A stretch of DNA of 64,000 nt from Dermatemys mawii (Eukaryota; Chordata; Testudines; Dermatemydidae): contig ML677348.1 in NCBI GenBank assembly GCA_007922305.1, positions 23,094,667-23,158,666 on the forward strand. The letters are read 5' to 3'. Positions 1-64,000 of this stretch are shown piece after piece. Numbering within the stretch: position 1 is the stretch's first letter; every line of letters starts with the position of its first letter. Made by a program: the position numbers and the translations under genes. The notes under the pieces were generated by a model. That model ran no database searches, was not told the DNA's origin, and worked only from the letters and a program-made list of their open reading frames with translations.

Positions 1-102
1 CCAGCCATTACACCAGTACTGTCCTGTTTTATTTTTTGAGGACAAAGACGCTCTGGACTTTTATAAAGCCCATGCTTGCTGATCATTTACTTAGTTACAT
101 AC

Positions 103-762
103 TGTGACAAAGCTCCAAGTCTGTACTTGTGGGTCCTGCGCTTCCTGGCAGATTTAGGGGCCTCAGAAACTCATCTAGGCCCCAGAGTGACCTCCCTTTC
201 TCAGTATAATTGGCAAGAGTCACCACCTAGTGAGTTGCCTTCATCACAGGCCAGTATGGAAGATGGAAAAAGGGGGGAGCCCGGGCCCGCCCTCTACTCC
301 GGATTCCAGCCCAGGGACCCTAATAGTATCAGCTAAGATGGCTGACCTTTTAGGCACAAAACACAATACAATTCCCTGGGCTACTTCCCCACAGCAGTCC
401 CTGCTTCTTCAAACTCCACTTCACCCTTACCTCAGGGCCTCCTTCCTTCAGTATGATACGTTGTCCAACACTCAGTCTCACCAACAGCATAACTTCCTTC
501 CACAGCTCCTGACACCCACACCCACCTGACTAACTGGGAGGTTTTTATCTGGTTTCAGCCAGTCCCTGATTGGCTTCAGGTGTCCCAATTAGGCTAGCTG
601 TTTCTACTCCTTTCTAGAAGGTTCTTAATTGGCCCCAGGTGTCTTGATTGGCCTGGAGTAGCCTTTGTTTGGCTATCCAGGGAACAAGGACCTGCACATC
701 CTGAGACTAATATACCTGCCTTCCAGCACTCTCCTATATACTTCTGGTCTGACTCCGTCACA
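103..762 (+). mobile_element. TGTGAC...GTCACA interspersed element, solo-LTR-like
   Basis: The element starts TGTGACAAAG and ends GACTCCGTCACA. It is flanked by ATAC on both sides (99-102 and 763-766). A related 558-bp copy lies at 13857-14414, where an empty-site paralogue proves the boundaries. TG...CA ends with a 4-bp duplication fit a solo LTR of an old retroelement. The six-base inverted ends and a possible 7-of-8 longer flank match (TTACATAC/ATACATAC) leave a non-autonomous DNA transposon possible. No protease, RT or envelope frame is attached, and the small open frames inside it are not coding. Orientation is arbitrary. Confidence 0.6.
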
Positions 763-1335
763 ATACATACAGACTCACTGCCTGTCTACCCTTGTAGGGG
801 GGTTTCTAAGAATGGGCTGTTAGTTCTGTCATTTGTTTCAAATCAAGATGCAGATGTTACCAAAAAAGATGTTTCTAGGCTGAAAATTTAAATTTGTGAC
901 AATTGGGTTTACCATGTGCAGGCATAGAAACCTAGGGCTTATGAGAGTTTGAGCTTTTTATTTTTTAGTCAACTTGATAGCACCTTTATACATCCATTTT
1001 ACATGCAGTATTAAGTGTTGCCATTACTGAAACATACCTGCCTGAGTAGGACCGGTAATAATTTAACAAGGGGTACTCATCTGCTTTGTTATTTTTTTCC
1101 CCAATGGTATATTTGACATATTCAGTTATTTAAAATATTTTAACACAAAGAACTCCATTCCCTTCAATTTGAGTCCTTCTAACTCTGAGTCTTCTGCTGA
1201 TTCTGTACTAATAGCCATGGGTTATTTATATGTATTTTTAAAAATATCTGAATATACCATTTAAAGTAGTTGTTTAGAAATAGACAGATCAGTTCACGGA
1301 AATGAATACTGATAAAGGGTCATCTTGGGTTTTAG
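763..1335 (+). other. ENOX1 intron, nothing recognised
   Basis: AT-rich intronic sequence upstream of the first visible ENOX1 exon. It ends in a TTTTAG-type acceptor at 1331-1335. No conserved frame or repeat boundary was seen. Confidence 0.5.
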
Positions 1336-1453
1336 GAGCTCCGGAATGCTCACAGCGAACAGCTCATGGGGATCCGCCGTGAAGAGGAGATGGAAATGTC
1401 TGATGATGACAGCGATGACAACCCCAGTAAAAAGCTGAGAGTAGACGAATCAG
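1336..1453 (+). CDS. ENOX1: ENOX1 internal exon (acidic linker before coiled coil)
   Basis: This 118-bp exon starts after the acceptor AG at 1334-1335 and ends before the donor GTAAAG at 1454. It encodes ELRNAHSEQLMGIRREEEME, then an acidic serine/aspartate stretch and a KKLRVDES tail, leaving one base (phase 1) for the next exon. ENOX proteins are cell-surface copper-containing NADH/hydroquinone oxidases with disulfide-thiol exchange activity. They have an RRM-like domain followed by a C-terminal coiled-coil region, and this exon lies between the two. The SDDDSDDNPSKK-type acidic stretch fits ENOX1 rather than its paralogue ENOX2. The family call comes from remembered protein sequence. The exon was too short and internal to appear as a long open frame. 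The leftover G joins CT of the 33043 exon to give Ala, which supports the model. Confidence 0.85.
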
Positions 1454-3973
1454 GTAAAGTTGAAACCCTTCACAATATCCTGTAAGATGTCAAACTATTC
1501 ATTGAAAAATGTAGATGGGTGATGTTACCTCCAGCGATATAAAATAGTTACATAACATAGAATATCTACTTTTAATTGAATTATCAGTACATTTTGTCTT
1601 TATATGACACTCACTTGTCTCTAGAGTGCTCTGTCACATTCCAAGAAACATACTCATCACAATGCTCCAGTTCTTTCCATAGTTGCTTCCATTTTGGGTC
1701 TTTCAGCAAGGTCTAATCATCTTCAAAAACTGTATTTCATTCCAGGATAATAATAATGTCATATTTACATAAAAGCAGCTGAAACTGTGTTTCGTTCAAT
1801 ATTCTTTGAATCTCACCTTTTCTTACCAGCAAACACATTTACATGTATGTTATCTGAGTTTTCCATGGAATTAACACTTAAAGATACACATTTCAAAGTG
1901 TGGCACCAGATATGCATTAATTGACACTCTTGCCTATCAAGAAATGAAGAGCAAGTACACTTGATATATTTCAGGTATCCGGAGGTGGACATTGGGCTGA
2001 CTCAGAGACTTATGAGTGACTGGTATGCATTATGGAAGGGAATACCTTAGTTTGAATCTTTCCCTTGGTTTCTTGATCTTCATGTCAGCAATGGGTTAAA
2101 GATAGTTGTGAGGGGCTGACAAGGGTTGAGCTGCGTGTTACTCAGCATCAAAAAGGAAAGCCTTTCAGAAGCTCTAAATGAAGCTTAATTGAGCTCTGCC
2201 AAGCAGAGATGAGGTATATGAGCAAAGATGGGGCAAGTTATATGCACAAATTCAAGATGTTAACAATGACATATGTTTGACCTAAACATCTGCACACAGG
2301 TTCCAGATTCTATGACCTGACCCCATTTCTCCCATTGCTGATGGGGTCCTATGTCTGTGCATGTGTACATGTATGTATGCTTTCAGATATGCAAGAGAAA
2401 ATTGTTTACCTCACAGGTGCCAGTGGCTATGAGATTAAAGATCTCCAGAAATAAAGACTGAAAAGTAGGATACCATTGTGGAAAGAAACATTCTCTATGA
2501 ACAGGAAATGGGTATTTCTCCTGCAGGAAAAAATGGTTTTCAGAACGGTAGATAGATATAATAAACCCTTCTGGGGCAGCTTTAATTTCTGCTTAAGATA
2601 ATTGTATGGGATTGAATTTTCCAGTATTCATTAGTAGAGTGATTGGAACTGACACAGTGGCTCTGTGGGCATAGTATTGCTGGCAATCATGGATTCTTAT
2701 GAACACATAATCATTTGCCTTGGCATGTCCAGTCTTATGGAGATAAATAATTATAATTAACAATAACAAAAAAAAGGTGAGCAATGCCAAGTCACTGGCC
2801 TCAAGGAACATAATTATGCTATGAAGAGTCATACTTAATATTTTATTGCATATTAACAAATATATGCTTAGTCTGAGGTGCAGTTCAGCCACTGTGTTTC
2901 ATATTAACCAGTAGAAAATATGTGGGTTTTTTCTTGTAGTGAAAAGATGTATTTTTCAGATTTGTTCTGTTTGTTTTTGGACGAAAAACAGAGATTTCTG
3001 TGATTCTCCCTCCCCTTCTTTTTGAGTTGTTTTGAATCAGTCTTGGACTGGATTATTGTCTTGGACTGATAATTCACATTCATAATAACATTAACAGTTT
3101 TGCTAATACATCACATACAAAGTGCAAATTCAATCATATAAATCCAATACAGTGGTCATCCAAAACCATCACTAATGCAGCTCTCTTACCTCAGGGTTGA
3201 ATTTGGTCCAGTATGTAGTTGATCCAGCCTGTTCCCTCTGAAGAATCACCCAATAACAAAACTAGATTTAACCATTTTCTTTTTCCAACATTAGACTTTC
3301 AAATAAATGTTTTGATTCTCCTCTCGTTTATGCTGCTGTCAGCTAAGAGTAACTATTCAAAACCAATGAACTTACTCTACAGTAAAACTTGTCTGAGGGG
3401 AAAATCAGACCCTGCTTGTTGGCTGTTCACCTTTTTCTGTTAGTCAGGATCCTCACCCTCCTTTGCTGTAGATGTCAGGTTTTGGGTTTTGGTTTTTGAC
3501 TTGAGTATGTCATTCCTGACCCATTTTTCCTTCTCTTATCTGTTTCCATGGTTTATTCTACAGAGAGAATATTAAAAATCAAAATCTTTATGGTGCAAAG
3601 GGACACCTTTGTTCAGTAAGCAAACGTTGACATGTTCCTCATTGTTAAATCCTTATCTATCTGCAGAATAGTAAAAGTATATAATTTTCATGAAGGATAG
3701 GACAGTGTGAGAATGACCAAAAGATGAATGATTTGATCTCCATTCAATTTAAGAGCACCACATTCAAATAAACCTTTAAGAAAACTAATGACAAACTAAG
3801 GGTTCTAGTCAGCCCTTATATAAAAAGCCTGCCTCCCAGTGAATTCAGGTATTGGATTTTTTTCCTAGATGTTCCCACTACTACAGTTAGAGTTACTATT
3901 TCAGCAATCCTCTGAAACTATTTCACCTGCTTAATCAAGTATTATCATTCTCCTTGTGCAAAAATAACGTTTT
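1454..3973 (+). other. ENOX1 intron, no assignable feature
   Basis: AT-rich intron sequence. Short open frames at 2593-2892 (minus) and 3219-3443 (plus) show no recognisable domain, biased composition or splice context. I see no gene or clear repeat boundary here. Confidence 0.5.
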
Positions 3974-4463
3974 GGCCTGAGGGCTACTTTGGGTTTCCGA
4001 AATTGTATAGAGGACCCAGCTCCCACCCCCATTCGACCCCCCTGATTCTCGCCTCCTGATGGTCCTCCTGGGACTTCTGCCCCATCCAACCCGGCCCCCG
4101 TTCCCTGTCCCCTGATGGCCCCCCCGGGACCCATGCCCCTTCCATCCCTCCCTGTCTCCTGAATGCCCCCTGAGCTCCTGTCCCTGACTGCTCCCCGCCG
4201 CCCCATCCAACTCCTCTCCTTCCTGAATTCCATCCCCCCAGGATCCCTGCCCCTATTCAACCACCTTGTATCCCGCCCTCTGACCATCCCGCCCCTTATC
4301 CACACCGCAGCCCCACCGCCCAGAGCATTGTGTCAGCAGCACAGTGACCTGAGGCTGTGAGGGTGGGAGGAGGGGGCAGCAGAGAGGGGCTGGTAGCCTC
4401 CTGGGCCAGGAGCTCAGGGGCCAGGCAGGAGGGTCCCATGGGCCGTAGTTTGCCTGACCTCTG
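3974..4463 (-). repeat. GC-rich hAT-like non-autonomous repeat, truncated
   Basis: A C-rich block of degenerate CCCCTG/CCCAACCC units abruptly replaces AT-rich intron. Its right end, GGGCCGTAGTTTGCC...CCTCTG, matches the terminal sequence I know from abundant reptile hAT-like repeats (reverse complement starts CAGAGGT). The corresponding left terminus is missing, so the copy looks truncated. The frames through it on both strands (for example 3931-4305 minus, rich in G and R) are compositional artefacts. Confidence 0.55.
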
Positions 4464-6149
4464 ATTTAGATACTATGGCGATGAGTGCCAAGTACGTCCC
4501 TAACATCTAGATTGATTAGAATGAAGAAGCCATATTGGTGCGATCTTTAATGTCAATAGTTAAGTGTATTGAGATGAAGAGCAGTGAATTCCAGCCCCAT
4601 CATTTCCATTTACTATTTAACAGATGTTAAGAATAGGGAGGTGCAAGAGCCCATATCTGTTAGATGTAGTCTGAAGCCTGATCAAGTTTAAGTTTCAAAG
4701 TGGCACTACCCTAATGCCAGGCTCTTGGACACTGTGGATTTTGTGCACTATGGAGCAGATGGTGAAACGTTTGGCAGCGAGGTGTTTGCTTTGGGAACCC
4801 TGGTCAGGTCTTCAAGCCAGCAACAAATTTGTTGCACGTTACAAATTGCACTAATCACTGCATGTTTTGGTGGATTCAGGTTTGTTTCTTAAGGATATAC
4901 AGTGCAGCTTAATCGTGCCTCGTTACAAAGTACATCGTTGCATTTTAGACTCAAATGTACTTCTTTTCTCCGCAAACCTATTGATTTTCTCACTGTTCAT
5001 TTCCCTAATTTATTAATGTCAGAAATTCTGTATCTTAAAACCAAGGCCACACTGTGCATCAGTGCCAAATCCAGGCTTATAACTCAGGACCTCCTGACTC
5101 CCAGCCATGAGCTCATTCCTCCAGACCATGCTGCAATGCAGAGACACAGCACTCTGAGTATACACAGCCTAACTCATAGCAATGCTGTACAAAGACACCA
5201 CATTTTCAGGGCTTGAGGCATTACGACCCTACTCACATGAGCAGGAGGTTGTAGAGGTTACATCACCTACACCTCCAGGGACAGGGCAAACTGCAGTACT
5301 GTCCTCCATCAGCAGAGAGGAATTTTTAAACTGCTCCATCAGAAACTTGCCACTGGAGTCTACCCAGGAGATATATTGAACTAGCACAGATGGCTTGGCT
5401 TTCTCTCATTCCTGGCCAGCCATGCCCACTCTGTGGGGCTGACGAGCCCAGGTCTTCAGGCCCCATAGCAGAGTTAAAAGTCCTGGTCCCCGTGTTGTAT
5501 TCCCCATCCCTCTCAGATTGGACCCACAGCCTGGGACTGATGGTGAACTCCAAGGGACACTACTCAGTGAATCTGACGCATGTCTTTCTTTAGAGCCCTG
5601 TTTTCCACAAGTCAAGCTTGAGATGTAAACTTTGACTTATTTGCATTGTGGATTTTGGAGCTTGAAGGGAAAAAAGAAGTTTGCTGAGGTAAAACTGAGA
5701 GATTGCTAAAAAATTGGCAACTGACTTCATTAATACATTTGAAAGTCAAGGTGCAGTTATTAAAGCATTAGTTCAGAAAAATGGCACCCTGCACAGGAGT
5801 CGAGAGAATAGAGGGAAATTTTTAGAACAATTGGAATTTATGGATGGTTGGTCTCCTGCCTGCTGGCATTGGGAGCAGGGACTCAAAATTAAAAGTCTCA
5901 GAAGTAATTTTAAGAATTATTGAAGTGAAGCTACATCCTGCAGAGATAACAAAAAAGTTTGCTGTATCCTAGGAGATATCAATAATTTCCCTTTAAGGGA
6001 AACAGGTTAGAGTTACAGATCCTGATTATGTGCTATTAATTCTACTCACTGCAACTCCAGTGAGGAAGAGAGTTTTTCAGGCAGTCATAAAAGCGAAAAG
6101 ACACTTTTCTGCAAAAGTCCACTGGATGGATGGTCCCATGTATGAAGAG
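4464..6149 (+). other. intron, nothing recognised
   Basis: Mixed-composition intron. The short frames at 4902-5216 and 5390-5593 have no recognisable domain. A weak A-rich stretch at 5640-6020 could be decayed retroposon sequence, but no family could be named. Confidence 0.4.
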
Positions 6150-6847
6150 CAGGTGTCCGGTTTTCTACTGGAACACCCAGTCGAAAAGGGATCCTGGCAG
6201 TTCCGGTCAGCACCATTGACCAGACTGTTAAAGGTCTGGTCAATGTGCTACGGCACTAAGGCAGGATAGTTCCTAGCTGTCTGGGGCACCATGCTGCACC
6301 TGAAACAGCCAGTGGGTCTGGCTCCTAGGTGTGGGGGCCACAGGACTCCAAGAGCTGCCATCACCTCGAGCACTGGCTCCGCACTGGCCAATGGGAGCTG
6401 GGGGCGGTGCCTGTGGGCAAAAAACATGCATCCCAGAGCCCCCTCCCACACCCTGAACCCTCATCCCTGGCCCCATCCCAGAGCCCTCACCCCGCTGCTC
6501 TTCAACCCCCTGCCCCAGCCCAGAGCCCCCACCCCCTACTGCACCCCAACCCCCTGCCTCAACCTGAAAACTCTTCCCACATTCCAAATCCCTTAGCCCC
6601 ACCCCTCCCATCCTGGAGCCCCCACCTGCACTCCAAACCTCTCATCACAAGCCAGAGCCTCACCCCCTCCCACAGCCCAAACCCCTGCCTGAGCCCAGTC
6701 AAAGTGAGTGAAGGTGGGGAAAAGCAAGCCACCGAGGGAGGGGGAATGTAGTGAGTAGGGGCGGGGCCTATGGTAAGGGGTGGGGCCTTGGGGAAAGGAC
6801 GGGACTAGGGTGTTTGGTTTTGTGCAATTAGAAAGTTGGCAACCCTA
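6150..6847 (-). repeat. GC-rich interspersed repeat ending in TTGGCAACCCTAG
   Basis: The block begins CAGGTGTCCGG. It contains a CACTGGCCAATGGGAGC-type GC-rich core and long C-rich degenerate tandem units (about 6430-6700), and ends AGTTGGCAACCCTAG. Read on the minus strand it starts AGGGTTGCCAACTTTCTAAT, a start I recognise as typical of a common reptile repeat. No clean target duplication was found, so the class is unassigned. The overlapping frames at 6273-6751 on both strands are compositional. Confidence 0.55.
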
Positions 6848-7100
6848 GTCCTGTGGTTAAGGCATTTGAATTGGGCTCAGGAAATCTGGGTGATATTCCA
6901 GATCTGCCACAAAATACCTGTGTGACCTTATCTCTCTGTGTCTCAGTGCCCAAGCTGTAAAATGAGGATAATAGTGCTTCCTTTTGTCTACCCATTGTCT
7001 GTCTTGCCATTTAGATTGTAAGCTGTTTGATGTAAGGACTGTCTCTGATTATATATATGTACAATAGGGATCTTGGCCTCTAGAAACTACTGCAATAAAA
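6848..7100 (+). repeat. MIR/CORE-SINE-type retroposon
   Basis: It contains the order expected of a MIR-like SINE: GTGGTTAAGGCATTTGAATT, an internal TTCCAGATCTGCCAC segment, TGTGTGACCTTATCTCTCTG, TCTGTGTCTCAGTGCCC and GTAAAATGAGGATAATAGTG. A 3' portion with TGTAAGCTGTTTGATGTAAGGACTG follows. It directly abuts the preceding GC-rich repeat. Confidence 0.7.
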
Positions 7101-8590
7101 GTAATAAAAAGTTGTGTCTCCCTTGTGACATATACAAGTACTTGTAGGAAGGCAATTTCATGCATAACAGCAAATTAAGCAACTGTAAATTGTGTATGTA
7201 ATTATGTGTTTGGGGTACATACTTTAAGCACATAATATAGATACAACTTTCCAAAGTCAGTGCAGTTCGGACCTCTAGGATGGGATTTTCAAAACCACTC
7301 ATGTGACTTAGTTCATGTTTGGAAATCACACCCTTTGCAAATAATACTACACCCGGGATAAATTAGGCATCTCTATAAATCTCACCAATTGCAGGCCTGA
7401 TCACTACTTGGATGAGAAATCTTCAAGGAAAGCCCCCAGAAATGCAGTGTGACCTGGCTGATTCATCTTGCCGCAATCTTCTCGCTATGATTCAATCTCC
7501 TCTTGCCATTTCTCAGGCCTTGTCTTTATCCGCAGTTGCAGAAGTTTAACAAAAGGTCTGATTTTAAGTTGATTTAGTTAAACGGGTGCAAAACGTTGAG
7601 TGAATAAACTGGTGCAATTGTTGAATATTAACAAGGCCTAAATCTCTTAGGCGTGACATTTTGGAACTTATCCCTGCTCTTACTTTATTTTTCCAACTTC
7701 CCCCTCTCAAAACCTTTTGCTTTTTCCCTCTTCATTCTAGTTCTAATGACTGGATGTTTCTCCCTTCATTTTCTTGTAAATCAGGTATTTTGGTTTTACT
7801 TGAGACCATTAGTTTTTGACTTCTTTGTTTTATTATTGCTTGTTGATTTCCCTGCTTTCCACTGTTAGGTCAAATTTGGACGTAATAGTATTGCTTTAAT
7901 AAAATCTATCTTTTTCTTTATATCTGTTGACAAAAGCCATGTAAACGTTCTCATGTATTACCCTTGGATTAATGGATCAGTGCTCTTTTTTCTTCCCATA
8001 AATGAATAAAATTTCAATATAATCAGCAACCTACAAGTAACCCTAAATAATAAATTAATATGCACATGAGGAGGAAGGTAGAATTTAGGTTAAAAAAAAA
8101 AACCTGCCTCTTTCACTCTGTCAAGGAGTTTTGACAATCAACAGCAAAGAAAACAATATTTGAAATATAAAGGACTAAACGGTAGGCACACCAGAGTAAT
8201 CCCCAAGTTCTTGCAGTGTAGGGGGCAAGGGAAATTTGTATCTCTTTATGCTGTTGGAGCAACACAAAGGTACTTTATTGTAACAGAGGATTTATCCCAC
8301 AAAAAGCGTATAGTTTAATCAAAACAGCTTTCTATTGTGGGGGAAAAGTCTGGACCCAATTGCCACGAGAGACTTTCTGCTCCAGGGGACCATCAGAGAG
8401 GATCACAAGAGAGCAAGACAAGATATTCACTCCCTCCACGAAGTAATAAGTCTGTACATGTACTTTTCCCAGCATGTCAGTTGGGAGCTGAGCTCAATCC
8501 ACTCATCAGGCCGGCCAAAACCTGGGCTTTCTAACAGGATTTTGTATACTGATATATATTGCATTTTTCCACAGCATTTACAAAAACAAG
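7101..8590 (+). other. intron, nothing recognised
   Basis: AT-rich intron. The open frames (7087-7329 minus, 7653-7868 plus, 8335-8613 plus) are hydrophobic or low-complexity chance frames without domain signatures. Confidence 0.45.
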
Positions 8591-8714
8591 CCCTGATTCA
8601 GGAAGGACTCTAAGCACATGTCTAACTTGAAGCATGTGAGCAGTCCCATTAACTTCAACAGAACTGTTCCCATGCTTAGAGTTAGGCCTGCATATGTATC
8701 TTCCTGAATCAGGG
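8591..8714. repeat. foldback MITE with 15-bp terminal inverted repeats
   Basis: The left end CCCTGATTCAGGAAG (8591-8605) is perfectly inverted at 8700-8714. Between them, ACTCTAAGCACATG and CATGCTTAGAGTTAG continue the imperfect inversion. This is a classic short foldback DNA element. No flanking duplication is clear, and no coding content. Confidence 0.65.
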
Positions 8715-8740
8715 CCAGAGGAGACTCCCAAACTTGCATG

Positions 8741-8766
8741 TTTTTTTGTTTGTTTGTTTGTTTTTT
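8741..8766 (+). repeat. (TTTG)n simple repeat
   Basis: A T-rich TTTG microsatellite directly follows the foldback MITE. Confidence 0.7.
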
Positions 8767-11654
8767 GATAAAACATAACAAATGTCACCTTCTATGTATC
8801 ACGTATGTTCCTCTGCAACATTAACACATCCTTAGACCAGGAACAGAGCCACATTCTGCTATAGTACAACACATCAATGAAGGGGTTAAGAGCCATTCTT
8901 TTGTTTTTAAAAGAAGATATAACTTTCAAAAATATTTACCTAATAAGGATTTGGAGTAAATGACCAGTTAACTGAAATCTGCAGTGTAAAGTCTATGGTG
9001 CTTTGATACCTTTTGACTACCAGAAATGCTATTATCTAGATTACATTTTATTATGTTTTCTGAGTATTTCATACTGATAAGGTTTGAGGCAGGATCATTA
9101 TATATGAGAATAGATTTAATCCTATTTTTTTAGGAAGCTTTAAGGACGCTGAGGGATTATTTATGTAATAAGATGCAAAGTTGCTATGGAAAATGCTATA
9201 GCAACCTACCATCTTCACAAAACCAAACAGCCACTTATGACAGCAATCTAAATTTACATTTATGTTAGTGTCATTTTATTGACAACCTTAGTGTCTAATT
9301 TTGACAGCATGTTAAAATAAGTTTTGAGATTGTGCTGGAGCAAAATTAACAGCCATTGCTGGAATGAAAAGAGTTCATATAATTTCCTGAGCCAATATTA
9401 GAATATTTCACTTTTTGCAAAATTGCATTCAAAAATAGTAGAAAAGAGATTTTGTGGGTGTGCCAAATAAACTAAAATCATTTATGTCTTTTCATACATT
9501 CTCTGTTAAGGTTTTTCTGTTAATTTATTAGTAAAGATGTATTTGGTACAAGTTAAAAGTAACAAGAGAACATTTTTACAAGAGTAAATGCCCAATTAAA
9601 ATGTTTTCATTTGTTTTATATCTTCATGAAAATATTTTCTAAAAAGAAATGGTTTTGTCTCAGAATTTATTTCAAATCCTATACCTTTTACTGCAACTTT
9701 CACAGCTCAGGATATAAACCATAATTTTTCATTAGGTTTAAAATAGCAGGGCAACACATCTGAATACATAGAGTTATAGTCTGATACTGAAATGTCCTAT
9801 ATAAACAGCAGGCGCTCATCTTCTGAAAACAAAATAAGCAGTAGATGTAACCTTGTTGGAAGTGGAAAGAGACAGAATGAGCTGTGTCCTGTTCTCATTG
9901 CAGTTAATAAAAAAACTCCAATTCTCTTCCATGAGAGCAGAAGCAGGCTCAGTGTATTGATTTTTTTTTTCATACCCCTCCGTTAAGAATCTTGAAGTGC
10001 AACCGTAACGTTGTTGAAGTGGGATGTTGGCAGCAAAATCAATAAAAGACAATAAGGGAACATATGCTGTTTTCAGCTTCTTCCCAACCTGATACAGCCT
10101 TTATTAGCATCATTTTCCCAATTACACTCCACCCTCTGTGGAAAGTGATCTTTGTTAGAACATTTTGTCTGATATAAAGCTTTTGTACCTCAGCTCTTAA
10201 CTGCCTTTACACTTTACTAGAATAAGACCTATTTCTAAAACTGAAAAAGTTGGCCTTTGGTCATGAATTACCTATGCCACAAATCACAGGCATGTTCAGG
10301 AGTAGCTCCATTTGATTTTCAGTTTTCTAGTTATTGTGTTACTATTTTGTTAAAGATCCTTTTAATATTTTTAATTTAAATTAAGCTCTAGGACTTTGGT
10401 TTTCTTCTTTATTATTCTGCACTGCATGCTTTGTTGAGTTTGAGAATCCTTTCTAACTCAAGATCTGCAGTTATCAGAGATCCTTACAAATACTTCTCGA
10501 GGTGGAGATTTGGAAGCCAGCTGACTGAAGTTTAAATCTGCAATGTATACAGCTCTCACCCATGAAACCCCTGGTAATCTGTAGCATAACATGGTAAATG
10601 GAATTGTTTTCAGTCTCAATGCACAGATTTTAAACTCATAGCTACAGACCGGGGAAGGGCATCATTGGATCATGAGACATGCAAGGCTGACTGAGATCTC
10701 CAAGGTGTTTAAAAGCTTATCTCTTCAAAGACTGCAGATTCCACCTCCCTATACATTCTTCTCGCTTGCAGTTTGACAAATGCTTGAATTCCAAGAGTTA
10801 AGAACCTAGCAAGCATGGCTAGCATCCAGAACTGGGTGACACTTGAAATTCCCCAAAGCTACCAAGACTTAGTGAGGCTGTTGTTTGTTTTGATGAATGA
10901 ACTTTAGATATTTTGGATTGTGAGGTGTTTCAAGATTCCTGTTTTTTTAGTGTTGGCTTGAAGACTGCCCAAAGATAAATCCATGTCTACTAACGTTCAT
11001 GTACATTTTAAATTATATCTGGGACCTCTACGTTGAAGTATTTGGTTTTTAAAGGCAAATAGCAAAGGGGTAAAACGCTGCTTCAAGTTGAGTGACTGTT
11101 TTTTAAATTCCAGTTGCATAGTGAAGGGGAGGAGGGGAAAGGCTGTGTTGGGAGTCAAATAACGACAAAAATTGGACATACTGTTTTACTCTTCCTCCCC
11201 ACTAGTTTATACGTATGGTTCAAAGAACTCTATTCCTATGATATTTTTCTTATTTCTAAAGAGGTTAAGATTTTCCTCTTTTAAAAGCGGTTAAGATTTT
11301 CCTCTTGTTGGAACCTTTGACGGCACACATTCTGGAGGTTCAGATTAGGGCTCTGAACTGCTATAAACTTCTTCCTTTTTCATGGAAAAATAGCTGATTA
11401 TTTTTTTTAATGTATTGATTTAGTGTTCCATAAATTAGGTGTATTGCAATTTTCAAGTTATATACACGATGGTTTCTAACATGTTTTTGCAGCGCTTTGT
11501 TAAAGAAATCTGTGATTTTTGCGTTGCTTTTACAGTTGCCAAGTGTCCATCTTAAACAATGGTGTGGGAAGATCTCCATATTTGCAGGTCTCGGCCAGTT
11601 GGTACTTCAGTTCAGCTGTTTCTGAATTGGTCTTTTTCTCTGTTCCCTATATGG
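8767..11654 (+). other. intron, nothing recognised
   Basis: AT-rich intron with no assignable gene or repeat boundary. It contains a small direct duplication, GGTTAAGATTTTCCTCTT, at about 11263-11280 and 11289-11306. Confidence 0.45.
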
Positions 11655-12400
11655 CTGTGTAGTGGGGCGCCTGCCCCACTCCTGCTAAAAGGGGCTTAAA
11701 ACAGCCCAAGAAAAGGGTTGTGGCTGGGAGCAAGCAAGCTCCAGCCTCGTTGGGAAGGCAGCCACAGCAGTGGCTGCATCAATTAGGGCCCAGCTGGCCC
11801 TGATAAAAAGGCCCAGAGTTTGGTGGAGAGGGAGAGTCTCCTCTGGCTACAGAGGCAGACAGGCCTGGCTGCTGGGAGCTTGAGCAAGGTACGTAGAGGG
11901 AAGCAGGGCTGGGGCAAGGCAAGAGTAGCTGGGGAAGCTCTGGCCTGGAAACCCCCAGGCTGCAGGGCCTAGGAGATGGCCCAAGTAAGGGGTACTGGGG
12001 TTGCCGGGGGCAGCCCAGGGCTCTAGAGGCAGAAGCAGCAGGCCAACCCTCCTTGCTAATGATGAATGGCAAAGATACTGCTGTCTGCCCCAGAGAACGG
12101 GGGCAAGTGGTGACTGGCAGTTGCCTAGACTGAGGCAAGGTGGAGAGAGAAGGTGGGGAGGGAGACCCAGCGTGAGACTGTGGGGGTACTGCAGCAGTGC
12201 AGCACCCCAGGGAAGAGGGCACCAGGGTCCAGGGAGGGACACGGGGCCAGAGTGCAAGCGGGACAACGGACTGCAGAGGGCACTCCGGATGCTGGAAGAG
12301 CTAATTCCTGGACAGACCAGCAGGAGGCACTGTAGGGGTGAGTCGCCGCCCTGCTACAGGCTGCTTTTGCCTCTTGGATTTTTCTGAGCTCCAGAGAAGT
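11655..12400 (+). repeat. GC-rich LTR-like fragment with TATA-like box
   Basis: A sharply GC-rich stretch starts near TGTAGTGGGGCGCCTGCCCC. It contains a TATA-like TGATAAAAAGGCC (about 11801-11813) followed by purine-rich transcribed-looking sequence. It resembles reptile LTR promoters in layout. No matching partner LTR, primer-binding site or coding sequence was found, and the ends are uncertain. The frames at 11779-12387 on both strands are compositional. Confidence 0.35.
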
Positions 12401-12755
12401 GAACTTCTTAACAGATGAGGAGGAATGTGGTAAATGGTGTTAAATGCTCTATTCTGTTATATTACACTGCTCTACAGCCAAAATGCTTCTGAAATAAATG
12501 TAGTCCAACTTTACTAATTCTGGGTCACTGAGAACGAAAATGATGCTTAAAATTATGGATTGGCTCTAGTTTTCAAGATATGCTATTGGGTCAGTATATA
12601 CAACCCTTGACATGGGAATGGCGGAGGATAAGTGAGTTATAAAGGGAAGGGATCTCAATTTAAACCAGAAATGACTAAAATACATCTTTGACTGGATCTA
12701 TGAATAAATCTATGACTGGGTTTGGACAGTACTTGCTTTTTAGGCAAAACAATGA

Positions 12756-12837
12756 ATGATGCAATCTGAAGCTGGTATTGCATCATACATTATATGAATT
12801 GCATCATGTTATTCCTAGAAGTCATGGATGATGCAAT
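12756..12837 (+). promoter_or_regulatory. four C/EBP-ATF-type sites upstream of transposase, copy 1
   Basis: Four perfect 10-bp sites occur in 82 bp: ATGATGCAAT at 12756-12765 and 12828-12837, and its complement ATTGCATCAT at 12777-12786 and 12798-12807. The core TGATGCAAT / ATTGCATCA equals the C/EBP-ATF composite element (CARE/AARE) bound by ATF4 and C/EBP in stress-induced vertebrate promoters such as CHOP. The sites lie about 140-220 bp before the transposase ATG. A cluster of transposase-binding subterminal repeats is the alternative reading. Confidence 0.6.
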
Positions 12838-12974
12838 CATAACGAAGCTTACATCACTCTGCTGAACAAATTGCCCTATATCAGCTCTAGAAATCATACA
12901 GTGTCGTGCTCTCTTATTTGTCAGTGTTTGATTTTGCAAAGGGACACATTTCTGTTTAGCCAAAGTGAGCAGAG

Positions 12975-15115
12975 ATGCCTCGTACTTCTGTGAGCAGTGC
13001 AGATAACTTCTGCTATGTTTGTGGTGAAGTGACTTTTGCATCACAAAAGCACAGTATAACCACTATGGTTAAGAAAGCCTATCACCTTTATTTTGGCTGC
13101 AAAATTGGAGATCAGGACAAGAGGTGGGCCCCACACATATGCTGCAACACTTGTGCAACAAATCTTTGCCAGTGGTTGAACAGGAAAAGGAAATCTATGC
13201 CTTTTGCAGTGTCAATGATTTGGAGAGAGCCAACAGATCATACCAGCAATTGTTACTTCTGCATGGTGCCTCAAGTTGGGAAAGGTGTGTCAAAGAAGAA
13301 AAAGTGGACTGTGCATTATCCAAACATACCATCATCTATACGCCCAATACCCCACGGAGAAGGACTGCAGGTTCCTGATGCACCAGAATCATTCTCACTT
13401 GAGTCAGACGAGGAAGAGGATGAAACTTCTGGTCCTGAACTATCAATGTCACAGGACTCACATTTTCTCCCATCCTCCTCCTCTGAACCACACCTCATAA
13501 CACAAGCTGAACTGAATGACCTTGTGAGGGATTTGGAACTACCCAAGAGTAAGGCAGAGCTGTTGGGCTCCAGACTACAGCAGTGGAATCTCCTGGCAGG
13601 TGATGTTAGGGTTTCCATGTTCTGTGACCGCCAAAAGGATCTTGTCTCATTCTTCTTCATGGAAGGTGATCTTGTAGGCTTCAACAACATTGATGGTGTG
13701 ATGGCAGCCCTCAGCATCGTTCACGATCCAGACGAGTGGAGACTCTTCATTGATTCATCGAAGACGAGTCTTAAAGCTGTTTTGCTGCATAATGGCAATG
13801 TTTTGCCATCAATTCCAGTTGGTCATGCAGTCCATATGAAGGAAACCTATGACAACTGTGACAAAGCAGATTTAGGGGCTTCAGAAACTCAGCCAGGCCA
13901 CAGAGTGACCTCCCTTTCTCAGTAACTAATTAGGGGAGACAGAAATGGGGGAGCCCGGGCCCACCCTCTACTCCGGACTCCAGCCCAGGGACCCTAATAG
14001 TATCAGCTAAGATGGCTGACCTTTTAGGCACAAAACACAGTACAATTCCCTGGGCTACTTCCCCACAGCATTCTCCACTTCCTCAAACTCCACTTCACTC
14101 TTACCTCAGGGCCTCCTTCCTTCTGTATGATATGTTGTCCAACACTCAGTCTCACCAACAGCATAACTTCCTTCCACAGCTTCTGACACCCACAGCCCAC
14201 CTGACTAACTGGGAGGTTTTTATCTGGTTTCAGCCAGTCCCTGATTGACTTCAGGTGTCCCAATCAGGCTAGCTGTTTCTACTCCTTTCTAGAAGCTTCC
14301 TGATTGGCCTGGAGTAGCCTTTGTTTGGCTATCCAGGGAACAGAGACCTACACATCCTGAGGCTGATATACCTTCCAGCACTCTCCTATACCCTTCTGGT
14401 CTGACTCCATCACACAACATGAAACAACTTTTGAGGTGCATAAACTATGACCAACATCAGTGGCAACTCTGTGACGATTTGAAGGTTGTTGCTCTCTTGC
14501 TTGGTCTGCAGACTGGATACACAAAGTACTGCTGTTTTCTCTGCGAATGGGATAGTCGTGCAAGAGATTCCCACTACATCAAGAAAGATTGGCCACTCCG
14601 ACAGGCATTGGAGCCTGGGAGGAAAAGTGTTCAGCATCCACCACTTGTTGAATCAAGGAAGATTTTGTTACCACCCTTACACATCAAGCTGGGTGTGATG
14701 AAGAACTTTGTCAAGGCCATTGACAAAACACAAGCAGCTTTCAGGTACCTCCATGGAAAATTTCCAAGGTTAAGCCTTCCAGTCAGTGGCAATACATTTT
14801 CTCGGAAACAACAAGGCAGACAACTATAGGTTGTTGGTGGAAAGCCTCCTCAAGGCATACAAAAGCCTTGGTTGCAACATGTCACTAAAGATACATTTTT
14901 TGCACTCTCATCTAGATTTTTTTCCACCGAACTGCGGAGCAGTGAGCGACGAGCACGGCGAGCGATTTCACCAGGACATTGCAACAATGGAGAAACGCTA
15001 TCAGGGCAAATGGAACCCATCAATGCTTGCAGACTATTGCTGAACAGTGACAAGAGATGCTCCATTTAATGAATACAAGAGACAAGCCAAGAAGCGCCGA
15101 GTAGACACTGAATAG
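12975..15115 (+). pseudogene. broken transposase-like gene, copy 1
   Basis: The frame opens at ATG 12975 and runs to about codon 294, where the 558-bp element at 13857-14414 interrupts it. It resumes at 14419, then loses frame at 14774/14775, where 110 bp present in copy 2 are missing. A TGA shared with copy 2 lies near the end, and the likely original stop is TAG 15113-15115. Visible parts are N-terminal zinc-finger-like pairs (C13-x2-C16, C57-x2-C60, C93-x2-C96), an acidic low-complexity linker, RLFIDSSKTS with a candidate catalytic Asp, CDDLKVVALLLG with a second Asp, YCCFLCEW, and (after the frameshift) GERFHQDIA with a candidate Glu. The layout resembles DDE transposases with a C-x2-C insert. 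The family is widespread as uncharacterised animal proteins. It is non-functional here. Confidence 0.8.
13857..14414 (+). mobile_element. 558-bp TGTGAC...ATCACA element inserted in the transposase
   Basis: It starts TGTGACAAAGCAG and ends CTGACTCCATCACA, flanked by the 4-bp duplication CAAC (13853-13856 and 14415-14418). Copy 2 of the host transposon has the uninterrupted site at 60363-60371, so the boundaries are directly verified. It is related along its length to 103-762 but about 100 bp shorter through internal deletions. TG...CA ends with 4-bp duplication favour a solo LTR. No internal coding region. Confidence 0.75.
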
Positions 15116-15402
15116 GACTAAACTATGTACATAATAGTTTTTTGCCTTTTGTTTCATAATACATTTTATTTATATAACCCTTTTGCTGATTTTTGAAGTG
15201 TTACATAAACAGGACAGGTGAAATGTTATCATGTAAAGCAACCATAAACACATGCAAAGACCTAGGTTTACAATTTATGATTAAAACTCTACTATCTACA
15301 CAATATACATAGACATAAAATGTAAAAACTTAAATATCTTAGAAACAGTAGCCAATCAGTTGTTTTAATTGTCATATTTGAATTCAGCACATCAAAATAC
15401 AT

Positions 15403-15408
15403 AATAAA
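15403..15408 (+). terminator. candidate polyadenylation signal, transposon copy 1
   Basis: AATAAA, 52 bp before the right terminus and about 290 bp after the transposase stop. It is conserved at the same offset in copy 2. Confidence 0.4.
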
Positions 15409-15463
15409 TATCACATTTTATCTCTGAAGCAGACGACTTCTAAAAAATTGTAGACCAGTGTTA

Positions 15464-17153
15464 TCTGCCAGTCATTGTTCTCATCATATTTTATTCAGTG
15501 GTTTCAAGATATGCTGTGTTAATGCTTGATCCTGCTAGCTTCTGAGCATTGCTGAAAGAAGCATAGAGGACCAAAGAGCTAGCACTCCGCTTTTGCTCAA
15601 CATCTGTATGTGCATTGATGCTTCTGCGCTGTGGAGAAATGTGCCTGGTGCTCGGCAGAGTCAGCAAATGTCTGCTCCCCCGCTGAACAAAGATTGAGGA
15701 AGAGGGAAAGTGGACACAATGGGGTGGAAGCAGGATGTCATGAGGGTAAAGGCATGTAAGTGTAATCCAGGAATACAAGAGATGTGCATGGTGAACATTG
15801 TTGGGATTTTCAGTTATTCCAACTGCCTGCCGGGAGTGATTCTCTCAAGTGCACTCAGGGGCTGCACTTAAGGAAAAAACTGAGAGTGGGAAAGTCAGGA
15901 GGTCCAGACAGCTGACTGAAGAGTTTCAGAACCTTCCCCTGAAATGGTCTGTCTTTAGCCAGCTGCTCCGTGTTACTGATTATAATAAGTACAATAGTTT
16001 TCCTGGGTCGTCAACTTGCAGCACTCACTCTCTTCTCTTAGTTTATCTTTTGGATCAGTTGTAACTAAGCACCATATTCAACAAGCCTATTAGTGGCTCA
16101 CAACTCACTGCTCTCTCACAACTCTCAGGACTACAGGACTGAGTTTTTTGGGAGGCACTATTCAGCATTTTGTCTTGTCTTTGTGGGCTCAGGAGGATAA
16201 CGGTAAGTTTTATGTACTGGAATTTCTTGGGTCTCTGTACTGATATATGGAGTTTAGTACAATATTTTTTCCTCTTTTTGGATCTAATGAATTTTGAAGG
16301 GCCCAATTTTCTACTTGAACGCATATATTTTGGCATCAAAATCTGGATTTGCATGTTGTACTATTTTAAGTAAATTGATTAATAAAATTAAACTCGGGAG
16401 TAGCTAGATATCATGCAGGTGAGAAGTAGAAGGCACTTGACTGCTGTTCCTGAACTTTCCCTGGCTTCAGTATATTGAAGGGAGTACCAGTGAGAATATG
16501 TGGAATGAGAAGACTACAGTGAGTATGTTCAGAAAGGCTGAGAAGATCTGCATTTCCAGCAACAGCCAAGCAGGAAACTTTATAGAAGTTTTGTTCTGAT
16601 GTTAATTCTTCATGGATCCTCACTCTTTGAAAGGCTTGCTAAGATCTCCATTCCCTGCAAGAGTCTCCAGTCTTTCTGGGATTCCACTCTGTACAAGTTT
16701 GTAGCCACCTTTTATTTCTCAATGGTTTTCAAAATATGACTTTTCAGATACCTTTAAACTTCGACAAAGTGGTGTCTTTGTTTGTAGGCCCTCAAAGAGC
16801 AGAAAACAGGAATGAAATTGAGCACCAGAGTGTGTGTGGGGAGGGAGAGAGCTTTGCTAGCACCTGCAAGCCTTTCCCTGGACAGCTTCCCTGGAAAGAC
16901 TTTTTCAATTTACCAGCAAATGCTCTTGAACTACTTTGTGAACATGACAATCATCCCTCTGCTGAACAATTCAAGAAACCAAAAGATGCATTTGAGCAAC
17001 TGTTCAAAATATTTCAAAGGAACAAAAAATATTCCGTTTTTTTGTAGACAAGTTTGCACCTGAACCCAAACTAGAATGGACAAAATTCCAGTTTCATTAA
17101 TTGACTTAAATACCACTCCAGTCATATTCAAGGTCATGAAATAAGCTTGGTGA
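15464..17153 (+). other. intron, nothing recognised
   Basis: Immediately outside copy 1. The frame at 16736-17047 (plus) has no domain I recognise. It may be an upstream decayed part of the hAT remnant that follows, but this could not be supported. Confidence 0.4.
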
Positions 17154-17312
17154 ATGAATATAAATGCCTGCTATCTGAGACATGCCAGAATTTTGCAAGA
17201 CGGCTGTTTGAACTCGCCTTTATGTGAACAGACCTTTTCTTCAATGAATCAGAACAAATTAAAACACTACGGTCACCCAATAGACTCAAACCAAACCTGC
17301 ATTCTCTATTGT
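17154..17312 (+). pseudogene. hAT transposase C-terminal (dimerisation) remnant
   Basis: The frame encodes LRHARILQDGCLNSPLCEQ, then TFSSMNQNKLKHYGHPIDSN. The LCEQTFSSMNxNKxKHxxxxxD pattern matches the hAT dimerisation domain found in ZBED/GTF2IRD2-type and Charlie-like proteins, where LCEQTFSxMN is strongly conserved. Only this short block is recognisable. There is no N-terminal BED finger or catalytic core in frame, no ends were found, and the reading frame runs on into unrelated sequence. It is a decayed, non-functional piece of an autonomous hAT element or a retrocopy of a hAT-derived gene. Confidence 0.5.
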
Positions 17313-18479
17313 GTATGGCCAAATAAAGATGGATATCGTGAATTTGGTTTCAGAGCAGAAATAACAGTCTTCCCGTGTTTACTCCTTCTCCTGCAGCTCC
17401 CCAGCCACATGTTGTCTTTCAACAGATCTGAACTTGCCCCAGTTCATGTCTAAGGAATGGGATCTGGTCATTTTTATTTTGTAAAACTAAGAGTACATAA
17501 GGATATTTCTTTAACTCCGATTAAAAGTAGGAGCCGTATTTAAGCTCCTGAGAAGTTTCCAATGGCAGCCCTTACTACTGCAGAATGTTTGAACATATCA
17601 GATTACATTATCGGTATATCTTATGAATTGTTGACCCTCTACATTTATCTAAGCTGTATATTTTGAGATGGGGCAAGAGATGTCAAGGGCTGTACAGTGC
17701 TCACTAATGCTTTACATCTGTTTCAAAAGGCAGCACCTCCAATGACAAAGTACCATTAACACCATCTATGCACATTGGTTCAATACTGACTCAGGAAAGA
17801 GTGTGATCTACTGAATCACCAGTGCCACTTAACAGATTCCAGTAACAAGAGCTTGTCTTACAGTGAACTCACTTCTTCCCTTCTCACATCAAAGAGCTTC
17901 CTATTCATTTTCAGTATTAGAGGAATACAGTATTTTTTTTCAAACCATTGAATATAGGCAGAAGTCTGCTTCATCACTGGCATCTTTAATTCAAGCAAGG
18001 TCACCTCATAAACTTGTCTAAATAGCTCTATTTCTCAATTAGAAAAACAGGAAAACTGTTTTAGGGTATTTAGTGTTTGATTAATAGCACTTAACTGGTG
18101 CTTTGAGCACTTGCAGAGGTTTTTCAAGCAGCTACTTTTAAGAATAAAACATTACCATCTGAAAAGCTAACCTTATCAGAAACTGAAAACAAATCATTCC
18201 AAGCAGCAGGCTCAGGGAGGAGGACAGGGGGACTCTTTTTCACTCATTTTTTTCAGAAATGATATAAGTTACATGGTATAAGAGCTCCAAAGAGACATGG
18301 CAAGTAGTTTAGTCCCCAAAATTGATTTACTTTTAAATTGTTATGACCAGAAGGTGAGTGCCCTCCAAATTCTAAAGGTACATTTTAAAAATTCAATGTA
18401 ATGTTGCTGCCAAAAAAAAAAAAAATAAAGGAAGACAATCATAATGGGATATGGGGGAATGGGAAAAATCTTTAGTGAA

Positions 18480-18790
18480 AAGGATACAGCTGAGGGGAGA
18501 AGAAGGAAACACCTGGAAATACTAGGGAGTTGGGGTTTACAAATGAACAAAGGGATAGGACCAGTGGATCAAGAGCTGAAGGAGGCAAGAAGGCAGGGAG
18601 GGACAGAGAAGGGGCAATAGAGTGGAGGGAAAAAAGGAGGAGCAGAAAGCAAAGGCTAAATGATGGAACTGGGAGGAAGAAGAAGGAAGTTAATACGGAA
18701 AAGGGGAGAAAAGTAAGAGAGTCAAAATGTGGAAAGGAGATGACAATGGGAAGAAAAAAGATGCCAGGAGGAAAGGAAGGAGAGAGCAGA
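18480..18790 (+). repeat. long polypurine tract
   Basis: About 300 bp of almost uninterrupted A/G on the plus strand (GGAGGAAGAAGAAGG, GGAAAGGAAGGAGAGAG and similar). It is preceded by an A14-type run at about 18412-18425. The frames on both strands (18472-18855 minus, 18530-18802 plus) result from this bias. Confidence 0.7.
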
Positions 18791-18879
18791 CATGTTGCAT
18801 AGTGTCCCTGATAAAACTCCTGTATCCTAAAACATTTTGAAGAATGAAAAAACACTGGACAGCAAAGAGTGCAGATAGT

Positions 18880-19800
18880 CTAAATCACAAAGAAACAGTG
18901 GTTCAAAGAGATTGTATGAATAATTTAAAGCATTCAGTTATCAGGGCAGTAACACAAGGAGGGAAAAGCTTAGAGGCAACAATACAATCAATATGTTCTA
19001 GGTGTCAGGGAAGGACAGAGAGATGGCTAGAAGCAATGAGAAGGGCAGTTCTGAACTGATGGATCCTAAAAAAAAAGACTAAGAGTTTGTGGAGTTGCTT
19101 GAGGATAGGGTGATGTGGTCACACTTCTTTATAGGGGTAAGAAGACAGATGAAAACACTCTGGGACAAAGTTGGAACTCAGAGGCTAAAAGGAAGGAGAT
19201 GCAGTAGTCTAAACAAGAATAACTGGAATGAGGCTTGAGCAGTGTTGCATCTAGTTGTATGTACATACAGTGTGGTGGAGGTGGCGACTTGCAGACAGAA
19301 GAGATAAGGGAGGCGTAGGAAAGCAAAAATCAGCATTGATGCCAAGGTTATGGACAGTAAAGCAAAAAGGAAATCTGAGTCAAGAGAAATATTTTGGAAA
19401 AGGAGTTGTTTGAGGATGCGCTCTTTGTCCGAATGAAGCACTTCTTCCTTTGAGATAATTGGATGAAGGAGGTTAAGACAAAGCAATAGTTCACCTGGTC
19501 AAGACAGGCTGAGAGAATGAATGGGCAAAGAAAGGCTAATAAAGGTGGCGGACAGCTGTGTGTTATCAAGATAAGTGTGTAGGAAAAACAAAAAATAAAC
19601 AACTGAGGACAGGTGAGAGTATAAACAGAGATGAATAAACACCATCTTGCAAGCCCAAGTCAAGTACAGTAGTTGTGACTCACTTGGTCTATGGTAGAAA
19701 TGCTGGGGGAAAAGAGAAGTAAAAAGGAAGGATGTCAAATTCCTTTTGGAACTTAAAAACTTCTGGGTAGTAATAACTATTACCAAGTCTAGGGGTTCTT
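18880..19800 (+). repeat. unclassified old interspersed repeat
   Basis: Purine-biased sequence with phrases such as GATAGGGTGATGTGGTCACA and GCAGTAGTCTAAACAAGAAT, which resemble an ancient amniote interspersed repeat. No ends, frame or duplication found. Frames on the minus strand are chance. Confidence 0.3.
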
Positions 19801-19829
19801 ACCCTACCTATACCTGGTTCTTGCCTACC

Positions 19830-19960
19830 TATTTATACCTGCCCCTGGATACTTCCACTGCATGCATCCGATGAAGTGGGTACTAGCCCGTGAAAGCTTA
19901 TGCTCTAAAACTTTAGTTAGTCTTTAAGGTGCCACAGGACTCTTTGTCACTTCTGCAAGT
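19830..19960 (+). repeat. reptile repeat with hammerhead-ribozyme-like core
   Basis: The stretch CTTCCACTGCATGCATCCG ... AAGGTGCCACAGGACTCTTT is a piece of a very common amniote repeat. Inside it, CCGATGA (19868-19874), a GTGGG/CCCGT helix (19876-19880 with 19887-19891), GAAA (19892-19895) and GC-TTAT-GC (19896-19903) are arranged as a hammerhead core with a short stem III. This layout is as reported in Penelope-like retroelements. The canonical CUGAUGA has U replaced by C here, so this copy is probably inactive. Confidence 0.5.
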
Positions 19961-20073
19961 CTAGGGGAGAGATCATGTTGTTATCAATTCCTCCCAGCCT
20001 CCCATTATATGTGGAATTTAAAATCTGCAGCACATAAATTCAGTCCTTCCCCTGGTTTTTTCTCTGTCTGTCT

Positions 20074-20339
20074 CAGTTGCCAACCCCAAACCTTCAAAAA
20101 TCACATCTGAGCCCCCCCCAAATATAATGAAATTGGCTTAAAAATCATGATTACAAAAAAAGAGATGTTTTTTATTTGCCTTCTGGAATTCGAGCCTTTA
20201 GTACTTCGGTCACTGCAGCCTTGGGGCCTAGAAGCTTAAAGCTGAGATTCTCACATAATCACTTGCCTCCAGGAGCTGGAACATTAAAACAGCAAATACC
20301 ATGAGTCTCATGATAAAATCCCAAGAGTTGGCAACACTG
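20074..20339. repeat. MITE with GTTGCCAAC inverted ends
   Basis: The left end CAGTTGCCAAC and right end GAGTTGGCAACACTG are inverted, with internal matching arms. CATGAGTCTCATGATAAAAT near the right end is typical of a common reptile hAT-like MITE. The flanking 8 bp do not match well, so the target duplication is unproven. Confidence 0.5.
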
Positions 20340-20399
20340 ACTCTCTCTTCATTCTGAATCTACTGCAGTGCCAGTGTTTGCCAACAGCTTCTTGCCAAG

Positions 20400-20790
20400 A
20401 TTTTGTTATTCGACCCTGTGACAAGAAGCTAAGCAGAAAACCTGCTTAGCCAACCCTCTGTCACTCCAGCTCCAGTTAAGGGAGGTGAATTGAAGCTGGG
20501 TAGATCACCAGGCCCTGACTGGGGAAGCTGGAACAGCTGCTGCTTCTTCAGGCTGGGGCTAGATAAAAGCTTCAGGGGAAGGAAGCTGGAAAGGGGGAAG
20601 CTGCACCAGAGAAAAGGCAGTGAAGGGAAGCAGAGAGAAATAGTTTGCCCCTCTCTCTTGCTGGTGGACTGTATGAAGGGGGCTATGTCTGTGGTGGAAA
20701 GGTGATGGCAACACAACCTGTAAATTAAAGCACCAGGGGAGCACTGCACCAATGTCTCTGTGTGACTTTCTCAGCCCCGCAGGAGCCAGG
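20400..20790 (+). repeat. LTR-like fragment with TATA-like box
   Basis: GC-rich, purine-rich stretch beginning near CTGTGACAAGAAGC. It contains GGCTAGATAAAAGC (about 20557-20570), a TATA-like box followed by AGGAAG/GGAAG-rich sequence, and resembles the stretch at 11655-12400 in layout. Ends and partner are not found. Confidence 0.3.
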
Positions 20791-22098
20791 AGGGCCCTGC
20801 ATAGCCCCAGTATAGACCCAATTGAACCATAAGCAACCTCCAGCCTTTTCTGACCCCCTACTCCTCTATGCCTTCCCTGTTTTTGCAGATAACCGCATAC
20901 AGTTTTGAAATATTTCAGTAACTGATTCCCATTCAGAAAAATAGTCCTAAACAAATTACTGAAACTACTGGTACATCACAGTTGTAGTAACGTCAGAAAA
21001 AGACAGAATAATGTTGGTTAGAGTCTGCTAAGCAATTGTAGAAAAAATTTCAATAGGCAAAGAAAATGCCTCTTCAGACTAATGTGTTGGTCTCTCCGCC
21101 CTTATGTCTACCTATAAGGGAAAGGGAATGGGTAAAAGTGATGGTAGAGGAGGGTGGATTTAAAAAAATTATCAGTTATCCTGCTATGTGTCTCTTGTTC
21201 AATCCCTAACTCCTCTGTGAATAGAAAGTCCTAAAATAATTTCCATGAGGAGCTACTTTGAACATCTGCTATCAGCATGGATTTAACTACTGTAATGAAC
21301 TGCTGTGTGTAGACTGTAGGCAGCATGATGTGGAAAGGATTTTAAAGTGACTCCATCTGAGTAAAAATAAGACTTTGAAATACAGTGAATTTCCTTCACA
21401 TTTTGCAGGCCTAACACCAACTAACATGAATGGGAATAACCTACACCCAGGATAATTAGAGCCCTTGACGTTTGGACTCTCAGCTATTGAGAACTCTAGC
21501 TAAAGTGTGCATAAAGTTAGATAAAATGTTTAAATTGATTCATAGTTTAGTTACATTGTGTCGGAAGGTGAAAAGCAAAATTTGCATAGTGCTAGAATAG
21601 CTGGTAATTGCCCGAATTTACTTTATATATAGATATATAGTGCTAATTATATTTTCAGTTTTCAAGCTTCCACCAGATCATTTTCTTAAAGTATAAAGGA
21701 TGCTACAGTCTATTTACTCTCTTTCCTAACAGTAGGAAGAGGCATTTACCAGAGAGTTCGATGTAGTAATAATATTGCTACTATTTATTTATTCTCAGAC
21801 GTATTTATAAGGTGACCATCCCTGTGGTATATAAGCACCCCTTACACTAGGTGGGACTCAGAGTTATTTCAGTAGGATCAGATACTGGAGGCCTAGGCAC
21901 ACCACCAACATTGCCTGCCCTGACTGGCGTGATCTACGCACAAGGATAAACATAGCTGAAACTTGCTTTCGGTGAACAGTTGTCGTGGTGGGGCATCGGA
22001 AAAGGTATGTGATATAGCTGGATCTGTTTGGGCAATATAGATAGGTGACCAGTACCTGGAATTTTATTCAAAACTGATCTGGCAACCAGTGGAGTTTA
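20791..22098 (+). other. intron, nothing recognised
   Basis: AT-rich intron with no recognisable repeat boundary or coding frame. Confidence 0.45.
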
Positions 22099-23416
22099 CA
22101 GACTCATAGGGTGAGACACGACTGCAAGGGTCATCTAATCTAACCCCTGCCAAGATGCAGGATTTGTTATGTCTAAAGCATCCAAGACAGATGGCTACCC
22201 AGCCCCCTTTTGAAAACCTCCAGCAAAGATTCCACAGCTTCCCTGGGCAGTCTCTTCCATTGTCCTACTGTTCTTACAGTTAGGAAGTTTTTCCTGAGAT
22301 TTAATCTAAATCTGCTATGCTGTAGTTTGAACCCGTTGCCTCTTGTCCTGCCTTCTATGGCAAGAGAGAACAACTTTTCCATTTTTTTATGGCAGCCTTT
22401 TAAGTATTTGAAGACCGCTATCATTTCCCCCACTTAATCTCTACTTTTCCAAACTAAACGTACCCAGTTCCTTCATCCTTTGCTTGAATGGCTTGCATTC
22501 CATCCCTTTGAACATCTTTGTTGCTCACTTCTGGATTCTTTCCAGTTTCTCTCCATCCTTTCTATATATTGGTTTCCAAAATTGTACACAGTACTCCAGC
22601 AGAGGCCTGACTAGCACCAAGTAGAGCAGCACTATCACCTCCCATGGTTTGCATGTTATGCTTCTGTTAATATAATCTAAAATTGCATTTTTGTTTGTTT
22701 ATTTATTTATTTACTTCTTTATTTTTGCAACAGCATTGCATTGCTGACTCATGTTGAGGTTGTGATCCACCACAACTCCCGGATCCTTTTCAGTATTGCT
22801 GCTGCTAAGACAGCTATCCCTCAGTCTGTATTTGTTCATTTGTTTTTTCTTCCCTAAGTGTAGCACCTTACATTTGTCTCTGTTGAATGTCATTTTGTTG
22901 TCTACAGCCCAGTTCTGAAGTTTATCAGGATCCCTCTGAATCTTAGCTCTATCCTCCAAAGTTTTGGCAACCCTCCCATCTTGCTTAGTGTCATCTGCAA
23001 ATGTGATCACTATGCGCTCTGTTCCTATATCTAGGTAATTAATAAAGATGTTAAATAACACTGAACCAAGAACAAATCCCTGTGGAACCCCAGCTGAGAC
23101 CTCCATCCATTCTGACATCATTCCATTAATAGTCACTCTTTGTTTGGGTTTGTTTAACCAATTATGTATCCACTTAATGGCAGTTCCACCAAGCTCACAT
23201 TTCTCCAGCTTACTTATCAGAATGTCATGTGGGACTGTGTCAAAAACCTTGCAAAGTCCAGGTATATTATGTCCACTGCATTCCACCAAATCAGTTACCC
23301 TGTCAAAAATGGAAATGAAAATGATTTGTTCTTGGTAAATCCATGCTGACTGCTAGTGATCACCCCTTCATCCTCCAGGTATTTGCAAATTGAATGTTTT
23401 ATATATTGCTCTAGTA
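22099..23416 (-). mobile_element. CR1 LINE, 3' half (reverse transcriptase and 3' UTR)
   Basis: The minus-strand frame at 22711-23289 encodes CR1-type reverse transcriptase: FDTVPHDILISKLEKCE, GVPQGFVLGSVLFNIFIN, then the catalytic TFADDTK and the NKMTFNRDKCKVLHLG block. Downstream is the CR1 3' region, with FRLNLRKNFL and GQWKRLPREAVESLLEVF at 22173-22433. The tail (reverse complement) is GTGTCTCACCCTATGAGTCT near 22096-22115. A T-rich run at 22690-22735 breaks the frame. It is degenerate and immobile. Confidence 0.85.
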
Positions 23417-23540
23417 CAGGGATTGGCAACCTTGGCACGTGGCACCGCAGGGTAAGCACCCTTAGTGGGCCCCGCCGGTTTGTTTACTTGCCAGTTTGCC
23501 GACCGCGGCTCCCACTGGTCGCAGTTCGCCATCCTGCGGG
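23417..23540 (+). repeat. internally deleted hAT MITE fragment inside the CR1
   Basis: CAGGGATTGGCAACCTTGGC through TTCGCCATCCTGCGGG matches the left arm of the complete element at 26112-26415, then stops. It separates the RT part of the CR1 from the upstream linker part at 23541-23870, so it inserted into or recombined with the CR1. Confidence 0.7.
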
Positions 23541-23870
23541 AATTTTGATATATTTGTAGAACTCCTTCTCGTTGTCTCTAACATTCCTTGCTAACTGTAA
23601 CTCATTCTTCACCTTGGCTTTTCTGATTTTGTCCCTACACGTTTGTGCTATTCCCATGTATATTTCTTTGGTGACATGCCTCTTCTTCCATTTCCTCTAT
23701 GTATCCCTTTTGTTTTTTTACATAACTAAAAACCTCCTGTGGCTCTTCTTACCTTTCCTCTGCATCAGAATAGCTTGATGTTCAGTCTCTAGTATTACAT
23801 CTTTTAGGAACTGCCAGCCCCCTTTGATGCCTTTTCTTCCTAACTGGTCTTTCCATGGGACCCTTGCCTA
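23541..23870 (-). mobile_element. CR1 LINE, endonuclease-RT linker region
   Basis: On the minus strand this reads RDKIRKAKVKNELQLARNVR, DNEKEFYKYIK and QLGRKGIKGGWQFLKDVILE, the charged linker typical of CR1 ORF2 between endonuclease and reverse transcriptase. It is collinear with the CR1 at 22099-23416 in order and strand. The N-terminal part of the RT is missing between the two. Confidence 0.65.
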
Positions 23871-24204
23871 CTATTTTTTTGAGTTGATTGAAATTCTGAA
23901 GTCCACAAGCTGTGATGGTTGGGGATGGATGTAAAGAATAAAGTCTACTACCCCCATCTTCTTCCACCTCTAAAGGAAGGTGCCATCAACAACCACTGCT
24001 GTGAGTTCCTTTCTTCTAACTCCCTCCTGGATTCTCTCTAATCTGACTTCTGCCCTCCATGCCCGCTCCAATTTTGCCTCTCCCCGCTGATCTGCTTTTC
24101 TCTCTCGTTGCACTGCTCGCTGTTGGCTTTGTTTTGCCAACACTAGGTAGAGAGAGGGCCTGATGGGGGTGACTGATATTTGTGTACTTCTATCTCCAAA
24201 CTTT

Positions 24205-24330
24205 GTGTGCTTTGCTTCTCTGATGGAAAGCTCTTTGGGGCAGGGATTGTGCCTGCTTGTTGCTATGGACAGCACCTAGCACATTGTAAGAGCTCCAAGA
24301 TACCCAACTATATAAACAATAATTATAATG
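24205..24330 (+). repeat. MIR-type SINE 3' fragment
   Basis: GAAAGCTCTTTGGGGCAGGG, ATTGTGCCTGCTTGTTG, CAGCACCTAGCACATTGT and an AATAATTATAATG tail match the 3' half of the SINE type seen at 6848-7100. Confidence 0.6.
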
Positions 24331-24549
24331 TTAATAATGGGATTTCTCAACCTTTTTTAATAGCATGAAATGAAATTTTTAATACTTATATTGTTAAATT
24401 GGGAAGATATGACACTGACATTAGCAGAATCCAGAGGCTGAGAGACTCCAGAACTGTCCCTTTGGCATCCTGCCTGGACAGAACCAATCCTTTAGTTATT
24501 ACTCTGGTCTGGTCAGTGCCACTGACTCAATAGTGGCAATTACAACTGA

Positions 24550-25760
24550 GACATTGGCTAAAGTCTTGAGGGCTTGAAGCAGACTGAAGCCACAAGCGGA
24601 GAATATCATTGCTGAAGAACAGCCTGGCTTTCATGCTGGAAGAAGTACCACAGAACAGATTTTCAACCTTCATGTTCTATCTGAGAAGTACTTGCAACAC
24701 CAGCAGGCCATCTATCACTTCTTTGTTGATTTCAAGAAGGCATTTGACAGAGCGTGGCATGAAGCTCTCTCTGGGAAATCATGAAGAAATACAATTTTGG
24801 TCGTAAGCTTATTCTTTCCATTAAACAACTGTATGCCAAGGCCAGCAGTGCAGTTCTCATCATTGGCACAATAGGAGATTGGTTTCACACCACTGTTGGA
24901 GTCCAGCAAGGCTGCCTTCTTTTGCCCACACTGTTCAACAACTACTTGGAAAGCATAATGACTGATGCCCTAGAACACGTATGTACAGTCAGCATTGGGT
25001 GGGCGAACAATCTAAATCTTCAGTTCGCTGATGACATTGATGGCCTGGCAGGCAGCAAAGATGAACTTGCCATCTTGTGAAACGATTGGATGAAACCTCC
25101 ACAAAATATGGCATGGAAATCAGTGCAAAGAAAACCAAGCTGATGACAAACAGATGTGATGGAATCAGCTCACATATCACTGTCAGTGGACAAGAGCTGG
25201 AGACAGTGAAACAGTTCAAGTATTTGGGGGCAGGCATCACTGATGAAGGATCCAAGGCAGAAATTTGGGCAAGAATTGTGCAAACAGCAGCAGCAGTGGC
25301 AAAGCTAAAGCCAATTTGGAGGAATAAGAACATCTCCCTGGAATCCAAACTGAAACTGCTGCACGCGTTGCCATCTCCATTTTTCTGTTTGCGTGCGAGA
25401 CGTGGACCCTTACAGCAGAACTTGAACAGAAAATACAGGTAGTAGAGATAAGATACTTCCATAAAATCCTGGGCATTGACTGTCACTAATGAAGAGCTCC
25501 ACGACATCATCACCCAACACACTGGGTCATATGAAGACCTCCTGACAACCATCAAGAAGCGCAAGCTGAAGTGGTATGGCCATGTAACAAGATCATCTCG
25601 CCTATGCAAGATCATCCTCCAAGGGACAGTGCAGGGGAAGGGAAGAAGAAGTAGATGGAAGAAGAGATGGATTGACAACATAAAAGAGTGGACAGGAATG
25701 GACTTTGTGGAGACTCAAGCACTGACACATAATTGTCAGGGTGGAGACGATTGATTGCTC
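24550..25760 (+). pseudogene. non-CR1 LINE reverse transcriptase remnant (RTE-like)
   Basis: Pieces in three frames give EEQPGFHAGRSTTEQIFNL, FVDFKKAFDRAWHEAL, VGVQQGCLLLPTLFNNYLE and QFADDIDGLAGSKDEL (the catalytic FADD box). These are followed by YGMEISAKKTKLMTNRCDGI, VKQFKYLGAGITDEGSKAEI and the C-terminal RKLKWYGHVTRSSRL...GRRSRWKKRWIDNIKEWTG segment. That C-terminus is characteristic of a widespread animal LINE group distinct from CR1. The clade (RTE or a related lineage) is uncertain. Frame changes near 24770, 25080 and 25440 make it non-functional. Confidence 0.75.
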
Positions 25761-26111
25761 ATCAGTGATGGTGCCCCAATGCAGTTATGGAAGTGATGAT
25801 GGTGAATGAGCAATGGAAGACCAAAGTATACGCTTGGTTGGTCAAAATTTTCCAAATGTCAATGTTTATTAAAAAAAATCAGTTTTCAATGGGAAAAAAA
25901 CCTCAAAATGTTTCATTGGACAATTGTTGTGGTTTTCAACCATCTCTAATGATTGGAAATGACCAGTGAAAAGACAGTATGAACACAAAGTGGACATAGT
26001 GTCACAGGATATGGCTCATTACACATTGACTCCATTGGCTATTATTCCATTTTGGTAAGTCAAATGTAATCGAAATAGCATACCAACTAAAATAACAACC
26101 ATAAACTAACT

Positions 26112-26415
26112 CAGGGATCGGCAATGTTGGCACGCGGGACCGCAGGGTAAACACCCTTAGCGGGCCCCGCTGCTTTATTTACCTGGCAGTTCGCCAATCC
26201 CAGCTCCCACTGGTTGCGGCTCGCCATCCTGGTCCAATGGGGGCTGCGGGAAGCGGCGCAGTGCTGGCTGCCATTTCCCGCAGCCCTCATTGGACCGGGA
26301 CGGCGAACCGCGGCCAGTGGGAGTCAGGATCGGCAAACTGCCAGGTAAATAAAGCAGTGGGGCCCGCTAAGGGTGCTTACCCTGTGGTCCCGCGTGCCAA
26401 TGTTGCCGATCCCTG
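26112..26415. mobile_element. palindromic hAT MITE with perfect 8-bp target duplication
   Basis: The ends CAGGGATCGGCAA and TTGCCGATCCCTG are exact inverses. The two arms stay complementary for about 140 bp each (for example GGGCCCGCTAAGGGTG against CACCCTTAGCGGGCCC), so the whole element is a near-perfect hairpin. The duplication AACTAACT flanks it at 26104-26111 and 26416-26423. CAGGG ends plus 8-bp duplication identify hAT. Non-coding, moved by an external transposase. Confidence 0.92.
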
Positions 26416-26423
26416 AACTAACT

Positions 26424-27414
26424 AATGCAACCTGTTTATAAAGCACAGAAGTAGAGACCTATGGCATAGATGTTAGGATAGTTGACCTGGTCTCTTTGAT
26501 TTGCGCGTGACACACCATGTAACAAAATATAAAGTATTTTGTGTGCCCCAGAGAAGTGCTGGTAGGAGCTTTATTTCCTGATCCCAATCAATCCTGAGAT
26601 GGATTGTGAAACATTAATATTTTCTGTCCTATGTCAGTATCGTCTTACTGCAGTGGCTGTTGCTACAAATTCTAACCTTTCCAAGATTCTGCAGTGAAAA
26701 AGTGGTGAAGCAGTAACAGCCTTTTTGCTGATGTTTCTGGAAAAGGATCTTTCCTCAGATTAAGTATGCGCGCTGAAGAGAAATCCCTTTTAGAGTCTGT
26801 ATATTGTTTTATAAGGAAAGTGACACAGTTTATTGTAGATAAAAAGGGTATTTTCCTATTAATTATTTTGGAAGAGTTATTAAGATGAAATTTTAAGAAT
26901 TTCTGTCACCTTTTCAGAAATGATCTGAGTTGGTTTAATGTAAGTCTGGTAACAAAGGACAATTTTCTGACCATTCATTTTTAAAATCATGAGATTAGTG
27001 TACAGTAGTTCTAGTGCATCAGATTCATTGTTATTTCTGTTATTAAAGAGTTAAATGGGTGGATGCTTTCAGTTTTTTTTATTACAAGTGATTATTTTGT
27101 TGTGTTACAATTGCATTCTTTAGCTAGAGAAATGAAGGACTTTACCAGCTGTGCCCTCCAATCTTATCTACTCTTGCTTATTCCGCCCTCTGCCCCAATA
27201 CTCTGCTCCAGCAATAATGCCCAATAATAAAACTGTGTTTGTCCACATTTCCTTTCATGGTGCTCCTTACACTTGAATGCTCCCCCCAAATCTGTCAGTA
27301 AAGTCACTGCATTTTCCTTGTTCAATTCCTCCTCAAGACTCACTGCTAGCATAGAACCTACAAGTAGTTATCTACTATTCACAGCTTAATAAACGACCAC
27401 TGGGGGAAACAAGA
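26424..27414 (+). other. intron, nothing recognised
   Basis: AT-rich intron between the hAT MITE and the CR1. The frames present are chance. Confidence 0.45.
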
Positions 27415-28530
27415 CAAAGTCCCTCACAAAAGGCTCTTAAACAAAGTAAGCAGTCATGGGATAAGAGGGAAGGTCCTCTCATGGATTGGTAACTAGTTAA
27501 AAGATAGGAAACAAAGGGTAAGAATAAATGGTCAGTCTTCAGAAAATAATGGTGTCCCCCAGGAATCTGCACTGAGACCAGTCCTATTCAACATATTCAT
27601 AAGTTATCTGGGAAAGGGGGTAAACAGTGAGGTGGCAAAATTTGCTGATAACTATCTTGAGTAGTTTTCTAAGTCCCAAGTAGACTGTGAAGAGCTACAA
27701 AAGGATCTCACAAAACTGGGTGACTGGGTAACAAAATGGCAGATGCAATTCAATGTTGATAAATGCAAAGTAATGCATATTAGAAAATATAGTCCCAACT
27801 ATACATATAAAATGATGGGGTCTAAATTAGTTGTTACCACTTAAGAAAGAGATCTTCATTGTGGATAGTTGTCTGAAAACAACCACTCAATGTACAGCAA
27901 AGAGAATGTTGGGAATCGTTAAGAAAGGGATAGATAATAGGACAGAAAATATCATATTGCCTCTATATCAATCCATGTTACGTCCACATGTTGGATACTG
28001 TGTGCAGATGTGGTTTCCCCATCTCAAAAAAGGATATATTGGACTTGGAAACGGTTCAGAAAAGGGCAACAAAAATGATTTGGGGTATCAAATGGCTTCC
28101 ATTTGAGGAGATATTTATAAGACTGGGACTTTTCACCTTGGAAAAAGAGATGTCTAAGGGGGGATATGATAGGAAGTCTATAAAATCATGACTGGTGTGG
28201 AGAAAGTAAATAAGGAAGTGTTATTTACCCCTCATCACAAGAACTAGGGGCCATCAAATGAAGTTAATAAGCAGCAGGTTTAGAACAAACAAAAGGAGTA
28301 TTTTTTCACATGTACAGGCAACTGTGGAGCTCCTTGCCAGAAGATGTCGTGAAGGCCAAGACTGTAACAGGGTTCAAAAAAGAACTAGATAAATTCATGG
28401 ATAGATCCATCAATGACTATTAGCCAGGATGTGCAGGGATGGTGTCCCTAGGCACTGTTTGCCAGAAGCTTGGAATGGGCGACAGGGGATGGATCACTTG
28501 ATGATTACCTGTTCTGTTCATTCCCTCTAG
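27415..28530 (+). mobile_element. CR1 LINE 3' fragment, decayed
   Basis: Plus-strand sequence follows CR1 ORF2: the GVPQ...P block (GGTGTCCCCCAGGAATCTGC), AAATTTGCTGATAACTAT where the FADDTK box has decayed, TKWQMQFNVDKCKVMHI, then NRTENIILPLYQSMLRPHVG, the PHLKKG block and TVTGFKKELDKFMDRSINDY. It ends abruptly after TTCATTCCCTCTAG. It aligns by eye with the minus-strand CR1 at 38216-39925. Stops and frameshifts throughout. Confidence 0.85.
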
Positions 28531-31500
28531 AACAAGAACTATTCAAAGTCAAAAGTAGTATAAGCTCTCGTGTTTCTAAAAGAACAGAAAGCCTGTTGTT
28601 TCCTATGGTAAAAAGCCACTTGTACCTGTTCAAACTGTGTGTGTTACTTGATTCTTGCCCAAGAGTTATCTTAAAACTTTGAAGTGATAATATACAGCTC
28701 AGAATAAAATGTTTTGAGCATGGAGGGTTAGCTGTCCAGGTCAGGTAGCTAAAGATTAATGCAAACTTCACAAGCCTCCTTGTAACTAGCCTCTAATAAC
28801 TTTGATGAGGATAGCAAGTACTCTGTAGCATTGCTTATACCTGTCACTTGAATTGGGAACCAGTTTTGTCACTTGCAGGGATTCTTACAATGTCTAATGG
28901 GATCTTGTTCAGCCAGCTTGCCAAACAGCAGTATTGCACACTGAGCCTCAAAGCCTCTCCTGGGCACCCAGCTCCAGTAAATGGGCTGAGCATATCCACG
29001 GAGAAAGAAGGGGAAGGAGTATTCCACCAGGGCCACATGTCTACACAGCCTGCAGCAGTGAGCCTCTGGGTCTGGGTCAACAGACCCGACCCTGCAGGGC
29101 TCACCCTGCATTCCAAAAGTGGCTATGTAAACCTTGTGACTTAAGCTGGAACTTGCGCTCCAAAGGTTAAGGTGGGAGTGGGCTTCAGAGTCCAAGCTCC
29201 AGCCCGAGCTGCAGCTCCAAAGCAATGTCTACACTGCTGTTTTTATGGCAGTAGTGTGAGCCTGAGTCTGTCAGCCTGGGCTCAGAGGCTTGCTGCCACT
29301 AGCTGTGTCGACATATCCGCTGGCAGTGAAAATGTCCACAGCTGTTATTCCAGCTAGGATAGACTGTGAAGCCCTACCACCTGAACTCCATCACAGATAA
29401 CAAGGCAACAGATTTACAGACCCAAGTCCCTTTCATCTGTGCAACAGCTTTTGGGGATTTCTCTTGTAGCTGGGTTAGCTGATGCACAGGAGTTGCACAT
29501 TCTTCCCACTGCCCTCCGCAAAGCAGTGGGAAAGTACAGGGTCTGTTGAGTTAGTGTCCCTTCTGTACCTTACAGAATGGGGAGTTATCCCTCTGGTTAA
29601 AGCTTCTGTGTGGAAGTCAAGGTTAACCCAGTGGTGGTGCATAGCACTGTGTAATGACTCTAGCTAAACATAAAGTGGTGTCTGTTGGTCAGCACGAATG
29701 TACTAATTTATACATTCAGTTGCCTTGGTACACTGCAAAGAAATCCCAAACTGCAACATTCGGAAGTTTGGTTCAGACCTCCCTCTGAATCAGAGGAGCA
29801 AATTTTGAAAAATACTTTCTATTGGAATGGAGGCTTGTGTTTGCTTGGGCTATTTTTCTCAAATGTAGTTATTTGGTTGTTATGAAGACAGATTCTATCC
29901 TATTAGTTGCCCATTAGACTCCTCATAACAATTTCTGTAGGGTAAATTTTATCATGGAAGAATGATTACATGCTTTTCAAAACAATTTAATTTGATATAA
30001 CAATACTGTTGCTGCAGCTAAGTCTTCCAGCGAGATACTGTGAAGGAGACAAATTAGATGCAACTATGAACCTATAGGTGTATTTTAATGACTACACGAT
30101 ATTTGCAATAATATATTTGTATTGTTTGCAAAATAATAAAAATTAATTGGGTAAAAAAAGATTTGTCCTGTCAAAAGTAAAGTATTTTGTTGCTTATGAT
30201 GTATTGAGATCTCCTGTTCAGGCAACAGACCAGTTTGACAAAGATTTTGAGTTATGTGCAATTACACAGGATACAAGGGACTCTTTATGCATTGAGGCCT
30301 GTTCAAGAGGGGCCTGAAGTTAAGTGGTATTTATATATACTTTCTTATCCTCTGGAAAGTAACCATATTGTTACTGTTGATGGCAACTAAAAATTCTGTA
30401 ATATCAAGCTTGAAATCATTTAATCAATTTTGTGCTCCTATTATAAAATATGAATAGAATTTTGGAGGTTTTTTTTAAAATTTCATAGTGATATCATAGT
30501 CCAAAAATGAAGACAGTACTGCATCATACTTTGCTAAGCCAAATGTCCATTTCTGCTGCCAACTACAGGAACTGTCAAAAGTAAAGTTCTTCTCTAGGAC
30601 GTTAATAGTATCCCTGAAATAACGGCTGTCACACTTTGCTATGTGTATTTATGCTCAGATAATTTATTTAAATAGTGTTCTTGGTATATGCTTTATAGCC
30701 TTCCACATTTTGCTATACAAATTTAGGCTTATATTGCAGACTGTGCAATTCATTTGGCAAATGCAATTTCCATCTCTGCATACTAATCGATTTCTTCACA
30801 AACACCTGCTATCAGTTATGATAATAAAAATGCCATTCTAAATTGGAAAGGGGCCAAATAGAGCTTCCTGAGGAATTGACTTCAGTATCTTTCAATGCGG
30901 CTAATGCAGTAATGTTTTTGTAGAGCCAAGGTTGGTGATTGTTGGGGTGTTGGGGTTTTTTTGAGCATTTGCATTTTATATAATTTTGCTCTCTTGCATC
31001 ATTTCTCTGTCTAAATGATTCCTCATAAACCGTGAATTTGCAGGGAGGCAGGAGTGGAGTTTCCACATTTCCTCTCTCTTGGGACCAGATCCAAAAAGCT
31101 TTACTTAGGCAAAACTTTCTAGCATAACAAGGCCTTAATCCTGACTGGAACCTCTGGATGCAACCATAGTATAAATATTAAACAGTCACGTCAGTTTCTA
31201 TAACATTGCTGGGCAAATGCTGTGAAGTCAATAAAGTTTTGCCAATTGAAGAACATAAGAATTTTGCCTTTGCACTGGATGTCAGTTTCTTACCTAAAAT
31301 CTATGTCTAAATTTAGCAGCCAGTCTATGAAGGGTGATTGAAATATAGAACAACAATTTATGGCCTCATCTCACTAGGAAATAACCTCTTGTTGACTAAG
31401 CCCCAGTCAGATGGTTAACCGCTAATGTACACAGAACAAAACTGTTTTCAGCACCATTATGCTTTCCCACATGCAGCAATTTCATGCCTGTTTTCAGAAA

Positions 31501-32040
31501 TGGTGAATCTCTAGTGGAACTCAGCAGACATTTTTACCTCCATATGTGACTCAGTGGTAAAATGCATGCATCTCAGCTTCACGGCAGCTTATGCTATCAG
31601 TTGTACTAGAATGACTGCACCATTGCTGAGACATAGGTAAGAAATTGTCAAGCGTAGATACCTCCCTTATAGAAAAAATGAATGGCTCCATGTTACATCA
31701 GGATTCAGTACACTTTCAGAATCCTTGTCAAAAATTCATTCACGACTAAACTGTTTCCAACACTAGTTTGAGGTGATGAGGTAGGAAGAGAATCATTGCT
31801 GACATCTGTTGTCAGTAATAGGTCATTTTCTGAAGTCTCTGTTAGGACATTTCTCTTGGGCAGAGGTTCTCAACCTCTCTCCTTGCTGTCAGCACTCTTC
31901 TACCAGCCAGTACACACCTGTCCTCCCATTTAGTAATATTAGGAAGGCAAAGTTGTCATGACCCACAGACACCTATTTGTAATTGCCATGCGGGTCCCAC
32001 TCTGCATGTCAAGAAATCCTGCTTTAGGATATTTATACAA
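28531..32040 (+). other. intron with only weak repeat hints
   Basis: Mostly AT-rich intron. At 28960-29400 a GC-richer block with CACATGTCTACACAGCCTGC resembles the TGTCTACAC MITE class, but its ends were not resolved. At 31862-31880 CAGAGGTTCTCAACCTC resembles a hAT left end without a matching right end. Confidence 0.35.
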
Positions 32041-32253
32041 GGCCTTGTCTGCACTAAAGAATGGAACCATTTGTTACTGAACCAGATTAAGTGTAAACAA
32101 GTGTCCCCACACTAGTCATACCAAACTGGTTTGTTTAGCTGCGTATTCACACTTGTGCTGCCCTAAACTATTTCATTTTCACTTCCTTTTGTCTCAACAA
32201 TTCACAGCTAGCTCCAAGAAGTGCTGCATCCTGGGAGATGTCACAAAGCCACT

Positions 32254-32419
32254 TAGGGCTTGACTGAACAGAAACGCTCAGGAAAGTGAATTAAGATCAA
32301 TTGAATTAAGGACATTTTGATTCTGAATAAGTTTGCCACACAGGAATTAAATGCAATTTAACTAACTCACTTTAATTTGGATGAATGTTCCTGAGTGTCC
32401 CCCTGTAGACAAGCCCTTA
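32254..32419. repeat. MITE with GGGCTTG...CAAGCCC ends
   Basis: The left end TTAGGGCTTGACTGAACA and right end CTGTAGACAAGCCCTTAG are imperfect inverses, with TTAG at both outer edges. An upstream related start, AAGGCCTTGTCTGCACT (32041), suggests a second overlapping or nested copy. Confidence 0.45.
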
Positions 32420-33042
32420 GTGTACTGTGGGGCATTAGTAGGGAGGACTAGTTGAACCACTTCAGCTTACCTGTGTGCACTGTTGCACTAAGCCAGTTGA
32501 AACTGAACTGATGAAGCTGTGACAGTGTATTAGATCTGCTATTTCTAATGAACTATTAGACGCTTTGTAAATCATTAGTAAACCATCTGAGATGTTCTTG
32601 TGTGTGGTGGACTCTCTAGACCCGAGAGTGGCTACTCATACTTGAGCTATATCCACACTACAAAATGTCTGGGCTCTGACCCACATGACAGCGGGACTCA
32701 GGCTCCCACACTCCACCTGCAAAGTCCATAGGCCTCTTTCAAGAGGGTTTCCTGACCCAAGTCAGACTCATTTCTCTGTGATTGGAAGGGGTGCTGGGGA
32801 ATGAACATTTGTCAGAGTTTGGGCTTAGTGTGCTGTGTAGACATACCCAGCATATTCTACAAATGTTCTTAAGGCTTTAACCAGTTAAATTTCTCTAGAC
32901 CAAACTTAAGAGTTGAGTGTTTACCTTGTATATATTGATGCTGCATCCCCTTTTGTCTGAATAATGCCCTCTATGTTATCAGCCAGCAAATGAATTGTCA
33001 TACTGATTTGATTTGTTTTTTGACACTTTCATTTTTTCGTAG

Positions 33043-33227
33043 CTCTAACAGCCCAAGCTTATGCACTGAAGGAGGAGAATGACAGCCTCCGATGGCAGCT
33101 GGATGCTTACAGAAACGAGGTGGAGCTTCTGAAACAAGAGAAAGGACAACTCTTTCGGACAGAAGAAAGTCTCACAAAGGACCAACAGTTGCAATTTCTG
33201 CAGCAGACAATGCAAGGCATGCAGCAG
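33043..33227 (+). CDS. ENOX1: ENOX1 internal exon (coiled coil, first part)
   Basis: This 185-bp exon lies between the acceptor TTTTTTCGTAG (ending 33042) and a donor GTACCA at 33228. Its first two bases complete the Ala codon split with the 1336-1453 exon, and the frame then encodes LTAQAYALKEENDSLRWQLD, AYRNEVELLKQEKGQLFRTE and ESLTKDQQLQFLQQTMQGMQ, ending in Q in phase 0. Heptad-like leucine spacing marks a coiled coil used for oligomerisation. The KEENDSLRWQLDAYRNEVELLKQE block is shared by ENOX1 and ENOX2. LFRTEE...DQQLQFLQQTMQGMQQ fits ENOX1. The donor is weak after GTA. Chance frames overlap on the minus strand (33045-33275). Confidence 0.93.
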
Positions 33228-35277
33228 GTACCATAAGTCAAATTTTAATGCCTTTTCCCAATAATATATATGCAAAAGGGGTATTTTCTGTTAGGAAAAG
33301 AGCACTGCAAATTTCTGCAGTACTAAAATCAGTTTTTGTAAGATGCCAAGAGGCCTGACCATGATTTCTTTGCATACTCAAATGCCTGTTGATTTCTATA
33401 GGCTGTTTTGGGTGTATAAGGGTGGCAGCATCAGGCCAAAGGGATTAAAGACCTGCTGACAAAGGGGATGTCTACACTGCAGTCGGTGTGATAGCAGCAT
33501 GGAGGGCCTAGCTCTGCAAGAAGGTATCAGGTTTAAGAAGCCTTTTCCAAGTGCGCCAGTAGCAGCAAGTCAGATAAGGGTCAGAGCCCCACCATCCTTA
33601 AGCAGCACCAGAGTTGTGCAGTGTGCACAGGGGAGAGAACACACACTACTACTGCAAAGACTGTAGCAAAGGCCACTGTGCCCCATGCTCCCACGACACT
33701 TCTTAAGACACTTGTCCATATCCTCAGCAAGTGTAAATTGACATACCACCATGGAAGTCAGTGGCTCTAGATTGACTTACACTAGCTAAGGACCTGGACC
33801 ATTGTGATAGAGTCAAATATAAGGTCTCCAGGAGCTGCTGCTAGTGTAGTACGCCTCCATTTACCTTCTACTGTTGCCAGTGGCTTAAAGCTACAGACTT
33901 TGTTTCTATGTCTCTTCTGTTTCCAAAAAGTTAATCAGCTCCCACTTCTGATATTATCATTGGAAGTCATAAATCTCCTCTCTGTGACATTGCAGTTAAT
34001 AGTCATTGTGAGGTCCATGACTTACACCTTCTGACCAGGAGTGAGCTTCAGCACAGATCTGTACATGAACACCCAGATCTCATCTTGTACAATAGTGGGA
34101 GAATTTATGGCCTAAGTGAGTAATTTCTTAATAAAATATATGAGAATTAACAAATTAGGCATTAGTTGCTCTTTAGCTTCATATTTTATACCTGAATTTT
34201 AAATGTCTTAGGCCTCAAAGCACTTAAGCACATGCTTAAGTATCGCTGACTTCATTAAAGTTAAGCACATGAACACATGCTTTGCTAAATCTGAGCCATA
34301 GTGCCTGTTCCCCATTGCCTTGCACTTCATGTAGTCATTCACACCAGTACAAATGGGTATAAAATGCTACCAGATCAAAATGGTAGTGTTTTTACTAAAC
34401 CCACTGTTTTAGGTTGTCACCTTAGATGAAAGGGCAAAAGAGAATCAGGCCCTGGAATTTTAATTGAATTAGTATTGAAACTTCAGCCAGATATCAATAT
34501 CGTTAACCAACTGAGTTAAGGGAAACACATCATTTATTATCCACTCTCTATCTGTGTCATAGCAACTGTAGTTTTCCATCCTCCATTTTTTTTTAAATCC
34601 TTGACATTTTACTGTAAGTTTTAGAATTTTTGCTAGTTTGGCATCTGGGATCAAATAAACCAACTTCCTATGAGGGAGAATTACAAAAGTTTCAAGAAGT
34701 TGGGAAAGGGGCTGCGGGTTAGCCGATTTGAGGATATGCTGTGGATTGCAGAGATCAGGAGTTTTATTGGGAAGTCATTAGCAGGTTCAACAGCTGAATG
34801 GAGCTGGGTTGGGTGGCTTTTGCGGACGATTGTAATGGGTTTGGGTTGTTGTTAGCACTCATGACACCCCGTGACCTTTACACTTTTCCTGTGATTCATC
34901 CAGGAATATTTAGAAATTGGCCTCTCATTTAGGTAGAACGTACGGAGTCTGAGTCTGGTTTTCAGAAATGCTGAAGATTGACAGCTTCTACTGAAATCCA
35001 TCAGCATAGCATGTGTACCGCACCTATGAAAATCAGGCTGTATATGAAATATTAAACACACATCCAGGTTGTGGCTGGTAATGGTATAACAAGAAGACCT
35101 CTCTCATTCCCTTTTATCTTGTTGTGTATATTATATTTAATTTAAGACAAGATGAACTGCTATCCACGGAGTTCCTGAACCCTACCTATACATTAAAAAA
35201 ATCTGTTCCTCATCCTTTTTCCTTTCCATTCACACCCACGCCCCCAACCTCTTCCTCCATCTCACTTCAAAAACTAA
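33228..35277 (+). other. ENOX1 intron with short MITE-like remnants
   Basis: Short stretches resemble old amniote MITEs: about 33735-33800 (reverse complement begins GGTCCAGGTCCTTAGC) and 34205-34290 (AAGCACTTAAGCACATGC with its inverse nearby). Boundaries unresolved, nothing else seen. Confidence 0.4.
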
Positions 35278-35566
35278 GGCATGGCTACACTTGAAACTTC
35301 AAAGCGCTGTCACGGGAATGGTCCCACGGCACCGCTTTGAAGTGTGAGTGTGGTCACACAGCTCCAAGAGAGTTCTCCCAGCGCTCCTGGTAATCCAACT
35401 CCAGGAGGGGATTAGCTTTGAGTGCTCGGAGTGCGGCTCCCAGCACTCAGAGCTTGTCCACACTAGTGCTTTATAGCACTCTGACTTGATGCGCTCAGGG
35501 GGGTGATTTTTCACACTCCTGACCCAGCAAGTTAGAGCGCTATAAAATGTAAGTGTAGCCAAGCCC
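35278..35566. mobile_element. PIF/Harbinger-like MITE with TAA duplication
   Basis: The left end GGCATGGCTACACTT and right end AAGTGTAGCCAAGCCC are inverse. They are flanked by TAA at 35275-35277 and 35567-35569. The 3-bp TAA/TTA duplication is typical of PIF/Harbinger. Interior is GC-richer (GAGTGCTCGGAGTGCGGCTC) and non-coding. Confidence 0.65.
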
Positions 35567-36606
35567 TAAAGAATAATTGATTTGAGCTGCAGTTGAAGAG
35601 CAGGTCTACCTGAGAAAATGGATGCATTTTGAGCGTCAGAATTTTCTGTGCACAGACTTGATGCCAAACAGTAACAAATAATGCAACACTGATGTATTTT
35701 TAACGCACTCCAATTATCTGATGATTTTTTCAGGTTTCTTTTGCATTCTTGCAGGACTGATGAAATGAGTGATTATTTTCTCTTCTCTCACCGCTTCTGT
35801 TGCTGAAAAACATTCTCAGCAAAATCACATAGATCTTTGCTCATGAAGTATACCATATGGGCAGTCATAGCAATCTAGCAATTTATGTTGTCGAAAAATG
35901 TGTAATAGCAGCTCAGGCATTGAAGTTATGTGTTTCTGAGTTAACTTCCTCCTTGAATTTATGTCACCATTTAATTTCATACCCACTATGAGGTCTCAAA
36001 CAAATGGAAATAATGTCTTGTATCCATGGTAACAAATGAGGTACATTTTACCTGATCTTAAGATGGAAATTGAATTAACTTGTCACTACTGTATATGTGG
36101 TGTTAGTCTCCATGTACTGTATTTCTATATTAGGACATACATATGAAATATATACCTTTTCAAATTGCTCTGTATTTGAGCATCTCACTGCTGGAAACGA
36201 TGTAAGGAAACGCTATGATCAGGGAGATTTTGCTTTTGGAATGTTATTCCCAGTGTTGTTTTGGGGAACAGGTTAGATATTTTAGAATCTCATGTTAATC
36301 ACTCAATGCTAAGTATATTTGAATCTTGCTTCTCTAATGTGAAATGACTGGAAATGCTCAGACAACAGGACATGGGTTTTTACCATATAGAGATTATAGA
36401 TGACATATATTCTGAGTGATGTTGAAGCTCATTTCGATTGATTTTTTAATGCCTACCAGATGACTTCATGAATTCCTTAGAGAATTATTTATCAGATTAA
36501 CAGTTTTGGCCTGTAGACTGTCCTATGTGTGGACCTTTTGCCACATCCTCACACTACCTTGGTAACATTATTTCAGTTGAGACTTATGAAAAACAGGACT
36601 GAGGGT

Positions 36607-36891
36607 TTGACTCTGATAGAGAGACATCTAGCAGAATAATGAAGACTTTCAAAAGTGGTCAGTATTGACTTAACTNNNNNNNNNNATTTCATACATCATA
36701 AAGGATGCCATCATTATTTAGCACATAGTAATAACCATTGGTGAGATTTTCAAAAGAACTCAGTGTTCACCTAACTTTCCTGGAGCGTGTTGGAGTTTGA
36801 CCATTCACTTTAATGGGAGCTGAGTTAAGTCAATGCTGACCACTTTTGAAAGTCTTCATTATTCTGCTAGACATCTCTCTATCAGAGTTAA
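36607..36891. repeat. inverted duplication flanking an assembly gap
   Basis: The left arm 36607-36675 (CTCTGATAGAGAGACATCTA ... TATTGACTTAACT) is nearly the exact reverse complement of 36823-36891 (AGTTAAGTCAATGCTGACC ... CTCTCTATCAGAG), about 66 bp with only a few differences. The left arm ends exactly at the run of ten N. Confidence 0.85.
36676..36685. other. assembly gap (10 N)
   Basis: Ten N, a placeholder of unknown true length. It lies directly at the end of a long inverted repeat arm, a structure that often stops sequencing or confuses assembly. Confidence 0.99.
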
Positions 36892-38016
36892 ATTATGTAA
36901 GCCAGACACTATCATAGTTGGAATGAAAAATACTGTCTTTTACCTAGAGGCGGAGGGCAAATCGTATATCAGCATGATTCCATTGGCTTCAGTGAGCGGG
37001 GGCTGAGAACATATTTCTTCACAGGGATGAGTTTAGTAACTTGTAGAATGTATCTATGTGGCACCTTTTTCTTCACTTCTTCCTTGTGACTGATCTACTG
37101 TCTAAATTCCCATGAACCTCAGTCAGTGTTTAGCGCTACAAGTCTCTACCGTCTCAGAGAAAATTTTCCTATCACATCCATTCCATTCATTCACATGCAA
37201 ACTTTCCCAAATGCCAAAAGTCACAGATGCTTTTGTAAAAGCCTGAAAAGCACAGAATCCAGGGCTGTCATGACAACTATAACAACCCATTCATCCTTAG
37301 GTGTGAATGTTCCAGCAGCAGATGAATGCTAAGGTTTATAGTGTAGTCAGGCGGATGGGGCTCATTGTGGGTTATATTCATTAGTATACCTGACTACAGA
37401 AGGGCGTATTTATTCTGTTTTATCCTTCTACTCCGTACTCGCCAAACATTTACTCAACATGTCGTCCAGCATACACATGATCAAGATTAACCTGTTTCTT
37501 CTCAAAATCCAGTTTTAGAGAGGAGAGTAAATAAGAGAGGAAACAATATCACCCTTATATTCACTTTTTACCTGCTGAATAAATAGACTAGAGTGATTAA
37601 GTTGAAAATATTTTTGTTGCTCTCCAGAGTCTGAATCTTAATTTGATCTATAAATTTACAAAGAGCAACCGCAGCAGCAAAAACCTGGCATTACTGAATG
37701 ACATTTGAATTCTGAAAACAAGTAGCCCTGTTTCCGGGAAGGGAGAGGAGCTGGCCTAGTAACAGTATGTTTGTTCTACAAGCACTACCTCTGTACAAAT
37801 GCAGCGTTGCAGCTATGCCACTGTAGTCTAGATACTTACCACAATAACAGAAGGGGGTTTTCCATAACTTTAGTAAATCCACCCCCTCTGGAGGAAGTAG
37901 CTAGGTCAATGGAATGTTTCTTCTGTCAACCTAGCTGCATACACAGTGGAAGTTAGAGCCGCCTACCTGTGTCACACAGGGCATGACATTTTTCACAGCC
38001 TTGAGTGACATAGTTA

Positions 38017-38074
38017 GGTTTTAGGTGTAGATCAGGCTAACCTAAACCTAAGTTTTAGGTGTAGATCAGGCTAA
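38017..38074 (+). repeat. short tandem duplication
   Basis: GTTTTAGGTGTAGATCAGG with CTAA following occurs at about 38018-38040 and 38052-38074, two near-identical units 34 bp apart. Confidence 0.7.
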
Positions 38075-38215
38075 AGGATGCTTAAGCACTCTTCCTTCAC
38101 GCTTTGAATTTAACATCCCATTACGTTTACCATCAAATACCTACCTGCTGCTGTTTAAACTTTAATAATAATAATAATTAATAAAGTGCACTAGTAGGTT
38201 TACATGACAATGATT

Positions 38216-39925
38216 TAAGAACATAAGAAAGGCCGTATTGGGTCAGACCAAATGTCCATCTAGCCCAGTATCCTGTCTACCGACAGTGGCCAATGCCAGG
38301 TGTCCCGTAGTGAGTGAACCTAGCAGGTAACGATCAAGTGATCTCTCTTCTGCCATCCCCTCTGACAAACAGAGGCTAGGGACACCATTCCTTACCCAGC
38401 CTGGCTAATAGCCATTAATGGACTTAGCCTCCATGAATTTATCCAGTTCTCTTTTAAACCCTGTTATAGTCCTAGTCTTCACAGCCTCCTCAGGCAAGAA
38501 GTTCCACAGGTTGACTGTGCGCTGTGTGAAGAAGAACTTCCTTTTATTTGTTTTAAACCTGCTGCCCACTAATTTCAATGGGTGGCTCCTAGTTCTGCTA
38601 TTATGGGAACTAGTAAATAATTTTTCCTTATTCACTTTCTCCACGCCACTCATAATTTTATATACCTCTATCATATCTCCCCTTAGTCTCCTCTTTCCCA
38701 AGCTAAAAAGTCCTAGCCTCTTTAATCTCTCCTCATATGGGACTCGTTCCAATCCCCTAATCATTTTAGTTGCCCTTCTCTGAACCTTTTTTAATGCCAT
38801 CATATCCTTTTTGAGATGAGGAGACCACATTTGTACATAGTATTCAAGATGTGGGCGCACCATGGATTTGTATAAGGGCAATAAGGTATTCTCCGTCTTA
38901 TTTTCTATCCCTTTGTTAATGATTCCTAACATCCTGTTTGCTTTTTTGACCGCCGCTGCACACTGCATGGACATCTTCAGAGAACTATCTACAATGACTC
39001 CAAGATCTTTTTCCTGAATAGTTGTAGCTAAATTAGCCCCATCATATTGTACGTATAGTTGGAGTTATTTTTTCCAAAGTGCATTACTTTACATTTATCC
39101 ACATTAAATTTCATTTGCCATTTTGTTGCCCAATCACTTAGTTTTGTGAGATCTTTTTGAAGTTCTTCACGGTCTGCTTGGGTCTTAACTATTTTGAGCA
39201 GTTTAGTATCATCTGCAAACTTTGCCACCTCACTGTTTACCCCTTCCTCCAAATCATTGATGAATAAGTTGAATAGGATTGGTCCTAGGACTGACCCTTG
39301 GGGAATACCACTAGTTACCCCTCTCCATTCTGAAAGTTTACCATTTATTCCTACCCTTTGTTCCCTGTCTTTTAACCAGTTCTCAATCCATGAAAGGATC
39401 ATCTTATCCCATGGCAACTTAATTTACATAAGAGCCTTTGGTGAGGGAGCTTGTCAAAGGCTTTCTGGAAATCTAAGTACACTACGTCCATTGGATCCCC
39501 CTTGTCCACATGTTTGTTGACCACTTCAAAGAACTCTAATAGATTAGTAATTTCCCTTTACAGAAACCATGCTGACTTTTGCCCAACAATTTATGTTCTT
39601 CTATGTGCCTAACAATTTTATTCTTTACTATTGTTTCAACTAATTTGCCTGGTACGGACGTTAGACGTACCGGTCTGTAGTTGCCGGGATCACCTCTAGA
39701 GCCCTTTTTAAATATAGGCGTTACATTAGCTATCTTCCAGTCATTGGGTACAGAAGCCGATTTAAAGGACAGGTTACAAACCCTAGTTTGTAACCCACAA
39801 TTTCACATTTAAGTTATTTCAGCATTCTTGGGTGAATGCCATCTGGTCCCGGTGACTTGTTACAGTTAAGTTTATCAATTAGTTCCCAGACCTCCTCTAG
39901 TGACACTTCAATCTGTGACAATTTA
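38216..39925 (-). mobile_element. CR1 LINE, 5'-truncated, best preserved in window
   Basis: On the minus strand 39028-39417 encodes GIPQGSVLGPILFNLFIND, KFADDTKLLKIVKTQADREE and WQMKFNVDKCKVMHFG (CR1 reverse transcriptase). 38405-38974 continues with AAVKKANRMLGIINKGIENK, MVRPHLEYYVQMWSPHLKKD, RRATKMIRGLE and a C-terminus ending KRELDKFMEAKSINGY. The short 3' UTR (38216-38404, reverse) contains CTGGGCTAGATGGACATTTG and GGTCTGACCCAATACGG. A frame break lies at about 38975-39027, and another near 39420. Upstream RT sequence fades out near 39925. It is recent-looking but dead. Confidence 0.9.
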
Positions 39926-41667
39926 GTTTATCTCAGAATGGGAGACTGGAGTTTTCCTCCAAATGGGCCAACCCCTACCTCAGGCACTGTGGGCACTTCC
40001 CCCTGAAGTTTCCTACCATAGCTGTCACCAGTTCAGCTCCGCAAACGGTAGCAGCAATGGAAGTGTTAGTGTAAATAGGGAACCCAATGAGGTTTTGACT
40101 TGGCTGAACTGCCTTCGTATCTCAATAGATGCCACCAGTGATGGAGCTGAAGTGATGGCAGTGGCAGTAGGAAGTTTTAGGGAAAAAGAAGCCAAAAGTA
40201 GACGTCTCAGTAGAAAGCATATTGACTGACGTCTACATGAAGATTCAAATCTAGCCCTCTTGCAGGAAATCCTTAAACACTAGACCTCTCCCGCTGGCTA
40301 CATTCTCCTCAGCTTTAGGTTGGCATTTTCCAAAGCATTTGACGTTGGCCTAATTCTGCTCCCATGAAGATAATGGGAGTAAAGTTAGGCCAGCACTGAG
40401 CACTTTTGAAAACCCCAGCCTTGGTGGTGAATACTCATTTCTTTAAAGGTGAATGGCAAAATTAAAATTCTTGGCTAATTTGAGTTAGCTCAAACATGAA
40501 CCTTTGCAAAACATAGTAGACCACTCATTTTTATCCAGAAGAACTTCAAGGCTTTCTGTTAATCTCTGTAGTTTCTCTAGCCTCAGTGTGTAAGATTTTT
40601 TTTAACTTTGCTTTAAAGATCAATCAAATATTTCTCCCTGAAAAAGAAAAAGAAAATCTAAAATCTATGTGGGTTTGTTAAAAGTGAGCATGCTGTGGTT
40701 ATGGAGAAGTGGTTTTATGCAGTTTGTGGTCACATGCAGAAACAGACCTAACATTCAGTGCTCTCATTCGGTAGAATGAAATTGTCATCCCTTCTAAGTA
40801 CAAAACAAATGTATGAAATTGAAGTGTGATTATTGTCTTATTCTGTCTGTGTGTGGATGGGTGTGTATGAAGGCCTGTCTGCCTATCTTGAGCTCAGCCC
40901 TGCCCTCTGCTGTACAGCACTGAGACCTTCACACTCAAGGTGTCAGCAGGATAGTATATAGTACAGTAATATGAAGCAAGAAGTAGGCCTCCCTAATGCC
41001 TTTACCTATGGGGGCATGATGCTTGTCCCACACCAAATAAAAAATTGATTAATGTTCATGCTGCTACCGGCAACATCAGGTGAGTGTGCACTTTGTTCCT
41101 CGTCAGAAGACCAGCAAGGTTCACTGCTCAGGGTGGAGCCCTGGCCAGCAGGTGCCAGTAGCAGAGAATGCAAAGGACTATTAATCAGCACTGTGCCCAC
41201 CTGCCAGGTCAGGATTTAGAGCTTTCTTCCATTACAAATCCCAGAAGCCTCCCAGATAGTGAGATCCTAATATAATCTGGGGAACAAGAGAGGTAAGTGC
41301 CATAGCCTTCACCTAACTAATATGCTGCATTTCCCTTCATTGTAATTTTTTAAAATTCATGAATTATCTTTTTTATTTGCCCAGTCTCCTATTAGGCCTC
41401 GTCATATGTTAATATAAATGCTGCAGTGAGGCTAGCTTCATTTACAACTCATTTCTAAAACACGTGCTGCCAGCTCCTTTGACTTGTCTTTCACATTTTC
41501 TTGTTTCCTTGGTGATTTGTCTGGTCTCATCAGTGTCTTGTTACTAATGCATATTAGCTCAGCTGGGAAGTTGCACTCCCATTATTCAAGGCTGCCATGC
41601 ACTGGCCATTTATGATATGAAATCCTGTTTTAGTAGTGTACAAACTTGATGGGTTTGATGGCTGCAA

Positions 41668-41670
<3 letters not shown>
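39926..41670 (+). other. intron, weak MITE hint only
   Basis: AT-rich intron. 40322-40420 holds an inverted pair, GGCATTTTCCAAAGCATTTG against GAGCACTTTTGAAAACCCC, with CTCCCATGAAGATAATGGGAG in the centre, resembling an old foldback element. Nothing else recognised. Confidence 0.4.

Positions 41671-41698
<28 letters not shown>
41671..41698 (+). repeat. (GT)n microsatellite
   Basis: About 14 uninterrupted GT units, then a T-rich run. Confidence 0.95.
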
Positions 41699-41702
<4 letters not shown>

Positions 41703-43799
41703 CTTCATTTTTTTTCTTTAACCTATGGAGAATTCTGCCAAGAAATGGTTACATTCTTCTTTTCTTCCACTGTTTGTAAATAGCCTCGAAGGAGCTTGAA
41801 ACACATTTTCCCTTGCTGATTTTTGTCCTTTTCCATTTTGCAGATTCTGAATTCTCTTTATTTGTGTAGAATAAAGTTTTGATTGACTTGACTGGGTTTT
41901 GCTTTTAAAAAAATAAATTGCTAGCATGGATGGCTAATGGAATTCATAATGGAATAGGGAGACTTTTCACCACTAGGTCTCTGTTTCAAGTCTGCCCCAG
42001 GGGAAATAGTTCCATTCATGCATGAATAAGAGCTGTTCATATGAGCAAAGGTTGCTAGATCAGATCGTAGGTTGTTAGTGACTGAAAACTGTCACTTTCT
42101 GATGTCTGTTTGAAAGTCTAATTTAACTGGTGTGCTACAGATCCTCTTCAGTGGATACGCCACGGCCATTACTGAGGCTGGGAGGAGAGCTCATATCCCC
42201 TCCCAGGTAACTGAGTGGACAAGGTATGCTATCATGAATACCTTGTTATAACAAACTTGGCTATTTCCTCAGAGATGCTCATTATAGCAACTGTAGTGTA
42301 CTTTACTTTTTGGAAAAGTTAAATTATTATGATCATTTTGTGTTTCATTTCCAGGAGCACTAAACAAAATTGTGACCAAAAGAACAATGTTAGAAGCATT
42401 TGGGGGTATAAAAGCTAAATATATTGGAATTACTGGGGTTCTTTTTTAATATCCTAAAAACCTTGCAGTCCTAAATATGTCCTAAGGTCTTATGATCTAT
42501 TTCTAGAAGGTGCTTGTTGGGCTATTTAAATAGCTGGCTATAAACAATGTTTTTATGGTGGAGCCGTTCATTAGGGAAGGTTTGTCTGATGTCCTGGGGG
42601 TGTGTGTATATACTTATGCATATATGTGTATATGCATGTATATAATATATATTAAATGTATACATACAGCATTTCTTTTGGTAAATGCAGAGCTTGGGGG
42701 ATGTATTCAGTGGCTATGTGATGATCATAAACAGAAAGCTATTCCTTTCCTTTGGGGATTTTCATATGTTTGGGGGTATTCTGTTTTGTATGGATGTTAG
42801 CATTCCCAGCCACGCTGGCACCACATTGCGTAATTCAGCTGGTTTCTAGAATGCCTTCTATATTTAATGTTTCAGAAAAAGAGGAGATTGGTTTAAGATG
42901 GTAATTTTCTGTCTGCACTTTTGAAATCTGTGCAGTATGGGCGATACTGAACTTTACTGGAAGATATTCAGCACTGGAGATAGGGAATGTGTAAAACAAA
43001 ACAAAAAAGCTGCATTTTTCAATATGTAGGGTTGCTTTGATAACAGCTATTTTAGTCCTCATGAATGATTCCAGATTAATAGCACTGGAGATTGAAACTT
43101 TCTAATTATGTATAAAGCAGATACAGGGGAGTCAGTGGTAATGGAAGCAAACTCTCCTTGTGACGATGGTATACAAGTCTCAGGTTGGGAAACACAGGAT
43201 TAATGAATTTATGTGGGCTGAGTTGGCCTTGCCCAACCCCAGTTGTGAGAGAGGTCAGACTTGGAGGGAGGAGCTTAAAAAGGGAAAATAAACACAGTTA
43301 GCATCAGACCAGACCTCTAGCCTTTGGCTCCTGGAGAGAGGACTAGCTGAAGGCAAGAGCTCCTCAGATAACCTGGACCATTCCAGAAGTTCATCTTTCC
43401 TAGACTACCAAATAGCTATCTGTAGATGATTATTTTTGTTCAGTGTAGACCTGTACAGCTTTCAAACCAGTGACTGGTAGAGGATAAAGCCTCTGCAAAT
43501 ATCTAAGGCATAACAGAGCCATGAGCAATATGTCATGGATTTGTAACAAATAGATCTTGTCCATAAAAGGCCGATCACTTTCACTGAGAAAATTGCAGAA
43601 TTGCTGATTGAAGAGAATGCAGGAGCTGTATTAAAGTTATGGAAAACTGGACTCCTTAAGAAAACGTTCACACTGGGAATAAAGTGGTCTGAGAGAGTTG
43701 ATAGTTGAACAAATGAGCGAGCATTTTGGTGGCTGTGCTAAGAGCACTTGTTTATAGTATGTGAGCATCTACACGGGGAACAAATATTTAGTAAAGGGC

Positions 43800-44105
43800 T
43801 CTTTCAATCAAGCAGAGAAAGGTATAACGCGATTCAATGGCTGGAAATCAAAGCTAGGCAAATTCAGACTGGAAATATGTCGTACATTGTTGACAGTGAG
43901 CGTAATAAGCCATTGTAATAATTTACCAAGGGTCATGCTGGATTCTTCATCGCTGACAATTTATAAATCAAGATTGGATGTTTTTCTGAAAGTTCCACTC
44001 TAGGAATTACTTGGGGAAAGTTCTATGGACTGTGTTACACAGGAGATCAACCTAGATGATCACAATGGTCCCTTTTAGTCTTGGAATCTGTGATTCTAGG
44101 GCAGG
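43800..44105 (+). mobile_element. CR1 LINE 3'-terminal fragment
   Basis: It encodes GWKSKLGKFRLEI, then VSVISHCNNLPRVMLDSSSL and TIYKSRLDVFLK, the C-terminal CR1 ORF2 motif (N-x-LP...SL..FK.RLD.FL). It then runs through GATCAACCTAGATGATCACA and ends GGAATCTGTGATTCTAGG, the CR1 tail with its 8-bp-type end repeat. Confidence 0.75.
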
Positions 44106-45360
44106 GCATGACAAGTGCATTGAGACTGGTCAGGAGGAGATAATGTGAGTGGAAACAGAGAATCGGACAATTAGGCATTTGGGACTGGTGGGGGTAATGG
44201 AGGTACCAGGAACAGGAAATACAAACAAAAACACACAGGATTCCAGTTTTATCTTAAATTAATGTAATTATACATTAAACTGTAGTGCAGAAGAAATATC
44301 AATATGTCAATTATTAATAAGCATAATACTTTCATAAGTAAAATAATTATAAATAATGAAATACTGTTATTTTATCATCTTTGCTTGGGACCTTCATGAA
44401 ATGACTGATAATTTTATGCAGGGTTGGTAACACCACCTTACATTATTAAGGTTGCCTGATCCTTCCTATTATCAGACCCTGTTTTCAGTTGCTTATCACT
44501 TTGCCAAACTTCAACTTTGCCAAACTTCAACTGTTTAGGCTGAAATTCTGAATGCTGAGTGTTTTGCCTTAGGCTGAATTATGTTAGAAAATTTTAGCCA
44601 AAACAGTTTAACCTTTTCTGAGAACAAGGTTGAGGAAAATAGGTTGTTTTGCAATATTAAAGAAGTTCTGACAATCTTTTTTGACACCTCCCTTTGGAGC
44701 AGGGACTTTACGTTTATCAGGGGCATGGCTTTATGTCCATGATGTGCCTTTTACTGGTCACATAAAAACCTGTCCAAATTTGGCCAAGTTTTAAATCTTT
44801 GGAAAATTGCAGTTCACACGTGCTCAGAGACGTCTTAGAATTTAATAGCTAAAATCTCTGAAGATACCTTCTCACGCAAGTGCTTCAACACTGACCAGAC
44901 TGAATGAGGTCCACCCACTTACAGTTCCTACATGTTACCAGACTGCACATGTGCCTTTCCACAGAGCAACTGAGCATACTTCATTCAGAGTGGTGAAGCT
45001 GGATGTGTCATATCTACTGCCTGAAAGAAACATTTTCAAGTTAACAGATCTCTATCTCCCTGGCTGATCATTTGTGTATGGTATGCCTCACAATATATGC
45101 CTATTTGCCTCCTAAGCCAGAGCAGAATGAAAGATTGCAAAATCTACAACAGAGAAAATTTTCAGGATGAAACAAACTCCTCAAACAAACAAAAAAGGAG
45201 TGTCCTGCTTATGAACAAAAATTGTGATGGTATATCTTAGGGGGAAGGAAAGACATGGAATCTTTCACCAAGAGAATCTGACAGCATGAAAGCCAGCCGG
45301 CAAAGTGCAGCAAGGATTTTGGGTGAACAGTACTCTACAAGATATGAGAGTATCTTATGG
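44106..45360 (+). other. intron, nothing recognised
   Basis: AT-rich intron containing a 16-bp tandem duplication (ACTTTGCCAAACTTCA twice, 44498-44529). No gene seen. Confidence 0.45.
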
Positions 45361-45442
45361 ATTGGAATCAAATGGTTACCTATGAAAACACAACATGCAT
45401 GTTTTCATGTTGTGTTTTCATAGGTGACCATTTGATTCCAAT
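45361..45442. repeat. 37-bp-arm near-perfect palindrome with 8-nt loop
   Basis: The arm 45361-45397 (ATTGGAATCAAATGGTTACC ... ACAACATG) and arm 45406-45442 are reverse complements with a single mismatch (T versus C). They are separated by CATGTTTT. No target duplication or known MITE ends flank it. Confidence 0.95.
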
Positions 45443-45869
45443 ACTTCTACTTGCTACTTCCTGAATGAATCTCCATGCTTTGTTTAATGAACTTATGCTT
45501 GATTTAATTATAAACTTATCTAAGTTCTGTGTGTTAAGCAGAGGGGTGATCTGGGATTGAACTGGAACACTGAGGTTTACTGTTTATTTGGAAGCAGCAA
45601 ATCTGATCAATGTGAATGTCCGGTGGACCAGGAGCTGGGCACTCCAGGGAGACGCTCGGAGGATTCAAGGATTGGAGTGTGCCTATTGCTAACCTGTAGA
45701 GTGAGAGTGGGGCCCGGGAGACCGAGAGAGGAGTGCTTGTTTTGGCTATGGCAAGTGGAGTATAGGAGTTGACCTACAGTAGACACAAACAAGGCTTCCT
45801 CACTCTAAGGGTAGGTGGATATGAGGTACCCCCAGGAAGCATCTCAGACACCCAAAAATGTGCAGACAT

Positions 45870-46040
45870 TTTTTACCTTAATCTGTGCCTCTATTCCCCA
45901 CGTGTAATATGGGGATAATATTATACCCTCACCTCTCAGGGGTGTTGTGAAGATAAATTCATTAATGTCTGAAGCGCTCACATGTGTAGTGATGAGTGCT
46001 ATGGAAAAGCCCATGAGGAAATGGATAATTCTGCCTTCAG
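45870..46040 (+). repeat. MIR-type SINE fragment
   Basis: ATCTGTGCCTCTATTCCCCA, TGTAATATGGGGATAATATT, GGGTGTTGTGAAGATAAATT and GAAGCGCTCA ... AGTGCTATGGAAAAG follow the order of the 3' half of the SINE at 6848-7100. Confidence 0.6.
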
Positions 46041-46993
46041 AGCAGAGTTTGACTAGTATGAGGTAAATAAGCTGTGGGCCACACATTGAACAGTGAGGAT
46101 AAACCAAATATCAAATAGCTACTCATTAAATGAGCACCATCCATCCTTTACACAGAAAGGGGAAAAGTGTCCCCTTTTTTCTGTAGGGAAAACATGTCCT
46201 GATGTACTTAGAGTGTGCCATAATCTGTATACCCCCAGGGACTGAATTAAGGTTGCACAGGAAACCTGGATTCTGGCATTTCTTTACTTTGGAGGACTTG
46301 ACTTTGCAACCCTAATAAGGTTTCTTTAGCATAGTTGTTCGTGTGTAATACATAAGCACTAGAGCCAAACAAGAACAGGATTTTCCATTCTGTGAAAAAT
46401 TCTGAGATTTTGAACATTTCTCTTTCTGGAGAGACAAGAAAAAGAAATCTGATAACATTTCACAAGATGGCAACCCACAAATCTTCCAGGAAGCCAGCCA
46501 GCTAGGGAACCAAGCTACTGAAAAGCCTAGAAACTGGGGCTCCCAGGGCTTCTAGGCTCTCAGGTGCCACTCAGTTCACCAAGCAGGCTACTGAGGAGTC
46601 AGGAAGTTCAGGCTCCCCAGCAACTCGCCAGATGGAGTTAGAGGGGTGGATAAGCTGGCAGGAAGGGTTGTGTCAGAAACCTGCCCGATTTTCATTGGAA
46701 TTTTGACATGGCCCTGCAGAACATGTCAATGGTAGTGAATCAGTGTTTTCTGACAGAAACATTCTGATAGAAAATTCCCAAGCAGCTGAAATGAATGTGT
46801 ATATTTAATAACAGTGGTGTAGAGGTTGACGAGGTGCTCACCTTGTCCATGTTCTCACCACGTGAAGATTATGGTTCCTTTATTAGCTGCCTCAGACCAC
46901 ACAGCAAACCCAGTTGCATTTTTTTCTGGTAATTCTTAAAACATATATTGCTTCAAGGCTTCAAAAGAACCTAGGAGTGAGAAGCCACTAGCG

Positions 46994-47331
46994 CAGTGGT
47001 GCCCAAACGTCTCCTCTTGGCCCCCCTGCTTACCAGTAATGGAATGTCTCCATATCCCTGGAGCAGAGTTGTGGCTGGGCCAGGGGCCAGAAATGGGGGC
47101 TGGTGGCTGAGAGTGGGGGCTGAGAACCAGCAGTCGAGTCACAGCTGGAGCTAGGGCAGCAGCTGCAGCTGGAGGATGGGGCCGGAGCGGAGCTGGAGGA
47201 AGAGTGGGGCTGGGTGGCACTCCCTCCCTGCTCCTACCTTCCATGGGGGCTGGCCTGAGCCCCACCATGTCCCCTTGGCTGTTCTTCCATGCCCCACTAG
47301 GGGGACGTGGCCCACAGTTTGGGGACCACTG
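46994..47331. mobile_element. hAT MITE with CAGTGGT ends
   Basis: The left end CAGTGGTGCCCAAAC and right end GTTTGGGGACCACTG are inverse with one mismatch. The flanks CACTAGCG (46986-46993) and CACTAAAG (47332-47339) match at 6 of 8 positions, fitting an aged hAT duplication. The interior is GC-rich, which creates the minus-strand frame at 46936-47334, a compositional artefact. Confidence 0.75.
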
Positions 47332-48998
47332 CACTAAAGCAACCTACCTATGCTTTGGATTGAAGTCACAAATATGAAAAGGTGATTTATTAAAATTTAC
47401 TTCTATCTAGCTGTGGTGACCCAGCAATGCCACTGGAGGTTGAAAAGTCTGGCAGTGTTCATAGGAGAACTTTATGTAGACTGTCTAGCCCAGGAACCAG
47501 TGGGACTGAAACCATTTTTGATATTTGCTTCCACTTGATATGCAAACTTTGTCAAGAAGTTTAGATATGTGTCATGGCCCAATTTGTATAAATGTGTAAG
47601 CTAATTAGCATGTTATAAATGGGATGTTTCATTTCATAAATGATGATTATTTGTTTGGTTTCATGTGGCTATACATTGTCTGGAATGCGATGCCCTGGAA
47701 AATGAGCACAATTAATTGGAAAATGGTGTGTGTGTGTAATGGCAGTGTTAGAGACCGTTAAAACGTTGAATTAATCCATCCAGCTGGTAGTCATCCACAT
47801 CAGGAATTCTGTATCAATCCCTACTCAGGCCTTGATGCTTCAGACATTTCCACACAGCTCTAAAAGCAGGCTTCACATAGCACTGAAGAAGAAACTTTGA
47901 TGCTTAATACTGCTAACTACATGATATAAAATTTGTGCACTAAAATGGCCTGCTAAACACCCACAGCATCAGCTGAAGTCAGAGAGGTATGGGTACTAAG
48001 CACCTGGGTAAATTAAACCTTAAATATTTACTGTGTATAACACAATGTAACTGAAGTTTCTTGCTACTAATGCAATTGTTCACTTACACATCTTTTTAAA
48101 AAATAATCAAAGTACCATGTTTGCACAGCAAGTACATTTTCCTTGCTTGATTACTAAAGGGAGAGATACTAAACCAGTTTGTAATCTCTTGATTGCATTT
48201 TCTTGCTCTTTAGCAGGGTCTAGTACTTTTCCTCTCTATACAGAAAAACATAGTTTCAGAATTAATTGAATCTAGTGACCAGTTCTTGGCAAGTCCCAGT
48301 GTCTGTTCATGACTTACAGCTGGATAGGATGAGGGGAGCTAGGCCCTTAAAGTCTCTACATTTCAGAAATTGCGTAAAAATCTCCGCGTAAAAATCTTTT
48401 GGTCATTGTTTTGTGTTTTGACAGATCACATCAGCAGTTTTCTTGGCTGATATATTGATTGTAGGGCATCCATCTTGCTGAGCTAATAGCATATCACCAC
48501 TATGGCATGAGAAGAAAATAAATGTTTAGTCTTCTGGGCAACTAAGTGCAAATGCTTTCCAGAATATTGTTTTGCATTGAATGAAATGGCTTTGGGCCAG
48601 TGACTAATTAGAGTAAAGGGCTGTGCTTGTGAATTATGCATGCACTGTAATGTTTACTCTAGTATTGTTAAAACCACAGCATATACTTTTACAAATAAGG
48701 TGGTTGTTCAGATGGATGTGACAGTCCTTCTGTGGATGATATTCTCTACTAAGTGTTTGCGCTTTAGTGTAACAAATAGCTTAATCGCACATTTACAAAT
48801 GCATTCTTTGTGTAGTACTGCTGTGGAAGGAAATGTAGATAGAAATAATTTAAGTCTTGTTCAACTTAGACACAACAGACTTAGTAACAATAATAAATAT
48901 AGAAATAACCTGGAAAATGTTGCTTGCAGTGAGGATTTACAATATTTAAGTTTGCTCCGATTTTGATGGTTCTAATCACACTATTTTCATCTACGCAG
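47332..48998 (+). other. ENOX1 intron, nothing recognised
   Basis: AT-rich intron up to the acceptor CTACGCAG at 48991-48998. The open frame at 48640-48966 has no domain and stops 32 bp before the real exon. Confidence 0.5.
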
Positions 48999-49106
48999 CA
49001 ATTGCTGAGTATACAGGAAGAACTAAGTAACAAAAAATCTGAGCTGGAGCAAGCAAAAGAAGAACAAACACATACACAAGCCAGGCTTAAAGTTCTTCAG
49101 GAGCAG
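48999..49106 (+). CDS. ENOX1: ENOX1 internal exon (coiled coil, second part)
   Basis: A 108-bp (36-codon, phase 0-0) exon lies between CTACGCAG and a strong donor GTGAGT at 49107. It encodes QLLSIQEELSNKKSELEQAK and EEQTHTQARLKVLQEQ, a continuous heptad-rich coiled coil that follows directly from the MQQ end of the 33043-33227 exon. The sequence IQEELxNKKSELEQAKEEQ is diagnostic of ENOX1 (ENOX2 differs here). The exon has a good polypyrimidine tract and no internal stop. It is the clearest evidence for ENOX1 over its paralogue. Confidence 0.95.
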
Positions 49107-51497
49107 GTGAGTGCTTACATTGAACATAATCCTTATGTAGGACTACACCAGGGGGCCTGACCCTGTACTTTTGAAATCAGTGGAAGTTTGCCCATTGACT
49201 TCATTGCGAGCTGAACGTGATCTTTTGTAACCTGTGTGTGATCTAATGAACATATACAAAGGTTAGTTAAAGTTAATTGATAATATAGTTTGCAGAAACA
49301 TTGACAAAGTGAAATTGAACTCTGTCAGTTTTGCAATATCAGATATTAAATCTCACATCTTGTATAACATTTTCAGTTATGTTCCTCCACACAGATACCA
49401 ACGATGTGTGAATGTTTTCTATCTGAAGACAAATGAATTTTGGGAGAGTTCAATATACCAGCAAAGCAAACGTATTTCAAAAAAAGCCAGCCATTTCTTT
49501 TAAGACTAGTAGTGGGGAAAATGAGTTTAGCATCTCCTGTATTATTCATTCAGACACATGTATACAAAGGACTGAATCACGATGACATAAAAAAAAAATC
49601 CCCGGTGCATCAGTGCACTTATCTAACTGTGGTGAGAAGCAAACCTTTTATATACTCTGCAAATCTGATTGTTTCATTTTTGCTTTCATTGATACTGAAG
49701 TGCTGTATGACATTGATAAGTGTATTTGAAAAGATTGTCTAATACGCAGGGCAAGATGGATCGTTTCACAGCAAAAGAAAATCTGTGCCTGTATGTGTAG
49801 TACTGGAGATGAAATACTGTGTTGTCCACACACACAGAGTATACAAATAAATGATGGGTGTTGACAATTTGATTGTGGAGACAGTAGTCACAAATCCATA
49901 GTTCTTACCTGAAGTAGATAGTGGACTGGTTTTTTGATTGATTAATGTAATCTAGAAAAAAAAATTCAAAAGTGTACGATGTAAATTGTTTAGACAGCAA
50001 GGGATCAAAGAGACTATAGTTTTCACAATTTTAAAAAACCTTCTGAATTTCTGAATGTTTATATATTTTTATAGGTATGCACATTGGACATGTGTCGTCA
50101 GGTGCATTTGGCACAAATATATTTGCAATCTGACAATCCAGATTCTGCAAAATTAAGTTTTCACTTAAAAAAAATATTTCTAGTGCTTATGGTTGCAAAA
50201 ATAACTTTCTAAATGTGAACTGTTGTAACGCCATCTTAGACAAAAGGAAGGAAGAATGGATTTGATTACAACTTTTTGGCAGAATTTTGATCCAGCGGGG
50301 CTTTGATTGTACTCTGAAAGATTCTGTATATGTCTACACATGTATTACCTGTAGTATGTGAATGATCCTGTAGAACAAATGCCCTCCCCCTCACCCACCA
50401 AAAAAAACCCATGGACAGAAGGCTAATGTAACCCTTCTGCTTTCCTTTCAGGTTCATGAAGGGTAGCGCCTTGGCAATTGCTGGCTCTAGTGCAGTGTGA
50501 GGTGTCAGCATGCTCTTTGCTGGTAGCCACACTTGTCACTGAACAGCGATAGCACCTGCCTTTGGGGTAGGGCAGCTCTTGTTTTTTTAATATTGTAAGT
50601 TTTTCCAAGGTTTCTGTTACTGTTTTATATCATTTAGGGTATAAGATAAGAATTTAATTTAAACTTAAACAAAAAAAATCCCAATATTGGAAAAAAAGGA
50701 TGTTACCCTTTGTGTGTCTGCACGTAGGCATTTTTTCCTGAACATTTTCTATGTCACTTCCCCCAGTGCAATGGTGCAAGTTCTAGTGTCGACAAGGTGC
50801 CAGTGGCCAGCAGCATTTTATCCTCTGTGCTGTCTAACTCTGCTCAGAACAGATGGCACAGAGGTGAAAATGGCCACAACTGCCAATGCTGTGGCTATAG
50901 TAGAGTTGGCATCTATGAAACTTACCAGTGGTGGTCCTGAGGTGGTAAGTTTTTGGGGGGAAAAGTCTAGTATACATGTTTACCTAGAGACAGATTCAAG
51001 AGTGTGGTTCAGTGGTGAATCTGAAGTCATCAGCACAATACATGCTGCGCATCACACAGGTAATAAATAGCCAGTGATTGTAGGGTGGCTGCACTTGGTG
51101 AACCTGAAGAAGGAGGGGGGTAAAGGTAAGTAAACCTTTAAAATTAGCTAACCTCCCTTGCCCTTTTTATTTTGAGCAATGAGCAGGTTATCTTAAACAA
51201 CACGCTGAGCTCCCTTTCAGACAAGAGCCTGTTCTTCTGACCTCTTACTCGTGTGAGGGAGTCCAGCAGTACTCAACAGGACTGCTCAAGTAAGAATGGC
51301 TTGTGTCATTAAGAGTGTGCAGAATCAGGATTGAAATCACTAACTTTGGAGTTACCACAGAATATAATTTAATATAAACTTCATAACGTTAGGGCTTCGT
51401 GGAAGTGATTTTCTTGATCTCCAAGAGGAATCAACTGTTCACACTGTCACCTCCTAGAAACCATTTGTGCAATGTTGTGGTTTTACAGAGTTGCTTG
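49107..51497 (+). other. ENOX1 intron, nothing recognised
   Basis: AT-rich intron. The frames at 49309-49742 and 50687-51070 carry no domain signature. Confidence 0.45.
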
Positions 51498-52083
51498 CAG
51501 GGCCACCCTTATGGATGGGTGATGTGGGCAAATGCTCAGTGTGCCATGGTCAGGGGAACACTGTGGTCAAGAGGCAAGGAGCAGGGTGGGCCCGGGATCC
51601 AAGGCTGCAGAAGGGAGCTCAGGGCAATGTGGGGGAAGGAGGCAGCCTGGGCTGGGGGTGATGGGGAGTGGGGAGCCCAAGGAGGCAGTGGAGACCAGGG
51701 GGAATGGGTTGGTAGCCCAGGGAGGCAGTGGGTGACAGGGGTGATGCTGGGATAGATGGGGAGGTAGTGGGGACCTGGGGCGGCGGGAGGATGGATGGGG
51801 AGACAGCGGGAGTCAGGGGGGGATGGATGAGAAGTCAGAGGGGGCCAAGGTCAATGTGGGGAATGAGTGGGCTCTGGGGTAAGCAGCAGGGGTCAGGAGT
51901 GATGAGGATGTTGGCTGGGGAGTCCCCGGAGGCAGCAGAGGCCAGGGAGAGTGGGTGCGTGGGGAGTCCAGAGAAGCAGCAGGGGCCAGGGGAAATGTGG
52001 AGGATGGATCGGGAGGCAGCAGGGGCTAGGGGTTCCAAAATACAAGTTCACCCAAAAGTTCATTTTTCCTAAGGCTGGCCCTG
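51498..52083. mobile_element. hAT-like non-autonomous element, G-rich interior
   Basis: It begins CAGGGCCACC and ends AAGGCTGGCCCTG (inverse CAGGGCCAGC), flanked by GTTGCTTG (51490-51497) and GATGCTTG (52084-52091), 7 of 8 matching. The interior (51590-52030) is a degenerate G-rich tandem array of units like GGGGAGGCAGTGG. This produces the frames on both strands at 51399-52154, none of them real. Confidence 0.75.
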
Positions 52084-53189
52084 GATGCTTGTTGTTTCAT
52101 GGAAGTGGTGCCACATTCATATGGAATAGATTGGACTGCTCTAACTATAAATAGTAGCTGTTCTGAATCAAACATACAGGTGTCCATTTTTACCAGAAGT
52201 TTAGGGTTGTTCTCACACAGTAAAGCATTTGTGTTATGCAGAAAAGATAACTCTTATAACAGCTACTACTTCCTTAGTAAAAACAGGTTGAAACAAAGGC
52301 ATACAGCAGAAAGAGCTGTTTACTCCCCCACTATTTTGAATAGGTTAGAATAAAGGCCTACATTTTAAAAAATATATACCCACCTAAGCACAAATGCACT
52401 TAGGTCTGCATGCTTACCTTAAATTCCCAGTTCATGCAAGCACATGAAGGTTGCAGTGGTGCATACCTGTCTGTGTGGGTTCGTCCATAGATTGGATGTG
52501 CAGATATCTTCGAAAATGTGGCCCAAAAATGTCATTAGGTTTCTTAAAATCTTCTGATAGGGACTATTTTATAATCTCCCATGAAGTAATCCTGAATTTC
52601 CATTGAAACTCTCATTTACTTTAAGAAAAAAAAAGTTTTGCTTCAGATCATCTATAGTGAAACTGGCAGTGTCTTTCCAGTTCTTCCTCCCGATAATTGA
52701 GTTCCACATCTCTTCCTCCTCCATCATACTCAGGAGCTGTGTCAGTTATCTGTATACTTCCTCAAGAAGGCAATAACAGGAGCACTCTGACATTTTAAAC
52801 AGCTCAGAATATATCATTCAAAGGTAATCATAAGCCAACACTGTTTAGCTAGTGGCAACTTGCAAACACTGCAGAGTTTAAATTAATAGCAACAAGAATG
52901 GGAAATGAAATCATTTATTCTTGAGAGCCAATTTTGTACACTTTTTATGCCTTGAAACTGTTTTCTAATTTTATTATTTAAAAAATAATGATCCAGTCTT
53001 ATTATTTTCCTTACTCATCCCTGCCTAAACTTATCAAGCCTTAAATATGTTGGTTTCAAAATGGCTTGAGCAAAAACTCATTAGAATTATATGCTCCATC
53101 TGTTTTTCTCATTGGGAGCTTTATAAAATGCTACTTCAAATAAATCAAAGATAACTGTGTGAAATACTCAAGTAATGTACTTTGTGTGG

Positions 53190-53262
53190 TTTTGGGTTTT
53201 TTCAATTTTGTTTTGTTTTTGTTGGGTTTTTTTTATTTTGTTTTGTTTGTTTCTTTGTTTAA
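53190..53262 (+). repeat. T/TTTTG-rich low-complexity tract at splice acceptor
   Basis: TTTTGTTTTGTTTTTGTTGG and related T/G runs extend to within ten bases of the 53272 exon and form its polypyrimidine tract. Confidence 0.8.
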
Positions 53263-53271
53263 ACCTTGCAG

Positions 53272-53328
53272 TTAAAAAGTGCCAAGGAATTAGCTGAGAT
53301 CAACGGCCATGACGAATCTCAGGCAAAT
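53272..53328 (+). CDS. ENOX1: ENOX1 short internal exon (end of coiled coil)
   Basis: After the acceptor AACCTTGCAG the frame reads LKSAKELAEINGHDESQAN, continuing directly from LQEQ of the previous exon. It corresponds to the LKGTKELVETNGH region known from ENOX1. Two overlapping donors four bases apart are possible: GTAGGT at 53329 (exon 57 bp, phase 0) and GTACAG at 53333 (exon 61 bp, adding V plus one base). I favour the first because it keeps phase 0 like the preceding junctions, but the next exon lies outside the window. The short length and T/G-rich acceptor tract make this a candidate for regulated inclusion. Confidence 0.85.
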
Positions 53329-53332
53329 GTAG

Positions 53333-54754
53333 GTACAGCTCTATTTACATTTTATTATTGAAGGTTATAGAATAGTTTACTGGTTTAAGGGCTCTGGTTT
53401 AAAATGCCTACTTTTCCTGCAGCTACAAGTTCAAATCCCAGCAAGTTTCATTTCAAGGTAGTTAAACTGAGTTCCATACAATTTACTTTCTGGGGTTATT
53501 TGGATGAAATGTTAACAGCCAAGGTTCTGCCTGCTTTCTATGGATGTTAATGGTACCATGGCAATTTTTGTAAGAATATATTGCCTCAGTATCCTGGTGC
53601 CCAGTGCTCTTCCCTTCTCTGTCCCTCTGCACCACCCCCTACTTTCCTCACCAGCTCTAGTCTCCCCACAGGCATCCAATCCCAGACTTTTTCCTGAATT
53701 AGTCCCAGACTCCCCACCCCAACTACCAGTCCCAATCCCTTTTTCCAACTAGTCCCACCCCCCAGTCACAATTTCTCTCTTCCCATGCCCCCCTACAGTC
53801 CCAGTCTCACCAGGTTCCATGCCCCCCATTCCACCAGACTTTTGCTCCCTGCCATTCTGTCAGGTCATATTTTATAAAATCTAAGACCAATAGAAATGCT
53901 TCCATTATCTCTTTTTTTATTCCGGTGAAAAAAGGTCCTTTGAAAAAGGGTAAGGGGTAAAGTGGGTTAAAGGAGGATCTAATCTCCTGCCTGTAATCCA
54001 AACTTTGCACCATTTTGCTTTTGTGTAAATCTGAAAATGAAATCAATAGACTTGAAAGGGGCGAAACTGAATATCTTTGTCCTAGCCGAGTGAAATGCTC
54101 ACAGCATAAATACTGAAAAATAATTTATCTTTTTGAATCATTTTTGTGCTAATAATCTAAAGTGTTCTCAGTAGCATAGGTAGGAAATCTATTTTGTTTT
54201 TAAATAATAAACCTGACCTGTACCCTGAATTTAGTAAATAACATTTAAATGAAGAAGTGTTTTTCTTCTTTTTTTTAAATGTTCTTTGAAGCTTGTTCTT
54301 TGTGGTCTGATTCTGCAGTGAAGTCAATAGGCGCTCTGAGAATCCAGCACTGCACAAAAACCATTAAGTACTGTTCAAGTGTGCTAACAAAGCAAAAATT
54401 CCTGTCTGCGCATAGCATCTGTGCAACCTGGAAAGATTTGCTTTCGTGTAGAACAACTACATTAGCTTTCTAGCAGTCTTAAAATTGTCACTTCTGTTGC
54501 CCTGAACACTGTTGCCTTCATATGAGGGTGGGTCAAAAAATTATGTTCTGGAATAGTTTTCTGTTGGAAACTGATTTGACAAACTCAAAATGTTCTACAG
54601 GAACAGATATATTTAATTGAAATTCTAAGGGAAATTATCAAAATGTTTCATGTCACCTTACATATAATAGAGTCAAAATGTTATATTAATTATAATATAA
54701 CAAAAGTCCAACTGACAAAGTCAAAATGAAACATTTTAAATAAGGTTTGTTACT
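53333..54754 (+). other. ENOX1 intron, nothing recognised
   Basis: Includes a pyrimidine-rich stretch (53600-53820) that gives chance frames. No gene or repeat boundary. Confidence 0.45.
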
Positions 54755-54868
54755 AGGGTGACCAGATGTTCTGATTTTATAGGGACAGTCTCAATTTTGG
54801 GGCCTTTTTCTTATATAGGCTCCTATTATCCCCCACCCCGTCCTGATTTTTTACACTTGCTGTCCAGG
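54755..54868 (+). repeat. MITE fragment starting AGGGTGACCAGATGTT
   Basis: AGGGTGACCAGATGTTCTGA, GGGACAGTCTCAATTTTGGG and TTACACTTGCTGTCC match a common reptile MITE whose complete copies end in TCTGGTCACCC. The right inverted end is missing here, where the sequence changes to a different repeat. Confidence 0.65.
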
Positions 54869-55425
54869 CACGCTATTTGTCGCCAGGGAAGCCACCTCCC
54901 ATGCACCCCCTTGTGGCCTGGGCTTCCTCTCCAGCACTGTGTCTCAGTTTCTCCTCTTCAGGGCTCCTTAATAAACTCCACACAGACCTTTGTTCCAACA
55001 GTGTCCCTTCTCCTAGGGTCTAACTTACCAACATAAAACTGAAAACAAAACTCTGTCAGGCTTCTCTCTCTCCCATTTCCATTGGATTCTGTTCTCTGCA
55101 GCTCTTCCCAGCTTTAGTAGGCCATTCTTAGCACTACCTGCCTGGAGATTTGATCTACTGCCCTGGACTCTACCCTGTCTTCAGCCCTATGACTCTGGCT
55201 TCCAGGCTTAAACCCTTCCCCGTGGTCAAGGATGGTCTCTTGCAGGAGCCTCCTGCTCTCTGCAATCTCTGCCACAGCTTCCTCTCTCTGTTTCCTGTTC
55301 CCCTCCGGCTCTTTATCAGGACCAGCTGCCCACTATCTGGCCCTAACCAGAGGCTGCTAATGAGAGACAGATGGGCTGGACCTGTTCCTTCTTAAAGGGC
55401 CCAAGCCACCCAGTTGACAAGGTCA
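54869..55425 (-). repeat. LTR-like fragment, antisense
   Basis: C-rich stretch starting AGGCACGCTATTTGTCGCCA and ending near GGCCCAAGCCACCCAGTTGA. In the minus orientation it has a TTTAAGAAGG (TATA-like) box near 55391-55400 followed by GGAACAGGTCC. It resembles known reptile LTR/repeat sequence. Ends and duplication not resolved, and the frames at 54758-55395 are chance. Confidence 0.35.
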
Positions 55426-58199
55426 TTTCAGAATTTTTCTTTTGAAGTAAATTTTGACTTTGTGTTCTGATTTGGGATGAAAGGATGTTTCAAAATATCA
55501 GCATTCCCCTCAGAAGGGAAATTCCATTTTCCAGCCAGCTCTGCCTCTCTCCCTCTGCTTGATGCCTATGTATACCTGACAGTGATGGGCATCGATGAGT
55601 AAAGAGGTGCATTGTGAATATTTACATCCCAAAGGTCTCCCCCTAGTTGTATCTATACAAACACAAAGGTCCTCCTCTTAGCAGAGCCAGTCCCAGGATC
55701 CAGCCCCTAAGGAAAGTCGTCACTGCCATTTCTAAGATAATGGTGGAGAAAGAACATAGACAACTGCACTTGTCAATCCACAAATTTAGTCATGGGTTGG
55801 AAAATTGTCCCACCTTAACATAAGAGAAAGATTCAGGAACACAATGTAAATGGCAATAGAGAAATTTATTTTGATACCTAATAGTGAAAGAGTGAGAATT
55901 TATTTGCTGCAGAAATGAACATGGTTGATAGACAGGAATTAAAGAATACAAAATTATTAGGTTTCTGATTTTAGGTTTTAACCAATAAACATCGAGAAAA
56001 CAGCCCCGACACAAATAAAAATTAAATCACTGGTTGTTCAGTAAACACCAGAAAAACCCTGGAAATGATTTTTTGTACATAAGAGCTTGTCTACATGGAG
56101 CAGTAATGTCAACTCTGAGGGTGTGATTTCTAAAGCACACTAAAGTGTTATACATTAATTGCTCTGGGTAGATCCTGCTCAAGCACACTAATCATTCCCT
56201 AGTGCGCTTTAACATAGTACTATTTGAAACAGAGAGATTACTTATTAGCATATTTACAACAAATATAGATAATAGACACAGAGGAAAGTCCTCCCAAAAA
56301 ACAATTTTTAACATCTATGTAGAACTCAAAAATTGCTAAAAATAAACCCTCAACAATGAAATTAATAAAATCCCCAAACCAGAAGTCATAAAAATGATTA
56401 ATGTTGTTTACACTGTATATTTAATACAAATGTGCTTCTCCTTGCAAAGTGCATCCAAAGCTAATTACCAATAGAGTTTGTGGTTCTTGCCCTTGGCCAG
56501 TATCTAAATCTGGACTAATCAAAGAGGAAAAGATATAGTGGCTCCTACATGGTTATTAGTGGACTGTGATGTGTATAATAGGATTAGTACATATTTGATA
56601 CAGTTGACAAGTTGAATTTAGAAATGAAATACCCTGACATTCCGGACCAGATTGGAAGGTATTGGCAAGGAAACATGAAAATGTCTACCTGTGTTCCAAA
56701 TACTATATATACACCTTTCACCCTACAACACATTTCGGGCTACTTGTACCTTGTACTGTAGTGGTAAAAACCACATTTTTGAAAAGGACAGTGGCAAATT
56801 TCATTAAGATTGCTGCAAGTATATTGCAGTGTTGTACTCCAAGAACATCCTGTCTGTATTACTATTATAGTTTTTAACAATAATTTTCCTGTGTCCTTGG
56901 GAACCTTTTCCATAGTGGCATTGGCCATGATTTCATAGGTATTTTACATTATCTTACTGTTTCTTGAAATAAAAAAATAGAACATTTTTGGTAGCCAAAG
57001 ACAACATGTATTGCATATACATGGCCATATTCTGGGGTGGTCTGCACACTTATTGGTTGTTGGAACATACTAACAGTTGTGAAATGGAAACACACCGCTG
57101 ATTAAATGTGCCCACCCCCTGACAGGCACAAAATTGGAAGATCTTAGGGAGAGGGGTGTCTGATTTTTGGCAGGGGCATTCCACTCAGTTACCTAAAATG
57201 CTGGGGCAAAGGGCAATATTAGACCCATTGCTACTGTAACTCACAAACAAAGCTAAAAAGAAAGAACAGATTTTTGTGCACATCACTTGCATCAATTATC
57301 CCAGGGCAGTGCAAGAATAACTCATGTGCAGGACTCTGCAGACAGTGATGAGGCCATTTCACGAATGGCTTGTCAGGCACATGTGGTAATATTTATTACA
57401 TCTGGTCACATTTCACATGATTTGAAGTGGTTTTTAATCCATTGAATGTATCATTCTTGCTTGTGGTGCATTCTGAAGCAGGAAAGCCCTGACATAAGGT
57501 GCATGTTGTGCCTGGAGCAAAACTCCTGGCCCTGAGGGAGACCTGAGCTTAATAGTAACTTCAGCACTCTCATAATCTGGGCCGACAGAAGTGTTCTGGC
57601 ATAAAACTCATTTCTGGGAGCTTAGGTGTGCTTGTCCATTGTTCTTAACGCTGCTCAATGCATAGAGCAACTTGTTAATTTCCCCATCGTCATTGGACAC
57701 AGTGATATATAATTCAGATCATCATCTTAATTGAAGATAAAACCCTAAATCAATGTACAATTATAATTTCAGATTTCATCCTTTGTCCAACATGTTCCTG
57801 GTCTCCCATGACTAGACATCTTGAAAAAAGCACTTCTTTTTTCTGAAGTGGGGTGGAATGGTTACTAAATGGTTTATGAAGAGAAACCACAAAACACATG
57901 CTGTGTGATTCAAAACATCAATGTACAGTATTTATTCCTCAATTGTTTCTGGCTTGCTGTAGAGTCTCTTGCTGTGTGAAATGTGCTCTGTGTTTTGATC
58001 GTCGTCATCTTAAGATACCAGATGTCAATGCAATGACACAGTCTTCCTGGGACAGTCCATTAAATGACATCAGGAGGCTGGGGCATCAACCCTATTTCAG
58101 ACAACCACTGCAAGACTGGCGATAGTTAAAAAATATTTGAATGTCCACGATGTACTTAAGGAATGAAATCCCAGCCGCACTGAAGTCAATGACAAAAGT
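55426..58199 (+). other. intron with one short MITE-like stretch
   Basis: At about 56088-56225 AGAGCTTGTCTACATGGAGC is followed by an internal inverted arrangement (CTAAAGCACACTAAAGTG / CCTAGTGCGCTTTAAC), a TGTCTACA-class MITE piece. The rest is unassigned AT-rich intron. Confidence 0.4.
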
Positions 58200-58740
58200 C
58201 CCTGTGGTGGGGTGTAATACCCCTTTAAGGGACAGTCTGGCACTTACAGCCAAGCAACCTGAGCTCAGTCAAAGAGTGTCCTACCCCACCCTGGGGCTGG
58301 GCTATATAAGCGGGAAAAAGAAGCTGAGCGAAAGAGAAGGAACTAGAAGCCACACTTGTGGCTATGGGTTGCAGGACCCTCAGGCTCCAGGGCATTAGCC
58401 TGATCTGCTTCGAAAAGTCTCTGTTTTCTGGCTATAAATTTGGTTGTTCTGATTCAAGGCACTTGAACTTGGTTAAGCTGCTCCTCCCCTCACTTGACAC
58501 CTTTGGGAAATGGGGAGAGCCTGCCTGCTTCCTAGAGCAGTAAGAGAACTGGAAACTCTGCTGGCCAAGGTTGGTTTGGAGGCCTTGTAAAAGAGGACTT
58601 TGGGTGGTTTGGGTTAGCTTGATTTTGGCCTCCCATTCTATAACCCTGTATGCTTCCAATGGCCTCAGATGGACAAGGATTTCACCCAAGGGCTCTGTTA
58701 TGTGTTACTGCTTTCTAAACAAAGTTTAAATAGTGTGCTA
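58200..58740 (+). repeat. LTR-like fragment with TATATAAG box
   Basis: It begins TGTGGTGGGGTGTAATACCC and has GGGCTATATAAGCGGG with TATATAAG at 58303-58310, followed by AAGAAGCTGAGCGAAAG. This is a well-formed promoter layout in an otherwise non-genic intron. No coding sequence or partner LTR was found, and the right end is arbitrary. Confidence 0.4.
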
Positions 58741-59261
58741 AACACAGACACCTCAGAAGGTTAGAGTGATTACACCTGAAAATTTCTATCATCTTTTTCT
58801 ATATTCATTGCCTGAACAAACAGCAAAGCCTATCTTATTCTGTTTTTTCTGCATCTTTGGTTAGCATCTCCAGAAACTTGGACACAATAGTCTGTGATTT
58901 TCTCTTCAGACTGACAACCAATGGAATTAAGAGGGAATGTATTTTTCCTTTTGGATGCTTGTGGCCATTACACTGCTCTACAGCCAAAATGCTTCTGAAA
59001 TAAATGTAGTTAAACTTTACTAATTCTGGGTCACTGAGAACGAAAATGATGCTTAAAATTGTGGATTGGCTCTAGTTTTCAAGATATGCTATTGGGTCAG
59101 TATATACGACCCTTGACATGGGAATGGCGGAGGATAAGTGATTTATAAAGGGAAGGGATCTCAATTTAAACCAGAAATGACTAAAATACATCTTTGACTG
59201 GATCTATGAATAAATCTATGACTGGGTTTGGACAGTACTTGCTTTTTAGGCAAAACAATGA

Positions 59262-59343
59262 ATGATGCAATCTGAAGCTGGTATTGCATCATACATTATA
59301 TGAATTGCATCATGTTATTCCTAGAAGTCATGGATGATGCAAT
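59262..59343 (+). promoter_or_regulatory. four C/EBP-ATF-type sites upstream of transposase, copy 2
   Basis: The same four sites as in copy 1, all unchanged: ATGATGCAAT at 59262-59271 and 59334-59343, ATTGCATCAT at 59283-59292 and 59304-59313. The nearest is about 138 bp before the ATG at 59481. The motif was not found near the right end of the element, which favours a promoter role over symmetrical transposase-binding sites. Confidence 0.6.
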
Positions 59344-59480
59344 CATAACGAAGCTTACATCACTCTGCTGAACAAATTGCCCTATATCAGCTCTAGAAAT
59401 CATACAGTGTCGTGCTCTCTTATTTGTCAGTGTTTGATTTTGCAAAGGGACACATTTCTGTTTAGCCAAAGTGAGCAGAG

Positions 59481-61175
59481 ATGCCTCGTACTTCTGTGAG
59501 CAGTGCAGATAACTTCTGCTATGTTTGTGGTGAAGTGACTTTTGCATCACAAAAGCACAGTATAACCACTATGGTTAAGAAAGCCTATCACCTTTATTTT
59601 GGCTGCAAAATTGGAGATCAGGACAAGAGGTGGGCCCCACACATATGCTGCAACACTTGTGCAACAAATCTTTGCCAGTGGTTGAACAGGAAAAGGAAAT
59701 CTATGCCTTTTGCAGTGTCAATGATTTGGAGAGAGCCAACAGATCATACCAGCAATTGTTACTTCTGCATGGTGCCTCCAGTTGGGAAAGGTGTGTCAAA
59801 GAAGAAAAAGTGGACTGTGCATTATCCAAACATACCATCATCTATACGCCCAATACCCCACGGAGAAGGACTGCCGGTTCCTGATGCACCAGAATCATTC
59901 TCACTTGAGTCAGACGAGGAAGAGGAAGAGGATGAAACTTCTGGTCCTGAACCATCAATGTCACAGGACCCACATTTTCTCCCATCCTCCTCCTCTGAAC
60001 CACACCTCATAACACAAGCTGAACTGAATGACCTTGTCAGGGATTTGGAACTACCCAAGAGTAAGGCAGAGCTGTTGGGCTCCAGACTACAGCAGTGGAA
60101 TCTCCTGGCAGGTGATGTTAGGGTTTCCGTGTTCCGTGACCGTCAAAAGGATCTTGTCCCATTCTTCTTCATGGAAGTTGATCTTGTAGCCTGCAACAAC
60201 ATTGATGGTGTGATGGCAGCCCTCAACATCGTTCACGATCCAGACGAGTGGAGACTCTTCACTGATTCATCGAAGACGAGTCTTAAAGCTGTTTTGCTGC
60301 ATAATGGCAATGTTTTGCCATCAATTCCAGTTGGTCATGCAGTCCATATGAAGGAAACCTATGACAACATGAAATAACTTTTGAGGTGCATAAACTATGA
60401 CCAATATCAGTGGCAGCTTTGTGTCGATTTGAAGGTTGTTGCTCTCTTGCTTGGTCTGCAGACTGGATACACAAAGTACTGCTGTTTTCTCTGCGAATGG
60501 GATAGTCGTGCAAGAGATTCCCACTACATCAAGAAAGATTAGCCACTCCGACAGTCATTGGAGCCTGGGAGGAAAAGTGTTTAGCATCCACCACTTGTTG
60601 AATCAAGGAAGATTTTGTTACCACCCTTACACATCAAGCTGGGTCTGATGAAGAACTTTGTCAAGGCCATTGACAAAACACAAGCAGCTTTCAAGTACCT
60701 GCATGGAAAATTTCCAAGGTTAAGTGAAGCTAAGATAAAGGAAGGTGTCTTTGTTGATCCTCAGATTCGTGAACTTCTTCGAGATGATGCATTTGACCAT
60801 GCACTGCGTGGCAAGGAAAAGACGGCATGGAAAGCCTTCCAGTCAGTGGCAATCCATTTTCTCGGAAACAACAAGGCAGACAACTACAGGTTGTTGGTGG
60901 AAAGCCTCCTCAAGGCCTACAAAAGCCTTGGTTGCAACATGTCACTAAAGATACATTTTTTGCACTCTCATCTAGATTTTTTTCCACCGAACTGCGGAGC
61001 AGTGAGCGACAAGCACGGCGAGCGATTTCACCAGGACATTGCAACAATGGAGAAACACTATCATGGCAAATGGAGCCCATCAGTGCCTGCAGACTATTGC
61101 TGAACAGTGACAAGAGATGCTCCATTTAATGAATACAAGAGAGAAGCCAAGAAGCGCCTAGTAGACACTGAATAG
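59481..61175 (+). pseudogene. transposase-like gene, copy 2, with in-frame stops
   Basis: One frame runs from ATG 59481 to a likely original stop TAG 61173-61175 (564 codons). It is interrupted by TAA 60375-60377, TAG 60540-60542, TAG 60582-60584 and TGA 61101-61103. Copy 1 has sense codons (CAA, TGG, CAG) at the first three, so those are private. The TGA is shared. Features by codon: C13-x2-C16, C57-x2-C60 and C93-x2-C96 (zinc-finger-like), an acidic run near 143-155, TDSSKTS with D262, VDLKVVALLLG with D316, C335-x2-C338, a 110-bp segment absent from copy 1 (60725-60834), and GERFHQDI with E514. D262/D316/E514 is an inferred DDE set. The longest clean frames are 298 and about 162 codons. 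It is dead as it stands. Confidence 0.82.
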
Positions 61176-61462
61176 GACTAAACTATGTACATAATAGTTT
61201 TTTGCCTTTTGTTTCATAATACATTTTATTTATATAACCCTTTTGCTGATTTTTGAAGTGTTAAATAAACAAGATAGGTGAAATATTATCATGTAAAGCA
61301 ACCATAAACACATGAAAAGACCTAGGTTTACAATTTATGATTAAAACTCTACTATCTACACAATATACATAGACATAAAATGTAAAAACTTAAATATCTT
61401 AGAAACAGTAGCCAATCAGTTGTTTTAATTGTCATATTTGAATTCAGCACATCAAAATACAT

Positions 61463-61468
61463 AATAAA
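61463..61468 (+). terminator. candidate polyadenylation signal, transposon copy 2
   Basis: AATAAA 52 bp before the right end, at the same offset as in copy 1. An additional AATAAA at about 61265 arises from a copy-specific change. Confidence 0.4.
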
Positions 61469-61523
61469 TATCACATTTTATCTCTGAAGCAGACGACTTC
61501 TAAAAAATTGTAGACCAGTGTTA

Positions 61524-64000
61524 TTGGGGGAGTTTTCATGTTTGATGGACCTTCATCCACTAATGTTGATTCCTTTAGTTCTTCATTTATTTTTCTCCCT
61601 CTATTTCTGCACTTGCAGCATTAGTAGTGAACCTTTGAGTGTAAATCTGTCCAGAGGACTATACCAGGGTGAAGCATTTCAACCATTTCAATAAATTGCT
61701 CATTTAGTGCTACACTGAAGGTAATGTTTATCTTATCACGTTCAAGTCTTCGCCTTTAAGATGTTTTTATGAGAGTAATCACTGGATGATCCTTACTATT
61801 TTGGGGATGGCAAAGATAGAGACATTTCCTAAGTGAAGCTGTTCTTCAAGATTAGCTGGAAGATCTTAACAAATACTTATTATAACAGCTATATTTCAGG
61901 GATCATGATGGCATCAAAATTGTTTCTTTGCAGGATCATCAGTCTCAATATTCTGCTCTTCCATTTCAATAGACAAAATTACTTTCAGTGACACATTTGC
62001 TGTAGAAGAATCCAAAGAAACTGACTTTTCTGCCCATTTGAGATTAACACAAATGCAGTCTTTCAATTTAACTCTTGACAATGTATACGTTTTTCTGTAG
62101 AAGTACAATATGTTTTCTTTGCGGGCTATTGAATCATTTATTTCCTACCATTTTCGTCAACTTTAGGGATGCAGAGTCAGATAAAGTCATAAAGTGATGA
62201 TTGATCATCCGTTTGCAGTATTAATCAGCAACTTTCATATTTACACCAGTTAGAACGAGAAACAACCACCCAGTGAATTCGATACTGTGAAGACTGAATA
62301 ATAACATGAGTTCTGGCTTTGTATAGAGCCATGTTTCAGATGTGCTGTTCACCTTCCAGAAATTTCCAGGTTCTGGAAAATCAAGTACCCTCACAGTTCA
62401 CAACTCCACTCTCGCACTTATGATTCTGCACATTAGAAGAGAATGATACATACACGGTAGGCAGTTAGTTATGGAGCAGTGTTTAGACCTGTGTTCTTAC
62501 AGAATCATAGTCTCTGTGGTTTGAGCTGCAGTGCCTCTGCAAAGATCCAGCCTTCGGGAAGTGCTGTAACAGTGTAGACTGAGGTGTAGTCTAACAGTGA
62601 ATAATTCATCTGAAATGGCCCCAGGCTTTAGTGATATCCCCTTCATTAACATGAAGCGACAAATCATACTACTTCCCTTGTTCCTAATTGGAAGTGCAAT
62701 AGTGTCATATTGCTTTAGCTTTTGACTGAGCATTTAACCTCAGGAAGAGAGGAGAGAACACTGAAATACAATGTTAAAAGCCATTCAGCCACCCACTCTC
62801 AGCCAAGCACAGAAGTTTCTGACTTTGGATTTCGTGAGCTCTGTGGGGATACATTTACACAATGCCCACAGCTACCAATAACACCTGACATTTTAATAAT
62901 ACCTGACAGTTCTGTTCAGCCTTTCTTCCTACAGTGCTGTACAAAATATATAAACACATGCAGGAATCGCTTCTTCCATCAGTGAAATGGAGCTGCTTTT
63001 AATTATATATATATATATATGCACCTATGTGGATACCCTGCACTTTGCATAGGGGTGGCAGTGCAAGCTGGCTCATTGCTGTCACTATGCTGTTTGTCTT
63101 TTACATTACATGGCTCTCCAGCAACTGCACGAAGGACTATAGAGTATCTCTCAGCTTCTGCTGTAAGCCTAATAGTGCTGGCTGTGGGATTGTTTACTAG
63201 GTCCCAGAGTCCTATAGAGAGAATAAGTCTAATTCTTTCTCATCTCTTTGGACAATCTTAGTGGAACAGGCATTGATGAATATTTGGGGTCAGGGGGGGG
63301 AACCTGTGTTGATTGCTCATAGAAGGCACTGATTTGGGGCGTGTTCATTGTTCTAGTCAAGGTCTTGTATAGGAGGAGGGAAAATGGCTGATATCTTGTG
63401 GAAAGCACACTAAAAGCATCTCTCATAAATGCTAAGTGCCTATATTAGGCCCCTATAAATGGGGAGGTTGCCCTTGGCCACAGGGTTTTGAAGTCCCAAC
63501 AGCTGTCTGAGTATCTCTTGAAATCCATTCACCCTCTCAGAATGGATAAGGGGTTTTTATAATTCCTTCTTATTAGTTCTTCAAGGATGCCTGTCAGACC
63601 ATCTCACAAACCCACAGAATTATTTTTTTCTCATTTCAATTTTTCTTTTTTTTTTTTAATGCTTTACTGTTCTTATTCTGGAAAACCATTCTGAGAGCGC
63701 GTTATTACGTCCAGATCCTGCATATGAGTTCTATGGGGTGCTGAACATCTTTAAGCCATGTTGATTTCAGTGGAAGTCGAGGCTGGTCAATATCTTGCAG
63801 GATCCAACCCCTGGTTTGCATAGCATATCATGTCTGCAATGAGCTACAAGCATTCATTCGACTTGCAACATTTAATTTGCACATGCAGTTTGTGCTACTC
63901 CAGGAGGACAACATGCAAGAAAATTGCAGGATAAATTTTATCCCCATGTAGGTCTAATCCTCTGAAAAATGTGGTGATTATTGCTATTATTTGTATAATG
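61524..64000 (+). other. ENOX1 intron, nothing recognised
   Basis: AT-rich intron with no assignable repeat or exon. Minus frame 61914-62108 and the frames at 62497-63261 lack known domains. A (TA)n run occurs at about 63004-63020 and a T/A homopolymer-rich stretch at 63640-63660. The next ENOX1 exon was not found before the window ends. Confidence 0.5.

Follow-up and report, generated by a model that had tools for sequence, protein, structure and literature searches.

En/Spm and P elements carry short, perfect subterminal repeats that bind their transposase and that lie in both orientations at both ends. CMC transposons are related to RAG1. In Arabidopsis, ONSEN is a heat-responsive LTR retrotransposon whose induction has been shown. 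On the side of the host factors, bZIP dimers overlap in specificity, and a 10-bp core has the size expected for one bZIP dimer site. GCAAT is the C/EBP half-site; TGACG is the half-site of the cyclic-AMP element, and this form is accepted by ATF factors. In the available part of PMC6480217, the AARE consensus is printed as TGATGCAAT. In addition, TGATGCAA composite sites are described as activated by ATF4-C/EBPbeta in the part of PMC7049960 at hand.

Among transposons, the Chapaev3 group (families Merrow, Garfield and Conan) has CAC...GTG ends and a 3-bp TWA duplication, always preceded by A and always followed by T, according to the accessible portion of PMC4079192. In the same portion, its transposase is encoded in one long frame with C(2)C, LH and H(4)H motifs and a DDE, and the group is widespread in animals. 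Chapaev is called extinct in the anole in the accessible part of PMC7397244.

We analysed a 64-kb window (the whole stretch of DNA under study, 64,000 nucleotides), which contains two copies of one element in the same orientation. The first, Chapaev3-like copy, W1, spans 12465..15460 (+) and the second, W2, spans 58971..61520 (+). Both run from CACTG to CAGTG and are flanked by TTA duplications (12462-12464 and 15461-15463 for W1, with A and T on the outer sides; 58968-58970 and 61521-61523 for W2). They are 97-98% alike when gaps are left aside, and the element measures ~2.55 kb. The transposase frames are broken in both copies. In W1, the first part (12975..13925, +) is interrupted and its last residues fall in a ~558-bp insertion foreign to the element (13857..14414), with the 4-bp direct repeat CAAC on both sides; the later part is found at 14419..14829 (+), and near 14772 W1 is without ~110 bp that W2 has. 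In W2, a frame of 298 aa (59481..60377, +) is cut short, stopping at 60377, and a C-terminal transposase frame stands separately at 60615..61103 (+). The ends, the target-site duplication and the transposase bear out the initial annotation, which had taken the carrier of the array for a DNA transposon.

The insertion in W1 begins with TGTGAC and ends with TCACA, and its part 13943-14376 is 91-96% like window positions 269-720; we take it to resemble a lone LTR. Elsewhere in the window, three frames on the - strand (22711-23289, 38405-38974 and 39028-39417) contain FADDTK-type reverse-transcriptase motifs or neighbouring LINE-like sequence and are, by resemblance, presumably CR1-like.

In each copy of the element, the 10-mer ATGATGCAAT occurs four times in the order +,-,-,+, at 12756-12837 in W1 and at 59262-59343 in W2. 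By word search, site 1 of W1 lies at 12756..12765 (+), site 3 at 12798..12807 (-) and site 4 at 12828..12837 (+). Site 2, at 12777..12786 (-), also reads ATGATGCAAT in W1, the commonest family form being ATGACGCAAT (19/41). The W2 sites are at 59262 (+), 59283 (-), 59304 (-) and 59334 (+), and the start spacings of the array sites are 21, 21 and 30 bp. As first described, there are thus two sites per orientation within 82 bp, and the distance of 138-219 bp to the transposase start is correct (ATG at 12975). The word had been read as a C/EBP-ATF composite element, and as a sequence match this reading stands, each array site being equal to the AARE consensus printed in the available part of PMC6480217.

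The 9-mer TGATGCAAT occurs eight times in the 64-kb window, four times per element copy and never outside the copies. Shuffled controls gave a mean of 1.40 and a maximum of 5, with 0/100 shuffles reaching 8. Over the whole window, the array word is the sole 10-mer with four non-overlapping copies per ~100 bp; 6/1000 dinucleotide shuffles of the element gave any 10-mer at least four times within 100 bp, overlaps counted. In 168,905 bases of non-element sequence, a set that includes the window's own non-element part and whose loci may partly overlap, the 9-mer is found twice (~12 per Mb). Hence, single TGATGCAAT sites are not rare in such a genome, while the cluster is.

From its ends, target-site duplication, motifs and predicted fold, we assign the element to the CMC transposons and, within them, to the Chapaev3 group. 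The left end is CACTG in 22/22 copies and the right end CAGTG in 20/22, copies L019 and L025 ending in TAGTG. Among the 50 scorable copies, 47 have an exact 3-bp target-site duplication (TTA in 25, TAA in 20, TAT in 2), with TWA in 45/50; 12 of the 62 copies were unscorable, 7 with a changed end motif and 5 with an end missing from the matched stretch. The base left of the duplication is A in 43/47, and A on the left goes with T on the right in 32/47, which is a strong preference and not the 'always' of the accessible account in PMC4079192. In the transposase, C333/C336, L381/H382, H490/H495, D260, D314 and E509 (L067 frame) are invariant in 40/40 aligned relatives; by our own assignment, these columns would be the C(2)C, LH, H(4)H and DDE motifs. 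The predicted transposase fold is a RAG1/Transib-like RNase H catalytic one, RAG1 and Transib being the solved folds nearest to the model. A Pfam search of the transposase gave no family match, and PDB sequence searches with it gave either no match or nothing better than E 0.46.

In the 1.815-Gb genome searched, probably that of a turtle, at least 40 copies were scored with the array probe (out of 135 first-look candidates), at least 40 with the left-end probe (out of 60) and at least 115 with the transposase probe (out of 5138). Extrapolation from the first-look figure would put the family at thousands of copies. All 60 fetched copies (20 from each sample) match the window element. Among the 115 transposase-probe matches listed, 29 have an open frame of 561-566 aa that is free of stops within the match, and copy L067 encodes a 564-aa transposase as one frame. 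Given these 29 open frames, the activity of the family may date from the evolutionarily recent past. At a turtle rate of 0.5-1 x 10^-9 substitutions per site and year, a divergence of 1.3-1.4% would date its main activity to some 14-28 million years ago.

Among named protein matches, the nearest is from Chrysemys picta (91%). Neither viral nor prokaryote contigs yielded a relative when scanned with the transposase, and none came from an array-pattern scan of viral contigs or from phage records. In a predicted protein of the caecilian Rhinatrema bivittatum (P0019), PF01352, which we take to be KRAB, is followed by the N-terminal part of the transposase, with 83% identity over 71% of the query; this protein is possibly a KRAB-transposase fusion gene or a gene-model artefact.

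The array is widespread in the family. The sample comprised 41 copies picked independently of the array: 20 were selected with the left 234 bp and 20 with the transposase, and W2 was added. When ATGA[TC]GCAAT is counted, 23/41 have four sites and 18/41 have three. At site 2, ATTGCGTCAT is found in 19/41, ATTGCATCAT in 16/41 and other forms in 6. As a 9-mer, TGACGCAAT is thus the commonest form (19/41), ahead of TGATGCAAT (16/41), from which it differs only in the ATF half-site, TGACG for TGATG. The sites had been called four perfect ones; this holds in both window copies, but four perfect TGATGCAAT were probably not the founding state, since TGACGCAAT is commonest at site 2. A CpG-to-CA change is seen in 17/41 at site 2 versus 184/1623 over all CpG positions, so that, besides arising by decay, TGATGCAAT at site 2 was probably also inherited as a variant. 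The spacer that separates sites 2 and 3 (window 12787-12797) has a T in 2/41 unselected copies, W2 included, and by this base W1 and W2 belong to a minor subfamily. Their sites are indeed the same, as had been noted, but this identity is by itself no evidence of constraint because both copies carry the minor form of the array.

The expectation that the sites would be kept more strictly than their neighbours was not borne out. Over the 41 copies, site substitutions per base amount to 1.32% without the polymorphic column and 2.45% with it, as against 1.41% (non-CpG) and 1.71% (all flanks) in the 5' flanks. Along the 5' region, 83% of 428 same-shape masks have a rate at or below that of the sites, polymorphic column included. 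In the same alignment, codon positions 1/2/3 of the transposase decay at 1.42/1.35/1.25% (non-CpG). Since they decay alike, the copies decay neutrally after insertion and the comparison has no power to detect function; we therefore dropped within-genome conservation as proof of function. An earlier sample of 22 copies (20 fetched copies, W1 and W2), now superseded by the 41-copy set, had suggested conservation of the array region (0.18%, one 50-bp block); as it had been picked by similarity to the array, we regard this block as a selection artefact.

The array lies at the left end of the element only, on the side of the transposase start, its sites being ~290-375 bp from the element end. A second, matching array at the opposite end was looked for, and the right-hand 470 bp contain no site at up to 2 mismatches; in W2, the last match at this threshold, a single 2-mismatch site, starts at position 2069/2552. 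The spacings are near whole helical turns: three sites share the same phase exactly, and the fourth deviates by 51 degrees; the chance of three spacings so near whole turns is ~0.02, by a criterion picked after seeing the data. All four sites share the 10-bp core, outside which their flanks are mostly unrelated, and simple tandem duplication is therefore not suggested. ATG is common to 3/4 sites at -4 to -2, no run longer than one base is common to three sites downstream of the core, and random flanks share a run of at least 3 in 685/20,000 trials; this ATG might point to a footprint that is longer than a bZIP site and of another kind. A box-like TATAAA, by consensus match only, is located upstream of the array (12638..12643, +) and ends 113 bp before site 1. 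The word 'promoter' of the initial annotation is thus to be read as an inference, as transcription from this box could run through the array; the array may lie either upstream of the transcript or within it. An AARE within exon 4 of Gadd45a is reported in the available part of PMC7049960, which indicates that AAREs can act inside a transcribed region.

We propose that the array is a regulatory element of the transposon's own transposase gene, in which four candidate bZIP-type sites of the 5' non-coding region, nearly in helical phase, would serve as targets of host bZIP factors. The best fit would be the integrated stress response's ATF4-C/EBP heterodimer, since the sites are identical to the published AARE consensus and since the common variant half-site is also ATF-accepted. 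The family founder would already have had the array, a host bZIP factor would bind it and raise transposase transcription, and stress would be the trigger. In favour of such a role are the array itself, its place at the left end only, by the transposase frame, the presence of 3-4 sites in 41/41 unselected copies, the AARE identity, the size of the shared core, which suits one bZIP dimer, and the near-phased spacings. Counted against it are the sites being no better kept than their flanks (a weak test), the shared ATG and the TATA-like box upstream. We give a little less than an even chance to binding of the array by host bZIP factors, with ATF4-C/EBP the likeliest, and to a resulting rise in transposase expression. 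A tie between transposition and stress would follow if ATF4 is the factor. It is doubtful that a four-site ATF4-C/EBP array put the transposase under the integrated stress response, tied transposition bursts to stress and scattered such ATF4-responsive arrays, perhaps thousands of them, over the genome.

The sites could instead be bound by the transposase, through its cysteine-rich N-terminal domain, or by another element-encoded factor, making the array a one-sided transposition enhancer or a self-repression operator. Such binding would agree with a set of perfect, oppositely oriented repeats close to one end, with the conserved N-terminal cysteines (among 22 sequences, C57/C60 are invariant and C13/C16 and C93/C96 almost so) and with the possible 3-bp extension common to 3/4 sites. 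Internally deleted copies also keep the array (four sites in L021, L022 and L049, three in L038), but all four were found with left-side probes, so this retention is in part a probe effect. In addition, RAG1 and Transib act on terminal signals, and the sites lie ~290-375 bp inside the element. We consider binding by the transposase unlikely, because the array is missing at the right end. Alternatively, the array might act in RNA, hairpins between sites 1/2 and 3/4, together with upstream AUGs, controlling translation in a TATA-started leader. The RNA fold of W2 59250-59360 does give two hairpins (z -2.58, 2/200 shuffles as stable), several upstream ATGs lie in and around the array, the TATAAA lies ahead of it, and the variant base at site 2 would be accommodated as a G-U pair. 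However, two hairpins are expected, since any +,-,-,+ arrangement of one word must fold in this way, the DNA fold gives the same picture (z -3.29), and hairpins do not need perfect 10-bp identity across all four sites; this makes control through RNA quite improbable.

Other host factors, C/EBP or other bZIP dimers, might use the array outside the integrated stress response, for instance for germline or tissue expression. GCAAT is present in all array sites, and the overlap in specificity among bZIP dimers would allow for this, but TGATGCAAT is the ATF4-C/EBP composite consensus and not the C/EBP palindrome, and we give a different host factor just as small a chance as action in RNA. Finally, the array could have no present function and be a chance or duplicated founder feature, copied along with the family. 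Site decay equal to flank decay agrees with this; the rarity of such a 10-mer cluster in shuffles, its uniqueness in the window and the mostly unrelated site flanks speak against it, making absence of function very unlikely. Overall, use of the array by host bZIP factors is the reading we prefer.

If the array answers to ATF4, the long-standing notion that stress activates vertebrate transposons could be tested concretely and at low cost, through a pathway and a DNA word that are both established. If true, the dispersed family would also be a natural experiment on whether transposon-borne stress elements rewire nearby genes. In the accessible texts, literature searches found no report of an ATF4-binding AARE/CARE TGATGCAAT in transposable elements, none of subterminal transposase binding in Chapaev and, with broad terms, none about transposon promoters, which does not prove absence from print. 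In the main text of the vertebrate stress-and-transposon review PMC7922186, as far as accessible, 'ATF4' does not occur.

Compared with Chapaev3, the element has the same CAC...GTG ends, TWA duplication and C(2)C/LH/H(4)H motifs, as well as one long transposase frame and a wide spread in animals, and the A and T beside the duplication are preferred but not constant; an array of this kind is absent from the accessible account in PMC4079192. Like the En/Spm and P elements, it carries short perfect repeats of either orientation internally and close to an end, but their repeats are at both ends and those described here at the left end only. The sites contain the identical 9-bp word TGATGCAAT of the AARE/CARE of vertebrate stress genes, given as TGATGCAA in the available part of PMC7049960. 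In contrast to those elements, here four putative sites are packed into 82 bp of a transposon. The induction of ONSEN, an LTR retrotransposon, has been shown, whereas the putative response of this cut-and-paste element is read from its sequence; here too, host stress elements would drive a transposon.
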